Virus record (IMG/VR): IMGVR_UViG_3300034062_007046
Coordinates: 18,846-82,845 of that record
DNA length: 64,000 bases
Reading direction: 5' to 3' (one strand)
Source: a virus
The notes below the pieces were generated by a model. That model searched no databases. It worked only from the letters and a program-made list of their open reading frames with translations, and was not told the origin of the DNA. Both the position numbers and the translations under genes were made by a program. Shown here piece by piece: positions 1 to 64,000 of this stretch (its first letter is position 1; every line of letters starts with the position of its first letter).

Positions 1-2
1 TT

Positions 3-1127
3 ATTTATAGATCTGTTACAAATAAAGACCCTAACTCTGCTACATTAGCAAAAGAAATTTTAAAACCATTTATAGTGCCAAGAAGATTTACTTTTGAAAG
101 TGAAATCGGCGCTTCATATATTCAATTCGGAGCAAGCTCCGACGTGACAGTACCAGATAATTTGAGTATGATTACAGACCCTGCAAACGCAATTTTGCAG
201 TTACATGGCAAAGAATATATTTCAAGCGATACTTTTGATCCGACAAGATTAACAAACAGCGATAAACTTGGTATTAGCCCTTCAAATACAGTTTTGACGG
301 TGACTTATCGCTATGCACAGACAAATGCTGGTGCTAACTTTGCAATCGATTCTCTAAACGAAGTTATAACTCCACAGTTTGCTTTTAACGATGAACAAAA
401 TTTATTACAAACAACGATTGCCTCTGTGATTTCTTCTCTTGAAGTAACTAACGAAACACCAATTGTTGGAGAAGCTAATACTTTTGATTCTAAAGAGCTG
501 AAGATAAGAATTCAAAATTCGTTTTCAACACAAAATAGAGCGGTTACAGCAGAAGATTATAAATCCTTATGCTATACAATGCCAAAGAAATTTGGCTCTA
601 TTAAAAGAATTAATACAGTTAGAGACGATGATTCCTTAAAAAGAAATTTAAATATTTATGTTTTATGCGAAGATTCTAATAGTTTTTTAACCGAAGCAAA
701 TCAAATAGTAAAAACAAATTTAAAAACCTGGCTTTCAAGAAATAAAATGTTAAATGACTCTATAGATATTCTTGACGGAAAAGTGGTAAATTACGGAATA
801 GAATTTGTTGCGGTAGGATCAAATAATAGACCTAAATATGACATCCTGACTGATGCAATTTCACAGTTAAAAATTGATTTTTCTACTTTACCTGATTTTG
901 GAGAAACTTTTTTTATAACAAATGTCTTAAGCAGCCTTAAAAAAGTTGATGGCTTATTAGATGTGATTAGCGTAAAAATAGTTCCAAAAAATGGTGGTGT
1001 ATATTCTGATAGCATATTTAGCTTTGAAGACAATACTTCGGCAGACAAAAGGTATATAAACATTCCATTAAATGTTGTAATGGAATTAAGATTCCCCAAC
1101 TCAGATATTAAAGGTACAATAATCTAA
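3..1127 (+). CDS. Baseplate wedge protein, T4 gp6-like (5' truncated)
   Basis: The gene is open from the first base of the window (frame starting at base 3), so its N-terminus lies outside. About 374 C-terminal residues are present. A GTG at 75 is only an internal codon: the frame continues upstream without a stop. The segment with QNRAVTAEDYKSL, then KRINTVRD, then a long alpha/beta C-terminal part resembles the J-like/gp6 baseplate wedge family, in which NRAVT-x-EDY is a recurring motif. gp6 forms the ring joining the wedges of a contractile-tail baseplate. The stop overlaps the next ATG (TAATG), which suggests coupled translation. The family call rests on motif recall and on the neighbouring tail genes. 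Confidence 0.7.
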   Translation: MYRSVTNKDPNSATLAKEILKPFIVPRRFTFESEIGASYIQFGASSDVTVPDNLSMITDPANAILQLHGKEYISSDTFDPTRLTNSDKLGISPSNTVLTVTYRYAQTNAGANFAIDSLNEVITPQFAFNDEQNLLQTTIASVISSLEVTNETPIVGEANTFDSKELKIRIQNSFSTQNRAVTAEDYKSLCYTMPKKFGSIKRINTVRDDDSLKRNLNIYVLCEDSNSFLTEANQIVKTNLKTWLSRNKMLNDSIDILDGKVVNYGIEFVAVGSNNRPKYDILTDAISQLKIDFSTLPDFGETFFITNVLSSLKKVDGLLDVISVKIVPKNGGVYSDSIFSFEDNTSADKRYINIPLNVVMELRFPNSDIKGTII

Positions 1128-2554
1128 TGCCATTCAAAAAATACGTAGCGAGTAAAGATACTACAATAACAAATGCTTATAGATTAGATCTTATTAATAG
1201 AGCCACAGATGCTAATATGGGTGCTTCTGACTCTCTTGAGATGTTTTCGATATATGGTCAAGCAAACTCCTCCTCAGTCGAAAAAAGCAGAATTTTAGTA
1301 CAGTTCCCGACAACGGACATAATCGCAGACAGAAATTTATCGAGAATACCATCTTCTGGTAGTGTTAAGTTTTTTCTTAGAATGTTTAACGTAGAGCATC
1401 CTTTTAGCGTGCCAAGAGATTATACAGCAAGTGTCGCCGCTCTGTCTCAATCTTGGGATGAAGGATATGGTTTGGATATGGAATCCTATACAGATAAAGG
1501 CTGGAGCGCACAAATGGTCGGCGCTGGTGCAACATGGATTTATTCTGTTAGTGGTACTTTATGGTCAACGCAAGGCGGTTCTTTTTTAACTTCGTCCGAT
1601 TATAATTTTAATGTTCCATTTTCATCTGGTTTGGAAGATATAGAATTAGATGTCACAAAGGTAGTAGAAGATTGGATGGCAGGAACCATTAGTGACAACG
1701 GTTTTATTATTAAACTGTCTGGGGCGTTTGAACAAGGTGATCAGTTCCGCAGCTTTTATACAAAAAAATTCTCAGCCAGAGGGTCTCAATTTTTCTATAA
1801 AAGACCGATAATTGAAGCTCGTTGGGAGGCGGTAGTTAAGGATGATAGGAATCAGTTTTTTGCTTCAAGTAGCTTACTGAATGCAGAAGACAACACCATG
1901 AATCTATATTTTTATAATAAAGTTGGCGGTGTATCCAAAAACATAGTTGGTAATATTTTACCAGGAGTTAAATTTTATTCGAATTCTTCTCTTACGAACG
2001 AAGTTTCTTCTGCGTATTTAAGCGTTACAAACCCTTCTGTTGGCGTCTATAAAGCGAGCGTTGCTATAAATACGACTGCAAGCGTTCTTTACGATAAATG
2101 GTACAATACAAGCTCTTCTGGTACTATCTTTTCAAGCTCTTTTGATGTTCTGCAAAGAGAAAATTATGACTACGAGTATGCGCCAGAGTACATTATAAAC
2201 ATTAACAATCTTAAAGTTACTTATAACGAAAACGAATCTGCGAGATTTAAAATTTTTGTCAGAGAAAAAGATTGGCAACCAACAATATACACAGTTGCAT
2301 ACAATACTGTAGAAAATTCAGTAATTACAGATCTTTATTACAAAATTTTTAGACTTAATGATAATTATACAGTAGTAGATTACTCTACTGGTTCGTTAGC
2401 TTATACCAAAACTTCTTATGATTCAAATGGCAATTATTTTGATTTGGATATGAAAAATATTGAAAAAGGATATGTTTATGGTATAAAATTAGCGAGATGG
2501 AATGGATTAGAATTAAAAGAATTCCAAAACGTTTTCAAATTTAAGGTTGAATAA
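1127..2554 (+). CDS. Virion structural protein with DNRLRE-like beta region
   Basis: This 475-residue protein starts at the ATG overlapping the gp6 stop. The first ~230 residues contain KSRILVQFPTTDI, repeated YTASV-type strands, SQSWDEGYG, then DVTKVVEDWMAG and NGFIIKLSG. That pattern resembles DNRLRE-type carbohydrate or surface-binding beta-sandwich domains (strand, W-x-E-G, then D-V-T-x-x-V-x-x-W). The remainder is beta-rich with no recognised domain. No signal peptide or membrane segment is seen. Its place between the gp6-like wedge gene and a giant lectin-domain protein suggests a baseplate or tail-periphery component. The exact role is unknown. Confidence 0.6.
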   Translation: MPFKKYVASKDTTITNAYRLDLINRATDANMGASDSLEMFSIYGQANSSSVEKSRILVQFPTTDIIADRNLSRIPSSGSVKFFLRMFNVEHPFSVPRDYTASVAALSQSWDEGYGLDMESYTDKGWSAQMVGAGATWIYSVSGTLWSTQGGSFLTSSDYNFNVPFSSGLEDIELDVTKVVEDWMAGTISDNGFIIKLSGAFEQGDQFRSFYTKKFSARGSQFFYKRPIIEARWEAVVKDDRNQFFASSSLLNAEDNTMNLYFYNKVGGVSKNIVGNILPGVKFYSNSSLTNEVSSAYLSVTNPSVGVYKASVAINTTASVLYDKWYNTSSSGTIFSSSFDVLQRENYDYEYAPEYIININNLKVTYNENESARFKIFVREKDWQPTIYTVAYNTVENSVITDLYYKIFRLNDNYTVVDYSTGSLAYTKTSYDSNGNYFDLDMKNIEKGYVYGIKLARWNGLELKEFQNVFKFKVE

Positions 2555-2556
2555 AT

Positions 2557-5500
2557 ATGTCAATAAAAGATTTATTTGGTAAAAAATCAGAAGGTATAGT
2601 AGCGTCACAACAAGTACAATCTCTATATGACGATGCAGAATCGGAAGGCTTTTTAACTGAAAAAAGAAAAGAGAACGAAAGGTTTTTACCCTCTGTAGAT
2701 TTTTTAACTGCTTCAAATTTTGCCAGATACGGCTCCGCTGAAAAGTACTATTCGGACGCTATTAAAAATATTTATCAAACCTATCCTTATGATGGATCTA
2801 AAAAAGAAAAAACAGAATGGAGAAATTCTGTCTCTCAACTGGATTTATATGTTTTAGATAACATCTATCCAAAAACTACTGGTTATGTTATTTTTAATTC
2901 ATCTTCACAACAATATGTAACAGTAAAAGGCGGTCCAAATACTGCTTCTTCTGGTAAGTTTGTTGACGCGAACATATACGATTTAAGTAAAAATAGAGAA
3001 TCAAATTTAGCGTTAAATCCATTAAATTTAGGTAATACTGTAGAGTTTTGGTATAAGGAGTCTGGATCTAACGCGTCAACATATGCGTTATTTGATCTCT
3101 GGAACGGTGCTTCTTCTGGCTCTGTTAGTTATACAAGATTTTTAATTGAAAAAGTTTCATCTGGGTTTAGACTAACTTATTGCTCTGGAACCTCTGGTGT
3201 GCAAAATGCTTCTATTGCATACACGCATGACATAAATAACTGGCACCACTATGCGTTCTCGGTTAACTCAGCTTCAACTGGATTAAATCTTTGTTTGTAT
3301 GTTGATGGTGATTTAGTAAATAATTCTATTACAGGTTCTGCTTTTTACGAAATAGCAAATAATGCTAATTCTATAGCTAATTTAGGCGCTTATAGAACTG
3401 GTTCTGCCGTTTATGTTAATGGAGCATTTGACGAATTTAGATTTTGGAAAGAAGCAAGAAGTTCAAAAAAAATTAGTAGATATTGGTTTACAAATGTCGA
3501 TGGTGGCGCAAACACAGACGATTCAAACACTGAACTCGGCATTTATTTTAAATTTAACGAAGGGATATTATCATATAATTCCGTAAACCAATACGATACT
3601 CAATGCTTGGATTACTCGGGTCGTATCTCAAACGGCTCAATAATAAATTACACGGTCGCGGTCAGGAGTACTGGTTCCGCTTTAGAAAGCTATTCGTCTG
3701 ATTTTGTTGAACAAAAAGACCCAGTAGTGTATTCGATACATCCAGACGTTCAAGCAGTTTTGACTGAATACTCTCAGCTTGGTTTCGAGCACGATAAAAT
3801 CAATAATAGTAGCATATATAAGTCTATACCTTCTTGGATAACTGAACAGCAGGAAGATATTCAGGGCGAAGATTTATCTAATCTAACTCAAATTATTTCA
3901 AGTTATTTTGATACTCTGCATTTACAAATAGAAAACTTAACTAAACTTAAGGACATAAAGTATTTTTCAGATGGCGAAAAACCACTACCATTTATAAATA
4001 AAATACTTTCTTCTTATAACTTTAATAATTTAGAGATTTTCAATAATACTACATTTTTAGAAGACTTATTATCAAGAAATGAAACTGATGAATTTGAAGA
4101 AAGTTTGTTTGATATAAAAAATACAATTTATCAAAATATCTATAACAATTTAATTTATATTTATAAGTCAAAAGGCACAGAAAAATCTCTAAGAAATCTT
4201 ATAAGATGCTTTGGCGTAGACGATGAATTAGTAAAAATAAATCTATACGCGGATAACGCACAATATAATTTAACGAATAAATATCAATATGTTTCAACTC
4301 CTAAAAAGTTTGTCGATTTTAATGACGAAGATCGGTTTGAAGCCGTTGTTTATCAAAAAGCTTTTAGCGGCGACTCCAACACAAGAGGGTATATAAAAGG
4401 AGAAAGCTCGGGAAAACTAAGTTATATTCCTGTGACGCTTCAAGCAGAAATAATATTTCCAAAAAAAGTTGATTACGACAATCCAAATTATATAATCCCA
4501 GAATTTACAACAGTTTCTTTGTTTGGCGTTCATACTGCAAACAATAATCAAAATATTTTAACTTGGGGAAATGATGAATTTAACTTTCAAGTATATGCAG
4601 AAAAAAGAAACTTTGAGAGCAAAGATGTATATTTTAGATTATCGGGCTCGTTGTCAGGAAGCAGCTTCCAGCTAACATCAAGCTGGTACAACGAAACCTA
4701 TGACAACAATAAGTGGAACCTTGCAGTAAGAATTAAGCCACAAAAAATAGAAAATGTTGATTTGGTGTCTGGCTCCTCAACTGGCGATTATGTCGTTGAG
4801 TTTGTTGGTTTTAACACAACCTTAGACAATATTGATGATAGTTTTATCCTTTCTGCTTCGATACCAGAAGCTAATGCTAAATCTGCTTTATCTAAAAATA
4901 AAAGAGTTTATGCAGGCGCTCATTATCAAGATTTTGATCCAATGCAATTAATGGCAAAAACTGACGTAAAAATCTCGTCTGTTCGGTTTTGGCATGATTA
5001 CTTGAACGATGAAGAAATTAAAAATCATTCATATGATTCTTCTAATTTTGGTCGAGAATACCCATATTGGAATGCTTTCTTGACTCAAACAGATGCTAAC
5101 AGTTTGATGCTAACGAAAGCAGATTTATTAACATTAAATTGGGATTTTGCGGTTGTCACAGGATCGGATTCAAGTGGAGAATTTTTAGTCGAGGATGCCT
5201 CTTCTGGATCTGTCGCTGCTGCTACAAAATATGGTGTAGGTTGGCTTGGAGATATCCTTTTTTATAGGCATACTGGTTTAGGAACCCAATTTTATCCAAG
5301 CGACTCACAGGTTGTTAATAAGGAATTTATCTATTCAGCGAAGCTGCAAACCCCAGAAACCTTGGCTGGTTCAGATTTGATACAAATTAGAAACACTGAT
5401 GATATTGAATCAACAAGAAACACCAAGCCAGTAACATACTTCTATTCAGTAGAAAAAAGTATGTCACAAGTTATTAACAACGAAATTATTAATTGGTTTT

Positions 5501-8500
5501 CTACAATAAATGCGTTTAATAATTTAATAGGCGACCCATCGGAGCGTTATAGAAGAGAATATAAAAACTTATCTTATTTAAGAAAGTTGTTCTTTGAAAA
5601 GGTTCAAAATGAACCAAGCTTCGAAAGATTCATAGAATTCTATAAGTGGATCGATTCTTCTATCTCTATGATGATAGCACAGCTTGTACCAGCTTCTGCA
5701 AACATATCAGAAAACGTTCGAAACGTTGTTGAAAGCCATTTATTAGAGAGAAATAAATACGAAAATAAACTTCCAACAATAGAAGCAAAGGGTGAAATAA
5801 CAGCTACTACGAGTAACTTTAGAACTTATGGTAACCCAAATGATCAACGCGCGCCTAACAATCCAACTGGCAGCACTTGGTTAAAGCTTAGAGCAGAAAG
5901 AACACACCCATTAGTTACATCTGGCGATGCAAATACAGACGCAAATAGAGAAACTATTAGAGAAGTTTTAATCGGAAAAAATTTAAATAAAGTTCCTAAA
6001 CAATATGATACGCAAACGCAACAGTTTTATGAAGGCAAAAGAGATTTAGTCAGAGGTTACGCCTCCATAAATACAATTAGCAGTAGCTTGTTAGAAAACC
6101 CAGAAGACTCAATAAGACCAGTGACTGTTGAAAATAGTAGATTCACATCAGATTTTCAATTTGCAAGCGCGAGCGTAACTGGTTCTGGGCAAATATTAAA
6201 AAAAGATAACAAAATCGGTAATTTTAGGAATACATATGAATATTTCCAAACGTCTGGTCGTTCAGATGTTAATTTAAAACTACCAGAAGTAGCGGAACAG
6301 CTATTGAGTTCTTCTACAGAGAGCGCAGTTGACGGAATTTTTGAAAGAACACTGCCAACAAGACCAGTAGTTAAGACTGTAATAGTTGAAAAATTCTCTG
6401 CTCCCGGTGGTCCTGAAGTTATGAGTAGGGGATATTTGGATGCCGCCTCTGAAGAATTTTCTGTATATAACGGACTAAACAACAGAAATTCTTTGGTCAG
6501 AAAAAATTTGAATAAATGGTCAGCAGAATCCGCAAGCATTGATGTAGAGAGTCCGTCATATCACAAAGTAAACAAAAATACTGGCTATACAGTAAATGAT
6601 AACGGTACTTCTAATCCTCAATATGATAACAGCTTTATCCAACATCAAATTCCAAGAAGCGATGCACAATATTCTTGGATTACTGCCTCTTTGATTAGCA
6701 AGCCAAGCGCAAGCGGATACTTCAGCGAATACGATAATTTAAATGTTTATAATAGCAGTTCTGCTCAGTTCCTCTCTGCTTCCGTTTCTGGTTCAAGCAC
6801 GCTTGATTTTATTGGATTAAATACAAATATTCAAGTTGTAGCTGATGAAGCAACCAATACTCTTTCTGCTTCAAATGTAAGCGATTTAAACAAATACTTA
6901 TTGAATATCAACGGTCCTTACGGAAATGCTTCATGGAAGCAAATTCGTCAATCATTTAATAAGATTGTTAGCCTTTCAAGAAAAAACAATAGAATTTTGG
7001 TGCAAGACCGCCCGCAACAAAAAACAAAAAATGAAAAAGGCTTCCTAAGATTTTTTACACCAAGACAAAGCGACACATTTACAAGCTATATAGAGCCACC
7101 AGTTTCATATAACCTACCAATGACCCACGTTGTATCAGTCACTGGCTCTAAGTTGCCAATTGAAATTGTCAGCACATACGACAATAACAAAGAAAAACTT
7201 GCTAATGAAGCCTTAATAAAAGTTTTGGGCGTAAAAGAAAGAACAGAACCACAAACTCACGATGTTTTAAAGAATCTTGAAAATGGCTTATATGAGCCAA
7301 GACCTTCAATAAAAGAAGTTGTCTATCAGCAAAATATATTTCCAAGAAAAGATAAAGTCGGTACAAAAGAGACAAGAACAAGACCAGAATATGCAGAAGT
7401 CGCTGGTACAGGTTCAAATGGATATGATCGCAATATAGCAAAGATTAGAAGCTTCTGGAGAAATAACGTAAATAATAGAATTAGAACTATTGGTAGTGGA
7501 ATTACTGGGTCTATCAATTCATTAAATTATCCAAGGCTACAATCAAATACTTCATCACTATCGTTTCAAGGAGCTTTTATCAACACGATTTTTACTTACG
7601 AGCCTACTGGTACAATAACTTATACAGCTTCTTTAACGAACGAAATAGACACGGTCTGGAGTATTGACAATGAATATACCAATTTTTCATCGTCTGTACT
7701 GAGCAGCTCTTCGCAGGTCTCAGCCAATTACACATATTCAAGTTCTTATTTTGGCGAATTGTCAACATATAAGCTTCACGAAAAAATATTATTAAACTTA
7801 CAGCCAAGTGGTACATATACAACTGAGAGTGTCGTGAACTCGGTCGGTGCCGCTTCTACTAAATATAAATTTACGTATCAAAGCGGAAGCTACCGGGTTA
7901 TACCAAGACCACAATTCGCATTTTTTGATAATCCATATGCGTCAAGAAATGATTTTTCATCATTAACGAATCGCAGTGCTTCATTATATTATTTTGATGT
8001 TTTGCCTTACAAAACCAATGTTTTATCTAATAATTCTCCTTGGTATGATTCTTATGAAGATTTTTTTGAAGATATAAAACCTTATTCAAAAAAGTATTCT
8101 TTAGCACCAGAATATAAAATCAATAATTTAATTGATTTTTATTTTAAGGAAAATAATGGAAATTTTGATGTGCCGCTTACAGCAAGCTATTTATCGTTGG
8201 ACGGCGCTTCAGCGGACTACGACGCAGTACAAACTGGTTATAATTCGTCCGATGAATTAAATAATTTTATTTTTGAGCAAGATAACGGAGAAAAAAGCAT
8301 TAAAATAAAAATTAATGCCGTCAAAAAGCTATTGCCATATAAAGGTTTTTATCCTCAAGAAAGAGCCGTTCAAGTTGTAGATTATTTTAGGGATTCTTTC
8401 TTTGGGCTGACTGACCAGCAAATTTTAACTGGTTCATTTTCAACATCTCCATCAACAACAAGTGGATCGACTCCTGTTGATCAGCAAATAGCAACAGTTT

Positions 8501-10533
8501 TACAGCCATATTTTGCCCCTGGAGTATTGTTTAATACCATTAAGGCAGGCGTAGCGGTTCACTTTCCTACTATAATAACAAGTTCTGATTACGACGCCAC
8601 CTCAGTTCCAAGTTATTTGACTGCTTCTAATAATACTAATTTAGTTAGTAACGCAACAATAATAGAAGCGGGAAGAGCTGTCGATGTTGGTCCTTTTAGT
8701 TATTTGTTGCCAAACACAAATTATAATTTTCCTTTTGAATCTTTGTTAGATATAGACAACTCTATTCCATCCGAATTTAGAAACGAAGACTATAGTTTAA
8801 TATTATTGAATCAAAGATCTATGGGAATGGATTATTTAAGCGGAACAATTAGAGATAGAATACGCTTTCCTTCTGTCTCTATTAAAGACGATTTTTCTGA
8901 TATAAATAAAAATTGGAGCGAAAAAAATCCTTTGTATAGGTTGGCGATAAATAATTTCCTTTCAGAAATCGTAGATTTTTTCTTGTTAGACGGAAAATTG
9001 AATAATTTTACCTCAAAGCCACTAAAAAATGTTTCTGTTATAAGCGGAACAACCTACTATATGGATGTATATTTCGATAAAAACCCTGAGCACAAACACT
9101 TTATAGTAAAAAACTTTCAAGGAGAACTACCCAAAGAGAATTCACCTAATTCTTTGCATTTTGCGCTCGTTGATGAGAATGCTGTTTATTCTCCTTTTTT
9201 TAATTTATTAGGAGAAGAGCCAATAAGACTTTCTATGCCTATTGGTTATACTACTTTTGCTCCTCCATACTCTTTAGGAAAAAATAAAGCAACCCTATCG
9301 TATACAGCAAAACAAACAGGTTTAGTATCCTTAAAAGACATTTTGGAAGAATTGCAGGTACAATACAGATTTAGTTGGTTCGCTGAAGATATACAAGCTA
9401 ATCTTCCGTATTTTATGCCGTTATCAGCCAGTATAAATTTCAAGCAGTTAAAAGAAAATAAATTAGTAACTTATGATGAATTTGGAAATACCGTTGAAGT
9501 CTCTGATAACCCGGACGTTGATTCGTTTATTTGGTCTATTCAAACTAAATTTGAAACACCTGTGTTAAACTTTAATAATGATCTTAATAGGTCGCAATTA
9601 ATAAATATAACAAGTAGTTCTAACAATTTGACATCCATACAGAAAAATATTATTGGTTTGTGGAGCGGCTATGGGGAAGTACCAAAAAGCGGCGCGGCAA
9701 TAAAATTTGGCATAGAGGAGACCTATCAAGAAGTTTATGATTCTTTAACCGGCTCATTAATAAAATTGTGCGGGTTTAGACCAGCAGTAAAAGATATAGG
9801 CAGAATAGCGAGCAGTAAAGAAATAAGTGAAGCTGTTGTTATTATACCTTACGTTGAATTAGGTGGAGAAAATCTTAATTCAACGAATAATATTGCATTA
9901 AATATTTTAGGAATACCTGGGGAAAATGACATTAACGGACTATCTGTTGGAAACGGTCCATTCTACTTCTCAGTTAACAAAAATACTATAAATGAATTAT
10001 TAGATGCTCAATTTGATGCATCATCTGTTGAGCAATTACAAAAATTAACTGCCAAAACAAAAAATATTAATAATTCAATTATTAAAACGATTAATAGTAT
10101 GACAAAATACAATATACCGCCTCATTTAGACTGGGTGCAAAATAAAAACATCGAACCTTTTGTTATGTATATTGCAGAATTTAAAGAAACTTTAGATCAG
10201 CAAGATTTAGCAGATATCTGGCAGGGGTTGATGCCGAAAATAGCCAGAAATTGTAAACTTGATGAAAACTTCATAGAACATCCTTTGAAGGAAGACGAAT
10301 TTTTTCATGGCAAGTCGATCCCAGCGGGAGTTAAATTTAAGATTTTCAAAGTTAAGAAAAAAGCAAAGAAAAGCTACTATGATTTAACCGATGATTCAAG
10401 TGATGACACAAGGTTTAGATTCGATTTCGCAAATCAGAAAACAACGCCTGATTATTCATTTAATTATCCTTATGATTTCTTTTCTTTAGTTGAGCTAATT
10501 AATATCGAGACTTCAACTAAAAATAAAAAATAG
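2557..10533 (+). CDS. Giant baseplate/tail protein with two LamG-like domains
   Basis: This 2658-residue protein is the largest in the window and is intact. Residues ~110-310 form a concanavalin-like LamG fold (TVEFWYKE, NNWHHYAFSVN, LYVDGDLV, GAFDEFRFWKEAR). Around 520-560 is a YKSKGTEKSLRNLIRCFGV motif like the KGT segment of P2 gpI/tail-protein-I-type baseplate proteins. A second lectin-like region (~640-890) has NKWNLAVRI and VRFWHDYLNDEEI. The rest is Ser/Asn-rich beta structure with a basic C-terminus. Its place after the gp6-like gene matches that of gp7 in T4, but T4 gp7 is about 1030 residues, so equivalence is only positional. It probably makes wedge arms that also bind host glycans. 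Confidence 0.6.
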   Translation: MSIKDLFGKKSEGIVASQQVQSLYDDAESEGFLTEKRKENERFLPSVDFLTASNFARYGSAEKYYSDAIKNIYQTYPYDGSKKEKTEWRNSVSQLDLYVLDNIYPKTTGYVIFNSSSQQYVTVKGGPNTASSGKFVDANIYDLSKNRESNLALNPLNLGNTVEFWYKESGSNASTYALFDLWNGASSGSVSYTRFLIEKVSSGFRLTYCSGTSGVQNASIAYTHDINNWHHYAFSVNSASTGLNLCLYVDGDLVNNSITGSAFYEIANNANSIANLGAYRTGSAVYVNGAFDEFRFWKEARSSKKISRYWFTNVDGGANTDDSNTELGIYFKFNEGILSYNSVNQYDTQCLDYSGRISNGSIINYTVAVRSTGSALESYSSDFVEQKDPVVYSIHPDVQAVLTEYSQLGFEHDKINNSSIYKSIPSWITEQQEDIQGEDLSNLTQIISSYFDTLHLQIENLTKLKDIKYFSDGEKPLPFINKILSSYNFNNLEIFNNTTFLEDLLSRNETDEFEESLFDIKNTIYQNIYNNLIYIYKSKGTEKSLRNLIRCFGVDDELVKINLYADNAQYNLTNKYQYVSTPKKFVDFNDEDRFEAVVYQKAFSGDSNTRGYIKGESSGKLSYIPVTLQAEIIFPKKVDYDNPNYIIPEFTTVSLFGVHTANNNQNILTWGNDEFNFQVYAEKRNFESKDVYFRLSGSLSGSSFQLTSSWYNETYDNNKWNLAVRIKPQKIENVDLVSGSSTGDYVVEFVGFNTTLDNIDDSFILSASIPEANAKSALSKNKRVYAGAHYQDFDPMQLMAKTDVKISSVRFWHDYLNDEEIKNHSYDSSNFGREYPYWNAFLTQTDANSLMLTKADLLTLNWDFAVVTGSDSSGEFLVEDASSGSVAAATKYGVGWLGDILFYRHTGLGTQFYPSDSQVVNKEFIYSAKLQTPETLAGSDLIQIRNTDDIESTRNTKPVTYFYSVEKSMSQVINNEIINWFSTINAFNNLIGDPSERYRREYKNLSYLRKLFFEKVQNEPSFERFIEFYKWIDSSISMMIAQLVPASANISENVRNVVESHLLERNKYENKLPTIEAKGEITATTSNFRTYGNPNDQRAPNNPTGSTWLKLRAERTHPLVTSGDANTDANRETIREVLIGKNLNKVPKQYDTQTQQFYEGKRDLVRGYASINTISSSLLENPEDSIRPVTVENSRFTSDFQFASASVTGSGQILKKDNKIGNFRNTYEYFQTSGRSDVNLKLPEVAEQLLSSSTESAVDGIFERTLPTRPVVKTVIVEKFSAPGGPEVMSRGYLDAASEEFSVYNGLNNRNSLVRKNLNKWSAESASIDVESPSYHKVNKNTGYTVNDNGTSNPQYDNSFIQHQIPRSDAQYSWITASLISKPSASGYFSEYDNLNVYNSSSAQFLSASVSGSSTLDFIGLNTNIQVVADEATNTLSASNVSDLNKYLLNINGPYGNASWKQIRQSFNKIVSLSRKNNRILVQDRPQQKTKNEKGFLRFFTPRQSDTFTSYIEPPVSYNLPMTHVVSVTGSKLPIEIVSTYDNNKEKLANEALIKVLGVKERTEPQTHDVLKNLENGLYEPRPSIKEVVYQQNIFPRKDKVGTKETRTRPEYAEVAGTGSNGYDRNIAKIRSFWRNNVNNRIRTIGSGITGSINSLNYPRLQSNTSSLSFQGAFINTIFTYEPTGTITYTASLTNEIDTVWSIDNEYTNFSSSVLSSSSQVSANYTYSSSYFGELSTYKLHEKILLNLQPSGTYTTESVVNSVGAASTKYKFTYQSGSYRVIPRPQFAFFDNPYASRNDFSSLTNRSASLYYFDVLPYKTNVLSNNSPWYDSYEDFFEDIKPYSKKYSLAPEYKINNLIDFYFKENNGNFDVPLTASYLSLDGASADYDAVQTGYNSSDELNNFIFEQDNGEKSIKIKINAVKKLLPYKGFYPQERAVQVVDYFRDSFFGLTDQQILTGSFSTSPSTTSGSTPVDQQIATVLQPYFAPGVLFNTIKAGVAVHFPTIITSSDYDATSVPSYLTASNNTNLVSNATIIEAGRAVDVGPFSYLLPNTNYNFPFESLLDIDNSIPSEFRNEDYSLILLNQRSMGMDYLSGTIRDRIRFPSVSIKDDFSDINKNWSEKNPLYRLAINNFLSEIVDFFLLDGKLNNFTSKPLKNVSVISGTTYYMDVYFDKNPEHKHFIVKNFQGELPKENSPNSLHFALVDENAVYSPFFNLLGEEPIRLSMPIGYTTFAPPYSLGKNKATLSYTAKQTGLVSLKDILEELQVQYRFSWFAEDIQANLPYFMPLSASINFKQLKENKLVTYDEFGNTVEVSDNPDVDSFIWSIQTKFETPVLNFNNDLNRSQLINITSSSNNLTSIQKNIIGLWSGYGEVPKSGAAIKFGIEETYQEVYDSLTGSLIKLCGFRPAVKDIGRIASSKEISEAVVIIPYVELGGENLNSTNNIALNILGIPGENDINGLSVGNGPFYFSVNKNTINELLDAQFDASSVEQLQKLTAKTKNINNSIIKTINSMTKYNIPPHLDWVQNKNIEPFVMYIAEFKETLDQQDLADIWQGLMPKIARNCKLDENFIEHPLKEDEFFHGKSIPAGVKFKIFKVKKKAKKSYYDLTDDSSDDTRFRFDFANQKTTPDYSFNYPYDFFSLVELINIETSTKNKK

Positions 10534-10545
10534 TGGGAACAATTA

Positions 10546-11526
10546 ATGTCATTTTTTGATTCAAAGCAAGAAGTTTTAAATATTGAATTAACTCAATATG
10601 GGAAATACCTTCTATCAAAGGGTAAATTTAGTCCATCTTACTATGCTTTTTTTGATGATGACGTTGTATATGACAGTTTATATATGAACGTTACCGAGTC
10701 GCAGAACTATTCCCAAGATAGAATCCTTAATGAAACTCCAATTTCAAAGCCAACTTACAACTTTTCTTCTGTTGAACAAGACGTTAATGAACAACAAAAA
10801 TTAATAATTACGGAGAATTTAGAAGGTTTAAAAAAATTAGAAGACGGAATAAAATCCTTAAGTAACACTTCGCAAGCAAGTGTTTTGCCTTTAGGAACCA
10901 GCGCCTTTAATTCGGAGTACTATCCAGCGTGGAGCATTAAAGTTGTTAGCGGAAGCATTGAAAGAACAGAGGAGTATTTAGATAATTCTTTAGTTGCTGA
11001 TCTAAAAGGTGTTCTAATGCCGTATCTGAGAGTGCCACAAATATCGTGCGCCACTTCAAGTTATGGTATAAATGCCGTTACTTCTCTTATAAATAATAAA
11101 GATGACGTTTTAGTAGAAATATTTATAGACGAAGATAATTCAATTTTTCTAACTGGCGATAAAAAGAACTTGACAAATATTTTTGATATTTTAGAAGAAA
11201 ATGTTGAAGATAAAAAAGAAAATTTTGATATAGAAGTTTTTATAGAAGAAGAAAGAACAAAGGCAGACGGTACATCTGAAAAATATTTAAATAAATTATA
11301 TTTTTTTAAGAAGCCAACAAATATAAAAAATAACATTTTATTAGACGAATATATTTATAAAGAAGCAGAGAACGCCGTACCAGACGAAACAAATGTAGAA
11401 TATTATTTTGATCTGCTTATAGATAATGAAATAGATCTCCCACCAGAAGCAAAATTGGGTATTGGAGCAGATATTTATTCTTCAACTATTACTGAGGCGG
11501 ATAAGCCATTTGGTGAGGATTGCTAA
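10546..11526 (+). CDS. Structural protein with shared N-terminal module (copy A)
   Basis: This 326-residue protein follows a GGGAAC site. Its N-terminus (ELTQYGKYLLSKGKFSPSYY, then AFFDDDVVYDSLY) matches in pattern the N-terminus of the gene at 16580: L-T-x-x-G-(K/R)-x-x-L-(S/A)-K-G-x-F, then A-(F/L)-x-D-D-x-(V/I)-x-Y-x-L-Y. The middle is acidic and Lys/Glu-rich, and no enzyme motif is visible. It belongs to the run of tail and baseplate genes and overlaps the next gene by one base. It is likely a virion structural or assembly protein. The shared module may bind a common partner in the baseplate. Confidence 0.55.
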   Translation: MSFFDSKQEVLNIELTQYGKYLLSKGKFSPSYYAFFDDDVVYDSLYMNVTESQNYSQDRILNETPISKPTYNFSSVEQDVNEQQKLIITENLEGLKKLEDGIKSLSNTSQASVLPLGTSAFNSEYYPAWSIKVVSGSIERTEEYLDNSLVADLKGVLMPYLRVPQISCATSSYGINAVTSLINNKDDVLVEIFIDEDNSIFLTGDKKNLTNIFDILEENVEDKKENFDIEVFIEEERTKADGTSEKYLNKLYFFKKPTNIKNNILLDEYIYKEAENAVPDETNVEYYFDLLIDNEIDLPPEAKLGIGADIYSSTITEADKPFGEDC

Positions 11527-14500
11527 TGTTTTTTAAATTGTCTAATGAACAAATATCCGCCGTTAGAAAAGAAACGTTCCCAGAACCAGAAACGTTTTCA
11601 ATAAAAAATTGTATTTTTAAAACCTCTGGAACCGATACAGTTGCCGATTTAGAAATTTTATTAAATGATTCATTAGAAAAACCAAAAATTTTTAAAAAAC
11701 AAGCAGAGAAGAATTATATAAAATTAAAAGTATTTCAAATTCTCTCTGGCGATATGAAAGGCGAGCTTCTACAGTCAACTGATATCGTACAAATAGAAGA
11801 AATTATTAAAAAATATGGTGTAGAATATAAAGAACTGTTTGCTTGTGCTGATTTTATAGGAAGCAAAACAGACGAAAACGATCATATCGTGGAAGGAAGC
11901 AACATAACTTTAAAGTATAATACCAATATGGTATTTTCAAAAAAAGATATTGGATTTCTTTCATTCGGCATGGTATTTTATTATAATTTTAGAGAATATT
12001 CGATTCAAGAAAATATCTCTGAGAAGCATATAATCAAAGAAACTCTTTCAAGCAATCTAAAAATTGTTGATGTCTTTAACTCTGAAGGTAAAAATGTAAA
12101 TATTGACATAGTTCAGGATTTGAGGGTGGTTAACAAAGTGTTTAGTAACAAAGACTCACTAAACAGTCTCAGCGACAAAGTTAACATAGAGCAAAAAGTT
12201 TTAAAACTTCAGTCGCAACCCAAAAAAACGCCTAATAATACACAATTTTTCTCTTCACTTTATAATTCAAGAGACGCTCTGGGAAATTTAAATATACTAT
12301 TTTTTATGGATTATAAAAAAATAATTGAAAATTATTCTAATTTTACTAATATAATTCAAAACAGTGAATTTTCATCGGAAGTTTTGAAAAACTGTAAAAT
12401 AAGCTCTTTAAAAATCGTAAGAAGGCAGATGGAATTTTCAAAAGAGAGCAAAAAAAGATTTATACCTAAAAGATTGCCTCAAGAAACAGTTGTGTCTACG
12501 TCGCAAGATAAAAATAATGGTTTAGTAGCACTCGCGCCTGTTGAAAATAACCTTGCTTCTATTTCCGAGAATAGCATCCTATCAGAGTTTAGAGCTATAG
12601 AAGTAGTAGATAAAACCGTATATAAATCTAAGAGATCTTTTTACCAATATGGTATTGAACTTAATGTAAATGATGGTTTTTATGCTTATCTTAAAGATAT
12701 AAAAGAGCAATTAAATTTTAACGTAAAAGCATTTAAAGACTATTATCAAGAAACAACAAAAATTATTAAAACCAACAATCAGACATCGCAACGCGGCTTC
12801 CAAAAGCAGATGTCAATTGGATACTATGATCCAATTTTAAACTCGTTCTCAAGAACATTTGCAGAAGAAGTCTTCCCGGAACTATACGAAGAAAAAATAT
12901 TAAAATCCGTTTCTTTTCTCGTTTCTTCATTAAAACTTTTTGGTTCCTTAAATTCACAAGAAGATGAATTATTAAAATCCCTTATAGCCTTAGCGAGTCC
13001 AATTAGCACAAATAGCGACACGATATTATATTTTATAAGAATCTATGAAAAATTTATAAGTCAAGTAGAAAATATATTAAAAAACCTATCTAATACGTCG
13101 TTTTCCTTACAATACTGGTTCGATAAAGAAGTTATAGATGCAAGTGAAAATCCAGCCGTTGGATATGGTTTTTTTAATAAAAATACTGCTGGCGTGTCGA
13201 AGATTAGTAACTTGACCTTAGAGACAAAAATAGCTACAGATACAAGAGAATATGTTAAAAACAATTCTATACCAACAGAAAAAGAAAATTACAAATATTC
13301 AAGCGTTTGTCCAACTTTTATAAGTACAATAAACAAAAAAATGTCTTTGTCGTCAATTAAAGACATAACAAACGAAGATTTTAGAGAGATGGAATTAGAA
13401 ATAAAAAGATATAATTCCATCGGAGCCTCGGAGCCCCAACCATTCCTTGATGATGATTTGCAAGTTGTAAATGAAAAAAAGCTTGTTACGAACTTAAAAA
13501 CAGAAAAATTAATGAATAAATTCTCATTTTTTACAAAAAATCGAGCATTAAATCTAAGCGATCTTTCTAAGATTAAACGAAAAGCAAACGAAAATTCTGA
13601 AAAAGTTAACACGGACATAGACCCAGAACTATTGTTTTTAGGAATGTTAAAAAATTCAACAAAAAAACCAGTTTTTAAACCAATAACCCCTTATCTTATT
13701 TTTAATACAGGTGGCATCCTAAAGCCAATTCTTTCTCTGAGAGATAGGAAATACAGAGAAGATATTCCAATTCAAATTTACAGTTTATTAAACAAAACTG
13801 ATACTTTTTTTACTGAATTTGGTATTAAATATTTAACAGATTTAGAGAATAATTCTAAATTTTTGTTACTTTATAACACAATCCATCAAATAGAAATTTT
13901 AGATATTTCAAAAAATGTAAAAGACGAAAAATGGAAATTATTAACAAAAGATATTTATAATTCCATACCTCAAAATTCAAAAGTATTGTGCAAGCTTAAG
14001 TTATTCCAAGATGTTGATTCAAGTATCACTTCATTCGAGGAAATCAGCCTGCCTATTTATGACAAATACTTTATTTTAGAAAAAAATGTTTCGCAACAGG
14101 ACATAGATAAAAGTTTAGAGTTTGTTAAAAAAACTTTTGATTTTTCTGTTTTAAGAACAGCAAGCACTATAGCCTTTAATCTATCTCCAAATATATTTAA
14201 AGCGCAACCAATTAGAAGAGTGACGCAGATTATAAATCGTGCTGCAATACCAAGATTGGGTAATCAAACACGAACTATCGCCCCAGCCCAAACGACTGGC
14301 GCTTTAGCTAATATTAATCAGCAAAGAGCTAATATACCAAGCACCACATCTCCGCTCGCTACGGTTATGCAGCCGCAATCAAATGCAACCAAGCCATTAC
14401 AACAAGTCAACGCGACTGCGTCAAACGATATTGCTACTACAGTGCTACAAGAGCCAACTTCAACAAAAGAAAATGAAAAAACCGCAGTTACAAAAAATAA

Positions 14501-14549
14501 CTTTTTAAATAAAATACTAAAATCAGCTATTATTAATAAAGATAAATAA
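11526..14549 (+). CDS. Large structural protein, function unknown
   Basis: This protein has 1007 residues. The ATG at 11526 overlaps the previous stop (TAATG) and is preferred to an in-frame TTG two codons upstream. The sequence is rich in Lys, Asn, Ser and Ile, mostly mixed alpha/beta, and ends in a low-complexity Gln/Ala/Thr tail (TTGALANINQQRANIPSTTS). No enzyme motif, signal peptide or membrane segment was recognised. AGA is nearly the only arginine codon, as in the neighbouring tail genes. Its place suggests a baseplate or tail-fibre-network component. I do not recognise the family. Confidence 0.5.
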   Translation: MFFKLSNEQISAVRKETFPEPETFSIKNCIFKTSGTDTVADLEILLNDSLEKPKIFKKQAEKNYIKLKVFQILSGDMKGELLQSTDIVQIEEIIKKYGVEYKELFACADFIGSKTDENDHIVEGSNITLKYNTNMVFSKKDIGFLSFGMVFYYNFREYSIQENISEKHIIKETLSSNLKIVDVFNSEGKNVNIDIVQDLRVVNKVFSNKDSLNSLSDKVNIEQKVLKLQSQPKKTPNNTQFFSSLYNSRDALGNLNILFFMDYKKIIENYSNFTNIIQNSEFSSEVLKNCKISSLKIVRRQMEFSKESKKRFIPKRLPQETVVSTSQDKNNGLVALAPVENNLASISENSILSEFRAIEVVDKTVYKSKRSFYQYGIELNVNDGFYAYLKDIKEQLNFNVKAFKDYYQETTKIIKTNNQTSQRGFQKQMSIGYYDPILNSFSRTFAEEVFPELYEEKILKSVSFLVSSLKLFGSLNSQEDELLKSLIALASPISTNSDTILYFIRIYEKFISQVENILKNLSNTSFSLQYWFDKEVIDASENPAVGYGFFNKNTAGVSKISNLTLETKIATDTREYVKNNSIPTEKENYKYSSVCPTFISTINKKMSLSSIKDITNEDFREMELEIKRYNSIGASEPQPFLDDDLQVVNEKKLVTNLKTEKLMNKFSFFTKNRALNLSDLSKIKRKANENSEKVNTDIDPELLFLGMLKNSTKKPVFKPITPYLIFNTGGILKPILSLRDRKYREDIPIQIYSLLNKTDTFFTEFGIKYLTDLENNSKFLLLYNTIHQIEILDISKNVKDEKWKLLTKDIYNSIPQNSKVLCKLKLFQDVDSSITSFEEISLPIYDKYFILEKNVSQQDIDKSLEFVKKTFDFSVLRTASTIAFNLSPNIFKAQPIRRVTQIINRAAIPRLGNQTRTIAPAQTTGALANINQQRANIPSTTSPLATVMQPQSNATKPLQQVNATASNDIATTVLQEPTSTKENEKTAVTKNNFLNKILKSAIINKDK

Positions 14550-14568
14550 TAGCAGGTAAATCCATAAT

Positions 14569-16530
14569 ATGGCAATAGCAAAAATAAAAAAAATCAATAA
14601 TATCGCGGGCGACGAGGCGTTAAGTAAAATAAAAAGTTTGCCTACCGAGACTTATAAAATAGAAGAAAATAAAGAATTATTTTCTGGTATGGTAACATCT
14701 TTAACAGATGAACTGCAACCAGCTTCCCTAACTCAGATATTTTCATATTTAAATTTTTCTTCTAATTGTCACTATGAAGCAAAAAAAGAATTAAAACCCC
14801 AACAAAAGTTATCCGATTTTTTTAAGGTACAAATTAATCTTGAATATAATTTTTTAATCAGAGAGTTTGAAAAACATATCACTGACAATAGAGTTCCAGA
14901 GCTTAATCTCCCAAACTTCTATGATACTATTAATTTAGAACTTTCAAAAGAAACAACATTTAATAGCGTAGATTTTTTTGAACAAGACCTTTTAAAAAAA
15001 TACCCCACAGATTTAACCATCCAAAATAAAGACAGTTATACAAAAATATTTTATAATTCTAATTTAGATGAAAGTTTAGCACAAACAGTTAGTGCAACAA
15101 AATTTTCTGAATACTTAAAAAAATATAATGCGTTTAAAGAGCAGTTTCCGTATTATACAGAAATTTTTATAGATAATTCTGAAATACCAAAACCAACTAT
15201 CAGTATACCGAACAGAAATGATCGTGGAGGCAATTTTTCATTAAAAACTTTTAATGATATATTTGAAAAATATTCATTGCATGAAGATGCATTTAGTTAT
15301 TTTGATAAAAATAAAAGTTCTATAAAGCTTAATCAAGCCGAACAAAAAGATTCAGAAGTTACAGAAGAAATTATAGACATAAACTTAACTGATCTGATTA
15401 CTTTTTTTAATAATATTATTGTTATTAATCCATCTATTATTAGTGAGATTAATGCTATAAGCTCTCTATACCAAATAACTTACAGCAAAATAGTTAGCAA
15501 TACTGCTTGTTATTCGGAAGTTGTTGGATATAAAATATATAAATATGATACAGAAGGCAATCTGCCATTACAAGAATTTTATATACCTAATAGCAGGGAA
15601 AAAACAACTGAATTTATCGATACCCAGATAAAATATGGTAAGAAATATAGATATAAAGTATCTCTTTTGACTATAGTAATCGGAACTGATTATAAGTATA
15701 TCAACAATAGCCAAGATAAAAAAACAATAAATTTTGAATTACAACCAAAAATATTTTTAGTTGAAATTGATAGCATGAGCTACCAAAATTTCTTGTTGGA
15801 TTCGCCACCAATAGAGCCAGAGGTAGATATTATTCCGTTTGTTGGAATACAAAACAAAATTAAATTTAATCTAAATACGGCTGTTGGTAGAAAACTTGAA
15901 GAACCCATTACATTCACTGATCAAGAGAAGGAGAATGTAAGAAAACTCAAAGATTCGCAGGATCGAATCGATAATTTAATAAAGTTTGAATCAGAAGAGC
16001 CAAGTGATTTTTTTGAAATATATCGCTTAGAAAAAGAACCAAAAACTTTTAATGATTTTATAGGTTCAAAAAAAATAGTTGCAGAAAACAATGAAAGCTC
16101 TGCTGGCTCCTACGTTGATGCGCTTGTCCCTAACAAAAAATTTTATTACACGTTTAGAAGCGTTGATTACCACGGAAATGTTTCTAATCCAAGCGTTGTT
16201 TATGTCGTAGAAATAATTAATGACAACGGAACTATATTTCCACTTATAACAACTCTTGAAATAAAACCAGACCCGTTGAAAATGGAGAGTAAAAAATTCA
16301 GAAGGTTTTTATCTATATCTCCAAATTTGTCAAATACATTAATAAGCTTAGAAAAAAATAATAATTTCGAAGGTTTGACGAGTAAAGAAAGTATTCTTAA
16401 AGACGCTAAAATCGGGTTAAACCAGCAAGGCGTGTGGGACAAGAAGTTTAAAATAAGAATAAATTCTATATCAAGCGGAAGAAAGATAGATATAAATGTT
16501 ACATTTAAAATAGACAAGAAAAGTCAATAA
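14569..16530 (+). CDS. Structural protein with two FN3-like regions
   Basis: A 653-residue protein. The N-terminal ~270 residues are helical and charged. Residues ~300-400 (VGYKIYKYD, then TEFIDTQIKYGKKYRYKVS) and ~500-560 (FFEIYRL, then VPNKKFYYTFRSVDYHGNVS) have the look of fibronectin type III beta-sandwiches, with the Tyr-x-(Y/F)-x-(V/F)-R-(A/S)-(V/I)-D core strand. FN3-like domains are common surface modules on tailed phage proteins. The C-terminus (KIRINSISSGRKIDINVTFK) is a further beta segment. It lies in the tail block, 19 bases after its neighbour. It is likely a tail or baseplate protein. The FN3 assignment is by eye. Confidence 0.5.
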   Translation: MAIAKIKKINNIAGDEALSKIKSLPTETYKIEENKELFSGMVTSLTDELQPASLTQIFSYLNFSSNCHYEAKKELKPQQKLSDFFKVQINLEYNFLIREFEKHITDNRVPELNLPNFYDTINLELSKETTFNSVDFFEQDLLKKYPTDLTIQNKDSYTKIFYNSNLDESLAQTVSATKFSEYLKKYNAFKEQFPYYTEIFIDNSEIPKPTISIPNRNDRGGNFSLKTFNDIFEKYSLHEDAFSYFDKNKSSIKLNQAEQKDSEVTEEIIDINLTDLITFFNNIIVINPSIISEINAISSLYQITYSKIVSNTACYSEVVGYKIYKYDTEGNLPLQEFYIPNSREKTTEFIDTQIKYGKKYRYKVSLLTIVIGTDYKYINNSQDKKTINFELQPKIFLVEIDSMSYQNFLLDSPPIEPEVDIIPFVGIQNKIKFNLNTAVGRKLEEPITFTDQEKENVRKLKDSQDRIDNLIKFESEEPSDFFEIYRLEKEPKTFNDFIGSKKIVAENNESSAGSYVDALVPNKKFYYTFRSVDYHGNVSNPSVVYVVEIINDNGTIFPLITTLEIKPDPLKMESKKFRRFLSISPNLSNTLISLEKNNNFEGLTSKESILKDAKIGLNQQGVWDKKFKIRINSISSGRKIDINVTFKIDKKSQ

Positions 16531-16579
16531 TGTACTTAACTACTAATTATAACAACTATTACAATTTTGGGAGATAAAA

Positions 16580-17560
16580 ATGGCATTTTTAGATAACAGT
16601 GGTGATATTATCCTTGACGCTGTTTTAACAGATACAGGAAGAATGCGTTTAGCAAAAGGCGACGGCTCTTTTAGAGTTACAAAATTTGCTCTTGGAGATG
16701 ATGAAATTAATTACTCTCTCTATGATAAAAACAACTCAAGCGGTAGCGCTTATTTTGATTTAAATATTCTTCAAACGCCTGTTTTTGAAGCTTTTACAAA
16801 TAATATTGCTTCATTGAATAGTAGACTAATTTCTATTTCAAGAAATAATCTACTGTATCTACCAGTTTTAAAAATTAACGATGTAGAAAGCGGCGTATCA
16901 AATTATGCTATCCCACAAATAGTACAAAACGGTTATATTTTAGCAGTCGATAATTCAACAGAAACCTTGCTACAAAAAAATGCTTTAACTTATAACGGTA
17001 CCAGTGTTAGCCAAAAGGGTGTTTTAACTGGCTTCTCGCCAAGAAATGGTGTTACTGTTAGAATAGATCAAGGCATCGATAACACAAGCATACCAGCAAG
17101 CTTAGTGTTAGATCCAGACCTAAAAGAAACTCAGTATTTAGTTGAAATTGATAATCGTTTTGGGCAAATAGTAGATCCAACTGGCGAAACTGTCGCAACT
17201 CCATCATTTATCGACGATGATGACGTAGCAACTTATTATTTCTCACAAGGTGTAGACGATGTGTTTGTGCAAGATAATAAAAGCACAGAAACAATCACCA
17301 ACGCAACACAAAATGCAAGCAGAGAAGTTATAGCTGGTTCGCGCGGTACAATTCTTAAGTTTAAAATTAAATCAGCATTAGAGGTCGCTACAAGCGATTA
17401 TCTATTTAATCAGATCGGTAGCGATATCACAGCCCTACTTGGTGGCGTAACACCAACAGTAGCAAATGCTAAAAGTATTATCACAACAGTTAGAGTGACT
17501 GGTTTAACAACTGGCTATGCTATCGATGTTCCTTTGGTTCTTATCAAATATATTTCATAA
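16580..17560 (+). CDS. Structural protein with shared N-terminal module (copy B)
   Basis: This 326-residue protein is preceded by GGGAGAT. Its first ~55 residues (VLTDTGRMRLAKGDGSFRVT, then FALGDDEINYSLYD) carry the module also seen in the gene at 10546. The remainder is beta-rich with GVTVRIDQG, TQYLVEIDNRFG and a C-terminal TTVRVTGLTTGYAIDVPLVL. Equal length to copy A (326 residues) may be chance, because similarity is only evident at the N-terminus. No enzyme motif is visible. It begins a series of structural genes (16580-20997) after a 49-base gap. It is likely a virion structural protein. Confidence 0.55.
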   Translation: MAFLDNSGDIILDAVLTDTGRMRLAKGDGSFRVTKFALGDDEINYSLYDKNNSSGSAYFDLNILQTPVFEAFTNNIASLNSRLISISRNNLLYLPVLKINDVESGVSNYAIPQIVQNGYILAVDNSTETLLQKNALTYNGTSVSQKGVLTGFSPRNGVTVRIDQGIDNTSIPASLVLDPDLKETQYLVEIDNRFGQIVDPTGETVATPSFIDDDDVATYYFSQGVDDVFVQDNKSTETITNATQNASREVIAGSRGTILKFKIKSALEVATSDYLFNQIGSDITALLGGVTPTVANAKSIITTVRVTGLTTGYAIDVPLVLIKYIS

Positions 17561-17575
17561 TTTAGGGGTAATTAA

Positions 17576-18703
17576 ATGGCTACTACTTATAAAAGTTTCT
17601 TAGACGATGACATTGTTTCAACAAAAACACTTCTACACGAAAACATTCCCGTAACAGGTACAATAATCTCCAGCTCTACTTATGGAACTGGTAATATAAA
17701 ACCGTATGCTCATGGCATGTTCCAGAGTGTTTATGATTACCCTTATTTAAGCTCATCAGCTAATCATTTGTTTGACATGTCAGTAGGGCTGGCTGCTAAT
17801 ACCCCTGGTAGCAGCAGTGCGGACTCTTTTGTAACCAAAAAAGTTAATCTTTACAATCAGATGGCGCAAATTTTGGTAGGCTTCGATGCTACGGGCTCTA
17901 TTTTAAAATTTGATCGCGATGGCGATACAGCAACGGCAGATGCAGTTGAAAAATTTAATTCAGCGTTTTTCTTAAACTTTAGCCGTCTTTTAGTTAAAGA
18001 TGAAATTAAAAAAGGCAGCTTCCAGCTTACTTTGGGCATTAACTCTTCCAGCGCTTCCCCTTTTAACGCTACATGTTTAATATCTGATGCATCCGCCTCT
18101 TCTGGTGGTGGTTATAAAGTTAATTCGCCAACTGGTGAATATGGTGTTCTCTATGCTTCAAATTTTTCAAGTGCGTCCGCAGGAAATTCAAATGATGAAG
18201 TTGGTTTAATATTCTACCAAGCTGGTGTTGCTGTTATTTCAACGGCAGTATTCGCACAATCAAGTTCAAATAGTGTGTTAACATCAATGTCTGGAAATCA
18301 ACAAGGGCAATTAGCTTCTGGCTACGTTCTACAAATGGCTGGAACTGGTAGCACTTATGCAAATGTTGAAGCTCTATATGGTACAGGGTCCATTTCAGAC
18401 GCCGCAGCTGCCCTGAGAAATAGAATCAGAAATGTGACTTTCAATAACACAACAGAGTTGAATTCAACAATTCATTTTTGTAGAGTAAATCATAATGATT
18501 TTAACTATAGTTCTAATCCAACTTACCTAAGTTCAAGCCAGATTAGAGTCAAAAATAAAACAACCGATGCCCCAGTTAGTTACATAACTACGGTAGGTTT
18601 GTATTCGCCTGACAACGAATTATTAGCAGTAGCTAAATTATCGGAACCAATCAAAAAAGACCCAACGCAAGAATTAATTCTAAGAGTAAGATTGGATTAC
18701 TAA
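17576..18703 (+). CDS. Structural protein, paralogue of the 18944 gene
   Basis: This 375-residue protein follows a TAGGGGTAA site. The middle (KKGSFQLTLGI, GEYGVLYAS, GLIFYQAGVAVIST) and the C-terminus (NYSSNPTYLSSSQIRVKNK, VGLYSPDNELLAVAKLSEPI, ending LRVRLDY) match in order the protein at 18944. The two are therefore diverged duplicates. Composition is Ser/Ala/Gly-rich and beta-type, without signal peptide or membrane segment. It is probably a virion surface, tail or baseplate component. I do not know a named family for it. Confidence 0.55.
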   Translation: MATTYKSFLDDDIVSTKTLLHENIPVTGTIISSSTYGTGNIKPYAHGMFQSVYDYPYLSSSANHLFDMSVGLAANTPGSSSADSFVTKKVNLYNQMAQILVGFDATGSILKFDRDGDTATADAVEKFNSAFFLNFSRLLVKDEIKKGSFQLTLGINSSSASPFNATCLISDASASSGGGYKVNSPTGEYGVLYASNFSSASAGNSNDEVGLIFYQAGVAVISTAVFAQSSSNSVLTSMSGNQQGQLASGYVLQMAGTGSTYANVEALYGTGSISDAAAALRNRIRNVTFNNTTELNSTIHFCRVNHNDFNYSSNPTYLSSSQIRVKNKTTDAPVSYITTVGLYSPDNELLAVAKLSEPIKKDPTQELILRVRLDY

Positions 18704-18704
18704 T

Positions 18705-18935
18705 ATGTCATTTAAAAAATTTGAAAAAAGTGATGTTTTTAAAAATGTTGTAAAAACAACTCCTTATTTTGAATTTAAAATTTATGGTGGAAAAGTATAT
18801 TTAAATAATTCTCTTAGAGGATATACGGATTTAAACACTTTAAAGGAAGCGCCCGCTATTTCAGCTGGTTGTGATATTCCAAACTCTTTTGATTTCTCTT
18901 GTGAAGATAACTCATACAATGTTTCACTTGTTTAA
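18705..18935 (+). CDS. Small protein between two structural paralogues
   Basis: A 76-residue protein that begins one base after the previous stop, so translation is probably coupled. It contains TPYFEFKIYGGKVYLNN, a possible beta hairpin, and a Cys pair near the end (GCDIPNSFDFSC). No family is recognised. Its position between the paralogues at 17576 and 18944 suggests a cofactor or accessory subunit of the same structure. Confidence 0.45.
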   Translation: MSFKKFEKSDVFKNVVKTTPYFEFKIYGGKVYLNNSLRGYTDLNTLKEAPAISAGCDIPNSFDFSCEDNSYNVSLV

Positions 18936-18943
18936 CATGAAAA

Positions 18944-19924
18944 ATGGCAGATAATACAAAATATTATGCATATTTACCAAAAGGAAGTAGTGAGTCCTCT
19001 TTTAAGACCGTCACTACTTCTTCGTATAATTCTGCTTTAGACGGGGATTTGCAAGTATCGTACTATCCCTATTCATCTTCTATAGATGTTAAATACCTGT
19101 ATCAGACAAACGAATATACGCCGTATAAAAAACACATTTATGCATTAAAAAATGTATTAGATAGAAATATAATTTACAGTAAACATTTTGCTTATAGTTC
19201 ATCTTTAGGTAATAAAGAAACCCAACAGTTAACTCTCGTAAGCATACCGTCTATTTTCTATGGGTCATCCATAGAAAAAGGTAGTTTAGAATTAAAATTT
19301 TTTGTTACCGGGACTCTTATTGGTAAATTAGAGGATTCTAAATTAAACGGAGAGCTTATAGAAACAACTGGGTCGAACGCTGGTTCTGTAGCTGGTGTTG
19401 TGCTATATAAAGAAGGCTTTATATTACTTACTGGCTCTTGGAATTTAAATAATTCCCACACAGAAGTATATGAATATGTACCAAGCATTGGTTCACCCAC
19501 TAATCCAAAATGGATTTACTGGGGTGCTGGGTTCAACAACACTTCCTCAAATCCAGCGAGTTCAAGCTTTGACATAAACTTCAGAGGAACTAATTATGTT
19601 CCTACTGTCACTTTATTAGCCCATGCCGAAAAAGGCGAACTAAACCATTCCAATAATCCTACATACATAAAATATAATGAGATTAATGCAAAAAATAAAA
19701 TAACTTCATCTACCTCTTATTATGAGCCTAATAACATAGAAATAAAAAATGTCGTAAAATATCCTTATGAAAATTATAGTGGCTCGCTTGAAAAGGAGAC
19801 ATATATAACAAAAATAGGTATCTATGATGATAAGAAAAATTTAATAGCAGTTGCTAAATTAGCAAAACCAATAAGAAAAACACAAAATAGAGATTTTACT
19901 TTTAAACTTAAGTTGGACATATAA
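18944..19924 (+). CDS. Structural protein, paralogue of the 17576 gene
   Basis: A 326-residue protein. Matching landmarks with the 17576 protein are EKGSLELKFFVTG, VAGVVLYKEGFILLTG, NHSNNPTYI and the C-terminal IGIYDDKKNLIAVAKLAKPI ending KLKLDI. There is no good Shine-Dalgarno before the ATG, which lies 8 bases after the previous stop, so it may depend on coupling. The stop overlaps the next start (TAATG). A likely virion structural protein of unknown position. The duplicate pair may form a hetero-oligomer. Confidence 0.55.
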   Translation: MADNTKYYAYLPKGSSESSFKTVTTSSYNSALDGDLQVSYYPYSSSIDVKYLYQTNEYTPYKKHIYALKNVLDRNIIYSKHFAYSSSLGNKETQQLTLVSIPSIFYGSSIEKGSLELKFFVTGTLIGKLEDSKLNGELIETTGSNAGSVAGVVLYKEGFILLTGSWNLNNSHTEVYEYVPSIGSPTNPKWIYWGAGFNNTSSNPASSSFDINFRGTNYVPTVTLLAHAEKGELNHSNNPTYIKYNEINAKNKITSSTSYYEPNNIEIKNVVKYPYENYSGSLEKETYITKIGIYDDKKNLIAVAKLAKPIRKTQNRDFTFKLKLDI

Positions 19925-20997
19925 TGAGCGATACATCTGAAAAAGTAAAAGTATTAAACCAAAGCACAATTGAAACAATTGATGCAGCTTTTTTAGACTA
20001 CGTAGAGGGTCTTAATCTATTTTGCACAACTATAAATGGATGGGAAAAAATACCAGTTATTTGGTCTTCTGCGGAAAGAGCTTTTCAAATAAAAAATAAC
20101 AGAGAGATCAGAGACAAAAATGGTTCTCTCATTCCACCAATAATTTCTATAGAAAGAACATCTACTGTCAAAGATCCAAATAAAAAAGGCTCTTTTCAAG
20201 CTAATTTGTCGCCAAAAAACGATAGATATGTTTACGCAAAAGAACTAAACCAAGATAAGACATCTAATTTTGCCAATGCGGATACTTTAAAAACAAGAGG
20301 ACAAATAAATTTTGCCACCTCTAAGAAAAATAAAAAAAAGGTATATAGGTATATATCCGTTCCTATACCAGTATACATTACTGTTGAATATAAAATTAAT
20401 ATAATAACAAACTATCAAAGTCAAATGAATGAAGTGATTCAGCCGTTTATGTCAAGAAACGCTCAGAATTATTTTGTTATAAATAAAGACGCGTATAGAT
20501 ATGAATGTTTTATGGATCAAAACTTTCAACAAGATAGTATTGCGAGCCTTGGCGAAGAAGAAAGAAAGTATAAATCAGTAATTACAGTAAAAGTTCTTGG
20601 TTATTTGATCGGAGAAGGAAATAACCAAGAAAAACCGCAAATTATTGAACAAGAAAATGCTGTTGAATTAAAAATACCAAAAGAAAATTTATCTATAATT
20701 CAAGAAGAGCCAAGAAGGCAAAGAGAGGCTCCAAGTTTATTTAGAAGCAACGGAGTTACACAAACTGCTGCCACTATACCAGTTAAAAAAATATATTTAA
20801 TAGGAAATGGTATTGATTCAATCTATAAAGTTACTCATGGAATGGGTACAAGAGATATTTTTGTGATTGTCAGAGAAAGTGCTTCTCCTTATTCGATTGT
20901 AGAAGTTGGTATAGATTATAGTGACTTAAATCATATTGATATCGATATGGGCGATATTATTAGTAGTGATAGCTACACGGTAACAATTATAGGTTAA
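19924..20997 (+). CDS. Tail completion/sheath stabiliser, T4 gp15-like, with extra C-terminal domain
   Basis: A 357-residue protein. Residues ~35-215 follow the gp15 pattern: IPVIWSSAERAF, then IIPPIISIERT-type Pro/Ile-rich strand, YRYISVPIPVYITVEYKINI, NYQSQMNEVIQPF, and finally a KSVITVKVLGYLIG strand. gp15-type proteins cap the sheath at the head end of the contractile tail. A linker (~245-275) leads to an extra domain (KKIYLIGNGIDSIYKVTHGM, then RDIFVIVRE, ending TVTIIG), which looks like a small beta domain; T4 gp15 (about 270 residues) lacks it. The gene is far from the neck and sheath genes. The assignment is by pattern only. Confidence 0.55.
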   Translation: MSDTSEKVKVLNQSTIETIDAAFLDYVEGLNLFCTTINGWEKIPVIWSSAERAFQIKNNREIRDKNGSLIPPIISIERTSTVKDPNKKGSFQANLSPKNDRYVYAKELNQDKTSNFANADTLKTRGQINFATSKKNKKKVYRYISVPIPVYITVEYKINIITNYQSQMNEVIQPFMSRNAQNYFVINKDAYRYECFMDQNFQQDSIASLGEEERKYKSVITVKVLGYLIGEGNNQEKPQIIEQENAVELKIPKENLSIIQEEPRRQREAPSLFRSNGVTQTAATIPVKKIYLIGNGIDSIYKVTHGMGTRDIFVIVRESASPYSIVEVGIDYSDLNHIDIDMGDIISSDSYTVTIIG

Positions 20998-21011
20998 AAA
21001 AATTGTTTAAA

Positions 21012-21019
21012 ACTATTTA
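21012..21019 (+). promoter_or_regulatory. Candidate phage promoter element ACTATTTA
   Basis: An exact ACTATTTA octamer in the 46-base gap between 20997 and the ATG at 21044. The same octamer recurs in five other gaps (30490, 48118, 53234, 56586, 58441). It is followed by AAATATAAATTTAGGA and the start codon. It resembles a late -10 element by composition. No -35 is apparent. Function is inferred from recurrence. Confidence 0.4.
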
Positions 21020-21043
21020 AAAATATAAATTTAGGAAAATATC

Positions 21044-21733
21044 ATGGCAGATCAAAGCTTAATAATAAAAGATGGAAATGGGTCTTTAAGCGCGCTATCA
21101 GTTTTCAGCGGCGCTCTTGGATTAGTGCCAGAACATGCAATCAGTGGAACTGTGAATGTTACTGCTTCCCTAACAAACCCCGTTTATACAACTGGAACAG
21201 TTGCAGTTTCAAATTACCAGTCTACTTCTTTGTGGGTTACATCGTCATTTGCAAGCCCAGTATATGTTTCGTCTTCTACTGGAAAAGAGCTTTATGTTAC
21301 AAATACCTCGACTACACCAATACACGTCACCTCATCAGAAATCAATCCAGTAATTACAAAAAATACTATAGCAACTATTCCTGTTAGAAATACATTTTCG
21401 TCATTTGCAGGTACAATAAACTGGGCGGGGACTGGTTCATCTAATATTAGCGGTACATTTATCTTAGCACAAACTTCCTCTACGAGAAAGGGACTGATGT
21501 TCGCTAATAATACAAATAAAGATCTGTATGTAGCACTTGGCGATACAGACTTTGCTTCAACAAACGGGTTCTTGTTAACAAGTACCGCAGTTGCTCCTTC
21601 GTATTATTCATTTATAGTCTATCCGTCTGGTACATACTTTGCAGAACCAACATTTGTAAATCTTAAGCACAGCGGTTTTTTTGTAAGCTCATCAAATATC
21701 GATGTTCAGATTTCATCAGTAACCACAGAGTAA
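21044..21733 (+). CDS. Small beta-rich virion protein
   Basis: This 229-residue protein has a weak TTAGGAAAA site and begins after a candidate promoter element. It is Thr/Ser/Val-rich, with imperfect short repeats around residues 40-105 (VNVTASLTNPVY, WVTSSFASPVY, IHVTSSEINPV). The C-terminal half (LMFANNTNKDLYVALG, then SYYSFIVYPSGTYF) looks like a compact beta domain found in phage head or tail decoration proteins. No enzyme motif is present. It is probably a surface or fibre protein and may act with the gene that follows 4 bases later. Confidence 0.45.
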   Translation: MADQSLIIKDGNGSLSALSVFSGALGLVPEHAISGTVNVTASLTNPVYTTGTVAVSNYQSTSLWVTSSFASPVYVSSSTGKELYVTNTSTTPIHVTSSEINPVITKNTIATIPVRNTFSSFAGTINWAGTGSSNISGTFILAQTSSTRKGLMFANNTNKDLYVALGDTDFASTNGFLLTSTAVAPSYYSFIVYPSGTYFAEPTFVNLKHSGFFVSSSNIDVQISSVTTE

Positions 21734-21737
21734 AAAA

Positions 21738-22220
21738 ATGTCTATTTCATATCCAGTTTCATCAGGCGGCGGCGGTACCACAATAGTAAGCGAGAGAGCT
21801 CAGTACGCTATTCCTGCAACAATAAATACCACTTTTCCTATCGTTATAAGTGGATCAACTTCTTCGGGGCAAATAGCTACACTGTTTATTCCCCCAACCT
21901 ACCTTTACCAAATGTCTGGCAGCTATTCGCTGGTTGTAGTAGGAGAAATTACTGGTGCAGCTGGCGTAACTGGAAGTTTGCAAGTGGAAGGTCCAGAAAC
22001 TTTTACAGCTAAATTGACAGCGTATGATCCGGTTGGTGCTGGTAATTCTGCTATGGGCGTTAGGCTTTCTGGAAGTACACAAGGGTACGACTTTATCAAC
22101 TATCCTCTTGATCTTGGACCGGGTAATGATTTTGGTGCTTCGTTGCCAATTAGCTTTTCTGGCTCGGTTTCCAACTATACAGCGAGCATTTATAGTGTTC
22201 ACTTAAGCCCAACCCTATAG
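21738..22220 (+). CDS. Small Gly/Ser-rich virion protein
   Basis: A 160-residue beta-rich protein with a GGGG stretch near the N-terminus (SSGGGGTTIVSERAQYAIPA) and strands such as GSYSLVVVGEITG and YTASIYSVHLSP. It follows the previous gene by 4 bases and is the last gene before a hairpin at 22269. No family is recognised. Possibly a decoration protein or small tail accessory subunit. Confidence 0.45.
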   Translation: MSISYPVSSGGGGTTIVSERAQYAIPATINTTFPIVISGSTSSGQIATLFIPPTYLYQMSGSYSLVVVGEITGAAGVTGSLQVEGPETFTAKLTAYDPVGAGNSAMGVRLSGSTQGYDFINYPLDLGPGNDFGASLPISFSGSVSNYTASIYSVHLSPTL

Positions 22221-22268
22221 TATAACAAAAAAAGTTCTTTTTTTAAATTTAAATACTAATTAATCTAC

Positions 22269-22304
22269 AACGCTCTAAGGCAAAGAAATTTGTTTTAGGG
22301 CGTT
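22269..22304 (+). terminator. 16-bp hairpin with GAAA tetraloop
   Basis: Left arm AACGCTCTAAGGCAAA (22269-22284), loop GAAA, right arm TTTGTTTTAGGGCGTT (22289-22304). All 16 positions pair, three as G-T wobbles. The T-run after the stem is short (TTC follows), so termination efficiency is uncertain. It ends the tail block and lies only 34 bases before the fibre start at 22338. It could therefore also be a 5' UTR hairpin for that gene. Confidence 0.7.
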
Positions 22305-22337
22305 TTCATTGGTCATGTGACCGGGAGAACTAAATTA

Positions 22338-24308
22338 ATGGCTAATCCATTAAAAATTTTAACTCACTTATCTGCAAGCGAAGCAGCAGATTTCGCAAAA
22401 GCAGTAAAATTCAACGAAGTTGTTACACTTGCTAACAAAAAAATCGTTGGTCTTGCTGAAGGTACGGCAGCAGGCGATGCAGTTCGCTATGAGCAATTAA
22501 CCGCAGAAGCATCACTCCGCGTTTCTGGCGATTCTTCACTAACATCACGTCTATCAGTCGAAGAATCAAACCGCGAAGCAGCAGTTAGCAGCGAAACATC
22601 ATCACGCATTTCAGGTGATAACTCATTAGGCGCTCGCGTTTCAGCCGAAGAGTCAACCCGCGCTTCCGCTGATACATCGTTAACATCACGTATCTCAGCA
22701 GAAGAATTGGCACGTGCTTCAGCTGTCACTTCAGCTGCAACTTCAATTGATGCTCGCGTATCAACAGAAGAATCAGCAAGAGCATCAGCAGATACTTCAT
22801 TAACAACAAGATTATCAGCTGAAGAATCTGTAAGAGCTTCAGCTGATACAGCAGAAGCATCAGTACGCGCTTCAGCCGATGCTTCACTAACTGCTCGTCT
22901 TTCAGCAGAAGAAAGTGCATCACTATCAGTTGATGTAAGCCTTTCAGGTCGCATCACTGATGAAGCATCAATTCGTGCTTCAGCTGATGGTTCATTGGCT
23001 CTTGCGTTTGCTTCAGCTGATACTTCACTATCAACTCGTCTTGCAAGTGAAGAATCATCCCGCGCTTCAGCAGATACTTCTCTAACATCACGCATTTCAG
23101 CAGAAGAATCAGCCCGCGCTTCAGCAATCGTTGCAGCAAATTCTTCACTTGATTCACGTATTTCAGCAGAAGAATCAACACGCGCTTCAGCAGATGGTTC
23201 ATTAGCTGTTGCGTTTGCATCAGCCGATACATCATTAACAACTCGTTTATCAACTGAAGAATCAGTACGCGGTTCAGCTGTTGTAAGTATTGACGCGGCA
23301 ATTTCAGTCGAAGGATCAACACGTGCATTAGCAGACTCTTCATTAACAACTCGTCTATCAACTGAAGAAGTTGCCCGCGCAAGCGCAGATACTTCATTAA
23401 CAAGCCGTGTATCAACTGAAGAATCAGTACGTGCTTCAGCAGACGCAAGCCTTGTTGCTGCTCTTTCAGCGGAAGCTTCATCACGCGCAGCGGAAGATCT
23501 AAAATTCCTCTATCTTGATGGCACACGCGCAATGCAAGGCGGTCTTAACATGGGTGGTTACGATATCACCTCTGCTAAGAGCGGTTCATTCAGCGGTGAC
23601 GTTACCGTTCAAGGTAGCCTCAACGTTAAAGGCGCTCTAACTTACCTTGAAACCACAAATACCCAAGTTAAGGACAACCAAATTGAACTTAACTACGCAG
23701 CAACACCAGTAAGCAATGCAAATGCTGGTATCGTAATCAAGGGTAGCGAAGCTGGTAAAGACGTAAGCATGATCGTTGATGCAGACGGCGGTAATTTAGT
23801 TGTCAACACAATGGTTTCTGCTTCAGCACTCAAGGCATCAGGCAACGGTGAACTTGGTGGTGCATTAGTAGTTAAGGGTCAAGCAGCTGTAAGCGCCTCA
23901 TTAATGATCTCTGGCGCTTCATTTGGTGACGCCGGCGCAGATGCAGCACTTGGCTATGCTAACAACATGTACAATGTTGATAGCGCTATCCGCTTCTTGG
24001 CTGGTAGAAGCACCGGTATGGCAGACGGCTACACCAGCCTACGCCACGTTGCTGATTTTGCACTTGTCGGTGGTACAAAGACATATGCATTACCAGAAAC
24101 TGCTGCATTTGCATCAGGACAACTCAACAAAATTATGGTTGATGTTCTTGTTGCTGGCACAACTGGTGGCTGGGTCAACGATCTAATCGCTGTTAAACTC
24201 GAAACCGTTGGTAGCTATCTACAAGTCGTAATCGATGCGCCAGCCCACGGTAACGGTAATGTACGTCTAATCGCCGTTAACGAAGGTATGGGTATCGAAG
24301 GGGAATAG
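22338..24308 (+). CDS. Long coiled-coil fibre with 18-residue repeats (fibritin/whisker-like?)
   Basis: The ATG at 22338 is preferred over one 21 bases upstream, because GGGAGAAC sits 8 bases before it. The protein has 656 residues. Residues 1-30 (NPLKILTHL) carry the adhesin-locus anchor motif. Residues ~57-385 are about 17 imperfect 18-residue units of the form RASADTSLTSRISAEESA (7+11 periodicity, as in trimeric coiled-coil stalks). Then come a tail-fibre-type DGTRAMQGGLNMGGYDI segment, a beta region, and a C-terminal domain shared with other fibres here (WVNDLIAVKL, VVIDAPA). Arginine is almost always CGT/CGC, unlike adjacent tail genes, as in the capsid gene. Hairpins flank the gene on both sides. 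A whisker or fibre made in quantity is likely. Confidence 0.65.
   Translation: MANPLKILTHLSASEAADFAKAVKFNEVVTLANKKIVGLAEGTAAGDAVRYEQLTAEASLRVSGDSSLTSRLSVEESNREAAVSSETSSRISGDNSLGARVSAEESTRASADTSLTSRISAEELARASAVTSAATSIDARVSTEESARASADTSLTTRLSAEESVRASADTAEASVRASADASLTARLSAEESASLSVDVSLSGRITDEASIRASADGSLALAFASADTSLSTRLASEESSRASADTSLTSRISAEESARASAIVAANSSLDSRISAEESTRASADGSLAVAFASADTSLTTRLSTEESVRGSAVVSIDAAISVEGSTRALADSSLTTRLSTEEVARASADTSLTSRVSTEESVRASADASLVAALSAEASSRAAEDLKFLYLDGTRAMQGGLNMGGYDITSAKSGSFSGDVTVQGSLNVKGALTYLETTNTQVKDNQIELNYAATPVSNANAGIVIKGSEAGKDVSMIVDADGGNLVVNTMVSASALKASGNGELGGALVVKGQAAVSASLMISGASFGDAGADAALGYANNMYNVDSAIRFLAGRSTGMADGYTSLRHVADFALVGGTKTYALPETAAFASGQLNKIMVDVLVAGTTGGWVNDLIAVKLETVGSYLQVVIDAPAHGNGNVRLIAVNEGMGIEGE
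22500..23500 (+). repeat. 54-bp imperfect tandem repeats encoding an 18-residue stalk unit
   Basis: Within the fibre gene, recurring phrases such as GCAGATACTTCATTAACA and TCAGCAGAAGAATCA reappear about every 54 bases, with synonymous and conservative changes. The protein period is 18 residues. A second, less regular spacing occurs where SLAVAFASADTS or similar inserts appear. The bias also creates long open frames on the other strand that are not genes. Confidence 0.8.
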
Positions 24309-24339
24309 TAAAAATTAAAATCAGTTTAGTCTGATTTGG

Positions 24340-24369
24340 GGAGCGGAGAGAAATCTCCGCTCCTTTTTT
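24340..24369 (+). terminator. Intrinsic terminator after the coiled-coil fibre
   Basis: Arms GGAGCGGAGA (24340-24349) and TCTCCGCTCC (24354-24363) pair perfectly around a GAAA loop and are followed by TTTTTT. It is the best-formed terminator in the window. A second small hairpin (AATCAG/CTGATT) lies just upstream. Confidence 0.9.
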
Positions 24370-24388
24370 ATTTATAAGCTATTTTTAG

Positions 24389-24396
24389 ACTACTTA
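24389..24396 (+). promoter_or_regulatory. Candidate promoter element, one-mismatch ACTACTTA
   Basis: ACTACTTA differs by one base from the recurring ACTATTTA. It lies after a strong terminator and 23 bases before the ATG at 24420, a spacing close to those at 21012 and 56586. A promoter is needed here for the two glycosyltransferase-like genes. The assignment is weak. Confidence 0.3.
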
Positions 24397-24419
24397 TGTA
24401 TAGAATATTGGAGTCTAAA

Positions 24420-25550
24420 ATGAATAAAATAAATTTAGGTATTACCGTACTTATAGATAAGCCAACCGAGTCTTTTTTTACAAATGGCATCAGACAAAAC
24501 GCAATAATAATGCGTGATCTTTATAAAAAAATAGATTTTGTTGGTGATGTTTATTATGTAAACTTTGGAAAACAGAAAGATTACTCGCAGTCTCCTTGGA
24601 AAGAATACGAGGAAAACATCATACAATTTGAGGAAATGTTTGATAAAATAAATGTTTTGGTGGTTTCATGTGTTACCATCAATAAAGATATAGCTGAATT
24701 AGCGAAGAAAAAAGGTATAAAGATCGTACACCATATTATGGGTAATGAATATTACTCATTTGTTGAAAGCGTATTATTTAAAAAGGAAGAAACGACTGTT
24801 TTTTCAAAAGAGCGTCATTATGATGCAGTTTGGATTTCCCCACATCTATACGAAACAAATAAAGATATTTTTGAAGTATCCTATGAATGCCCAGCATATG
24901 CTGGAGCTTACGTTTGGTCACCGCAGTTTCTTGAACAGCACGTAAATGCTCTTTATGAAACTAAAAAAATAGCATCTAAAATTTATAATCCAGCAGGCAT
25001 AGAACAAAAAAGACTTGGAGTATTTGAGCCAAACTTAAGTTTTATGAAAAATTCTATTTTTCCTATATTAATAGGAGAAAAACTGCAATTAAAACACCCA
25101 GAACTATTAGATAGTTTAAATTTGTTTGGCTCATCTTCAATAAAAGATAAAAAACAATTAATAAATTTTGTAAAAACATTAGAAATTCAAAAAAATAAAA
25201 AGATTTTCTTTGAAGATAGGTACCCAATAGCTTGGGCGCTTTTCCAGCACACAGACATTTTGTTATCCCATACACATCATTGCGATCTGAATTATGTATA
25301 TTTTGATGCTGCTTGGTTAGGATTTCCAGTGGTACACAATTCTAAATTTATCAAAAAACTTGGTTGGTATTATGATGAGTTTGACGCAGATGATGCTGTG
25401 AAGCAAATAAAAAAATCAATAAATTATTTCGATAACGCAAACAATAGAGAGAAATATTTAAAAAATTCAAAAGAATTTATTTCTGCCTATTTGCCAACGC
25501 AAGATAAAAATGTTGAAGCTTATAAGTTATTATTAGAAAAAATGTTTTAG
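24420..25550 (+). CDS. DUF2827-type glycosyltransferase-like protein (copy 1)
   Basis: The ATG at 24420 follows TTGGAG by 6 bases and is preferred to one 24 bases upstream. It encodes 376 residues. The features match the DUF2827 pattern: an N-terminal INLGITVLI strand, SFFTNGIRQNAIIM, KIVHHIMGNEY, GAYVWSPQF, RLGVFEPNLSFMKNS and a C-terminal LNYVYFDAAWLGFPVVHNS with KKLGWYYDEFDADDAV. This is a GT-B-like, two-Rossmann arrangement with the nucleotide-sugar side at the C-terminus. The predicted role is sugar transfer onto a virion protein, DNA or a host surface molecule; the acceptor is unknown. It lies among fibre genes and next to its own duplicate. Confidence 0.65.
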   Translation: MNKINLGITVLIDKPTESFFTNGIRQNAIIMRDLYKKIDFVGDVYYVNFGKQKDYSQSPWKEYEENIIQFEEMFDKINVLVVSCVTINKDIAELAKKKGIKIVHHIMGNEYYSFVESVLFKKEETTVFSKERHYDAVWISPHLYETNKDIFEVSYECPAYAGAYVWSPQFLEQHVNALYETKKIASKIYNPAGIEQKRLGVFEPNLSFMKNSIFPILIGEKLQLKHPELLDSLNLFGSSSIKDKKQLINFVKTLEIQKNKKIFFEDRYPIAWALFQHTDILLSHTHHCDLNYVYFDAAWLGFPVVHNSKFIKKLGWYYDEFDADDAVKQIKKSINYFDNANNREKYLKNSKEFISAYLPTQDKNVEAYKLLLEKMF

Positions 25551-25558
25551 GAATTTAA

Positions 25559-26698
25559 ATGAAAAAAATAAATATTGGTATCACACTTTCAATAGATCCA
25601 ACTGAATCGCTTTTCACAAACGGTATCAGACAAAATGTTATTATTTTAAGAGAGCTTTACGAAAGATGCGAAGGCGTTGAGAAAGCATATATTATAAATA
25701 CTTCTGGAAAAAATATACCAGATGATCCAAATACTCCGCTATATCCTTTTCGTAACCTTATAATCGATCTAAAAGATGTAAAAAAATATTGTAATTTTGT
25801 TGTTGTAGCTCATGGCTCACTATTGCCAGCAGAATATAAAGAATTACATAATTCTGGGATAAGGATAGCAAAATTAATTCTTGGTAATTTATTCTCAATG
25901 TTTAATGAGCAAATTTTATTCAAAAGCAACGATGAATATTATGGGGTTTTTAATAGAAATGAAGGGTTTATAAGTAAAACTTGGCTGTCGGCGCATTACT
26001 TTAGAGATAGGTATTTTTTTGAAACACTTTATGGATGCGAGGCAAAAATTGCTCCTTATGTTTGGGATCCGCGCTTTATAGAAAAGAGTAATGAAAATTA
26101 TAAATCTCTTTATGGAAAAACTTGTGAATACAGCCCAAGTGGAAAACAAGAAAAACGTATATTAAATTTTGAGCCAAACCTTAACATGGTTAAGACTTCA
26201 ACACAATCTGTTGTGGTATTAGAGAGATTTTATCGACAAAATCCACAATATGTTGGTGATTGTTATTTTTTTAATACCAATATCATAAAACAAAAAAAAG
26301 ACTTTATAGATTTTGTAAAAAATCTCGATATTTATAAATCTGGTAGGGCTTCTTTTGAGGGCGGTATTGCAATAGTAAACGCTTTGGGAAAATATGGTGA
26401 CATTGTAATAGCAAGCCAAAATCAAAACGAGCTAAACTATCTTTATCTTGACGCGGCTTGGATGGGCTATCCAATTCTTCATAATTCGCCAATGATGAAA
26501 GAAATTGGATACTGTTACGAAGGTAACGATGCTCAACAGGCTTCAGAAATCTTGTTAGATATATGCCAAAATTTTGATAAAAATCATGAACAATACAAAC
26601 ATGAATCAAGACAAAAAGCAAGCAAATATATGATAACAAACGAAGAGCACATAAAAGAATACACAAAGCTTATACACGAAGTTATGGATAGCAAATGA
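25559..26698 (+). CDS. DUF2827-type glycosyltransferase-like protein (copy 2)
   Basis: A 379-residue tandem paralogue of the preceding gene, with an AGGA site. Shared landmarks are NIGITLSID, LFTNGIRQNVIIL, IAKLILGNL, IAPYVWDPRF, RILNFEPNLNMVKTS, LNYLYLDAAWMGYPILHNS and MKEIGYCYEGNDAQQA. It has the same predicted GT-B fold. Divergence between the copies is strongest in the N-terminal domain, where the acceptor usually binds. They may therefore act on different acceptors or in sequence. The stop overlaps the next start (ATGA). Confidence 0.65.
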   Translation: MKKINIGITLSIDPTESLFTNGIRQNVIILRELYERCEGVEKAYIINTSGKNIPDDPNTPLYPFRNLIIDLKDVKKYCNFVVVAHGSLLPAEYKELHNSGIRIAKLILGNLFSMFNEQILFKSNDEYYGVFNRNEGFISKTWLSAHYFRDRYFFETLYGCEAKIAPYVWDPRFIEKSNENYKSLYGKTCEYSPSGKQEKRILNFEPNLNMVKTSTQSVVVLERFYRQNPQYVGDCYFFNTNIIKQKKDFIDFVKNLDIYKSGRASFEGGIAIVNALGKYGDIVIASQNQNELNYLYLDAAWMGYPILHNSPMMKEIGYCYEGNDAQQASEILLDICQNFDKNHEQYKHESRQKASKYMITNEEHIKEYTKLIHEVMDSK

Positions 26699-26892
26699 AA
26701 CGCAAAGTTACCTATTTAGTAAAATATATGGATGAAATAATAAAAGAAGTGCTGATGCATACAAGGGATATAAAAACGCAAGGAGAATTATTAAAAAATA
26801 GGCAAATACTTGATGAAGCAATAAAAAAATTAGAAAAAAAATACGATAATATCATAAAAGACATACAAAACGATATAGATGGCGAAGAATAA
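26695..26892 (+). CDS. Small charged helical protein
   Basis: A 65-residue protein starting at an ATGA overlap with the glycosyltransferase-like gene. It is almost entirely predicted helix or coiled coil (EKKYDNIIKDIQNDIDGEE), Lys/Asp/Glu-rich, with no membrane segment. Its stop overlaps the next start. Unknown function. Tight coupling suggests it works with its neighbours, perhaps as a chaperone for fibre assembly. Confidence 0.45.
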   Translation: MKRKVTYLVKYMDEIIKEVLMHTRDIKTQGELLKNRQILDEAIKKLEKKYDNIIKDIQNDIDGEE

Positions 26893-27146
26893 TGAAAAAT
26901 AAATTTAATTTTTTACAATTTACAAATTGGCTTTTTATTTGTAGAGAAAACATAGAATCAATAAAACAAGATGTATTGCAAGAAAAAATAACAAAACAAG
27001 ATGCAATAGAAAAATTGCTTGCAGAAAAGAAAAAAATCTCTATTTTGAGAGATGTTTTAGATAGAAAAGTACGACTATTTGGTATTCAAGCTGGCTTTTT
27101 ACGATCATTAAAAGATCTTAAAAAAAGATATGGAATAGAAGAGTAA
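26892..27146 (+). CDS. Small helical protein, unknown
   Basis: An 84-residue protein overlapping the previous gene by one base. Mixed hydrophobic N-terminus (FNFLQFTNWLFICRENI), then charged helices (LLAEKKKISILRDVLDRKVR). No domain is recognised. It closes the four-gene run starting at 24420. Confidence 0.45.
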   Translation: MKNKFNFLQFTNWLFICRENIESIKQDVLQEKITKQDAIEKLLAEKKKISILRDVLDRKVRLFGIQAGFLRSLKDLKKRYGIEE

Positions 27147-27177
27147 GACTAATTATTCTATATTTGAGGAATAATGA

Positions 27178-29310
27178 ATGTCAGGCAACGGTAATGGCAA
27201 CGGTAATGGCAACGGTAGAAAACCAGTAAAAGTTCTTACCGACCTTGAAACGCGAAAGCAAATTTTAAAAACTGATTCCGGCAATAATGTACTTTTTAAA
27301 GTTTCTGGTACGCTTGGTAATGGCGCAGTTAGCTCTTCTCTACCAATAACAGGCACTCAAGCCTATTTTTCAAATGATGTGACCATTGATGGTGTTCTTA
27401 AAGCCAGCGAAATTCAAGTTACAACTTTAGTAAATTCATTAAATTATGAAACTTCCATTTCTGCGTCTATTAACGCCCTTTTAGATGTTTCCGCTTCATC
27501 CGCAGAAGTTGATCAATTTCTTAAATGGAATGGAAGCCAATGGGTTCCCGGCGATGTCAGCAATGGATCAATCGGTGCTGCCGAAGATGGAGATTATACC
27601 GATGGTTTGTTCACAGATTTCACCGAAGCAACGCCAATTGGTACAGCCGTAGATAGAATAAATGAAGTTCTAAAAGGTTTAGCCCCCAAAGTAGCACCAG
27701 ATTTATCAAATTTAGAAAAAACATCTGGTGCTACTGGTACAAATATGCGCCTCGCGTTTGGTGCTTCTTATTCAGTAGCTGGTTATGAGTCGGTTACGGC
27801 ATCATTAGGTGCAACATTAACAAATAAAGATTTTACAGAAGCATTTACAGCTGCAAATGGGGCAGGAGGCTTCCCAGTAAGATTAGGTGCTTATGCCTCA
27901 CCAGTGGCATTAACCATGTCGCTGAATAACAATGTTTCTGCGGACGCTGGAGCTTTTACAAACTATCCAGCAAAAGCGTTTAATGTTCCAACTAACGGCG
28001 CAGGAGCATATATTTTAGAAGTAAACGGCACTCAAATTACTCCATCTGGTTCTACATCAGACACTAATTCTGCTGTTAGCCAAACATTCTTGCTATCCGC
28101 AGCGAATACAGCATCATTTATTGGTTCTGGTCAAGGTTTTGATCTATTTCGGCACAGAACCGCTACAGTTGGTATACCAACAAGTTTATGGCGCAATGGT
28201 CATAACTACGCAAAAGTTACACATGTTTCTTCGCTTGGAACGCATGTAACAAACTTTATTGACTGGGTTTATGATCCATCCGCCGCAGCTGGAACAAATA
28301 ATTATGGCTTTACCTCCCCGACTTCAGCATCTTTCGTCGTAAGCGGAGCAAAGTATCTTTCTGGTGTCAAGTACTATACAAGCGTAGCATACAACTTTAC
28401 TACAAATGTAAGTAACTTCTATAGAAATATTTATCCGGTAGCTGGTGGGTTATCTTTTAGCGGTTTGACCGCAGGATTGAGCGCTGGAAGCGTTTCTATC
28501 CCAACGCCAACAACAAATCTTGATGATATTGCAGTAAGTGTAGGTCATACATTTAATGGATCATATAGATTACTCGGAGCATCTCTCGCTTCAACGCTAA
28601 ATTCAGCAAATGGTCTCGGCAAAACAGGTGCAACAACTTTAACAACAAATACAATTCTTTACGATAATGTGAACACTGCTAATACAACAGCAGCTGAATA
28701 CTTCTGTTTAGAAAATTATCGTGCTGAATCTGGCAGTTATGCAATCCAAGCGGACGCATCTAATGCAATAGGAGCCTTCCCAAGCGGATCATCATTAGCT
28801 GCTGGCGAATTAGCGGTTTACAACGGCGCAATGCGTTACCCAACAAAAATTTTAAATAATGGCGATATAGACGGCTCTGGTGTTGTACATATGATTGCAG
28901 GACAACCAGATTATTCTGCTGAAAGTGGCAATAAAACCTATCACCGCGTATTCCGTAATGGTAGCAGCGCAATTGCAGTATTTACCTTAACAATAAATGG
29001 CGGTAGCGGAATCAACGTAACAACCCACGAAGGAACGTTGAATACCAATAATATAAAAGCTTGGATTAAAATTCCCGGCAAAACAGGATGGCGTGATATA
29101 GCAACAGGAACGCCTGCGCCCGGTTATTCCGCCACTGCGGATAATTTAGGAGCTTTGCAAGGTTCTAAAGTTACAACTTCAACCTCTTCAACCCATACAA
29201 TTAACTTATTAACTGAAGGTTTAGCTGTTAATGAATATTTTGTATTAAGAATAGAAGCTTCTGATACTTGGACTAATAATATAAGCTCTATAACCATAAC
29301 AGGACTCTAA
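27178..29310 (+). CDS. Tail-fibre/adhesin protein with shared anchor
   Basis: A 710-residue protein with TGAGGA before the ATG. The N-terminus is a Gly-Asn repeat followed by RKPVKVLTDLETRKQ, the anchor motif seen in other genes of this locus (KILTHL, RVLSDLE, KILTDV). Residues ~95-125 include FLKWNGSQWVPGD, a strand type frequent in phage fibre domains. The remainder is a long Ser/Thr/Ala/Gly-rich beta region ending in a compact domain (KAWIKIPGKTGWRDIATGT, then NEYFVLRIEASDTW). No enzyme motif was seen. It is likely a fibre or fibre tip. Confidence 0.6.
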   Translation: MSGNGNGNGNGNGRKPVKVLTDLETRKQILKTDSGNNVLFKVSGTLGNGAVSSSLPITGTQAYFSNDVTIDGVLKASEIQVTTLVNSLNYETSISASINALLDVSASSAEVDQFLKWNGSQWVPGDVSNGSIGAAEDGDYTDGLFTDFTEATPIGTAVDRINEVLKGLAPKVAPDLSNLEKTSGATGTNMRLAFGASYSVAGYESVTASLGATLTNKDFTEAFTAANGAGGFPVRLGAYASPVALTMSLNNNVSADAGAFTNYPAKAFNVPTNGAGAYILEVNGTQITPSGSTSDTNSAVSQTFLLSAANTASFIGSGQGFDLFRHRTATVGIPTSLWRNGHNYAKVTHVSSLGTHVTNFIDWVYDPSAAAGTNNYGFTSPTSASFVVSGAKYLSGVKYYTSVAYNFTTNVSNFYRNIYPVAGGLSFSGLTAGLSAGSVSIPTPTTNLDDIAVSVGHTFNGSYRLLGASLASTLNSANGLGKTGATTLTTNTILYDNVNTANTTAAEYFCLENYRAESGSYAIQADASNAIGAFPSGSSLAAGELAVYNGAMRYPTKILNNGDIDGSGVVHMIAGQPDYSAESGNKTYHRVFRNGSSAIAVFTLTINGGSGINVTTHEGTLNTNNIKAWIKIPGKTGWRDIATGTPAPGYSATADNLGALQGSKVTTSTSSTHTINLLTEGLAVNEYFVLRIEASDTWTNNISSITITGL
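27184..27216 (+). repeat. 12-bp tandem repeat coding Gly-Asn-Gly-Asn
   Basis: GGCAACGGTAAT is repeated at 27184 and 27196 and partly at 27208. It encodes an N-terminal Gly-Asn run. As the unit is a multiple of three, slippage would change length without breaking the frame. Confidence 0.85.
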
Positions 29311-29313
29311 TAA

Positions 29314-30432
29314 ATGGCTTTAACAGAGAAAAACCAGTTATTAATAGCATTTAAAAAACTTTATGGTAAGAGCCATACAAGCGCTAAATTTGGTATTTTT
29401 AACGAAAGTATAGGATCTTCCGTACAGCTTGGTTCAAGCACTATTTTTGGGAATAACATACCGTCAGTCCCAAGTTCCTCATTTTATAGCATAACAGAAG
29501 GCACGGTAGAAAAAATACAATTTACTTTAGAGCCAATTGCGCTTTCTACTTATGCAAGCACATTAGGTTCCATCGCTGGTACTACAATAGACGATGAAGG
29601 CAATACGGCAGTAAACGGAGTTCATGCTTATAAATTAGTTCTACCAAGTGATTATGTAAGTAATTCGTCTAATGCTAAAAAGGGAACTGGAGCATTTTTA
29701 AATTCTGCTGTTCTTTCTGACTCAAATGGTGCTCTGCAATTAGTTCCTCCATCTTTTGGGGATCTTTATAGCGCACAAATAAGCAGTTCTTCTGGGATTA
29801 TTGGCGGTCTTGACGACGAGGATTATTATTTAGATTATTATTCTGGTATTTTATTTATACAGGATATTGGTAGAACACCAACAGCGGTCACTGCGTATGC
29901 ATACGTAGGTGATTTTGTTAGCGATTTGCTAACAGATATAACCTCTGATTATATTACAGAAGTAGTTGCTGGAACAAATTTAACTGGCGGTGGCTCAAGC
30001 GGTTCGGTAACAGTAAGTTTAGCTGATAATATTTCATTAACTTCCGTAACGGCTTCGTTATATGGTACTGCATCCCACGCAATAACAGCTTCATACGCTG
30101 AAAGCACCACTTTTGATCCTACACAAATTATTCATGCTTACAAGCGCTTAAGATATCAAGAGATTGGGTATTTTGATGCATCTGGTAGTGCATTAATACA
30201 GTTGCCGACTGGTGCCTACGGGGGTTCGGCATTTCCAACAGCTTCTTTAGATTATGTAAATGTAAGCGTTTTTGTAAAAGATGGCACTTTGTGGACAAAT
30301 GATATCTTGGCAGTTAGTGTTTATGAGTCATCAAGCTATATTTATGTTTCTCTTGAAGCGCCAGAATTGACTGATACCGATCAATACAAATTATTAGCCA
30401 TAAATGAAGATCCAACATATTATACTATTTAA
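29314..30432 (+). CDS. Fibre-associated structural protein with shared C-terminal beta domain
   Basis: A 372-residue protein starting 3 bases after the previous gene, with no clear Shine-Dalgarno; coupling is likely. The N-terminal ~240 residues are unique and beta-rich (SGILFIQDIGRTPTAVTAYA). Residues ~290-372 (LDYVNVSVFVKDGTLWTNDI, then SYIYVSLEAPE, KLLAINED) match the C-terminal domain of the 22338 fibre and internal domains at 30535 and 33008. A conserved partner-binding domain is likely. It may be an adaptor joining fibre segments. Confidence 0.55.
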   Translation: MALTEKNQLLIAFKKLYGKSHTSAKFGIFNESIGSSVQLGSSTIFGNNIPSVPSSSFYSITEGTVEKIQFTLEPIALSTYASTLGSIAGTTIDDEGNTAVNGVHAYKLVLPSDYVSNSSNAKKGTGAFLNSAVLSDSNGALQLVPPSFGDLYSAQISSSSGIIGGLDDEDYYLDYYSGILFIQDIGRTPTAVTAYAYVGDFVSDLLTDITSDYITEVVAGTNLTGGGSSGSVTVSLADNISLTSVTASLYGTASHAITASYAESTTFDPTQIIHAYKRLRYQEIGYFDASGSALIQLPTGAYGGSAFPTASLDYVNVSVFVKDGTLWTNDILAVSVYESSSYIYVSLEAPELTDTDQYKLLAINEDPTYYTI

Positions 30433-30489
30433 TTCTGCATGTGAAATGGTATAATATTTTAACTTACTTTGCAAAATAGGTAGCTCAAA

Positions 30490-30497
30490 ACTATTTA
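30490..30497 (+). promoter_or_regulatory. Candidate phage promoter element ACTATTTA
   Basis: Exact ACTATTTA in the 102-base gap before the 30535 gene, in the context CAAAACTATTTATTT. A TATAAT hexamer also lies upstream at about 30449, but no suitably spaced -35 is obvious. A possible small hairpin (AAATAG/CTATTT) overlaps the element. Confidence 0.4.
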
Positions 30498-30534
30498 TTT
30501 ACATATCTACTTTTGCTTGGAGTTTTAGATATTT

Positions 30535-31491
30535 ATGGAAATTAAACCAGTTAGAGTATTATCGGATTTAGAAGCCACACAGGACGTTGTAGTTAGCGGT
30601 TCGCTAATCATAACAACCACCGCTTCTTTCGATACTATACCTGTTGTAACTGGTGCGAACGGCAGTTATGATGTAGATTATGCTTTACACCAAGTAAACG
30701 ATTCAGTTTACCAAACAAATGCAAATATAGCAAATGCGATTGCCGGATTTGCGGATGAGTACAATAAAAATAGGTACACATTCACTGGTTCGCTTGATGC
30801 AAGCGGCTTAAAAGAGATTAATCTAACAACATCTATTATATCTGGTTCTGTTAACTTTGCAAGCGGTAATTTATTTGATATAGCAATTGATTTCCTGCTG
30901 GATACAAACGGTGATGGAAAATATAGAAACGATTTAACATCATATCAGATATTTGCCTCTGGTAGTGATTTGCTTATCGCGATTGACGCCCCAGCATCAC
31001 CTAACTGCAATTACAGATTGTCTGTTCAGAATCAAAGATCGCTGTCGCCTGTATCTGGCAGCAATGGCGTTCTTATAATTGCAGGTCCGCAGGGACCGCA
31101 AGGCACGGCTGGAGTAGCTGGCGCTAACGGTACAAATGGAGCTAACGGTAAAACATTTATAACCGTCGCCAGTAATCTTTCAACAAATAATATAATCGAT
31201 ACCATAGCTTCTAATTTTCCTTTAAGCCCATCGCAAGCACCAACTGGTTTTTATTTAGACGTAACTGGCTTTACGCAAAACACTTCCTATCCTATGGTTG
31301 TAAAGCTTTATGATTTAGCGTCGAATACAGTTATTGATTCGGATTCTATTAGCTCCACAAGTCCTAATACAATAAGATTAAATGGGTCAATACCAAATGT
31401 ATCTAACAAACAATACGAATTAAGATACTATTCTTCTGGTTCCTCAAGCAACTATGTATATTTGCAAACTGCAATAATAGAAATTTTATAA
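30535..31491 (+). CDS. Fibre protein with shared anchor and collagen-like segment
   Basis: 318 residues. The N-terminus (IKPVRVLSDLEATQ) carries the anchor motif. Residues ~45-165 (YALHQVNDSVYQTN, YTFTGSLDASG, GKYRNDLTSYQI, LLIAIDAPAS) match the 33008 protein domain for domain. A collagen-like stretch of about eight Gly-x-y triplets (GPQGPQGTAGVAGANGTNG) follows at ~183-206. The C-terminal ~110 residues are a separate beta domain. Collagen-like triplets are known trimeric spacers in phage fibres. Probably a short trimeric fibre or fibre tip. Confidence 0.6.
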   Translation: MEIKPVRVLSDLEATQDVVVSGSLIITTTASFDTIPVVTGANGSYDVDYALHQVNDSVYQTNANIANAIAGFADEYNKNRYTFTGSLDASGLKEINLTTSIISGSVNFASGNLFDIAIDFLLDTNGDGKYRNDLTSYQIFASGSDLLIAIDAPASPNCNYRLSVQNQRSLSPVSGSNGVLIIAGPQGPQGTAGVAGANGTNGANGKTFITVASNLSTNNIIDTIASNFPLSPSQAPTGFYLDVTGFTQNTSYPMVVKLYDLASNTVIDSDSISSTSPNTIRLNGSIPNVSNKQYELRYYSSGSSSNYVYLQTAIIEIL

Positions 31492-31506
31492 TTTTGGAGA
31501 AATAAA

Positions 31507-32610
31507 ATGAGTTTAGAATTAAATTGGTCATGCTCTGGTAGCGTTTCTGGCGAGATGGTGAACGTCGTGAACCCACGCGCCTCTACCTCTGCTGACGCAG
31601 TTAATGGTCCAGCATGGAATTTGTGGTGGATGAAGGAACGTATGAAAGAAGTCGGTTGGACTGTTGTTAGTTCATCAGATTCACAAAGCACAGGCTCCAG
31701 TGATTTGTGGGGTAGCACATTTGATGCTACATTAAGAAGTAGCAAAAATAGCAAAGTCTTTTATCATGCTACTGGCGCTCCCCATTCATGGATAGTTCTT
31801 CAAGCCCCATCTGGTTCTGCTTCGGATTATTATTTTATTATTGATTATACGTCAGCTGATGTTATTTCTAATAAAGCGCAATTTACGGTCACCAAAGGTC
31901 CAATTGGTGGCGGTACAACGTCTACACGACCAACTGGTTCTGCGGATTTCGGCATTAACTCAAACGCAAATGCTGGTGCGCCAACACTGATTATTTTTGA
32001 TAATTATACAAGCACAACAGCCCAACACAGAGTTAATTTTCAATATACAAGCGATGGGGCTTTTATGTTTTCTGAAGTACAAGTTGGTAAAGGAAAATTT
32101 ACAAACTTTTTATCATTCCTGCCATTACAAAATACTCATGCGGCGGATCAATTTAAGTGGGTGTTAGTAGGATTAGACATTTATGCTGGTGCTGATGGCG
32201 GAAGTGCTTTTTACAATTTTGGTATTACTGGTCAGCCACTTTACACAGAAGGGTCTAACGCTATTTCAGGACGATCACATGATGGCGCAACCGCGCTTAA
32301 TTTAGCTGGTGCCATTCCAGCCGTAATCCCAGAAGGCGGCTCAATAGGCACTGGTATTTTATTTAATAGCGTTTTAACAGCACCAAACGCCTCTGATGCT
32401 ACATATAGTGATTTTCCAATAACGGTTGTCAACGTCGCAAATGGTCCAGTTGAATTAAAAGGCAGACTACCAGACATTACTTGGACAAGCGTTTCCATTC
32501 CAAACGGAGCAGTAACGCCTGTTAAATCCGTTGCTGCTGACACTTACGAAAGAACAAAGTATTTAATGATGTGGTTGCCTTGGACATCAGTAGACGCTCC
32601 AATTCTATAG
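31507..32610 (+). CDS. Virion protein, Trp-rich N-terminal domain
   Basis: A 367-residue protein with a TTGGAG site. It begins MSLELNWSCSGSVSGEMV, followed by GPAWNLWWMKERMKEVGWTV and a Ser/Thr-rich beta body. The N-terminal layout (a GE strand, then GPAWxLWWMKExMxxxGW) recurs, as far as I recall, in structural proteins of large phages. No enzyme residues are evident. Set between fibre genes with shared anchors, it may be a fibre-locus component, but it has no anchor motif itself. Confidence 0.5.
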   Translation: MSLELNWSCSGSVSGEMVNVVNPRASTSADAVNGPAWNLWWMKERMKEVGWTVVSSSDSQSTGSSDLWGSTFDATLRSSKNSKVFYHATGAPHSWIVLQAPSGSASDYYFIIDYTSADVISNKAQFTVTKGPIGGGTTSTRPTGSADFGINSNANAGAPTLIIFDNYTSTTAQHRVNFQYTSDGAFMFSEVQVGKGKFTNFLSFLPLQNTHAADQFKWVLVGLDIYAGADGGSAFYNFGITGQPLYTEGSNAISGRSHDGATALNLAGAIPAVIPEGGSIGTGILFNSVLTAPNASDATYSDFPITVVNVANGPVELKGRLPDITWTSVSIPNGAVTPVKSVAADTYERTKYLMMWLPWTSVDAPIL

Positions 32611-32618
32611 GATAAAGT

Positions 32619-32996
32619 ATGTCAGCTACAGAAATTACAACATTTAATGATTTAAGCATTTCTACCAATAATAGAAATTTTATTATTGAATCGCTAAATG
32701 ATAACTCTGTAGCAACAATAAATTTTTCTAATAAAACATATTCTTTGGAAGAAGATAAATTTTTATTAGATAGTAAAGAGTTTGCGAATCATAACTATAG
32801 ATTAGAAAGCAAATTTTTTGCTACTATGCAATTTAGTGCCCCAGCTGCGAATAATCTACGATATAATATGCGTGCAAGAAAAGTTTCTGATAATACTTTT
32901 ATTTATTGGAGAACAACAGCAGTAGATTCAAGCGGCGCAGAGAGTGGGTTTAATGTTAATGAAATTTATGATATCTGTGTGTTAGGCTATAACTAA
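32619..32996 (+). CDS. Small fibre-locus protein, unknown
   Basis: A 125-residue protein, mostly beta (NRNFIIESLNDNSVATINFS, then YWRTTAVDSSGAESGFNVNE). No family is recognised. It lies 8 bases after the previous gene and 11 before the beta-helix spike gene, so it may be a tip, cap or chaperone for either. Confidence 0.45.
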   Translation: MSATEITTFNDLSISTNNRNFIIESLNDNSVATINFSNKTYSLEEDKFLLDSKEFANHNYRLESKFFATMQFSAPAANNLRYNMRARKVSDNTFIYWRTTAVDSSGAESGFNVNEIYDICVLGYN

Positions 32997-33007
32997 AAGG
33001 GAATAAA

Positions 33008-35365
33008 ATGGCAAGAAAAATAAAAATACTAACCGATGTTGACGGAAAGCAAGATTTAGCAGTTAGCGGAGCATTAACTGTAAAGGCTGATTCTACTTTC
33101 GTTATTCCTTCTATTTCAACATCGTCTGATGGTTTTTATTCCTTAAACAATGCTATACACAAGATAGATCAATCCTTACAAGAAGTTAACGCAAGAGTTG
33201 TTAGCTCTGTAGGAAACGTCCTTGGGCAATATAACGCAAGCCGTTACGTCTTTAGCGGCTACTTTAGTGAATCTGGTTCAGCTACTATAAATTTAACAAG
33301 AGGTTCACCATCAGGTTCTGTGTATTTTACAGAAAGCGAGATTGGTAATTTATCAGTAAATATCTTAACCGATTTTGATGGCGATGGTATTTTTACTAAT
33401 AATCTTGTCCCATTTCAATTACGCCCAGCAAGCGGAGATTTATTTTTAGATATTAGTGCGCCAAGCGCTCCATATGTAATGTATAAGGCGACTGTTACAA
33501 ACGATTCAGCGATTGTAGACATCCCAGCTCAAAATGATGTTTATTTAGTTCAAAACTCTGGGTCTTCCACCGTTGACGCGCAGACAGTTCTTTTAGATTC
33601 GACAAAGCTTTATAATAAAAATATTAGAAATTTTTATGTTTCCCCAACTGGCTCCGATGATAACGATGGACTTACTTTAACAAGCTCATTTGCCACAATT
33701 CAAAAAGCAGTAGACTCTATCCCTACCTATAATAACGCAGCAGCAACAAGAGTGCAGTATCATACTATTGTAAATATTGCAAGCGGGACGTACAACGAAA
33801 AAATAAATATTTTAAATAAAGGATATTCTGGTAATGACAGCAACCTTTTAGTTTTATTTAAAGGAGCGACACAAGCAGTTTACGAGAATCTATCGCCTAT
33901 TTCGCAAACTTCAACAGATGCTGATTCTGGGGATACAAACGGTTTCAGATCTCTTTTGCTAAATTTTTCAAGCCCACCAGCTAATAATTCACTTAAAGGT
34001 TTCTATATCAACAGAAGAACAAATCCTTTTACTTCTGATATATTAATAACTGGTAATTCGGGCAGCACAATACATACAAATAATACAACCTACTCGTCTT
34101 ATTTTGGTTATAGCGACTATTATATTATCAGGAACGTCAGCACAGTAAACGGCTACTTTAGATCTGCTGGTAATCAAGGTGTTATAAGTTTTAAGAATAT
34201 TAATTTAAATGTACCATTAAATGATGGCGGTGGCACTGACACTTACTTCTTTTCTTCTGTTTATCATCCAGTAGGCGTTGTTGATGAAAACAATTCGGGT
34301 CAAATAGCTGGCACTGGTCTACAGGCAAGGTACGGCTCATATTCTAACGATGAGATCCGTATATCTTCCTGTAACATAATTAATCTTGTTCAACCAACTG
34401 GTAGTTCTGCTGCGAGATTAGTTTTAGGTCCAAAAACATATTTAGCGTATGTTTATTTTTCAAGCTTGTATCCGAGTGCTTCTATTTATTCTTCATATAG
34501 TCAAGTAGATTCATTTAATGCAGTAGCATGCTATTTTGAAAATATTGGTTTAAATTTTACAAGCGTACCTCTTATAGATCTACGTAGCTCTTTTACAAAC
34601 AATTGTTCCTTGACTTTTACATCTTGCGACAGCGTAACGCTACCAAGAAAAATGATAAGCAATAAAGCATCAGGCGATAGAGTTTCACTATATAGTTCAG
34701 TGGTTGGGTCGAATCCAAACGATTCAGTTTACTATAAAAGCATTGGTTTCGATGGCTACAATCAGTCATTTTTAAATTTAGTTTCACCAATGACAGCACA
34801 TGGACCATTTTTTAGATTTATAAATGCGACAAATAATACCTTCATAGAATTTGGAGCGGTTAGTTCGACTTCTTCTCTATCTGGCACAAGCAATTCCGAT
34901 TATCTAATGTTGTTAAATGGTAAATGTAACCTAAATATTAACTCTGTATTAGATTTAAGAAATGTTTATAGCGCAATTACAACGCCTTTTATTGCTTCTT
35001 TTAAAAGCGACATTAGAATATCTTACTATAATCCTTTATTCGCTGCTTCTGGTAGCGCAAATTACAGATCAAATGGTGATTTTCGAGCAGATGACAAAAA
35101 TTATTTTTATTCTGAATTGCCTATTATTACTGCTGAAACAACAAAAGTAGATAATCGTTTAAATATAGCAAATACTAAAATGGATTATCAATATCCAATT
35201 GAAACAAACAAAAATATTACTTTAACTGGGTCTGCACAATTGATAAGCTCTTTGGTAAAATTAACTCCATATACAACGTTACCCGCTGGTTCGTTAGGGT
35301 TAATGGCTGTAAGCGGCACAACGTTGTATTTCCATAATGGTACAAGCTGGACAGCTATAACATAA
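33008..35365 (+). CDS. Tailspike-like beta-helix protein with shared anchor
   Basis: A 785-residue protein with an AAAGGGA site. The N-terminus (RKIKILTDVDGKQDLAVSGA) is the anchor, and residues ~40-165 match the 30535 protein (HKIDQSLQEVN, YVFSGYFSESG, FLDISAPSAP). From ~210 the typical opening of a right-handed beta-helix appears (FYVSPTGSDDNDGLTLTSSF, then ATIQKAVDSIP), followed by ~450 residues of short Asn/Ser-rich strands. The C-terminus (LGLMAVSGTTLYFHNGTSW) is a frequent phage spike ending. This is a candidate receptor-binding or polysaccharide-degrading spike. Catalytic residues cannot be assigned by eye. Confidence 0.65.
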   Translation: MARKIKILTDVDGKQDLAVSGALTVKADSTFVIPSISTSSDGFYSLNNAIHKIDQSLQEVNARVVSSVGNVLGQYNASRYVFSGYFSESGSATINLTRGSPSGSVYFTESEIGNLSVNILTDFDGDGIFTNNLVPFQLRPASGDLFLDISAPSAPYVMYKATVTNDSAIVDIPAQNDVYLVQNSGSSTVDAQTVLLDSTKLYNKNIRNFYVSPTGSDDNDGLTLTSSFATIQKAVDSIPTYNNAAATRVQYHTIVNIASGTYNEKINILNKGYSGNDSNLLVLFKGATQAVYENLSPISQTSTDADSGDTNGFRSLLLNFSSPPANNSLKGFYINRRTNPFTSDILITGNSGSTIHTNNTTYSSYFGYSDYYIIRNVSTVNGYFRSAGNQGVISFKNINLNVPLNDGGGTDTYFFSSVYHPVGVVDENNSGQIAGTGLQARYGSYSNDEIRISSCNIINLVQPTGSSAARLVLGPKTYLAYVYFSSLYPSASIYSSYSQVDSFNAVACYFENIGLNFTSVPLIDLRSSFTNNCSLTFTSCDSVTLPRKMISNKASGDRVSLYSSVVGSNPNDSVYYKSIGFDGYNQSFLNLVSPMTAHGPFFRFINATNNTFIEFGAVSSTSSLSGTSNSDYLMLLNGKCNLNINSVLDLRNVYSAITTPFIASFKSDIRISYYNPLFAASGSANYRSNGDFRADDKNYFYSELPIITAETTKVDNRLNIANTKMDYQYPIETNKNITLTGSAQLISSLVKLTPYTTLPAGSLGLMAVSGTTLYFHNGTSWTAIT

Positions 35366-35374
35366 AGGCTTTTT

Positions 35375-35899
35375 ATGATATTAGGATTAGATATAAGTAC
35401 ATCAATAACTGGGTTCACTGTTCTTACAGAAGATGGTCATATTTTACATAATGAAATGATTGATCTAAGAAAATTAGATTCAATGTTCAAAAAAGCCCAG
35501 ACTGTAAAGGAACGCTTAATAGAGATAAAAAATTTATATAACATTAAAGACGTTTATATTGAGCAATCCCTTAACGCATTTCGACCAGGTTTAAGTAGCG
35601 CACAAGTCATCTTGACGCTCGGTAAATTTAATGGTATAGTTAGTTGGATATGTTGCGAAATTTTTAAAAAAGAGCCTGAATACATCGGAGCGTCTTCTGC
35701 CCGTAAAAAACTTGATATTAAAGTTGAAAAAGGCGAAAATGCAAAAGAAGTGGTACTGAAGAAAATTTTAGAGCTTGAACCCAAATTTAAAGTAGAGTAT
35801 ACTGCTCATGGTAATCCAAAGCCCGGTACATATGACCGTGCAGATAGTTATGTGATTGCAAAGGCTGGCTATATTCTATGTCAGAAACAAAAAAGTTAA
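35375..35899 (+). CDS. RuvC-like Holliday junction resolvase
   Basis: This 174-residue protein has an RNase H-fold layout: GLDIS with Asp6, the VYIEQS strand with Glu63, and a C-terminal YDRADSYVIAKAG with Asp154 and Asp157. These acidic residues match the metal-binding set of RuvC and related resolvases, which cut four-way DNA junctions. In T4 that task is done by the unrelated gp49, so this is a non-orthologous replacement. It overlaps the primase gene by 22 bases and starts the replication/recombination block. The product would help resolve branched DNA before packaging. Confidence 0.75.
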   Translation: MILGLDISTSITGFTVLTEDGHILHNEMIDLRKLDSMFKKAQTVKERLIEIKNLYNIKDVYIEQSLNAFRPGLSSAQVILTLGKFNGIVSWICCEIFKKEPEYIGASSARKKLDIKVEKGENAKEVVLKKILELEPKFKVEYTAHGNPKPGTYDRADSYVIAKAGYILCQKQKS

Positions 35900-36822
35900 A
35901 TATCTTAAAAGAAATATTAGGCGATTACAATCGCGTTGGGAATGAGCATCTTTTCTTTTGTCCAAAGTGTAAACACCATAAGAAAAAACTTAGCATCAAT
36001 CTATCAAAAGATAAGTTTAAATGTTGGGTATGTGATTGGAATGGCTCTACTATCCGCAGAATTGTCATTCGCTATGGCAGTTTTAGCCATAATCGCAATT
36101 GGAATGAACTTCACGGAATTGTTGAAATATCAGATTACGATAAAATTTTCGATGCACCAGATACAACAGAAGAAAAAACAATACTTCCAGAACTTCCACC
36201 AGAGTTTCAAACGCTTTGTAATCGGGATCAATCGCTAACTTCGCTACCAGTGCGTAGATATTTGCGTGAACGTGGTATTTCGCAGCAAGATATCATGTTT
36301 TGGAAGATGGGATATGCAGTTTCTGGAGAATATGAAAATCGCGTCATCATTCCATCCTTCAATAATGAAGGCAAAATCAATTATTACGTCGGCAGACGTT
36401 ATGACGGCGGCGGCTGGTCGAAGTATAAAAACCCCGATGTAAGCAAAGATCTGGTATTTAATGAACTTTATGTTGATTGGAGCAGCGATGTTACAATCGT
36501 AGAAGGTGTTTTTGACGCAATTAAAGCGCGTAATGCTATTCCAATCCTTGGATCTACGATGCGTGAAAGCTCAAAGCTGTTCAGAGATATCATAAAGCAC
36601 GACCCAGCGATCTATATTGCATTAGACCCAGACGCCGAAAAGAAAGCAGAACGTTTGATTCTTGATTTACTGCAATACGATGCAGAAATTTACAAAGTTC
36701 CAATACCATATGGTATGGATGTTGGAGATATGTCACACGAACAATTCTTGGAATGCAAACGGAACGCTAAACTAATTAATGGAAAAGATTATTTTCTCTT
36801 AAATAAGTTGGTAAACCTATGA
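35878..36822 (+). CDS. DNA primase, DnaG/TOPRIM type
   Basis: A 314-residue protein. It has an N-terminal zinc ribbon (CPKC at 28-31 with nearby His residues, CWVC at 49-52), then a linker, a DnaG-type core segment (NRVIIPSFNNEGKINYYVGR) and a TOPRIM fold (IVEGVFDAIKA with Glu209, ALDPDAEKK with Asp250 and Asp252, and Asp281 in YGMDVGDM). It makes RNA primers for lagging-strand synthesis. There is no helicase domain on the chain, so a separate helicase is expected elsewhere in the genome. It overlaps both neighbours (22 bases upstream, ATGA downstream). Confidence 0.85.
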   Translation: MSETKKLNILKEILGDYNRVGNEHLFFCPKCKHHKKKLSINLSKDKFKCWVCDWNGSTIRRIVIRYGSFSHNRNWNELHGIVEISDYDKIFDAPDTTEEKTILPELPPEFQTLCNRDQSLTSLPVRRYLRERGISQQDIMFWKMGYAVSGEYENRVIIPSFNNEGKINYYVGRRYDGGGWSKYKNPDVSKDLVFNELYVDWSSDVTIVEGVFDAIKARNAIPILGSTMRESSKLFRDIIKHDPAIYIALDPDAEKKAERLILDLLQYDAEIYKVPIPYGMDVGDMSHEQFLECKRNAKLINGKDYFLLNKLVNL

Positions 36823-37265
36823 AAATCAAAACAAGTTTTATAAAACAGTTAATAAAAGAAGAAGTAAGAAAAGTTCTTTATGGTGATCCTATTAAACAAA
36901 AAGTTATTCACTTATTCGTAAAAGCAAGAGATGGCATGGATGATCCTGCTAATAAACAAGATTTTATACAGGATTTAATTCAATCTCTTGAAATGATTGG
37001 AGTTACGCCAAATAAGGCTATTGATCTGTTATCTCCAGAAGAGATAGATCAAAATTTTTATATTCGTTGCAATGAGATTCACAATGAAATTGTAAAAATA
37101 ACTGGTGGTAAGAAAAGAAATATAAATGCATTTGCCCACTTTCCAAGGATAGATCACGATCCAAATATTGATCAAGATCCAGATTTTATGCGTAAGCCAA
37201 AAAATGCTGCCGCTTATGATCAGCTGGACACAAGAAAGCACACAAAGAATTTAATACAGCCGTAG
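36819..37265 (+). CDS. Hypothetical protein with N-terminal IKEE helix
   Basis: A 148-residue protein coupled to the primase by an ATGA overlap. The N-terminus (SFIKQLIKEEVRKVLYGD) is an amphipathic helix like those at the start of the 47336 and 52457 proteins. The middle is helical (QDFIQDLIQSLEMIGVTPNK), and the C-terminus is Asp/Asn/His-rich (HDPNIDQDPDF). No domain is known to me. It may be a replication accessory or a packaged internal protein. The TAG stop forms the first bases of a possible promoter -35. Confidence 0.45.
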   Translation: MKIKTSFIKQLIKEEVRKVLYGDPIKQKVIHLFVKARDGMDDPANKQDFIQDLIQSLEMIGVTPNKAIDLLSPEEIDQNFYIRCNEIHNEIVKITGGKKRNINAFAHFPRIDHDPNIDQDPDFMRKPKNAAAYDQLDTRKHTKNLIQP

Positions 37266-37291
37266 ACAAGAATATATACTTGTTGTATACT
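37263..37291 (+). promoter_or_regulatory. Possible sigma70-type promoter before the Mre11-Rad50 fusion
   Basis: TAGACA (37263-37268), a 17-base spacer, then TATACT (37286-37291), each one base from consensus. Transcription would start inside the hairpin that follows at 37293, so the transcript would begin with a stem-loop or be cut short. It would be a host-polymerase promoter if real. Confidence 0.4.
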
Positions 37292-37292
37292 G

Positions 37293-37323
37293 GTCCCGTT
37301 AGTGTCCCTAACGGGACTTTTTT
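37293..37323 (+). terminator. Intrinsic terminator or 5' hairpin
   Basis: Arms GTCCCGTTAG (37293-37302) and CTAACGGGAC (37308-37317) pair perfectly around a 5-base loop and are followed by six Ts. Form and T-run are those of an intrinsic terminator closing the primase block. The ATG of the next gene is only 12 bases past the T-run, so a role in the next gene's leader is also possible. Confidence 0.8.
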
Positions 37324-37334
37324 ATGAGGCATAA

Positions 37335-40300
37335 ATGAAAATTGCTCACATAGCAGATACGCACATCAAAAATCTTAAATATCACGATGAATATCGTGAA
37401 GTTTTCAGTAAAATGTACGACATTCTACGCTCCGAAGGAGTAGATTATATCGTTCATTGTGGCGATATTGCCCACACAAAGACGCAAATTTCACCAGAAT
37501 TTGTTGAAATGGCTGGTGATTTCTTCAAAAATCTTGCCTCTATTGCCCCAACCTATATTATTCTCGGTAACCATGATGGCAACCTACGAAACGATAGCCG
37601 TCAAGATGCAATTACACCCATTGTAAAAGCTCTAAATTTACAAAATCTTTACCTTTTAAAAGATGCTGGCGAGATTTCTGTAAATGATCGGCTTTCTTTT
37701 AACGTTATGAGCGTATTTGACGAGAAAAATTGGGTCAAACCAAGCGATCCAAACAAGATTAACGTTGCTCTTTTCCACGGATCTGTTGCTGGTGTTCAAA
37801 CAGACATTGGTTATGTCATGGAACACGGAGATTATTCTGTAGATATCTTTGCTGGACACGATTTTGCGATGCTTGGCGACATTCACAAAACCAATCAAGT
37901 GTTGGATTTGGAAGGAAGAGTAAGATATCCTGGTTCTACCGTGCAGCAAAACTTCGGCGAAACAGACGATAAGGGTTTTTTGATCTGGAATATTGAAACC
38001 AAGGACAAGTTTAGCTGCAAGCACTACGCAATTTCAAATCCACGCCCCTTTTTTACTATTACTCTTGATGACAGTGGACAAATTCCAGATGTTTCTGTGA
38101 AAAATGGCGCACGTATCCGTATTGTTGCTGATAAAAGCGTGTCGTTAGATAAGATCAAGAAGGCTACAGAAGTCGTTAAGAGCAAATACAGCCCCGAAAG
38201 CGTTACATTCGTTAACAAAGCTACAGCAAGCGCCAGCGACCATGAATTAGTATCAAATGTTGTGACGCATAGCGAGAACTTACGTGATCTTTCTGTCCAA
38301 GAGAAGCTGATTCGTAATTATCTAAAGGATTTCAAAGCCGAAGATGTTGTTTTGGACAAAGTTGTTGCTCTAAACAAGAAGTTTTCTTCATATCTTGAAG
38401 AGAACGAAGAAGTTTTGCGTAATGTTAATTGGAAGCTAAAGACTCTTGAATGGGATAATCTGTTCAATTATGGCGAAGGCAACAAGATTAACTTTGAAAA
38501 TCTGGAGGGGATTGTCGGTATCTTTGGAAAAAACTATAGCGGCAAAAGCTCAGTGATTGATTCACTGCTATACACGGTTTATAATACAACATCAAAGAAC
38601 AATCGTAAGAATATTAACGTTATTAATCAAAATCGTGATAAAGGCGCTGGTAAAGTAGAGGTTGAAATTGACGACGAGCTTTATACGATCAAAAGAACAT
38701 CAGAAAAATATACAAAAAAGCTTAAAGGCGTAGCAACCACAGAGGCAAAGACTGACGTAGAGTTTACCACAAGCGGTGAATCACTAAATGGTCTTGCTCG
38801 TAACGACACGGACAAGAATATTCGTCGTTTTTTTGGAACAATTGATGACTTTTTCTTGACTTCTATGGCAAGTCAATTTGGTTATTTATCATTTATTGGT
38901 GAAGGTTCTACAAAACGTAAAGAAATCCTGGCAAAGTTTCTTGATCTTGAGAATTTTGAGAAGAAATACAAGCTTGCAAAAGAAGAATCATCAGAAGTTA
39001 AGAGCCTCTTGAAGAAACTTGAAGGCAATGATTATGATAGAGATATTGCAACAGCTGAATTAGAGGTTGTTGCAGCAGATAATCTTCTAAAGCAAAAGTC
39101 CGATGAAGCCGAAAGCATCAAACTTTCTATTGATAGCTTGAATGAAAAGCTTTGTACGCTAAATAAATCGTTAAATAGCATCCCCACTGAAATTATTGAC
39201 TATAATGCAGAGTCTTTAAGGGCTGTCCAAATCGAAATGGATATTGGACACCACCTTGAAGCAAATCAGCAGATGCAAATAGAAAACGATAGTGCTAAAA
39301 ACGCTATTAAAAAAGCAGATGAGCTGCTTTCAGCGATTAATTCAACTGATATTACCAGGGATCAAGAAGAATTGGAGAGATTGAACGCAAAGATTCTTCC
39401 ATTAGAGAAAGAAATTTCATCTATTTCAGCTCAATTAAGTGGCGCAAAGCATAAATTAGAACTTTTAGATAGTGTTCCATGCGGAGATTCATTCCCAAGC
39501 TGCAAATTCATTAAGGATGCGTTCGGATCTAAGAAGTTATATCCAGAACTAAAGAAAAAATCAGATGATAAAAGTGAAGAACTAACAGAATTAAGCAAGA
39601 AATATGATGAACTTGACGAACAAGTCGCTGACTTGTTTAACAAAAAGACTAAAATTACCCAAAAAAGATTAGAGATTGAGAAAAAATTAACCTCAAACGA
39701 GCTAAAAATTGAAAAAAATAATGTTGCTATTGAAAAAAAGACAAAAGAGCTTGAAGATCTTAAAAGAAAACTCGAAAACTATGCTAATAACAGAGAAGCT
39801 ATTGAAAACTGCCAATTATTATTCAACAATCGTGAAATTTGTCGCTTTCAACTTGGTTCTTCAACAAAAGATCTCAAGCGATGTGAAGCAGAAATCATCG
39901 AAGCTCATAGAAAAAATGGTTCAGCAACAGAAAGAGTGGAGATCTTAAAGAAGCAAAAGGCTGATCTTGAAAATTTGCGTAAGGAATACGCCGCATACGA
40001 TCTTTTTCAAGCTTGTATGCATCCAAGCGGCATTTCTTATGAGATTATCAAGCAAAAGCTACCAGAGATCAATGCAGAAATTGCTAAAATTCTAACAAAT
40101 ATTGTAGAATTTGGCGTTTATCTTGAGAATGATGATGATAAATTGGATATTTTTATCAAACATCCTAAATACGATGCACGCCCATTAGAAATGGGCAGCG
40201 GTGCAGAAAAAACAATCGCATCAACAGCAATAAGATTAGCACTTTTGAATGTAACAACGCTTCCAAAAGGTGATATCTTCATCTTAGATGAACCTGGGAC

Positions 40301-40466
40301 TGCGTTAGACGAAGAAAATATGGATGGCTTTGTACGTATCTTAGAACTAATTAAGACATATTTCAAAACTGTCATACTTATTTCACATTTAGACAGTTTA
40401 AAAGACTGTGTTGATATGCAAATTTCAATTGAAAAGATAAATGGATACGCGCATATTGACCAATGA
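37335..40466 (+). CDS. Fused Mre11-Rad50 nuclease/ATPase (gp47+gp46 in one chain)
   Basis: One uninterrupted 1043-residue chain. Residues 1-~340 are an Mre11/SbcD phosphoesterase: HIADTHI, HCGDIAH, LGNHD, FHGS and GHDFAMLGDIH. From ~365 it is Rad50/SbcC-like: Walker A GKNYSGKS (398-405), coiled coils to ~900, signature EMGSGAEKTIAS, Walker B FILDEP (982-987) and H-loop LISHLDSL. The apex has Cys716 and Cys723 as C-x6-C instead of the usual CxxC zinc hook. In T4 the two subunits are separate genes 47 and 46. The complex trims DNA ends for recombination-dependent replication. Arginine is mostly CGN here, unlike the tail genes. Confidence 0.9.
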   Translation: MKIAHIADTHIKNLKYHDEYREVFSKMYDILRSEGVDYIVHCGDIAHTKTQISPEFVEMAGDFFKNLASIAPTYIILGNHDGNLRNDSRQDAITPIVKALNLQNLYLLKDAGEISVNDRLSFNVMSVFDEKNWVKPSDPNKINVALFHGSVAGVQTDIGYVMEHGDYSVDIFAGHDFAMLGDIHKTNQVLDLEGRVRYPGSTVQQNFGETDDKGFLIWNIETKDKFSCKHYAISNPRPFFTITLDDSGQIPDVSVKNGARIRIVADKSVSLDKIKKATEVVKSKYSPESVTFVNKATASASDHELVSNVVTHSENLRDLSVQEKLIRNYLKDFKAEDVVLDKVVALNKKFSSYLEENEEVLRNVNWKLKTLEWDNLFNYGEGNKINFENLEGIVGIFGKNYSGKSSVIDSLLYTVYNTTSKNNRKNINVINQNRDKGAGKVEVEIDDELYTIKRTSEKYTKKLKGVATTEAKTDVEFTTSGESLNGLARNDTDKNIRRFFGTIDDFFLTSMASQFGYLSFIGEGSTKRKEILAKFLDLENFEKKYKLAKEESSEVKSLLKKLEGNDYDRDIATAELEVVAADNLLKQKSDEAESIKLSIDSLNEKLCTLNKSLNSIPTEIIDYNAESLRAVQIEMDIGHHLEANQQMQIENDSAKNAIKKADELLSAINSTDITRDQEELERLNAKILPLEKEISSISAQLSGAKHKLELLDSVPCGDSFPSCKFIKDAFGSKKLYPELKKKSDDKSEELTELSKKYDELDEQVADLFNKKTKITQKRLEIEKKLTSNELKIEKNNVAIEKKTKELEDLKRKLENYANNREAIENCQLLFNNREICRFQLGSSTKDLKRCEAEIIEAHRKNGSATERVEILKKQKADLENLRKEYAAYDLFQACMHPSGISYEIIKQKLPEINAEIAKILTNIVEFGVYLENDDDKLDIFIKHPKYDARPLEMGSGAEKTIASTAIRLALLNVTTLPKGDIFILDEPGTALDEENMDGFVRILELIKTYFKTVILISHLDSLKDCVDMQISIEKINGYAHIDQ

Positions 40467-40476
40467 GGAAAATTAC

Positions 40477-40722
40477 ATGGGGATAATAGAAGATATGAAA
40501 AAAGAAGTAAAAAAAGAATTAAAAGAACAAGAGAATGATCGTGGATTATTAGATATAATCACAGCAAAGGCTATTTCAAGAAAACTTTTAGTATGGATTA
40601 CGGCTTCTGTATTTTTAGGTCTTGGAAAAATCACTCCCGATGAGTGGACGGCTATATCTTTAGGATACGTAGGAGTCGAAGGGTTTGCTGACTTAGCTTC
40701 TAAGTGGAAATTTGGTAAATAG
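40477..40722 (+). CDS. Small membrane-type protein, holin candidate
   Basis: The ATG at 40477 follows GAGGAAAA and is preferred to one at 40441 inside the previous gene, giving 81 residues. The charged N-terminal helix (KKEVKKELKEQ) precedes a hydrophobic stretch from about KLLVWITASVFLGLG and a second weaker one (WTAISLGYVGVEGFADL). Small phage proteins with this layout are often holins or holin-like. Its place before two membrane/coiled-coil proteins supports a lysis or envelope role. No endolysin gene lies in this window. Confidence 0.45.
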   Translation: MGIIEDMKKEVKKELKEQENDRGLLDIITAKAISRKLLVWITASVFLGLGKITPDEWTAISLGYVGVEGFADLASKWKFGK

Positions 40723-40731
40723 GAAAAAATA

Positions 40732-41118
40732 ATGGAAAAATTAAAAGCTTTATTTTTAAAAATTAAAAAATGGATATGGCTTGCGATAGCTGGAATTGTT
40801 ATTGCATTTGTAGCTTGGAAAAAACATTTACAATCCGAAACTAATTCGCAGCTTGCTAATAAAGAGGAAGAAATAAAAAACAAGGCTGATGAAAAATTAG
40901 TAGTAGAAACAACTAAATTAGAAGAAGAAAAAAAGAAAGAGTTAAATAGGATAGAAGAAGAAAAAAAGAAAAAAGAGTCTGAGTTAGCAGCGCAGGAGCT
41001 AAAAGAAAAAATAAGATTAACAAAATTAGCTAAAGAAAATAGAGAAGAATTTAAAAAAGAAGTAGCTAAAAAAACAGGAGTTGCTGAGAAAAAGAAAGGA
41101 AGACCTAAGAAGAGATGA
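40732..41118 (+). CDS. Membrane-anchored coiled-coil protein (spanin-like?)
   Basis: A 128-residue protein with an N-terminal membrane segment (WIWLAIAGIVIAFVAW) flanked by Lys residues and a long Lys/Glu coiled coil to the end (EEEKKKELNRIEEEKKKKES), finishing in a basic KKKGRPKKR tail. An N-terminal anchor with a long charged coil is the layout of inner-membrane spanins, though a tail this basic is unusual. It shares an ATGA overlap with the next gene. A lysis role is a reasonable guess and unproven. Confidence 0.45.
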   Translation: MEKLKALFLKIKKWIWLAIAGIVIAFVAWKKHLQSETNSQLANKEEEIKNKADEKLVVETTKLEEEKKKELNRIEEEKKKKESELAAQELKEKIRLTKLAKENREEFKKEVAKKTGVAEKKKGRPKKR

Positions 41119-41570
41119 TAAACCTTAAAAACGTACTCATAACACTGGTGTTGCCAATTATTTTGGCGACACAACCAGCTATTGCCTTAGCAGAAACACC
41201 AGAACTGGATTCCGAGGGATTTATAGAATTAGAGCAGGGACAAGTTTCACCTGTAGGTGGGCTACTTTTTGATGATAAGGCTATGGCTAAACTCTTAGCA
41301 AACCAAGAATCAAAAATTGCTAAAATAGCTTTAGAAAAAGATACAGAGATTTCTAAAATAAAATTAGTATTAGAAACAGATATAAAGAAAAAAGAGAAAG
41401 AAATAGAAATAAAAGAAGAACTACAAAAAAGTTTATTAAATGCAAAGCAAGAAAGAATAGATCTCTTAGAAAAACAAAACAAGTGGTCTAATCTATATTT
41501 TATAGGCGGTTTTATAGTTGGCGTTACAATATCTATAACAATATTTTATGCAGCGGTACAGATAAAGTAG
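41115..41570 (+). CDS. Secreted coiled-coil protein with C-terminal membrane anchor
   Basis: 151 residues. The N-terminus looks like a cleavable signal peptide (VLITLVLPIILATQPAIALA, likely cut before ET). Next comes a motif, SPVGGLLFDDKAMAKLLA, then a coiled coil (residues ~60-125) and a C-terminal membrane helix (LYFIGGFIVGVTISITIFYA). There is no lipobox Cys, so it is not a classic lipoprotein spanin. The topology would place the coil in the periplasm. Similar small proteins with a P-x-x-G-x-L-F motif are, as I recall, frequent near lysis genes in environmental phages. Probable lysis accessory. Confidence 0.5.
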   Translation: MINLKNVLITLVLPIILATQPAIALAETPELDSEGFIELEQGQVSPVGGLLFDDKAMAKLLANQESKIAKIALEKDTEISKIKLVLETDIKKKEKEIEIKEELQKSLLNAKQERIDLLEKQNKWSNLYFIGGFIVGVTISITIFYAAVQIK

Positions 41571-41577
41571 AGGAAAT

Positions 41578-41925
41578 ATGAAGGACTTAAACTATATTCA
41601 AGCATTAGAAAAAGCAGTGAAAGAAAAGTATGGTGATCTCGCCACCCAGAACCCAAAACAATTCTGGGATGAAGAAAAGGAAAAACAATACATTCAGCAA
41701 CAAAAAGAAGCAGTTTTTAAAAAATATAAAAACGAAGAGACAAGAGAAAAAGTTGAAGTCGACGGAGTTTTATTACCAAAGAAACTAATTAATAAAAATA
41801 TAGAAAAACAATGTAGTATTTGTAAAAAATACTCTTTCGATAAACGTGACGATTTATATTTAAATAAATTTAAAGCTTGTTATAGATGTTATTTATGTGA
41901 GTTAGAGGATAAAAAAAATGGCTAA
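41578..41925 (+). CDS. Small zinc-ribbon protein
   Basis: A 115-residue protein. The N-terminal two thirds are charged helix. The C-terminus has CSIC at ~85 and CYRCYLC at ~104, separated by a short beta segment (KRDDLYLNKFKACYR), fitting a zinc ribbon. It overlaps the next start by 8 bases. Function unknown. It may bind nucleic acid and lies just upstream of the packaging genes. Confidence 0.5.
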   Translation: MKDLNYIQALEKAVKEKYGDLATQNPKQFWDEEKEKQYIQQQKEAVFKKYKNEETREKVEVDGVLLPKKLINKNIEKQCSICKKYSFDKRDDLYLNKFKACYRCYLCELEDKKNG

Positions 41926-42421
41926 TATTTTAGAAGTTATTGTAGGAATTCAAGATGCCTTAAAAGCCAAACACCATGGTGGCACTGAATTTGGTCTTAA
42001 ACGAGAAACGCAAGATTTAATTCAAGGATGCTCAATCTACGATCCAAGAGTTATGGATGGGTTCGGTGTGCAATTTCAAGGTGATCGTTTGATTATTAAA
42101 TATCATAGCGAAGAGCCCCTAACAAGAATTCATAATAAAAATTTTGAAACTGACACAAGAGATATTGTAAAACAAATCACAAAACATCTCAAAGAAGAAT
42201 ATCGTAAATCAACAAAATCAAGCTTATCATTGACGGAAGAAGGCGATATCCAAATTTTGGTTCAAACAGCAAATCGTAGAACTGCCTATGTAAATGCTAT
42301 TCAAGTTTATAAAATCGGAAATGTAGATATTGATGGTTCTGGAGAGAAGGTATACGATTCAGAACAAGAACGCATGGCAGATATTTCAAAACGCTGGTTA
42401 ATGAATACAAGATCAAAATAA
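41918..42421 (+). CDS. Conserved-looking protein upstream of the large terminase
   Basis: A 167-residue alpha/beta protein (FGVQFQGDRLIIKYHSEEPL, DIQILVQTANRRTAYVNAIQ, ending MADISKRWLMNTRSK). Its length and place directly before gp17 match those of the T4 small terminase gp16. However, the sequence is beta-rich rather than the helical ring former expected, and no DNA-binding motif is clear. It is therefore only a positional candidate for a packaging accessory. No other small terminase was recognised. Confidence 0.4.
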   Translation: MANILEVIVGIQDALKAKHHGGTEFGLKRETQDLIQGCSIYDPRVMDGFGVQFQGDRLIIKYHSEEPLTRIHNKNFETDTRDIVKQITKHLKEEYRKSTKSSLSLTEEGDIQILVQTANRRTAYVNAIQVYKIGNVDIDGSGEKVYDSEQERMADISKRWLMNTRSK

Positions 42422-42439
42422 GGTAATCAGGGTGATGGC

Positions 42440-44017
42440 ATGTCTTACAAATTATCTAAAGAAGAACTTAAAAGTGAAATTCTTAAATGCGGAAGAGATC
42501 CAGCATATTTTTTAGATAATTATGCAAAAATTGTTCATCAAGAAAGAGGCGTAATACCGTTTAAAACGTTTGCTTTTCAAAAGCAGCTCTTGAATGACTT
42601 TCATGATCATAGATATAATATAATTTTAAAAAGTCGCCAGATGGGTATTTCGACTATCGTATCTGGCTACTGCTCTTGGATGATGCTTTTTCACAAAGAG
42701 AAGAACGTCCTCGTCATGGCAACAAAACAAAAAACTGCCATTGAAATAGTCGATAAAGTTAAAGATATAATCGAGTCAGTCCCAGACTTTCTAAAATTAG
42801 CCACTGTCACAGTAAATAATAAAACTACATTTGAACTAAGCAATGGTTCAAAAATTCAAGGTACGCCAACCAGCAAAGATGCTGGTCGTGGTCAAGCCTT
42901 AAGCCTTTTAATTGTTGACGAAGCTGCATTCGTTGACGATATGGATGACCTCTGGACAGGTCTATTACCAACTATTTCAACTGGTGGGCGCTGTATCGCT
43001 CTATCAACTCCTAATGGTGTCGGTAATTGGTTTCATAAAACGTATGTAGACTCGGAAGCTGGTGGAAACAATTTTAAACCTACAAAACTCTCTTGGACGC
43101 TACATCCAGAGTATGATCAAGCTTGGTTTGATAATATGACCAAGAACATGAGCAAAAGACAAATTGCTCAAGAGTTTGAATGTAATTTTAATCAATCTGG
43201 TGAAACTGTCATTAATGCGGATGATATTAACCGCATGAAAAAAAATTCAAGGGAACCTTCTTATAAAACTTATATTGATCGAAATTTACATATCTGGAAA
43301 CCTTTTGAATCTGGTGGCAGTTATCTTTTAAGCGCCGACGTTGCTCGCGGAGATGGAAAAGACTATTCAGTTTTCCATATCATTGATGTAAAAAATATGG
43401 AACAAGTAGCGGAATATCAAGGAAAATTAGATCCTGATAATTTTGCTAAACTTATTTATGATACTGGGTTAGAATATGGTGGTTGCATGGTTGTTGTAGA
43501 AAACAACAACATCGGATACTCTGTGATCACAAAGCTTGTAGATATGCGCTATCCAAATGTTTATTACAGCACAAAATCATCTCACGAATTTATGGATACC
43601 ACTTCTGCACAGTATAGCAGTAATAGTGTTCCTGGGTTTACTACAACCATGAAAACACGTCCACTAATTGTAGCTAAACTTGATGAATTTATCCGTAACA
43701 AAAACGTAAATATTAACTCGCAAAGAACTCTGAATGAATTAGACACGTTCATATGGAATAACGGTCGTCCAGAAGCACAAAAGGGTTATAACGATGATTT
43801 AATTATGTCTCTCGCTATAGCTTGTTGGGTGAGAGACACTGCTATAATAAACAACGAAAGAAATTTGGAGTATTCAAAAGCGTTTCTTGGGGCTTTAACA
43901 AACTCAAGAAATTATCTTAATACCACCATACCTGGTATGCAGGGGTATGAATATGAACAAAAAATTAAACAACAGCAAAATACTTATAAACAATTTGCTT
44001 GGTTGATAAAAGGTTAA
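42440..44017 (+). CDS. Large terminase subunit, T4 gp17-like
   Basis: A 525-residue protein. The ATPase half has a variant Walker A SRQMGIST (65-72), Walker B LLIVDE (Asp160, Glu161) and a coupling motif STPNG (189-193). The RNase H-like nuclease half has SADVARGDGKDYS (Asp300), VVVENNNIG (Glu354) and YNDDLIMSLAIA (Asp452/453). These are the full catalytic sets of the headful-packaging motor that pumps and cuts DNA at the portal. Length is slightly below T4 gp17 (610). The portal gene follows after 3 bases. An out-of-frame ATG five bases before the start is ignored. Confidence 0.92.
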   Translation: MSYKLSKEELKSEILKCGRDPAYFLDNYAKIVHQERGVIPFKTFAFQKQLLNDFHDHRYNIILKSRQMGISTIVSGYCSWMMLFHKEKNVLVMATKQKTAIEIVDKVKDIIESVPDFLKLATVTVNNKTTFELSNGSKIQGTPTSKDAGRGQALSLLIVDEAAFVDDMDDLWTGLLPTISTGGRCIALSTPNGVGNWFHKTYVDSEAGGNNFKPTKLSWTLHPEYDQAWFDNMTKNMSKRQIAQEFECNFNQSGETVINADDINRMKKNSREPSYKTYIDRNLHIWKPFESGGSYLLSADVARGDGKDYSVFHIIDVKNMEQVAEYQGKLDPDNFAKLIYDTGLEYGGCMVVVENNNIGYSVITKLVDMRYPNVYYSTKSSHEFMDTTSAQYSSNSVPGFTTTMKTRPLIVAKLDEFIRNKNVNINSQRTLNELDTFIWNNGRPEAQKGYNDDLIMSLAIACWVRDTAIINNERNLEYSKAFLGALTNSRNYLNTTIPGMQGYEYEQKIKQQQNTYKQFAWLIKG

Positions 44018-44020
44018 AAA

Positions 44021-45988
44021 ATGGCTAATAGTAATTCATATACTAAAAAAAGTATTTCAAGCAACAATCCAAAAAATCAAGAGTCGCCACTCTATAATGC
44101 ATTAACAAGGCTCTTTTCTGGACCAGTAATAAACTATCGTCAACAGTCGCAAATTCGCTTTAAACGTAGAGATTTAGATCGTTTTAAATTCACTTCAACA
44201 AGTGGACAAAGCTTTAAGAAGAAAAGCTACAATCCATTTGAAGCCATACAAAGTAACATCATGGCTAATCAAAGCCGTGCAGAACGTTATAGCGATTTTG
44301 ATCAAATGGAATTCATGCCAGAAATCGCATCAGCAATGGATATTTATGCAGATGAGATGACTACTTTTAATCAATTTAGACCAATTTTATCAATCGATTG
44401 CAAGAACGAAGAAATAAAACAAATATTACATAGTCTTTACTACAAAACTCTTAATATTGAACAAAATTTGTATGGCTGGTCTCGTACAATGGTCAAGTTT
44501 GGTGATTTTTTCTTATATCTTGACATAGATGAAAGGATTGGAATCAAAAGTGTGCTTGGGTTACCTTCACCAGAGGTTGAAAGACTTGAAGGAGAAGACG
44601 AAACTAACCCAAATTATGTACAATTTCAATGGAACAGCGCACAGATGACATTTGAAAATTGGCAAGTAGCCCATTTTCGCATTCTTGGACAAGATAAGTA
44701 TTCTCCATACGGTACATCCATCTTAGAGCCTGCTCGTCGCATTTGGCGTCAACTACAATTATTAGAAGATGCTATGATGGCTTATCGAATCGTCCGCGCT
44801 CCAGACCGTCGTGTATTTAAAATTGATGTTGGAAATGTTCCACCACAAGACGTTGAGCAATATATGCAAAAAATTATAGCTCAAATGAAACGCAATCAAA
44901 TTGTAGATCCAAATACTGGTCGTGTAGATCTTCGATATAATCCAATGAGTATTGATGAAGACTATTTTATTCCTATTCGTGGAACAAGTAGCGGAACCAG
45001 CATAGATACACTTCCTGGTGGACAATATAATGGCGCTATTGACGACGTTAAGTATTTAAGAGATAAATTGTTTTCTGCTCTTAAAATTCCTCAAGCATAT
45101 CTCGCAAGAGGTGAAGGCGCAGCAGAAGATAAAACAATGTTGGCGCAAAAAGACATACGTTTTGCTCGCACAATTCAAAGACTGCAAAAAGTTATAATTG
45201 GAGAATTAGAAAAAATAGGAATGATCCATTTATACACTCTTGGTTTTCGAAACGATGACATTCTTAAATTTAGTCTTCGTTTGCATAATCCATCAAAATT
45301 AGCTGAATTACAAGAATTAGAACATTTAGATAAGCAATTATCTGTAGCTGGAAGCGCAAAAGAGCAAGGTTTTAGCAAAAGACACATATTTGAAAATATT
45401 CTTAAGATCGAACCACAAGAATTTGTTAGAATTCAAAGAGAGTTATCATATGATGCAATGCTATCTAAAAATCTTGAAGGTATTGGCTCCGAAGAGACCC
45501 CAGACGCTGGTGGCGGTGGTGGATTAGGTGGTGGTGAAGGCGAAACAATCCCAGCAATAGGAACAGAAGCGCCATCGGCAGGAGAAGCGCAAGAAACGCC
45601 AGAGGCAACTGGTGAAACAGGTAAAGAGTCGCCATTATTAGCCGCCCCAGCCCGCCGTGAAGATAAATCCGTCTTTTCTGTTAAGACACCTCATCTAACT
45701 TCTGGCTCAAAAGGTAAATGGTATAGACCAGTCTCCTCTTCTCAAAACGGTTCAGGTGCTCGACAAAGATCATATTCTGCACAATCAGGAGGACAAGTTG
45801 CATCTTCAGCGAGTAGAAATATATTTAAAGGTATGAGTGGCTTAAATACACTGTCAAGAGGATTAACTGAATCTGATATATTCGAAAAAGACGAACAATT
45901 ATTATTAGAAGTTCAAGAAAAAATTGAACAAATTGATAAAATATTTGGTAAAAAAGAAATAATTGGAGAAAACAAAAATGAAACATAA
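44021..45988 (+). CDS. Portal protein, T4 gp20-like
   Basis: A 655-residue protein. Typical portal landmarks are FDQMEFMPEIASAMDIYADE near 95-115, GDFFLYLDID, WQVAHFRI, GTSILEPARRIWRQLQLLED, AYRIVRAPDRRVFKIDVGN, DDVKYLRDKLFSALKIPQAY and IGELEKIGMIHLYTLGF. The dodecameric portal is the vertex through which DNA enters the head and to which the neck binds. After ~490 comes a Gly-rich low-complexity linker (GGGGGLGGGEGE) and a Ser-rich tail ending in an acidic helix, making it longer than T4 gp20 (524). It overlaps the next gene by 11 bases. Confidence 0.9.
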   Translation: MANSNSYTKKSISSNNPKNQESPLYNALTRLFSGPVINYRQQSQIRFKRRDLDRFKFTSTSGQSFKKKSYNPFEAIQSNIMANQSRAERYSDFDQMEFMPEIASAMDIYADEMTTFNQFRPILSIDCKNEEIKQILHSLYYKTLNIEQNLYGWSRTMVKFGDFFLYLDIDERIGIKSVLGLPSPEVERLEGEDETNPNYVQFQWNSAQMTFENWQVAHFRILGQDKYSPYGTSILEPARRIWRQLQLLEDAMMAYRIVRAPDRRVFKIDVGNVPPQDVEQYMQKIIAQMKRNQIVDPNTGRVDLRYNPMSIDEDYFIPIRGTSSGTSIDTLPGGQYNGAIDDVKYLRDKLFSALKIPQAYLARGEGAAEDKTMLAQKDIRFARTIQRLQKVIIGELEKIGMIHLYTLGFRNDDILKFSLRLHNPSKLAELQELEHLDKQLSVAGSAKEQGFSKRHIFENILKIEPQEFVRIQRELSYDAMLSKNLEGIGSEETPDAGGGGGLGGGEGETIPAIGTEAPSAGEAQETPEATGETGKESPLLAAPARREDKSVFSVKTPHLTSGSKGKWYRPVSSSQNGSGARQRSYSAQSGGQVASSASRNIFKGMSGLNTLSRGLTESDIFEKDEQLLLEVQEKIEQIDKIFGKKEIIGENKNET

Positions 45989-46793
45989 TAAGAAAAGAAA
46001 TACTGCTTTTCTTTACGAAGTCTTATTAAGAGAAGGCACTCGCGGAGCATTAGATGGTGATGTTGAAAAGATAAAGCTTGTAAAAAATATAATTTTAGAG
46101 CATTTTTCGCCAAATTCTGAGTTGTATAAAGAATTGAAGTTATATAAATCTTTAGAAGAAAACTCTGTTGAGCAAGAATTTGCTGAAAAATTTATTAAAG
46201 AAGTAGAACAGCGTTATCAGAAACTAAACAAAAGAGCAATTTTTAACGAACAAACGCAATTAATTAATAAAATTAATAAAACTCTTGGCATAGGCTTGTA
46301 TAATTCTTTTGTGCCAAATTATAAAGATTTAGCGACCATTTCGCAAATTTTTAATGATGCTACTCCAATTAAAGAAAAAATCTTATTAGAACAAACAATT
46401 ATTAATAAAATTAAAATAGTCGATGAAAATAAAAATAGAAAAGTTATGCAGCCTATTGATAATATTGTATATTCCACTTTTAGCAGAAGCTTTAATGAAA
46501 AATATTCTTCTTTATTGAAGGAGCAAAAAGATTTATTAAATAAATTTGTAGGTTCTTTTGAAAATAACGGATTAGAATTTAAAATATTTTTAAATGAAGA
46601 GCTGGAAAGATTAAAAAATGAAATAAAAAAATCGGTCGTCAGAGAAGAGATAAGCTCAGACAAAAATATGGTTATTGCTACTAACAAAACATTAGACTAT
46701 TTAAGTAAGTTTAAAGAAGTAAAAGAAATTTCTGAAGACATGTTACAAAAAGTCTTAAAAATACAACAGTTTGTTCATGAGGTCAACAATTAA
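45978..46793 (+). CDS. Conserved head-region protein, unknown
   Basis: 271 residues. The ATG at 45978, 7 bases after GGAGAA, is preferred to an in-frame TTG at 45963. It is almost all helical and Lys/Glu/Asn-rich (KRNTAFLYEVLLREGTRGAL, VRQ-type helices, FLNEELERLKNEIKKSV). No domain is known to me. Its position between portal and protease is where T4 has small prohead core genes (67, 68), so a prohead core or scaffold accessory is possible. Confidence 0.5.
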   Translation: MKHNKKRNTAFLYEVLLREGTRGALDGDVEKIKLVKNIILEHFSPNSELYKELKLYKSLEENSVEQEFAEKFIKEVEQRYQKLNKRAIFNEQTQLINKINKTLGIGLYNSFVPNYKDLATISQIFNDATPIKEKILLEQTIINKIKIVDENKNRKVMQPIDNIVYSTFSRSFNEKYSSLLKEQKDLLNKFVGSFENNGLEFKIFLNEELERLKNEIKKSVVREEISSDKNMVIATNKTLDYLSKFKEVKEISEDMLQKVLKIQQFVHEVNN

Positions 46794-46794
46794 T

Positions 46795-47319
46795 ATGTTA
46801 AAGGTTTTTATAAAAGATAAACAAAGTGGCATAAAAAAAGAAGTACAGATAACAAGGTCTCTAAATGGAGATTATATGTTAACTGAGCATCCAGATATTG
46901 ATATCATCATAATGCCGCAGAAAAATAAACTTCTTGTTTTACCTAAAGAAGATTATAATGAACATGTTTACTCTCTACAAGATTCTTTTTTAAAATATAT
47001 GACCAAAAAGGGTGTTCTGCTACCAGAAAGTATATCTGGTGGTAACATATACGGTTCTTTTCAAGCCTCTTATACTCCACAACCATCGGGAGGTGAAAAC
47101 CCTTTGCAAGTAATTGTCTATAGCGCTGCAAACTTTATAGAACAAGAACGTCCAATATTTACGTTTGAAAAAGAATTTGAAGATACAATGGAAAAAGAAC
47201 TATTGTACCCATCAGTACAAGATTCCACCGAACTTGGAGAGGTTCCACAAGAACCATTCAAGGGCTCTATTCCAAAATATGGTTTCCCAACTCGCGGTAT
47301 TTACCGATACAATTATTAA
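46795..47319 (+). CDS. Conserved head-region protein, beta-rich
   Basis: 174 residues from the ATG at 46795, one base past the previous stop. It starts LKVFIKDKQSGIKKEVQIT, then DIDIIIMPQKNKLLVLPKED, a Gly/Ser/Pro linker (GGNIYGSFQASYTPQPSGG), and ends PKYGFPTRGIYRYNY. The layout is an alpha/beta N-terminal domain plus an extended C-terminal arm. No family is recognised. It lies in the portal-to-protease interval, so it is a likely head assembly protein. Confidence 0.5.
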   Translation: MLKVFIKDKQSGIKKEVQITRSLNGDYMLTEHPDIDIIIMPQKNKLLVLPKEDYNEHVYSLQDSFLKYMTKKGVLLPESISGGNIYGSFQASYTPQPSGGENPLQVIVYSAANFIEQERPIFTFEKEFEDTMEKELLYPSVQDSTELGEVPQEPFKGSIPKYGFPTRGIYRYNY

Positions 47320-47335
47320 TTTAGGAGAAAATATA

Positions 47336-47848
47336 ATGTTAATAACAGAGTCACAAATCAGACAGATTATTAAAGAAGAAATTCAAGCAATGGTAGAGGA
47401 AGGTATTATTGACGAAGGATTTGCAGATACTCTTAGAAGAGGCGTAGGTCAACTTGGAGCAAGATTGGCTTCTGCGGTTGGCACAACTTCAGCGGATGTG
47501 GCTGACATAGAAAAAGCAAAAGCATCTGAAAAAGCTGCTGGAGAAGAAAAAGCTACTGCCGCTAAGAAAGAAATGGCTAAAAAACAAGTTGTTCAAAAAG
47601 CAAGAGAAGCTTCGCAAGCTCTTTTAAAAATTGATAATGATATGAGAAAAATTAGCGAATTATCGGGTCCATTAAGTTATGCTGATGGCACAAAATTAGA
47701 TGTTACATCAATTGGGTCTGCTATTGAAGCTTTGATGCAAGAATTAGATAAAGTTGAGCAAAAAATTACAGGAGAAACTGGTCATACAACTGGAGGAAGT
47801 TTAGGGCTTCACCCAACTTTGAAAGAAAAGAAAGCAGCTAAAAAATAA
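47336..47848 (+). CDS. Helical head-region protein with N-terminal IIKEE helix
   Basis: 170 residues. The ATG at 47336 follows TTAGGAGAAA; a longer frame into the previous gene is rejected. The N-terminus is ITESQIRQIIKEEIQAMVEE, the same helix type as in the 36819 and 52457 proteins, with glutamates after hydrophobic residues that could be prohead-protease sites (I-x-E type). The middle is an Ala/Lys/Glu-rich coiled coil (EKAAGEEKATAAKKEMAKK). It could be a prohead core or internal head protein. The stop overlaps the next ATG (TAATG). Confidence 0.5.
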   Translation: MLITESQIRQIIKEEIQAMVEEGIIDEGFADTLRRGVGQLGARLASAVGTTSADVADIEKAKASEKAAGEEKATAAKKEMAKKQVVQKAREASQALLKIDNDMRKISELSGPLSYADGTKLDVTSIGSAIEALMQELDKVEQKITGETGHTTGGSLGLHPTLKEKKAAKK

Positions 47849-48111
47849 TGCAATTATTAAGCTTCATTCTTGCCTGCTACGGAATGACGATGATCGCGGT
47901 CTATGGCAAGATTTTTGATGCTGTTAGACCGCAGTATCATTTTTTTAAATGCCCTATGTGCATGGGATTTTGGGTTGGAGTATTTAATTGGCTTTTAATA
48001 GACGTAAGTTTTAATTGGTTTGTTGCTGGATGCATTTCATCTGGCACATCGTATCTGTTATCTCGCGTAGCAGATGACGACGGATTAACAATAAAAGTGA
48101 AGAAACAATGA
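47848..48111 (+). CDS. Small membrane protein with CPMCMGFW motif
   Basis: An 87-residue protein with three hydrophobic stretches (LLSFILACYGMTMIAVYG, MGFWVGVFNWLLIDV, WFVAGCISSGTSYLL) and a CPMCMGFWVG motif at ~35-44, like the C-x-x-C-x-G-x-W motif of DUF1360-type small membrane proteins. Function is unknown; a host envelope effect is possible. It overlaps the preceding gene by one base and is the last gene before the 164-base leader of the protease gene. Confidence 0.5.
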   Translation: MQLLSFILACYGMTMIAVYGKIFDAVRPQYHFFKCPMCMGFWVGVFNWLLIDVSFNWFVAGCISSGTSYLLSRVADDDGLTIKVKKQ

Positions 48112-48117
48112 AACTTC

Positions 48118-48125
48118 ACTATTTA
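48118..48125 (+). promoter_or_regulatory. Candidate phage promoter element ACTATTTA
   Basis: Exact ACTATTTA (context TTCACTATTTATACTG) 22 bases before the GTG of a mini-ORF at 48148, in the longest intergenic gap of the window. It could drive the mini-ORF leader and the protease gene. Confidence 0.4.
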
Positions 48126-48147
48126 TACTGAATGGAGGTGATTTATT

Positions 48148-48225
48148 GTGAATACTGAACAAGTATACATCCGTCGTTATATGTTGCAACCCGTTAGACG
48201 CTGTTGCAACGGTAGCATATCGTAG
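48148..48225 (+). CDS. 25-codon mini-ORF with very strong Shine-Dalgarno (leader peptide?)
   Basis: GTG start at 48148, TAG stop at 48223. The peptide is MNTEQVYIRRYMLQPVRRCC plus NGSIS. TGGAGGTGA, matching the anti-Shine-Dalgarno over eight bases (GGAGGTGA), ends 7 bases before the GTG and is stronger than at any large gene here. The coding DNA holds two copies of the self-complementary GTTGCAAC (48183-48190 and 48203-48210), which can pair as an 8-bp stem. The stop codon lies in the left arm of the hairpin at 48222. It may be a leader peptide that controls the downstream hairpin, a small toxic or regulatory peptide, or a structured RNA without translation. Confidence 0.4.
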   Translation: MNTEQVYIRRYMLQPVRRCCNGSIS

Positions 48226-48254
48226 CCTCTCGGAGAAAAAATCTGAGAGGCTAC
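48222..48254 (+). terminator. 10-bp hairpin before the prohead protease (attenuator?)
   Basis: GTAGCCTCTC (48222-48231) pairs perfectly with GAGAGGCTAC (48245-48254) around a 13-base loop. The following sequence (AACCTTTC) has only a short T-run, so it may be a weak terminator, an attenuator, or an RNA-processing hairpin. The mini-ORF stop is inside its left arm. A ribosome at the stop would keep the stem open. Confidence 0.65.
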
Positions 48255-48275
48255 AACCTTTCACCAGAGAAACAA

Positions 48276-48893
48276 ATGAGCAAATTATTATTAAGAGAAT
48301 TTTTTGAATTGTGCGAAGGCGGCGTCTGTCAAGATCTATTGACAGAGCAAGAAAAAATATTCGTCAAAGATGGTGGCTTGATGCTGTCTGGCATCATGCA
48401 AAAAAGCGATCAAGAAAATGGGAATGGGCGTGTATACCCACGTAGAATTCTTGAACGTGAAGTAGAAAATTATCAAAAATTAGTTGAAGAACGTAGAGCA
48501 TTAGGTGAATTAGACCATCCTGATGATTCTGTCATTAATTTAAAAAATACATCCCACATGGTTACTAAAATTTGGTGGGATGGCAATAATGTTATGGGTA
48601 AAGTTAAGGTTTTAGACACACCATCTGGTAATATTCTTAAAAATTTAGTAAAAGGTGGTGTAAAATTAGGTATTAGTTCGCGTGGTCTTGGTTCTACAAG
48701 AAAAGAAAGCGGTAAAACAGTTGTTGAGGATGATTTTCAATTAATTTGCTTTGATTTCGTGCAAGAACCATCAACTCCTGGTGCTTTTATGGGACCAAAA
48801 GAGTTAGCGGAAGGCAAAACGCGAGACACAAGCAAAATATTCAGCAAGGCAGATAGATTGAATCGTTTGCTAAACGATATTATAGGAAAATAA
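48276..48893 (+). CDS. Prohead core protease, T4 gp21-like
   Basis: A 205-residue protein. Landmarks of the herpes/T4-type serine protease fold: GRVYPRRILEREV (51-63), ALGELDHPDD with His81, and VKLGISSRGLG with Ser134/Ser135, followed by DDFQLICFDFVQEPSTPGAF. The protease cuts scaffold and capsid proteins after (I/L)-x-E sites during head maturation. A matching LKE site is present near residue 61 of the capsid protein encoded at 54733. Length is close to T4 gp21 (212). An ACCAGAG site precedes the ATG. Confidence 0.88.
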   Translation: MSKLLLREFFELCEGGVCQDLLTEQEKIFVKDGGLMLSGIMQKSDQENGNGRVYPRRILEREVENYQKLVEERRALGELDHPDDSVINLKNTSHMVTKIWWDGNNVMGKVKVLDTPSGNILKNLVKGGVKLGISSRGLGSTRKESGKTVVEDDFQLICFDFVQEPSTPGAFMGPKELAEGKTRDTSKIFSKADRLNRLLNDIIGK

Positions 48894-48896
48894 AAT

Positions 48897-49298
48897 ATGT
48901 CAATTCAAGGTTTTGAATATCCAAAAGCAGGGTTAGGAAATGTTGCAAGTTATCAAGTGAGCGGTATTCCTTGGGTAACTTCTTCTCTAACAGCTCCTGC
49001 ATCTTCCTCTGTTCCATTAGAGATTAATTTTCCAAGCGTTACAAAAAGTATTCTTGTTAAAAATATTAATCCCACAACTAACAAAATTAGAGTTGGCTTT
49101 AGCGCAAATGGCGTTAAAGGAACAAATTATCTTTTAATAGAAAAAGATGAATCATTTGAAGCCGATGTTAAAATAACAAAACTATACTTGTTAAGCGACA
49201 CATCGGGTTCTGCTATTGCATCTGTAGTTGCGTCTCTTACAGGAATTGATACAAGTTCGTTGCCTAATAGCTGGTCTGGTTCTTCTGGTGTAGGATAA
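48897..49298 (+). CDS. Small beta-rich virion protein (head decoration?)
   Basis: A 133-residue beta-rich protein with strands KSILVKNINPTTNKIRVGFS and TNYLLIEKDESFEADVKITK. It begins 3 bases after the protease stop, with GGAAAAT upstream. No named family is recognised. Adjacent to the protease and followed by fibre-like proteins, it could be a head decoration or head-fibre base protein. Confidence 0.45.
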   Translation: MSIQGFEYPKAGLGNVASYQVSGIPWVTSSLTAPASSSVPLEINFPSVTKSILVKNINPTTNKIRVGFSANGVKGTNYLLIEKDESFEADVKITKLYLLSDTSGSAIASVVASLTGIDTSSLPNSWSGSSGVG

Positions 49299-49319
49299 AT
49301 TTAATAGGGGGCTCTTAAC

Positions 49320-50591
49320 ATGTTAAGATATGGAGTTCCACCATTGCCAGCGGGCATACCTAATACTGCTTCGCTGCTTATCAATGATGGTATCGGTGGA
49401 GGCTGGGTAAGTTCTGCATTAGTAGACAATGTATTAAGCGCTTCATATGTTCCTGCAATTGTTACAACAGACGGTATACAGGGAAATGGAACGGTTGGTA
49501 GCCCTGTACAGCTACAACCAAGCATTTCTATTACGGCAGTAACGGCTTCGCTAAAAGGCGATGGTTCACAAGTTACAGGGGTTATTTCTTCTTCTTTTGC
49601 TACAACGGCGGCATTTGCTCAATCGATTAATAGTTCTTCTCTTGCAACTACTGGCTCAAATATTTTTGTTGGCAATCAAACATTCTCCGGCTCCCTTTAT
49701 CAGTCAGGAACTTTTTATGGCGACCTTATTAATTTAGCATTTGGGTCAACCCAAACTGGAACAGGCTCTTATCTTCTAAACGCGGACGATCAGGGTACAA
49801 TACAATTTGATACTTATCAAAACATAGGAGCTGCGCTACAACCATATGTAAACACTGGCTCTTTTAGTGGTTCATTTATTGGTACGGTGAGCGCATCAAC
49901 TATTACTGCAACTAAAATAACCGCTTCGTCAGGCATAAACTTAACAAATACACAAATAGAAGCAGTAAATTATATTGATTTTTATACAGGATCTTCACCA
50001 GCGTGGCGTAATGGTAGAATATTTTGGGATGATGCGCAAGGCGCTTTAGCTGTATATAATGCTGAAGCTGATATCACGCTACAAGTTGGACAAGAAAACT
50101 ACGTAAGAGCGCGTAACCAAACAGGAAGTCCAATACTAAATGGTACAGCCGTTAGATTGTCTGGTGCCCTTGGGGATAGACCAACCATAACAAAAGCACA
50201 ATCTATTGATCAAACTGCGCTTTTATCAAATCGAAACGATATCGTAGGTGTAGCAACACATGATATCGAGCATGGAACAGATGGCTATGTTACTACACAA
50301 GGTCTGGTTAATGGTTTAAATACAGATGCCTACGAGGCTGGTGATTTGCTATGGGTATCACAAACAGCAGGAGAATTAACCAATCAAGTACCGGATGCTC
50401 CCTATGACAAAATATTTATTGGTGTTGAACAAGAAAAAATACAAATAATGGTTCTATTTTTGTTTTTCCAAGACAATCTATGCACTTTCATGATTTGTCT
50501 TCTGTTAGTTCGTCGTTGTATACACAGGGCGATATATTCGTATACCAAGTTTCTGGTTCAAGCGGAGTTTGGACGAATACAAAACAATTAA
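49320..50591 (+). CDS. Head-region fibre protein, N-terminal part (frame broken near 50440)
   Basis: 423 residues as read, but only about the first 375 are natural. The body is Ser/Thr-rich (YVPAIVTTDGIQGNG, then SFSGSFIGTVSASTITATKI), followed by a domain common in phage fibres (GRIFWDDAQGALAVYNAEAD, ITLQVGQENYVRARNQTG, VGVATHDIE, GYVTTQGLVNGLNT, AGDLLWVSQTAGELT). After YDKIFIGVEQEKIQ the reading turns into an unlikely Phe/Leu/Cys/Arg-rich tail. The other frame continues the expected sequence (NNGSIFVFPRQSMHFHDLSS) into the 50480 part. The break lies at or near the A6 run at ~50434-50441. One ~709-residue fibre was probably intended. Confidence 0.6.
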   Translation: MLRYGVPPLPAGIPNTASLLINDGIGGGWVSSALVDNVLSASYVPAIVTTDGIQGNGTVGSPVQLQPSISITAVTASLKGDGSQVTGVISSSFATTAAFAQSINSSSLATTGSNIFVGNQTFSGSLYQSGTFYGDLINLAFGSTQTGTGSYLLNADDQGTIQFDTYQNIGAALQPYVNTGSFSGSFIGTVSASTITATKITASSGINLTNTQIEAVNYIDFYTGSSPAWRNGRIFWDDAQGALAVYNAEADITLQVGQENYVRARNQTGSPILNGTAVRLSGALGDRPTITKAQSIDQTALLSNRNDIVGVATHDIEHGTDGYVTTQGLVNGLNTDAYEAGDLLWVSQTAGELTNQVPDAPYDKIFIGVEQEKIQIMVLFLFFQDNLCTFMICLLLVRRCIHRAIYSYTKFLVQAEFGRIQNN

Positions 50592-51448
50592 GTGGTTCTT
50601 ATAGTTTTACTGGTTCATTGAATATAACTGGAGCATTGTCTGGCTCACCAAATATAACAGTAGCGAGCAACATAGTTCCTGTTTCGTCTGGAACAATTTC
50701 TCTTGGATCTTTAGATAAACCATTTAAAGAGATATTTGTTGGTAGTGGTTCCATCAGTATTGCAAGCCCAATTTCTGGCGACCCAGCAACCGTTATTAGC
50801 AACAACGCAGGCAACTTGGAAATAAGTGCCGGTGGTATTAGATTATTGGGAACGGGCTCATTTATTGCAGCAACTGGTTCATTTGAGTATGTGTCTGGTA
50901 ATGTTACTTGGGAAGGTAACAGTAACCAATTGGGCTATATTTCAGCTTCAAATGGCTTTACGGGATCATTTACTGGTAGTTTCTACGGGAATGATAACCT
51001 TACAAAATATTATGGTGTATTTAGTGACGAGACTTTACAAACAGCTTCTGCGATAAACACAGAAGCCGCAATACGATTTGGTAATACCCACGAAGCAAAT
51101 GGAATTAGCATAGTAAGCGGTAGCCAAATTAAAGTAACAAAAGCTGGGGTATACGATATCGCATATACAGCTCAATATCACAAAACAACTAATCCTTCTG
51201 TGACAGTATCAAACTGGTTAAAAAGAACTGGATCAAACGTTGATAAAACAAACGTTGATTTTATAATGCCTAACAACACAAACTATCATACGTTTGTAAA
51301 TTTCTATACATTATATTTAAACGCAAATGAATATGTTGAAATTATGTATAGTGATGGGGCAACATTTCAATTGTCTGGCACTGGCGCACAAATTACTCCA
51401 ACAAGACCTTCAACACCAAGCGTAAGATTAAAAATAACTAAATTATAA
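50480..51448 (+). CDS. Head-region fibre protein, C-terminal part
   Basis: 322 residues from an ATG without Shine-Dalgarno. Coding sense extends upstream to ~50440 in this frame, so the ATG is probably internal to a larger gene. Repeats of SGSYSFTGSLNITGALSGS type and TGSFTGSFYGN lead to a C-terminal C1q/TNF-like jelly-roll-type domain (YGVFSDETLQTAS, SGSQIKVTKAGVYDIAYTAQ, VSNWLKRTGSNVDKTNVDF, SVRLKITKL). Such domains are trimeric fibre tips. It is the natural continuation of the 49320 gene by a -1 (or +2) change of frame. Confidence 0.6.
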   Translation: MHFHDLSSVSSSLYTQGDIFVYQVSGSSGVWTNTKQLSGSYSFTGSLNITGALSGSPNITVASNIVPVSSGTISLGSLDKPFKEIFVGSGSISIASPISGDPATVISNNAGNLEISAGGIRLLGTGSFIAATGSFEYVSGNVTWEGNSNQLGYISASNGFTGSFTGSFYGNDNLTKYYGVFSDETLQTASAINTEAAIRFGNTHEANGISIVSGSQIKVTKAGVYDIAYTAQYHKTTNPSVTVSNWLKRTGSNVDKTNVDFIMPNNTNYHTFVNFYTLYLNANEYVEIMYSDGATFQLSGTGAQITPTRPSTPSVRLKITKL

Positions 51449-51449
51449 A

Positions 51450-52448
51450 ATGAAAGTATTAGCAACGTTGACAGTTTCCGGTGGTTTAAACATGGCTTCA
51501 ACAGCCAAAGACGAATTTACTATTGGAACACCTTTAGAAAATAATAATGGTCTTATAGATAATTTAACGGTCTATGCTAATGCTGATTTTAAAAATAATG
51601 TAATTATAGGAAGCAGCTCTACTGATACATTGCTCATCAATTCCAAGACAACTGCCTCTCAAGACTTATTTCTTAATAATGCTAATTTACTTATTAGTGG
51701 TTCTGGTACGATTTATTATAATGGCATGGATGTTTTTGCGTCTATGGACGGTGGCGCAAATGAAGGTGACGGTGAAGAACAAACTGTAACTGATATCGTG
51801 TCTGCTGGCGAAATTTTAACTTCAAGAAGTGGTTCTACGATAACGCTAACATTTAATACAGCTTCACTTGATGGTTATAAATTCTTACTAAATTCTTCAA
51901 ATTATACTCCTCAAGCTGGTGAAAAGACAATCTATTTTTCATTTGAACCGCACTATTCGGCTGTAACTTATTTTGATGCAAATTCGCAAGGATTAAACTT
52001 GAAACGCGCAGATTATGCAGTTTCAAATTTAAGTATGTCGATAAACCTCCCGCCAGTCCAAACTCATTTAGGCAAGACATTTACTTTTATAAATGCTACA
52101 TATGTCGGTAAATATACAGATTTTAATTCTATTGGGTATTCTTCTTCTGCTGGCGGATTAACTACAATAAATGGTAGGTATTCTGTTCATAAAATAATTT
52201 TTTATCCATACTCAAGTGGAAATTATACAGATTATATTGGATCTGGAAAATTAACCGAAACCAATATCTTAGAAACTTATTTAATAACAAATAACATAAA
52301 AGACTATATAATGGTTGTAGGTCATGAAAATGAAACAGACCAGCATAATTTTATTACGTTACAAGCAGTTTCATCAAGTCAATTTGGTTACACTTGGATG
52401 ATTAGGGACGTAAATGATTATCAGCCATTCTCCATAGCAGCAATTTAG
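51450..52448 (+). CDS. Head-region fibre-like protein
   Basis: A 332-residue protein that starts one base after the previous stop. The N-terminus (MKVLATLTVSGGLNM) has a fibre-type VSGGLN strand, and residues ~70-85 show another (LFLNNANLLISGSGTIYYNG). The C-terminal ~170 residues are a compact beta domain (KTIYFSFEPHYSAVTYFD, LGKTFTFINATYVG). No enzyme motif is present. Together with the preceding genes it forms a fibre cassette inside the head gene cluster. Confidence 0.5.
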   Translation: MKVLATLTVSGGLNMASTAKDEFTIGTPLENNNGLIDNLTVYANADFKNNVIIGSSSTDTLLINSKTTASQDLFLNNANLLISGSGTIYYNGMDVFASMDGGANEGDGEEQTVTDIVSAGEILTSRSGSTITLTFNTASLDGYKFLLNSSNYTPQAGEKTIYFSFEPHYSAVTYFDANSQGLNLKRADYAVSNLSMSINLPPVQTHLGKTFTFINATYVGKYTDFNSIGYSSSAGGLTTINGRYSVHKIIFYPYSSGNYTDYIGSGKLTETNILETYLITNNIKDYIMVVGHENETDQHNFITLQAVSSSQFGYTWMIRDVNDYQPFSIAAI

Positions 52449-52456
52449 GGGTTAAA

Positions 52457-52906
52457 ATGAATAAACAAGATTTAAAAAAAATTGTTAAGCCTATAATCAA
52501 AGAGTGCTTAACAGAGATATTGTATGAACAAGGATTAAACAAATTAATTGAAGAGTCAATTAAGACAAAACAGCGTGAAGTAGTAAAAGAAAACCGCGAA
52601 GAAGAATCGTCTTATGAAGCAAAAGAAGCTCGGTTTATGAAGCAAACAGCTTCAAGCAAGCCAAACAAGTTACAGGAAGCTAAGAAGCAATTATTACAGA
52701 AGATTTCAATGGGTGGATTTGACCCATTTGCAGGTTCAATGCCAATTGAAGGCAGTGAAGAACAAATTGTAGAAAATCTAAATCCTCAAGCAACAGTGTT
52801 ACCAGGTATTCAAGGCTCTGGTGTCGATATTTCAGGGCTTTTGGGACAAAATAAACAGATCTGGAAAGGTCTATCAACTGCCTTAAATAAAGGCAAGAAA
52901 GAATAA
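52457..52906 (+). CDS. Small helical protein with N-terminal targeting-like helix
   Basis: A 149-residue protein with an AGGGG site. The N-terminus (LKKIVKPIIKECLTEILYEQ) is an amphipathic helix ending in L-Y-E, which fits an (I/L)-x-E prohead-protease site. The middle is charged, and the C-terminus has GGFDPFAGSMPIEG and LLGQNKQIWKGLSTALNKG. It resembles the 47336 and 36819 proteins only at the N-terminal helix. It may be an internal head or core protein. The next gene (bS21-like) follows after 8 bases. Confidence 0.45.
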   Translation: MNKQDLKKIVKPIIKECLTEILYEQGLNKLIEESIKTKQREVVKENREEESSYEAKEARFMKQTASSKPNKLQEAKKQLLQKISMGGFDPFAGSMPIEGSEEQIVENLNPQATVLPGIQGSGVDISGLLGQNKQIWKGLSTALNKGKKE

Positions 52907-52914
52907 GGTGTATT

Positions 52915-53178
52915 ATGGGAAGAGCAGCACATTTAGAAGTAAAATTACCACCGCACGTTAAGCCAACAAACGAAACTAATGATCAATTAATTAAAAAGTT
53001 TCTAAAAGAATGCAGTAAGGACTCTTTATTGCAATATTTATTTGAAAAAAGTGCTTATTCAAGAAGATTTGAAAAGAAATCCGTAATTACAAGACAAAAA
53101 AAACTTAAATATAAAAGAAATGCTAAAAAATATAATGAAGAAATAAATTCTAATCGTTTAGATAAGAAAGCAAAATAA
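52915..53178 (+). CDS. Ribosomal protein bS21-like protein
   Basis: An 87-residue basic protein. Residues ~22-72 (LIKKFLKECSKDSLLQYLFE, then YSRRFEKKSVITRQKKLKYK and RNAKK) align in pattern with bS21: an L-x-x-F-(K/x)-x-x-C-x-K helix, then a Lys/Arg-rich second helix with R-x-K-K. The first ~20 residues are an extension absent from the 71-residue E. coli protein. bS21 sits beside the 16S anti-Shine-Dalgarno, and phage-encoded copies are known in large environmental phages. If incorporated into host ribosomes it could favour phage mRNAs. It follows an AAGGTGT site. Confidence 0.6.
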   Translation: MGRAAHLEVKLPPHVKPTNETNDQLIKKFLKECSKDSLLQYLFEKSAYSRRFEKKSVITRQKKLKYKRNAKKYNEEINSNRLDKKAK

Positions 53179-53233
53179 GATTCTGACAGGTTTTAAAGAT
53201 AAAAGATTAAATAGTCATTTGCGTATAAGTTAC

Positions 53234-53241
53234 ACTATTTA
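53234..53241 (+). promoter_or_regulatory. Candidate phage promoter element ACTATTTA
   Basis: Exact ACTATTTA (context TACACTATTTATTTAA) 39 bases before the scaffold ATG in a 102-base gap. It would drive the scaffold and capsid genes. A short CCTG-ATAA-CAGG stem overlaps the Shine-Dalgarno of the scaffold gene downstream. Confidence 0.45.
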
Positions 53242-53280
53242 TTTAAAAATATCTTTTCCTGATAACAGGAGTACAATTAT

Positions 53281-54699
53281 ATGTCAAATTTGTTAGAGCA
53301 AGCAATTATAGATGCTGCCGCGTTAAAAGAAGTGGCGATGAAGAACGCAGAAGCAGCGTTAATTGAAAAATATTCAAGAGAATTTAAAGAGTCTGTAGAA
53401 AGATTATTAGAGCAAGAGCAGCCAACCGTGGATACTGTTGCTTCTGCTGATCCATTAACAACATCTGCGGCTACTGATTCTTCTGGAATGCAATCAGGTA
53501 CGATGCAAAATGGTCCAGAAGAGGCTTTTAGTGATGTAGGATCTTCTTTCTTGGAAGGCGAGCAGCATGAGTTAGTAACAATTGATTTTAATGAATTAAA
53601 AAAACAAATATCCTCTGCGCTCTCACCACAGAGCCCAATGTTAAGCAGTCCAGAAATAGATCTTGCTACATCGGAAGAAGATTCAGAAGTAGCAACAGAA
53701 ATTAATGAAAATTTTGAAGAGAGCCATGATGCTGGTGGACAAGACAAATCGTCACCAAAAGATGACGGACTTCATGAAGAAGAATATGAAGTAGAGGAGG
53801 ATGTTTTAGTAGATCCTTTGGAAAAAGAAATAAGAGTAAAATCGGGGCTACCAGCAGAAGATTCAGAAGAAGAGCAAGATGAATATGAAGAATCCTTAAT
53901 GGCTCTTGAGGAGTTTGAGCTTGAAGAAGGTGCAGAGGACCAAATCCCAGCAGCAGAAAAAGCTGTCGGCGTTGCCCAAAACCGCTTAGGAAATTTAAAA
54001 GCACAAGCAGCAGAAGAGAAAGCAAAAGAAGAAGAAAAACTCGCTGCTATTAAATCTGGAAGCAGTGGCTTGGAAGAAGGTATTGAAATCTCTGAAGACG
54101 AACTGAAAGAATTAGCAGAAGCATTTAAAGTGGATCTTAAGATTGGTAACCTAAGCGACGGTCATATGGGAACAACGGAAAGAGAAAAACGAGAACAGCG
54201 CGCTCTTGAGTTGACTCTTGCCCGCGATGAAAAAGAAATGGAAGAAAGAAAGCAAGAAGAAGCAGAAATGGGTGATTTAAAGAAACAACTTGATGAATCA
54301 ATTAAGCTTGGTGACTCTTTGGTCAAAGAAAATGATGAATTAAACGAAAAAATGTTAGAAATGCAGGAAAATTTACAAATTTTGAGAGAAAATATTGAAA
54401 AATTAAGCATTTCAAACGCGAAATTACTATATACTAACAAAGTATTAGGAAATGCCTCGTTGAATGAGCGACAAAAACAACAAATTGTCGAAAACATTTC
54501 CAATTCTACCAGCGTTTTAGAGGCTAAAACCATCTATAACACGCTTCAAAGCACGGTGTCGGGTATTTCTTCTAAGAAACCGAAAGAATCACTTAGCGAA
54601 GCGTTGATCCGTGGTAACTCGCCTTTCATAACGCGCAAAAAAGAAGAATCAGAAATTCCATTCGCAGAACGAATGAAAAAATTAGCAGGTATAACCTAA
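53281..54699 (+). CDS. Prohead scaffold/core protein, gp22-type
   Basis: A 472-residue protein with an ACAGGAG site. It is extremely acidic in the first ~270 residues (EEEYEVEEDVLVDPLEKEI, DSEEEQDEYEESLMALEEF), with coiled coil from ~300 to 390 (LKKQLDESIKLGDSLVKEND). The C-terminus, SEIPFAERMKKLAGIT, is a short conserved-looking tail of the type that binds the capsid protein in scaffolds. Several (I/L)-x-E sites would allow digestion by the protease at 48276. It directly precedes the capsid gene, as gene 22 does in T4. Confidence 0.75.
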   Translation: MSNLLEQAIIDAAALKEVAMKNAEAALIEKYSREFKESVERLLEQEQPTVDTVASADPLTTSAATDSSGMQSGTMQNGPEEAFSDVGSSFLEGEQHELVTIDFNELKKQISSALSPQSPMLSSPEIDLATSEEDSEVATEINENFEESHDAGGQDKSSPKDDGLHEEEYEVEEDVLVDPLEKEIRVKSGLPAEDSEEEQDEYEESLMALEEFELEEGAEDQIPAAEKAVGVAQNRLGNLKAQAAEEKAKEEEKLAAIKSGSSGLEEGIEISEDELKELAEAFKVDLKIGNLSDGHMGTTEREKREQRALELTLARDEKEMEERKQEEAEMGDLKKQLDESIKLGDSLVKENDELNEKMLEMQENLQILRENIEKLSISNAKLLYTNKVLGNASLNERQKQQIVENISNSTSVLEAKTIYNTLQSTVSGISSKKPKESLSEALIRGNSPFITRKKEESEIPFAERMKKLAGIT

Positions 54700-54704
54700 A
54701 AAAC

Positions 54705-54720
54705 GTAAATATAAATTTAC
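54705..54720 (+). promoter_or_regulatory. Palindrome before the capsid gene Shine-Dalgarno
   Basis: GTAAAT-ATAA-ATTTAC forms a perfect 6-bp inverted repeat ending one base before the AGGAGA site of the capsid gene. It contains TATAAAT, close to the T4 late -10 TATAAATA. It could be a weak hairpin tuning translation or a late promoter. AAATATAAATTTA also occurs before the 21044 start. Confidence 0.35.
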
Positions 54721-54732
54721 AGGAGATTAAAA

Positions 54733-56508
54733 ATGTCAAACGGAATGTTAGAAAGATTAACAGAAGGCGTCGTTGAACGCAACATGTTAAAGGAAACCGA
54801 AGCAGTTGTTTCCAAATGGGAAAAGTCAGGTCTATTAGAAGGTCTAAAGTCAACTCGTCAAAAGAGCACAATGGCAGTTCTCTTAGAGAACCAAGCTAAA
54901 GAATTACTAAAAGAATCAACCACAATGGCTGGTGGTGACGTACAAGGTTTCGCAGCAGTTGCGTTCCCAATCGTCCGCCGCGTATTTGCTGGCTTGATTG
55001 CTAACGATCTCGTAAGCGTTCAACCAATGAGCTTGCCATCAGGTCTTGTATTCTTCATGGATTTCAAGCGTGGTACAGACGTTGGTAATATCGGTGATCG
55101 TGTATTTTCACAAGATGAATCATTCTTCGGTGATCGTTTGGGCGTGCAAATCACTGGCGGTGTTCGTGTTGATGGTGTTGCATTCGCTGAAAAAGGTTTC
55201 TACAACATGGCAAATGGTTATAACACATCACGTTATAACACATTCGTACCAACAGCCAGCGTAGTCGAAGTTGCAACATTCGGTGTTGCAGGTGCTACAG
55301 CCGAACAAAAATCATTAGTACGTTGGGATGCCGACTTATTAAATGATTCAACCGTAGTATCGGCTTCAGTTCTCGAAGTTGCTCTTTCCGCGTTATCACA
55401 AAGCGCGCTATTAGCGGTACAAGACGTATTCGCGCTTTCAGTTGCTCAAGCTGCCTCTTATGTAGCTGGTACAGCTGGCGATGCAACAGGTTCAGCACTT
55501 GGTGGCACTACACCAAGAGTTATTCGTCGTCTAAGCAAGATCATCCAAAGCGGTTCATCTGGTGCAACAGCTGGTGTACCAGCACTACAATTCGTAGTTG
55601 CTGCTGGCGGTTCAGCTGCTAAGGCGACTGTTCTTTCAGGTTCACACGCGCTTCTTTCATACCCAATCAAGGACAATCTACAAAGCGTCGGCACAAATGC
55701 TCTCGGCGCTATCGTCGGTGACGCACCTTGGACATTCGAAGGTTCAGCAGCAATTCCAGAAATTGAATTGAAGGTTGATTCATTCTCAATCACTGCTCGT
55801 ACCCGCAAGCTCAAGGCTGCATGGACACCAGAATTAGGTCAAGATTTGAACGCATACCACAACTTGGATGCAGAAGTTGAATTGACCTCAATGTTGTCAG
55901 AACAAATCGGTCTTGAAATCGATCAAGAAATCATGAACGATCTTGTCAAGGGTCAAACAGCTGGCGTTAAGTACTGGTCACGCCGTCCAGGTAAATTCGT
56001 TAACCGTGATTCAGGCGTAGAAATCACTGGTACATACTCACCAGACTTCACTGGTAACGTAAGCATGTGGTACGAAACACTTGTTGAAACAATCAACGAC
56101 GTTTCAGCTCTCATCCACCGTAAGACATTACGTGGTGGTGCAAACTTCCTCGTTTGCGGTCCAGAAGTTGCAAACATCCTTGAATTCACTTCAGGATTCC
56201 GCGCTTCAGTAACTGCTGACGCAGAGAAGGGATCAATCGGTGCAGTTAAGACCGGCGATCTAAACAAGAAGTGGGATGTTATCGTTCATCCATACTTCCA
56301 CCGTAACGTAATTCTTGTCGGTCGTAAGGGTGCAAGCTTCCTCGAAAGCGGATATGTCTATGCTCCATACGTTCCACTACAAAGCACACCAACCATCTTC
56401 GATCCAGACACCTTCGTACCACGTAAGGCTGTTATGACTCGTTATGGTAAAGCAATGGTTCGCCCAGATATGTACGGCTTAGTTGTTGTACAAGATCTAT
56501 TAGGTTAA
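54733..56508 (+). CDS. Major capsid protein, T4 gp23-like
   Basis: A 591-residue protein with an AGGAGA site. The N-terminal ~61 residues form a helical delta-like propeptide ending ELLKE, then STTMAGGDVQGFAAVAFPIV. Cutting after the LKE at residue 61 would match the gp21-type site and expose the mature N-terminus. Landmarks are PSGLVFFMDFKRG, LEIDQEIMNDLV, FLVCGPEVANILE, DVIVHPYFHRNVILVGRKG and FDPDTFVPRKAVMTRYGKAM. It forms the hexameric shell. Codon use is the most selective in the window, with Arg CGT/CGC and no AGA seen, as expected for very high expression. A strong terminator follows. Confidence 0.92.
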   Translation: MSNGMLERLTEGVVERNMLKETEAVVSKWEKSGLLEGLKSTRQKSTMAVLLENQAKELLKESTTMAGGDVQGFAAVAFPIVRRVFAGLIANDLVSVQPMSLPSGLVFFMDFKRGTDVGNIGDRVFSQDESFFGDRLGVQITGGVRVDGVAFAEKGFYNMANGYNTSRYNTFVPTASVVEVATFGVAGATAEQKSLVRWDADLLNDSTVVSASVLEVALSALSQSALLAVQDVFALSVAQAASYVAGTAGDATGSALGGTTPRVIRRLSKIIQSGSSGATAGVPALQFVVAAGGSAAKATVLSGSHALLSYPIKDNLQSVGTNALGAIVGDAPWTFEGSAAIPEIELKVDSFSITARTRKLKAAWTPELGQDLNAYHNLDAEVELTSMLSEQIGLEIDQEIMNDLVKGQTAGVKYWSRRPGKFVNRDSGVEITGTYSPDFTGNVSMWYETLVETINDVSALIHRKTLRGGANFLVCGPEVANILEFTSGFRASVTADAEKGSIGAVKTGDLNKKWDVIVHPYFHRNVILVGRKGASFLESGYVYAPYVPLQSTPTIFDPDTFVPRKAVMTRYGKAMVRPDMYGLVVVQDLLG

Positions 56509-56531
56509 TCAAGAGCTTAAAAAGATAGAAG

Positions 56532-56562
56532 CCCCGCTAATCGAAAGGTTAGCGGGGTTTTT
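56532..56562 (+). terminator. Intrinsic terminator after the capsid gene
   Basis: CCCCGCTAATC (56532-56542), loop GAAA, GGTTAGCGGGG (56547-56557): an 11-bp stem with one wobble, then five Ts. It closes the scaffold-capsid unit. Confidence 0.92.
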
Positions 56563-56585
56563 ATTTGCTTTAAACCGCGAACAAA

Positions 56586-56593
56586 ACTATTTA
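56586..56593 (+). promoter_or_regulatory. Candidate phage promoter element ACTATTTA
   Basis: Exact ACTATTTA (context CAAAACTATTTAATTT) after the capsid terminator and 25 bases before the ATG at 56619, where a fresh promoter is expected. Confidence 0.45.
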
Positions 56594-56618
56594 ATTTATA
56601 TTATTTGAGGAAAAATAG

Positions 56619-57905
56619 ATGGCTTTACCTGTGTTATCGCCTGCTTCACAAATGAGCAAAGTTATATTACCAGTAACGGGTAATACAGCCAATGTTGTTG
56701 GTTCTGCATTACCATTTGGTATTTATACAAGCACAGATTATTGGACGCAAACGCAAGTAGATATGTTTAAAACAGGCGCTGCGGAACAAGTAACCTACAC
56801 ATACAAAAAAATAGGTGGCGATGTATTAGATATTGAATTAGTTGAAGGAAACGTATATGCTGCTTACGAAGAAGCAGTCTTAGAATACTCATACTTAATC
56901 AATCTGCACCAATCAAAGAATTTATTACCATTTGTTCTTGGACAAGCAACAGGAACATTTAACAACGACGGTCAATTAACTGGTTCTGACACTTCTATGG
57001 CAAGTGCTAATTTAGCATTTCCAAAAATGACTTTTAACTATGCAAAAAATATAGCTATAGGTGTTAGCAACGAAGCGCTTTTAAATGGAAATGAGCCTGT
57101 CTATTCAGCTTCTCTTGAGAGACTTGCGGGGGTTCAAGATTACGACCTACAAACAATAATAAGCGCCTCAAGCGCAATTAGCGGATGGGGAGTTGATAAC
57201 AAAAGAGTTGTCATAAGAAGAGTTTATTATAAATCACCGGGTGCAAGCTGGAACTTTTATGGATATTTCGGTGGTCTCAATGTTGTTGGCAATCTGAGTA
57301 CTTATGGACAATATGCGGATGATAGCACCTTTGAGATCATCCCAGCATGGCAAAATAAACTACAGGCTATGGCATATGAAGACGCGATCAAAACAAGAGT
57401 TTCAGATTGGTCATTTCAGATAAGAGATAATAAGCTAAGGCTATTCCCAGTGCCAAACGAATCAAGTCCAACAAACTATTGGGTTGAATTTACTGTTCCA
57501 AGCGATGCTTGGACACCGTCGATTGATTCAAATGGTAATCCAATAACTGATAGCGTTAATGGAATCAATAATATGAATACGATTCCACTACAAAACATAC
57601 CATATGATAAAATTAACAGCATCGGCAAACAATGGATTAGACGATTTGCTTTAGCGTTATGCAAGGAAATGCTCGGACATGTCCGTAGCAAGTTTAGCTC
57701 AGTTCCAATTCCTGGTGATAGTGTCACATTAGATGGTAAAGATCTAATCTCAGAAGCAAAAACAGATCAAAAAGACCTTAGAGAAGAATTAAAGACATTA
57801 TTGGCAGAAATGACATACGTTAAGGTCGGTGAAGATAGTGCTAAGATGATGGAAGACACAAGCAAAGTCCAAACATACGTTCCAAATTTGATATTTGTGG
57901 GATAA
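56619..57905 (+). CDS. Neck protein, T4 gp13-like
   Basis: A 428-residue protein with a TTGAGGAA site. The C-terminal ~110 residues (IGKQWIRRFALALCKEMLGH, VRSKFSSVPIPGD, LDGKDLISEAKTDQKDLREE) match in pattern the head-completion/neck proteins of T4-like phages, in which a helical bundle ends with K-E-x-L-G-x-V-R-x-K-F-S-x-(I/V)-P-(I/L)-P. The N-terminal part (YAAYEEAVLEYSYLINLHQS) is the helical start of the same fold. It is longer than T4 gp13 (309), with beta insertions in the middle. gp13 seals the filled head for tail attachment. Its place after the capsid gene and before the second neck gene supports this. Confidence 0.6.
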   Translation: MALPVLSPASQMSKVILPVTGNTANVVGSALPFGIYTSTDYWTQTQVDMFKTGAAEQVTYTYKKIGGDVLDIELVEGNVYAAYEEAVLEYSYLINLHQSKNLLPFVLGQATGTFNNDGQLTGSDTSMASANLAFPKMTFNYAKNIAIGVSNEALLNGNEPVYSASLERLAGVQDYDLQTIISASSAISGWGVDNKRVVIRRVYYKSPGASWNFYGYFGGLNVVGNLSTYGQYADDSTFEIIPAWQNKLQAMAYEDAIKTRVSDWSFQIRDNKLRLFPVPNESSPTNYWVEFTVPSDAWTPSIDSNGNPITDSVNGINNMNTIPLQNIPYDKINSIGKQWIRRFALALCKEMLGHVRSKFSSVPIPGDSVTLDGKDLISEAKTDQKDLREELKTLLAEMTYVKVGEDSAKMMEDTSKVQTYVPNLIFVG

Positions 57906-57910
57906 AATAA

Positions 57911-58417
57911 ATGCCAAGAAAGAAAAAAGAACAGAATGTTGCACAACTCCCACCAGAAGCTCCACCGCCTCCATTATTTCTTGGTGAAAAAGAGCGTAAT
58001 CTTGTTAAACAAGTAAATGATGAGATTATTGAAAGAGTTATTGGACAAACAGTTGTTTACTATCCAATAAGCAGAGAGCACACAAACTACCATCCTGTTT
58101 ATGGCGAAGCTGTACAAAAAACATTTTTAGCACCAATTAAAATTAATGTGCTTGTTGATTGGGAAGGTTCAAAAACTTCCACAGAGGCATTTGGTGTTGA
58201 TCGCGTTACTTCTATAGTTGTAAAATTTCACAGAAGAAGGCTAATTGAAGATCAAGAATTATACGTTAGAGAGGGCGATTTTGTATTATATGGTGATACT
58301 TTTTATGAAATAGTTACATTAAACGAAGCAAAAGTTTTGTTTGGACAAATTGATCACAAATTTGAAGTTTTGGCGAAGTGCATCAAAGCCAGAGAGAGCA
58401 TATTTAATGCAAAGTAA
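57911..58417 (+). CDS. Neck/head-closure protein, T4 gp14-like
   Basis: A 168-residue protein, 5 bases after the gp13-like gene. A Pro-rich start (LPPEAPPPPLF) is followed by NDEIIERVIGQTVVYYPISR, VLVDWEGSK and VREGDFVLYGDTFYEIVTLN, the beta-barrel pattern of head-closure or connector proteins. T4 gp14 is longer (256), so equivalence is based on order and fold type. It would complete the neck beneath the portal. Confidence 0.5.
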   Translation: MPRKKKEQNVAQLPPEAPPPPLFLGEKERNLVKQVNDEIIERVIGQTVVYYPISREHTNYHPVYGEAVQKTFLAPIKINVLVDWEGSKTSTEAFGVDRVTSIVVKFHRRRLIEDQELYVREGDFVLYGDTFYEIVTLNEAKVLFGQIDHKFEVLAKCIKARESIFNAK

Positions 58418-58440
58418 AAAGACATTTCACTTTCTAAACT

Positions 58441-58448
58441 ACTATTTA
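58441..58448 (+). promoter_or_regulatory. Candidate phage promoter element ACTATTTA
   Basis: Exact ACTATTTA (context AACTACTATTTATAATAAA) 47 bases before the tail sheath ATG, in a 78-base gap. A TTGACA lies downstream at about 58469-58474 but has no suitably spaced -10 before the gene. Confidence 0.4.
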
Positions 58449-58495
58449 TAATAAATTATTTTATAATTTGACAAGCTCCAAAGGAGAAATTAATA

Positions 58496-61279
58496 ATGCC
58501 AATTGAAAAGTTTAAGTTTGTAAGTCCCGGTGTTCAAGCGCAGGAAGTCGATCAATCACAAATCCCAAGAACACCAGAAGATATGGGACCAGTTATTATT
58601 GGACGTTCCTTGCGCGGTCCTGTTATGCGTCCAGTGAAAGTTGGTTCTTTTTCAGATTTCGTAGATGTATTCGGTGAACCAGTTCCAGGTGGTATTGGTG
58701 GTGACGTTTGGAGAAACGGTAATAAAACTGCTCCAACTTATGCTGCTTACGCCGCTCAAGCTTATTTACGCAATTCATCACCAGTTACTTTCGTTCGTTT
58801 AGCTGGTTATGAAAATCCAGATGAAACTACAGGTGAAGCAGGTTGGGCAGTAACAAACGCTTACGGCTTATTTATTGCGCCAATTGGCGGTTCTGGCGAC
58901 ATATGGTCGATACCAGCTGCTACAGCTTCACTTGGTGCAATTATTTATGCTGGCGCTGGAACTTTTGGTTTAACTGGTAAGCCATTAAGTGGTTCAACAG
59001 AAAGCATTGTTTCTCAAACAGGTAATTGGGTTCGCGTAACTGGAACTAATGGCGAAGTCAAACTAACAGTCTCAGGTTCAACAAAAAGCGTAAATTTTGA
59101 TGAAAATTCTAAAAAATACATCCGTTCAGTATTAAACACAAACCCAGTTCTAACAAATACCGATATCACAAGTGCGCCTGAATCTTATTTCCTTGGTGAA
59201 ACGTTTAAAACTTGGGTATTAGAGAAGCATCCAACATTATCAGGTTCATCTAATTTTGCGGCAATTCTTGTTAGATTAGATAACGGTACAGCAGATTTTG
59301 CAAACCACCAAGTTCAAGCAGAAGATGCCGCAACAGGATGGGTTGTTTCACAACACAAGGGTTTAGCAACTGATTTCGTTGCCAATGGTGCAACTGGTGA
59401 ATATCCAGTACAAAAACTCTTTAAGCTCGTCGGCTTAACTGAAGGTGAATGGAATAGCCAAAATCTTAAAGTAGCTATTGAAGATATTAAAGAGCCACCA
59501 AATGAATTTGTTAAATTTGGTTCATTTACAGTTTCAATCCGTAAAATGGATGATAGCGATTTAGTTCCACAATATGTTGAAAGATTCTCAAACCTTTCAT
59601 TAGACCCCTCATCAGAAAATTATATCGCAAAGAAAATTGGCGATAAGTACACAGAATGGGATTATGAAAAGAAGGCATTTGTTGAATATGGTACATATGA
59701 CAACAAGTCAAAATTTATCCGTGTAGAAATGAATCCAGACGTTGATGCAGCGCTAACAGATCCAGATTTAATTCCATTCGGTTTCTACGGTCCAGCGCAA
59801 TTAGCAGATGTAGCAGTATCAAGCTCAAGCGGTTCAGTAGCAGGAGCTGGCTTTTTCTTAGACACAGCGATTACTGGTAATGCTGCATATACTGCAAGCT
59901 TTGCTCTACAACAACTACCACTTCTAACAACAACAGCTGATTCACCAGCAGCTTCATTAGCTTCTGTTACATTTGGCTTCAAAACAAACGTTGATGGTAC
60001 AAAGAAGTACAATAAAGATATGCCAGACTACCTAAGAGCATATCCAAATGGTTGGACAGAAGATAAGCCTGCATTCTTGTTCTCTCTTGACGATGTTAGT
60101 GCATCGGTAAGCTCTGGATCAATCGTTCAATCAACTCCTGCAACGTGGACAGAAGGAAATAGAGCAGCAACCGGGTCATTAACTGCTTATGGTTCTCAAG
60201 GCACTCTAACATCATCAAATGGTTCAAGATTAGTTTTGGGAACATTCAACAAGTTCGTCATGCCTCTATTCGGCGGCACTGATGGCGTTGACATTACAGA
60301 AAAAGATCCATTCAATACAAGAGTATTGGGACAAACTGGTGCAAATGAATACACCAATTATGCTTACAACAGCGTTAAGGTTGCGGTTGAAAGCATCGCA
60401 GACCCAGAAGTTGTTGAAATGAATCTTGCAGCAATGCCAGGTATTGAAAATGAAGCCCTAACTGGTCTATTATTAGAGAAATGCGAAGTTCGCGGTGATG
60501 CACTTGCCGTTATCGATCTTAAGGGTGATTACGTACCAGAAGAGGGTAAGGCAACACCAAGCACATCAGCAGCAGCTCGTAAACCAGTTGTAGCAGATGC
60601 GGTATCAAATCTAAAGAACCGTGCGATTAATAGTAGCTATGGTTGTGCGTTCTTCCCTTGGGTATTAATCCGCGATAACTTAAACAACAATACCGTATGG
60701 GTACCACCATCAGTTGCAGCCCTTGGTACTTTCTCAAGTTCACAACGTAAGACAGAATTATGGTTTGCACCAGCAGGATTTAATCGTGGTGGTTTAACAG
60801 AAGGCGCAGCTGGTTTACCAGTTCTACAAACTTCACTTAAGCTATCATCAAAAGATCGTGATGCGCTTTACGAGGCAAATATCAATCCAATCGCTTCATT
60901 CCCAAGCGAAGGAATTGTAATCTTTGGTCAAAAGACACTACAAGTAACACCAAGCGCATTAGATCGCATCAATGTTCGCCGTTTGATGATTTACTTGAAG
61001 AAAGAAATCAGCCGCTTTGCAACAACGGTTCTATTTGATCCAAACATCGAAGTAACTTGGAAGCGTTTCACAAATCAAGCTATTCCTTTCCTTGAAAGCG
61101 TCAAATCAAGATTTGGTGTTAGTGAATTCCGTGTTGTGTTAGACGAGACAACTACAACACCAGAATTAGTAGATCGTAACATTGTTTATGCCAAGATCCT
61201 CTTGAAGCCAACACGCGCTATCGAATTTATCGCACTTGACTTCGTAATTACAAATACTGGTGCATCATTTAACGATTAA
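58496..61279 (+). CDS. Tail sheath protein, T4 gp18-like
   Basis: A 927-residue protein with an AAAGGAG site. The N-terminus (FKFVSPGVQAQEVDQSQIPR, then GPVIIGRSLRGPVMRPVKVG and DFVDVFGEP) is diagnostic of contractile sheaths. The C-terminus (INVRRLMIYLKKEISRFAT, NPIASFPSEGIVIFGQKTL, FRVVLDETTTTPELVDRNIV) is the conserved core that polymerises around the tube. It is about 270 residues longer than T4 gp18 (659), with the extra sequence in the Ser/Ala-rich middle, likely outward-facing domains. Arginine CGT/CGC use is partial. It is followed by a hairpin. Confidence 0.92.
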   Translation: MPIEKFKFVSPGVQAQEVDQSQIPRTPEDMGPVIIGRSLRGPVMRPVKVGSFSDFVDVFGEPVPGGIGGDVWRNGNKTAPTYAAYAAQAYLRNSSPVTFVRLAGYENPDETTGEAGWAVTNAYGLFIAPIGGSGDIWSIPAATASLGAIIYAGAGTFGLTGKPLSGSTESIVSQTGNWVRVTGTNGEVKLTVSGSTKSVNFDENSKKYIRSVLNTNPVLTNTDITSAPESYFLGETFKTWVLEKHPTLSGSSNFAAILVRLDNGTADFANHQVQAEDAATGWVVSQHKGLATDFVANGATGEYPVQKLFKLVGLTEGEWNSQNLKVAIEDIKEPPNEFVKFGSFTVSIRKMDDSDLVPQYVERFSNLSLDPSSENYIAKKIGDKYTEWDYEKKAFVEYGTYDNKSKFIRVEMNPDVDAALTDPDLIPFGFYGPAQLADVAVSSSSGSVAGAGFFLDTAITGNAAYTASFALQQLPLLTTTADSPAASLASVTFGFKTNVDGTKKYNKDMPDYLRAYPNGWTEDKPAFLFSLDDVSASVSSGSIVQSTPATWTEGNRAATGSLTAYGSQGTLTSSNGSRLVLGTFNKFVMPLFGGTDGVDITEKDPFNTRVLGQTGANEYTNYAYNSVKVAVESIADPEVVEMNLAAMPGIENEALTGLLLEKCEVRGDALAVIDLKGDYVPEEGKATPSTSAAARKPVVADAVSNLKNRAINSSYGCAFFPWVLIRDNLNNNTVWVPPSVAALGTFSSSQRKTELWFAPAGFNRGGLTEGAAGLPVLQTSLKLSSKDRDALYEANINPIASFPSEGIVIFGQKTLQVTPSALDRINVRRLMIYLKKEISRFATTVLFDPNIEVTWKRFTNQAIPFLESVKSRFGVSEFRVVLDETTTTPELVDRNIVYAKILLKPTRAIEFIALDFVITNTGASFND

Positions 61280-61295
61280 TAACTAAAAAAAATAG

Positions 61296-61328
61296 TTGGG
61301 GACTATATAAATTGTAGTCCCCAATTTT
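61296..61328 (+). terminator. Hairpin between tail sheath and tail tube
   Basis: TTGGGGACTA (61296-61305) pairs perfectly with TAGTCCCCAA (61315-61324), followed by TTTT. The 9-base loop reads TATAAATTG. A partial terminator here would set the sheath-to-tube ratio. Confidence 0.8.
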
Positions 61329-61342
61329 AGGAGAATAAAAAT

Positions 61343-61936
61343 ATGGCATTTTGGAGTCAGGCTACAACTGAGCCTTTAAGACAATTTAGATGGACTGTTA
61401 TTTTTGGAGCCAATGAAGGCGCAGCCACTTTAGATAGTCAAATATATGCACTTAAAAAAGTAGATAGACCTAAAGCAACAATCAGCGAAGTTACTCATAA
61501 ATACTTAAATCATGAATTTTATTATCCTGGTAGATTAAAGTGGGAACCTATTAATATGACAATCGCTGCTATTAGAGAAGGCGATGGCGATCTTTCAGGC
61601 GGTCCCGGAACTTCAACGGCTCTAATGACTACCTTAGTAAGTGCTGGATACATGATCCCTACTTCAATACAGCCAGAACAGAGAAAAACCTTGGCAAAAC
61701 AAAAATTTGCCAATGGTCTTGGCAGTTCAATTTTTATACAAAATTTAGATCCAGACGGAGTAGTTATAGAGCAATGGAAAATTTTAAATCCATTTTTTAC
61801 ATCCGTGCAGTTTGGATCTCTTGATTATGGTAGCGATGAAATAGTAGAAGTACAATGTACTTTGAAATATGACGCGGCATATCATACAGTAGGCGCTGGA
61901 GACGCTGCACCAGCTGGTGCAAATCCATTCGTATAA
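61343..61936 (+). CDS. Tail tube protein, T4 gp19-like (copy 1)
   Basis: A 197-residue protein with a TAGGAGA site. It starts MAFWSQATTEPLRQFRWTV and has KKVDRPKATISEVTHKYLNH, FYYPGRLKWEPINMTI, WKILNPFFTSVQFGSLDYGS and VQCTLKYDAAYH, the pattern of gp19-type tube subunits. Length is near T4 gp19 (163) plus a short C-terminal arm. It has its own Shine-Dalgarno just after the sheath hairpin, so it is probably the main inner tube protein. Confidence 0.85.
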   Translation: MAFWSQATTEPLRQFRWTVIFGANEGAATLDSQIYALKKVDRPKATISEVTHKYLNHEFYYPGRLKWEPINMTIAAIREGDGDLSGGPGTSTALMTTLVSAGYMIPTSIQPEQRKTLAKQKFANGLGSSIFIQNLDPDGVVIEQWKILNPFFTSVQFGSLDYGSDEIVEVQCTLKYDAAYHTVGAGDAAPAGANPFV

Positions 61937-61949
61937 TAAATAAATTATT

Positions 61950-62465
61950 ATGGCTTTTTGGGGCAAACAAGATTTAAAAGAACCATTACGCCAAAATAGG
62001 TGGTATTTAAGATATAATGTAGATGGCTTGGATGCTTATACATTTGCTTTAAAAGAGTGCAAAAAACCAGAATATGAAATTGGGGTAACAGAACACCGTT
62101 TGCTAACACACACTGTTCGTTACCCTACTCTTTTAAAGTGGCTACCAATCGATATAAAAATGATATCTGTTCGTGGAACCGACGATGTTTCAAGTTTAAA
62201 TGGCGCTATAGAATCTTTTATATCTGATATTGGATACTCAAACCCAGTTACAAATGAACATCAGCAGATAAGCAAGCAATCATTGACTTTAGATATATAT
62301 CAAGTTGATGAAAACGGTAATAAAATCGAAGAATGGAATTTATATAATCCTTTAATTACCAAAGTTAACTATGGTACACTATCATATGAAAATGAAGGTT
62401 TAATGGAAGTTTCTTTAAGCATAACATATGATTTTGCTAATCATACTATATTAATCCCTAAATAA
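61950..62465 (+). CDS. Tail tube-type protein (copy 2)
   Basis: A 171-residue paralogue of the preceding gene: MAFWGKQDLKEPLRQNRWYL, VRYPTLLKWLPIDIKMISVR, WNLYNPLITKVNYGTLSYEN and VSLSITYDFANH line up with copy 1. The 13 bases before its ATG are all A and T, without a Shine-Dalgarno, so it may be translated at a lower level by coupling. In T4 the tube-fold proteins gp48 and gp54 start the tube on the baseplate; this copy could play such a part, or be a minor tube ring. Confidence 0.75.
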   Translation: MAFWGKQDLKEPLRQNRWYLRYNVDGLDAYTFALKECKKPEYEIGVTEHRLLTHTVRYPTLLKWLPIDIKMISVRGTDDVSSLNGAIESFISDIGYSNPVTNEHQQISKQSLTLDIYQVDENGNKIEEWNLYNPLITKVNYGTLSYENEGLMEVSLSITYDFANHTILIPK

Positions 62466-62483
62466 AAGAAAGCGTAGGCAAAA

Positions 62484-63329
62484 ATGAGAAATAATGAAGA
62501 ACGTTTTGGTGTTCCCACGCAATTACAAGATGGAACTCCACCACAAGTATTGCAGCAAGCACAAGGTCTATCATTAGACTTTATAACACCAACAGAAATT
62601 GTTCCACTCCCATCAAAAGGCAAGTTTTATCCTGTCGGTCATCCGTTGAGAGGCAAAGACTCAATTGAAATCAAGCAAATGACGGCTAAAGAAGAGGATA
62701 TCTTGACGAACAAGAGTCTTCTTAAAAAGGGAATTGCTCTTGACAAGCTAATTCAATCTTTGATTGTAGACAGAACCATCAATCCTGATACTCTAACGGT
62801 CGATGATCGTAATGCCATCATTATTGCAGCGAGAATTGCTGCATATGGTGCAGAATATTCGACACAAGTAACTTGCCCGTCATGCTCACAAAAGAGCAAA
62901 TATTCATTTAATCTAATAGAAAAACTTCCAAAAGAAGATGAAGGTACATCAGAAACAGCAGTCGATGATAATGGGTTTTTTGTCATTAGTCTACCAGCTA
63001 CTAAATGGACGGTAGTCTGTAGAGCACTAAATGGAAATGATGAAAAGAATCTTCTAAAGACTTCAGAGCTAAAAAAGAAATCTTCCAATGATTCAATCTT
63101 CTTAGATCAATTGAAGTCTATGGTTGTTGCTATTCAAAACGTAACTGATCGTCCAACATTGGAAAAAGCATTAGCTGCTATGCCAGCTGGTGATACTCGC
63201 CATCTCCGCAGAGAATATCAAAAAGCTGTGGAATCTGTTGATATGAGACAAACATTTCTTTGCTCACACTGCGAAGAGGAAACCGTGATGGAGGTTCCGC
63301 TTTCAGCAGACTTTTTTTGGTTTAAGTGA
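62484..63329 (+). CDS. T4 gp26-type baseplate protein / tail assembly chaperone, 0-frame product
   Basis: A 281-residue protein. PLPSKGKFYP (41-50), KQMTAKEEDILTNKSLLKKG and VDDRNAIIIAARIAAYG match the T4 base plate protein family (PF12322, gp26). Cysteines occur as CPSC (131-134) and CSHC (260-263), probably one zinc site. It ends DFFWFK at a TGA just after a run of seven Ts (63312-63318). A +1 or -2 change of frame there runs on for 60 further codons (63319-63501). It lies directly before the tape-measure gene, where phages usually encode frameshifted tail assembly chaperones. Confidence 0.75.
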   Translation: MRNNEERFGVPTQLQDGTPPQVLQQAQGLSLDFITPTEIVPLPSKGKFYPVGHPLRGKDSIEIKQMTAKEEDILTNKSLLKKGIALDKLIQSLIVDRTINPDTLTVDDRNAIIIAARIAAYGAEYSTQVTCPSCSQKSKYSFNLIEKLPKEDEGTSETAVDDNGFFVISLPATKWTVVCRALNGNDEKNLLKTSELKKKSSNDSIFLDQLKSMVVAIQNVTDRPTLEKALAAMPAGDTRHLRREYQKAVESVDMRQTFLCSHCEEETVMEVPLSADFFWFK

Positions 63330-63501
63330 TCAATATCAACAAAACATCTATGAGCAGTTCTTCTATTTAAAGTATTATGGAGGATTCTCACTGTTTGAAA
63401 GTTATAACCTTCCAGTTGCTCTCCGAAAATGGTTTGTTGAAAAACTTGTAGAACAACTAAAAGAAGAAAGTGATCAAATAAAGAAAGCTTCAAGGAAATA
63501 A
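63319..63501 (+). CDS. Frameshift extension of the gp26-type gene (tail chaperone T-like part)
   Basis: This 60-codon frame begins at the T7 run and has no ATG, GTG or TTG before its core. It reads GLSDQYQQNIYEQFFYLKYY, then GGFSLFESYNLPVALRKWFV and a charged helix. The F-Y-x-x-x-x-GGFS-x-x-E-x-Y-(N)-(L/M)-P pattern is what I recall for the small gene after gp26 in other T4-like phages. As it cannot start alone, it is either made as a C-terminal extension by ribosomal frameshifting on GAC-TTT-TTT-T, or belongs to a single gene split by a one-T read error (six Ts would fuse the frames). Confidence 0.65.
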   Translation, partial: GLSDQYQQNIYEQFFYLKYYGGFSLFESYNLPVALRKWFVEKLVEQLKEESDQIKKASRK

Positions 63502-63531
63502 AAGAGGGCGGGGTAAAACCCGCTCTTTTTT
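63501..63531 (+). terminator. Probable terminator before the tape measure
   Basis: AAAAGAG-GG-CGGG (63500-63511) pairs with CCCG-CTCTTTT with a two-base bulge, and ends in TTTTTT. It lies right after the chaperone extension. Confidence 0.7.
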
Positions 63532-63582
63532 CTTCTTATCTCTAATTATTTGTATAGTTTTTATTTTATGGAAAAATATTAA

Positions 63583-64000
63583 ATGGCTATTGATGATGTC
63601 ACTAAAAGTTTAGAAGCTATAAAAGCGCAAAAAGAAGCGACCGAAGCTACAACTAACGCTTCTAACGAGCAATTAAAAGTTCTTAAAGAAATAGCAGACC
63701 TACAGAAACAAATTTTAGACATCAATGCAAAAAAGAAAGAGCAAGAAGAAAAAACTCTTAAAGATATACAAAGCGCTAATGTCTCTTTAGAACAACAGTA
63801 CAAAGCAGCACAAAAAAATTCTAAAGAAAAAGCAGAGGCGGCAAAAGAATACTTAGATGGCTTGGAAGAAGAACTTAGAAACGGTAAAAAAAATAAACAA
63901 TTAACTGAAGAACAAATAAACTTTATTAGAGAAAAAATTAAAGAATTAAAAAAAGAAAATAAAGAATTAGACGAATTCTTAGTAAAAGAAGAAAAAAGAA
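63583..64000 (+). CDS. Tape-measure-like protein, N-terminal part (3' truncated)
   Basis: Open from the ATG at 63583 to the window edge (139 residues seen). An earlier ATG at 63568 stops after 4 codons. The visible part is nearly pure coiled coil, rich in Lys, Glu and Ala (EATTNASNEQLKVLKEIADL, KEELRNGKKNKQLTEEQINF). The position directly after the gp26/chaperone pair and the coiled-coil start suggest the tail length tape measure, which fills the tube and sets tail length. The truncated state prevents a firm call. Confidence 0.55.
   Translation, partial: MAIDDVTKSLEAIKAQKEATEATTNASNEQLKVLKEIADLQKQILDINAKKKEQEEKTLKDIQSANVSLEQQYKAAQKNSKEKAEAAKEYLDGLEEELRNGKKNKQLTEEQINFIREKIKELKKENKELDEFLVKEEKR

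What the first reader, a model, noticed from the sequence alone, without database searches (positions are those of the whole stretch)
63309..63501. Frameshift at a seven-T run joins the gp26-type gene to a tail-chaperone extension
The 0-frame gene ends DFFWFK-stop just after GAC TTT TTT T. The +1/-2 frame runs 60 codons with a protein-like sequence (YEQFFYLKYYGGFS, YNLPVALRKWFVEKL) and no usable start codon. Frameshifted tail assembly chaperones (lambda G/GT, Mu-type) sit directly before the tape measure, as here. It would place a T4-type gp26 gene in the G/GT logic, with a poly-T slip site unlike the lambda one.
Basis: partly seen in the sequence, partly recalled or inferred. Interest (0 to 1): 0.75.

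Follow-up and report, generated by a model that had tools for sequence, protein, structure and literature searches.

The report
Frameshift-made tail chaperone in T4-type phages
In a large group of uncultured T4-related phages, the gp26 tail-assembly gene appears to make a second, longer protein when ribosomes skip one base at a conserved run of U's, a trick known from other phages that T4 itself replaced with two separate genes.

Summary
At 63312-63320 (TTT TTT TGG) the gp26 gene (62484-63329, PF12322) overlaps a +1-frame extension (63319-63501, 60 codons) that has no ATG, GTG or TTG. It is not a sequencing error: 207 of 208 distinct related loci carry the extension in the same +1 frame, always with a zero-frame UUU followed by U or C in the overlap. 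The extension evolves as protein in the +1 frame and is often more conserved than gp26 itself.

The T run as such is not the signal (TTC TTT TGG, TTT CTT TGG, TTT CTA TGG and TTC TTT CGT also occur). This favours +1 slippage of tRNA-Phe over -2 or transcriptional slippage. Tail tube, chaperone, extension and tape measure lie in the lambda G/GT order.

The extension is homologous to the small "gp51" of cyanophages, where it lies in the -1 frame at canonical U UUU UUC (62 of 62 loci). T4 gp51 matches that whole fusion, T4 gp26 only the short form. Vladimirov et al. 2022 already identified T4-like tail chaperones (paper not readable here).

The +1 UUU-Y variant, and the three alternative solutions within one gene family, are the newer part. 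No peptide evidence exists.

The parts
58496..61279 (+). tail sheath protein (gp18-type, 927 aa)
   Evidence: Pfam PF17482 E 3e-11
61343..61936 (+). tail tube protein 1 (gp19-type)
   Evidence: phrog_4542 E 6.5e-23
61950..62465 (+). tail tube protein 2 (gp19-type)
   Evidence: phrog_4542 E 4e-15
62484..63329 (+). zero-frame gp26-type gene: short chaperone form (TAC-N), 281 aa, stop TGA at 63327-63329
   Evidence: PF12322 T4_baseplate E 4.9e-15; phrog_150
63290..63295 (+). GGAGGT, Shine-Dalgarno-like, 16 nt upstream of the first TTT; candidate stimulator
   Evidence: 37 of 41 cluster representatives keep GGAGGT; stronger anti-SD pairing than synonymous shuffles
63312..63320 (+). shift site TTT TTT TGG (UUU_U): +1 slip of P-site tRNA-Phe
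   Evidence: zero-frame UUU followed by U or C in the overlap of all 207 +1-frame loci
63319..63501 (+). +1-frame extension (TAC-C, gp51-type C-terminal domain), 60 codons, no start codon
   Evidence: conserved +1 frame and codon-phase pattern; no ATG, GTG or TTG in the frame
63500..63531 (+). intrinsic-terminator-like hairpin directly after the extension's stop
   Evidence: 13-pair stem followed by T-rich tail
63583..64000 (+). start of the tape measure gene, cut by the end of the contig
   Evidence: the same gene complete in L087 (896 aa) hits phrog_167 tape measure E 5e-10

Best explanation
The gp26-type gene encodes a tail assembly chaperone made in two forms. Most ribosomes stop at 63327 and make the short form (281 aa). 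At UUU_UUU_UGG some ribosomes let the P-site tRNA-Phe slip forward one base (UUU to UUU, or UUC in relatives) while the A-site codon waits, and go on in the +1 frame to make a 338-aa fusion whose C-terminal domain corresponds to gp51. As in lambda G/GT, the short form would coat the tape measure protein and the long form would recruit tail tube subunits. Shown by sequence: the split frames, their conservation, the invariant UUU-Y, the absence of a start codon in the window, the gene order and the homology to cyanophage gp51. Inferred: that ribosomes actually shift, the ratio of the forms, and the binding roles of the two domains.
For: 207 of 208 distinct loci (120 clusters at <80% identity of the extension) have the +1 frame and a UUU-Y. 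The codon-phase pattern switches from zero frame to +1 frame at the slip. 23 of 78 window-type loci have a +1-frame stop within 15 nt upstream of the slip, so the transition is confined to about 30 nt. 17 of 78, the window included, have no start codon in the extension frame from its opening to +60. Short-T variants exclude slippage on a long T run. In TTC TTT TGG loci a -2 shift would put tRNA-Phe on UCU, a mismatch. The extension is homologous to cyanophage gp51, and T4 gp51 aligns with the S-PM2 short-plus-extension fusion over 228 columns (98% probability, E 2e-13), T4 gp26 with the short part only. The tape measure follows. AlphaFold2 folds the fusion with confidence: mean pLDDT 89.9, extension blocks mostly above 90 (three junction residues differ from the true product).
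Against: No proteomic or reporter evidence. No conserved RNA structure near the slip in a 24-sequence alignment. The Shine-Dalgarno-like element lies 16-19 nt upstream, unlike the short spacing in prfB. 34 of 78 window-type loci have an ATG 18 nt into the extension that could in principle start a short separate protein, though weakly placed for a ribosome (mean anti-SD energy -1.7 against -4.3 kcal/mol at the gp26 ATG). The Foldseek match to the solved HK97 chaperone 2OB9 is not significant (E 2.9).
Confidence: 0.87

Rival explanations
1. Termination-reinitiation or independent initiation: the extension is made as a separate small gp51-type protein starting at a non-standard or internal codon.
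For: LR756511 (L006) has a TAATG stop-start overlap for its extension. S-PM2 is annotated with gp51 starting just after the gp26 stop. 34 of 78 window-type loci have an ATG at +18.
Against: The window's extension has no ATG, GTG or TTG at all, nor do 17 of 78 window-type loci from the frame opening to +60. The +1 frame is conserved from the first codon after the slip, GGN with all four third bases, ahead of the +18 ATG. An invariant UUU-Y would have no purpose.
Confidence: 0.07
2. A -2 frameshift at the same place, as in phage Mu, which gives the same reading frame.
For: Same reading frame; at UUU_UUU a -2 re-pairing of tRNA-Phe is possible; Mu gpGT is described as the only known natural -2 case (PMC3498833).
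Against: In TTC TTT TGG loci a -2 shift puts tRNA-Phe on UCU, and TTT CTA TGG offers no good -2 pairing either; one +1 rule (UUU followed by U or C) covers all 207 loci.
Confidence: 0.03
3. Transcriptional slippage on the T run, so that a fraction of mRNAs carry the other frame.
For: T7 in the window and T7 in most relatives.
Against: Variants with at most four T in a row (TTC TTT TGG, TTT CTT TGG, TTT CTA TGG, TTC TTT CGT) keep the same frames. Eighteen other T7 runs lie in the window.
Confidence: 0.02
4. Sequencing or assembly error: one continuous gene with a different number of T's.
For: Homopolymer, single metagenome contig.
Against: The same frames occur in 207 loci, including the isolates Microcystis phage Mel-JY01 and Flavobacterium phage immuto. 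None of 270 distinct loci has short form and extension in one continuous frame.
Confidence: 0.01

Closest known systems
Lambda G/GT tail assembly chaperones (PMC5009743; Xu et al. 2004, 2013 cited therein)
   Same: Short form and frameshift-extended long form, directly before the tape measure gene and after the major tail protein; two-domain product.
   Different: Lambda shifts -1; here +1 at UUU_Y. No sequence relation detected.
T4 gp26/gp51 and the T4-like tail assembly chaperones of Vladimirov, Gautam and Davidson 2022 (Virology 566:9, not readable here; described in PMC10885494 and PMC12846349)
   Same: Same protein family (PF12322). T4 gp26 corresponds to the short form and T4 gp51 to the long fusion.
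   Different: T4 uses two separate genes (one short, one fused); here both forms would come from one gene by frameshift.
Cyanophage/pelagiphage (Kyanoviridae) gp26 and 'gp51'
   Same: gp26 followed by a homologous extension in another frame.
   Different: There the extension is in the -1 frame at canonical U_UUU_UUC (62 of 62 loci; U_UUU_UUU in HTVC008M).
Influenza A PA-X +1 frameshift at UCC_UUU_CGU (PMC3498833)
   Same: +1 slip of P-site tRNA-Phe from UUU to UUC with a slow A-site codon; one relative here (L004) has UUC_UUU_CGU. That paper predicted a wider class of UUU_C +1 sites with restricted A- and E-site codons.
   Different: Bacterial virus, mostly UUU_U with UGG in the A site; unrelated gene.
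Bacterial prfB (RF2) +1 frameshift at CUU_UGA (own knowledge)
   Same: +1 slip onto UUU, with an upstream Shine-Dalgarno-like sequence.

Membership tests
gp26 family (PF12322) | Profile match above the curated cut-off | tested here: met
   56.3 bits against a cut-off of 24.5
Frameshifted tail assembly chaperones (G/GT type) | Lies between the tail tube gene and the tape measure gene | tested here: met
   Two gp19-type genes before; tape measure phrog_167 after, in L087
Frameshifted tail assembly chaperones (G/GT type) | Conserved overlapping second frame without its own start codon | tested here: met
   207 of 208 loci in +1; none of ATG, GTG, TTG in the window's extension; many relatives do hold possible starts
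Frameshifted tail assembly chaperones (G/GT type) | Conserved slippery site that allows tRNA re-pairing | tested here: met
   Zero-frame UUU followed by U or C in all 207
Frameshifted tail assembly chaperones (G/GT type) | Both products made in a fixed ratio and absent from the virion | not testable with these tools
   Needs infected-cell and virion proteomics
Frameshifted tail assembly chaperones (G/GT type) | Fold of the short form like solved chaperones | tested here: inconclusive
   HK97 chaperone 2OB9: Foldseek probability 0.23, target TM 0.51, but E 2.9
T4 gp51 type | Long form equals short form plus C-terminal domain, homologous along the whole length | tested here: inconclusive
   S-PM2 fusion against T4 gp51: P 98, E 2e-13 over 228 columns. 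The window-type fusion matches gp51 only partly, P 41 over 40 columns; the window-type extension matches the S-PM2 extension at P 92
Canonical X_XXY_YYZ -1 frameshift | -1 frame open and heptamer present | tested here: not met
   -1 frame closed in the window; the run is preceded by C (GAC TTT TTT TGG)

The most novel reading that the evidence does not exclude
One tail-chaperone gene family has solved 'two forms from one protein' in at least three different ways: +1 slippage of tRNA-Phe at UUU_Y (this group), -1 tandem slippage at U_UUU_UUC (cyanophages and pelagiphages), and gene duplication (T4). A fourth, translational coupling at TAATG, occurs in one jumbo phage. The direction of a programmed frameshift would have switched at nearly the same codons, and the +1 sites would be a large natural class of UUU_Y +1 frameshifting in bacteria.
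Probability: 0.65. Interest if true: 0.7.

Novelty: new variant of a known kind. Interest (0 to 1): 0.6.

Why it matters
It puts a very common group of environmental T4-related phages under the same two-form chaperone rule as lambda, and gives T4's puzzling hub-assembly proteins gp26 and gp51 a simple reading as the short and long form. It offers over 200 natural variants of a +1 slip site for testing what makes UUU_Y shift. It also shows that annotation misses the long form: Mel-JY01 carries the extension as a separate gene with a TTG start, immuto as a 36-codon fragment.

Tried and rejected
Conserved downstream RNA structure: none predicted in a 24-sequence alignment. Rfam: only sub-threshold hits, mostly over the terminator hairpin. 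tRNA genes that might bear on decoding: none in the window. Extension alone against Pfam and PHROGs: no match. Window-type extension against the T4 gp51 C-terminus directly: no match; the link runs through the cyanophage extension. PDB fold search: no significant match. A code word that reads the exact fusion for the structure job: TTTT and TGGT recur in frame, so TGAT=D was used, which leaves WFK instead of GLS at the junction. Longest-open-frame sorting misfiled L400 and L371 as -1; they have the extension in +1. A tree of the whole family was not attempted because the groups share too little sequence.

Full report
What is there. The window is the last 64 kb of an 82,845-base virus record. 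At its end lie a tail sheath gene, two tandem tail tube genes, a gp26-type gene and the start of a tape measure gene. The gp26-type gene runs 62484-63329 and ends GAC TTT TTT TGG TTT AAG TGA. In the +1 frame, open from 63289, a 60-codon extension runs from 63319 to the stop at 63499-63501; it holds no ATG, GTG or TTG. A terminator-like hairpin follows at once (63500-63531). The contig ends inside the next gene, but in L087, which carries the same gp26 and extension, that gene is complete: 896 aa, matching PHROG tape measure proteins at E 5e-10.

Is it more than chance. Two scans of viral contigs with gp26 and with the extension, and three more with relatives, gave 270 distinct loci. In the three groups around the window, Mel-JY01 and Flavobacterium phage immuto, 207 of 208 loci have the extension in the +1 frame. 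(Sorting by the longest open frame alone put L400 and L371 in -1; both carry TTT TTT TGG and the extension in +1.) They form 120 clusters at below 80% identity of the extension. Across 857 pairs of window-type loci, differences after the slip fall 7842: 3300: 16683 on +1-frame codon positions 1, 2, 3, while upstream they follow the zero frame (4998: 3846: 8414). The first codon after the slip is GGN with all four third bases, so protein selection in the +1 frame starts right there. In 23 of 78 window-type loci the +1 frame opens no more than 15 nt before the slip, which confines the transition to about 30 nt. These loci are related to one another, so counts are not independent events.

The shift site. 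Every one of the 207 has a zero-frame TTT followed by T or C inside the overlap: TTT TTT TGG in 159, TTT CTT in 29, a single TTT TGG in 11 (mostly TTC TTT TGG), TTT CTA in 5, TTT TTT TAC in 2 and TTC TTT CGT in 1 (with L400 and L371 added to the first class). In window-type loci the second Phe codon is TTT in all 76 aligned, against 240 of 302 TTT elsewhere in the gene. One rule fits all variants: +1 slippage of P-site tRNA-Phe from UUU to UUU or UUC. A -2 shift fails in TTC TTT TGG and TTT CTA TGG, and slippage of RNA polymerase is not expected at runs of four T or fewer. The same tRNA-Phe slip is established for influenza PA-X at UCC_UUU_CGU, where the authors predicted a wider class of UUU_C sites with restricted A- and E-site codons (PMC3498833).

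Possible stimulator. GGAGGT at 63290-63295 is kept in 37 of 41 window-type cluster representatives, with GAG in 38 where GAA is the usual Glu codon of these genes (565 GAA to 230 GAG elsewhere). Its pairing to the anti-Shine-Dalgarno sequence is far stronger than in synonymous shuffles (-8.9 against -3.6 kcal/mol on average). Related elements lie farther upstream in the other +1 groups, and 7-11 nt upstream in the -1 group, close to the classical place for -1 stimulation. The 16-19 nt spacing here is unusual for +1, so its role is open. No conserved RNA structure was found around the slip.

Relation to gp51 and T4. S-PM2 and HTVC008M carry a homologous extension in the -1 frame, at U_UUU_UUC and U_UUU_UUU; 62 of 62 S-PM2-type viral-contig loci agree with -1 at U_UUU_UUC. 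In S-PM2 it is annotated as gp51. The +1 and -1 extensions match at 92-94% probability. T4 gp51 aligns with the S-PM2 short-plus-extension fusion over 228 columns (98%, E 2e-13), and T4 gp26 with the short part, ending at the shift point; both T4 proteins match PF12322. Thus T4 carries the two forms as separate genes. That agrees with the description of Vladimirov et al. [quoted passage not shown] PMC12846349 cites the same paper for poly-T -1 signals in T4-like chaperone genes. The paper itself could not be read, so part of this picture may already be there.

Function. Gene order and homology point to the two-form tail chaperone system of lambda G/GT, where the short form binds the tape measure and the long form brings tail subunits (PMC5009743). 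A T4 review lists gp26 and gp51 as hub assembly chaperones (PMC3004832). The predicted structure of the fusion is confident (mean pLDDT 89.9; extension three helices, blocks mostly above 90), with three junction residues differing from the true product because of the code needed to submit it. BFVD matches are mostly annotated as baseplate hub proteins or uncharacterized. The HK97 chaperone 2OB9 is among the PDB hits but not significant.

What is not shown. No protein has been seen. The ratio of the forms, the role of GGAGGT and the binding partners are inferred. Separate initiation remains possible for relatives with an ATG 18 nt into the extension (34 of 78 window-type loci), though not from a standard start codon in the window.

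Noticed in passing
L006 3730-3910 (LR756511, 595 kb phage): The counterpart of the extension has its own ATG overlapping the gp26 stop (TAATG): translational coupling instead of a frameshift.
   Followed up: partly
window 61343-62465: Two tandem, diverged tail tube genes (197 and 171 aa, both phrog_4542) 13 nt apart.
   Followed up: no
window 63290-63295 and relatives: Shine-Dalgarno-like GGAGGT kept at synonymous positions 16 nt before the slip; farther upstream in Mel- and immuto-type loci, 7-11 nt upstream in the -1 group. The spacing is unexplained for a +1 shift.
   Followed up: partly
L002 3734-3970 and L003 3833-3943: Public annotation breaks the extension: a separate gene with a TTG start in Mel-JY01 (WWT39326.1), a 36-codon fragment in immuto (QQO92150.1).
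   Followed up: yes
window 49320-50591 and 50480-51448: Two same-strand ORFs (423 and 322 aa) overlap by 112 bases; not examined.
   Followed up: no
window 58496-61279: Tail sheath of 927 aa; the listed hits in other T4-like phages cover only about its last 300 residues, so the rest looks specific to this group, Mel-JY01 and LR756508.
   Followed up: no
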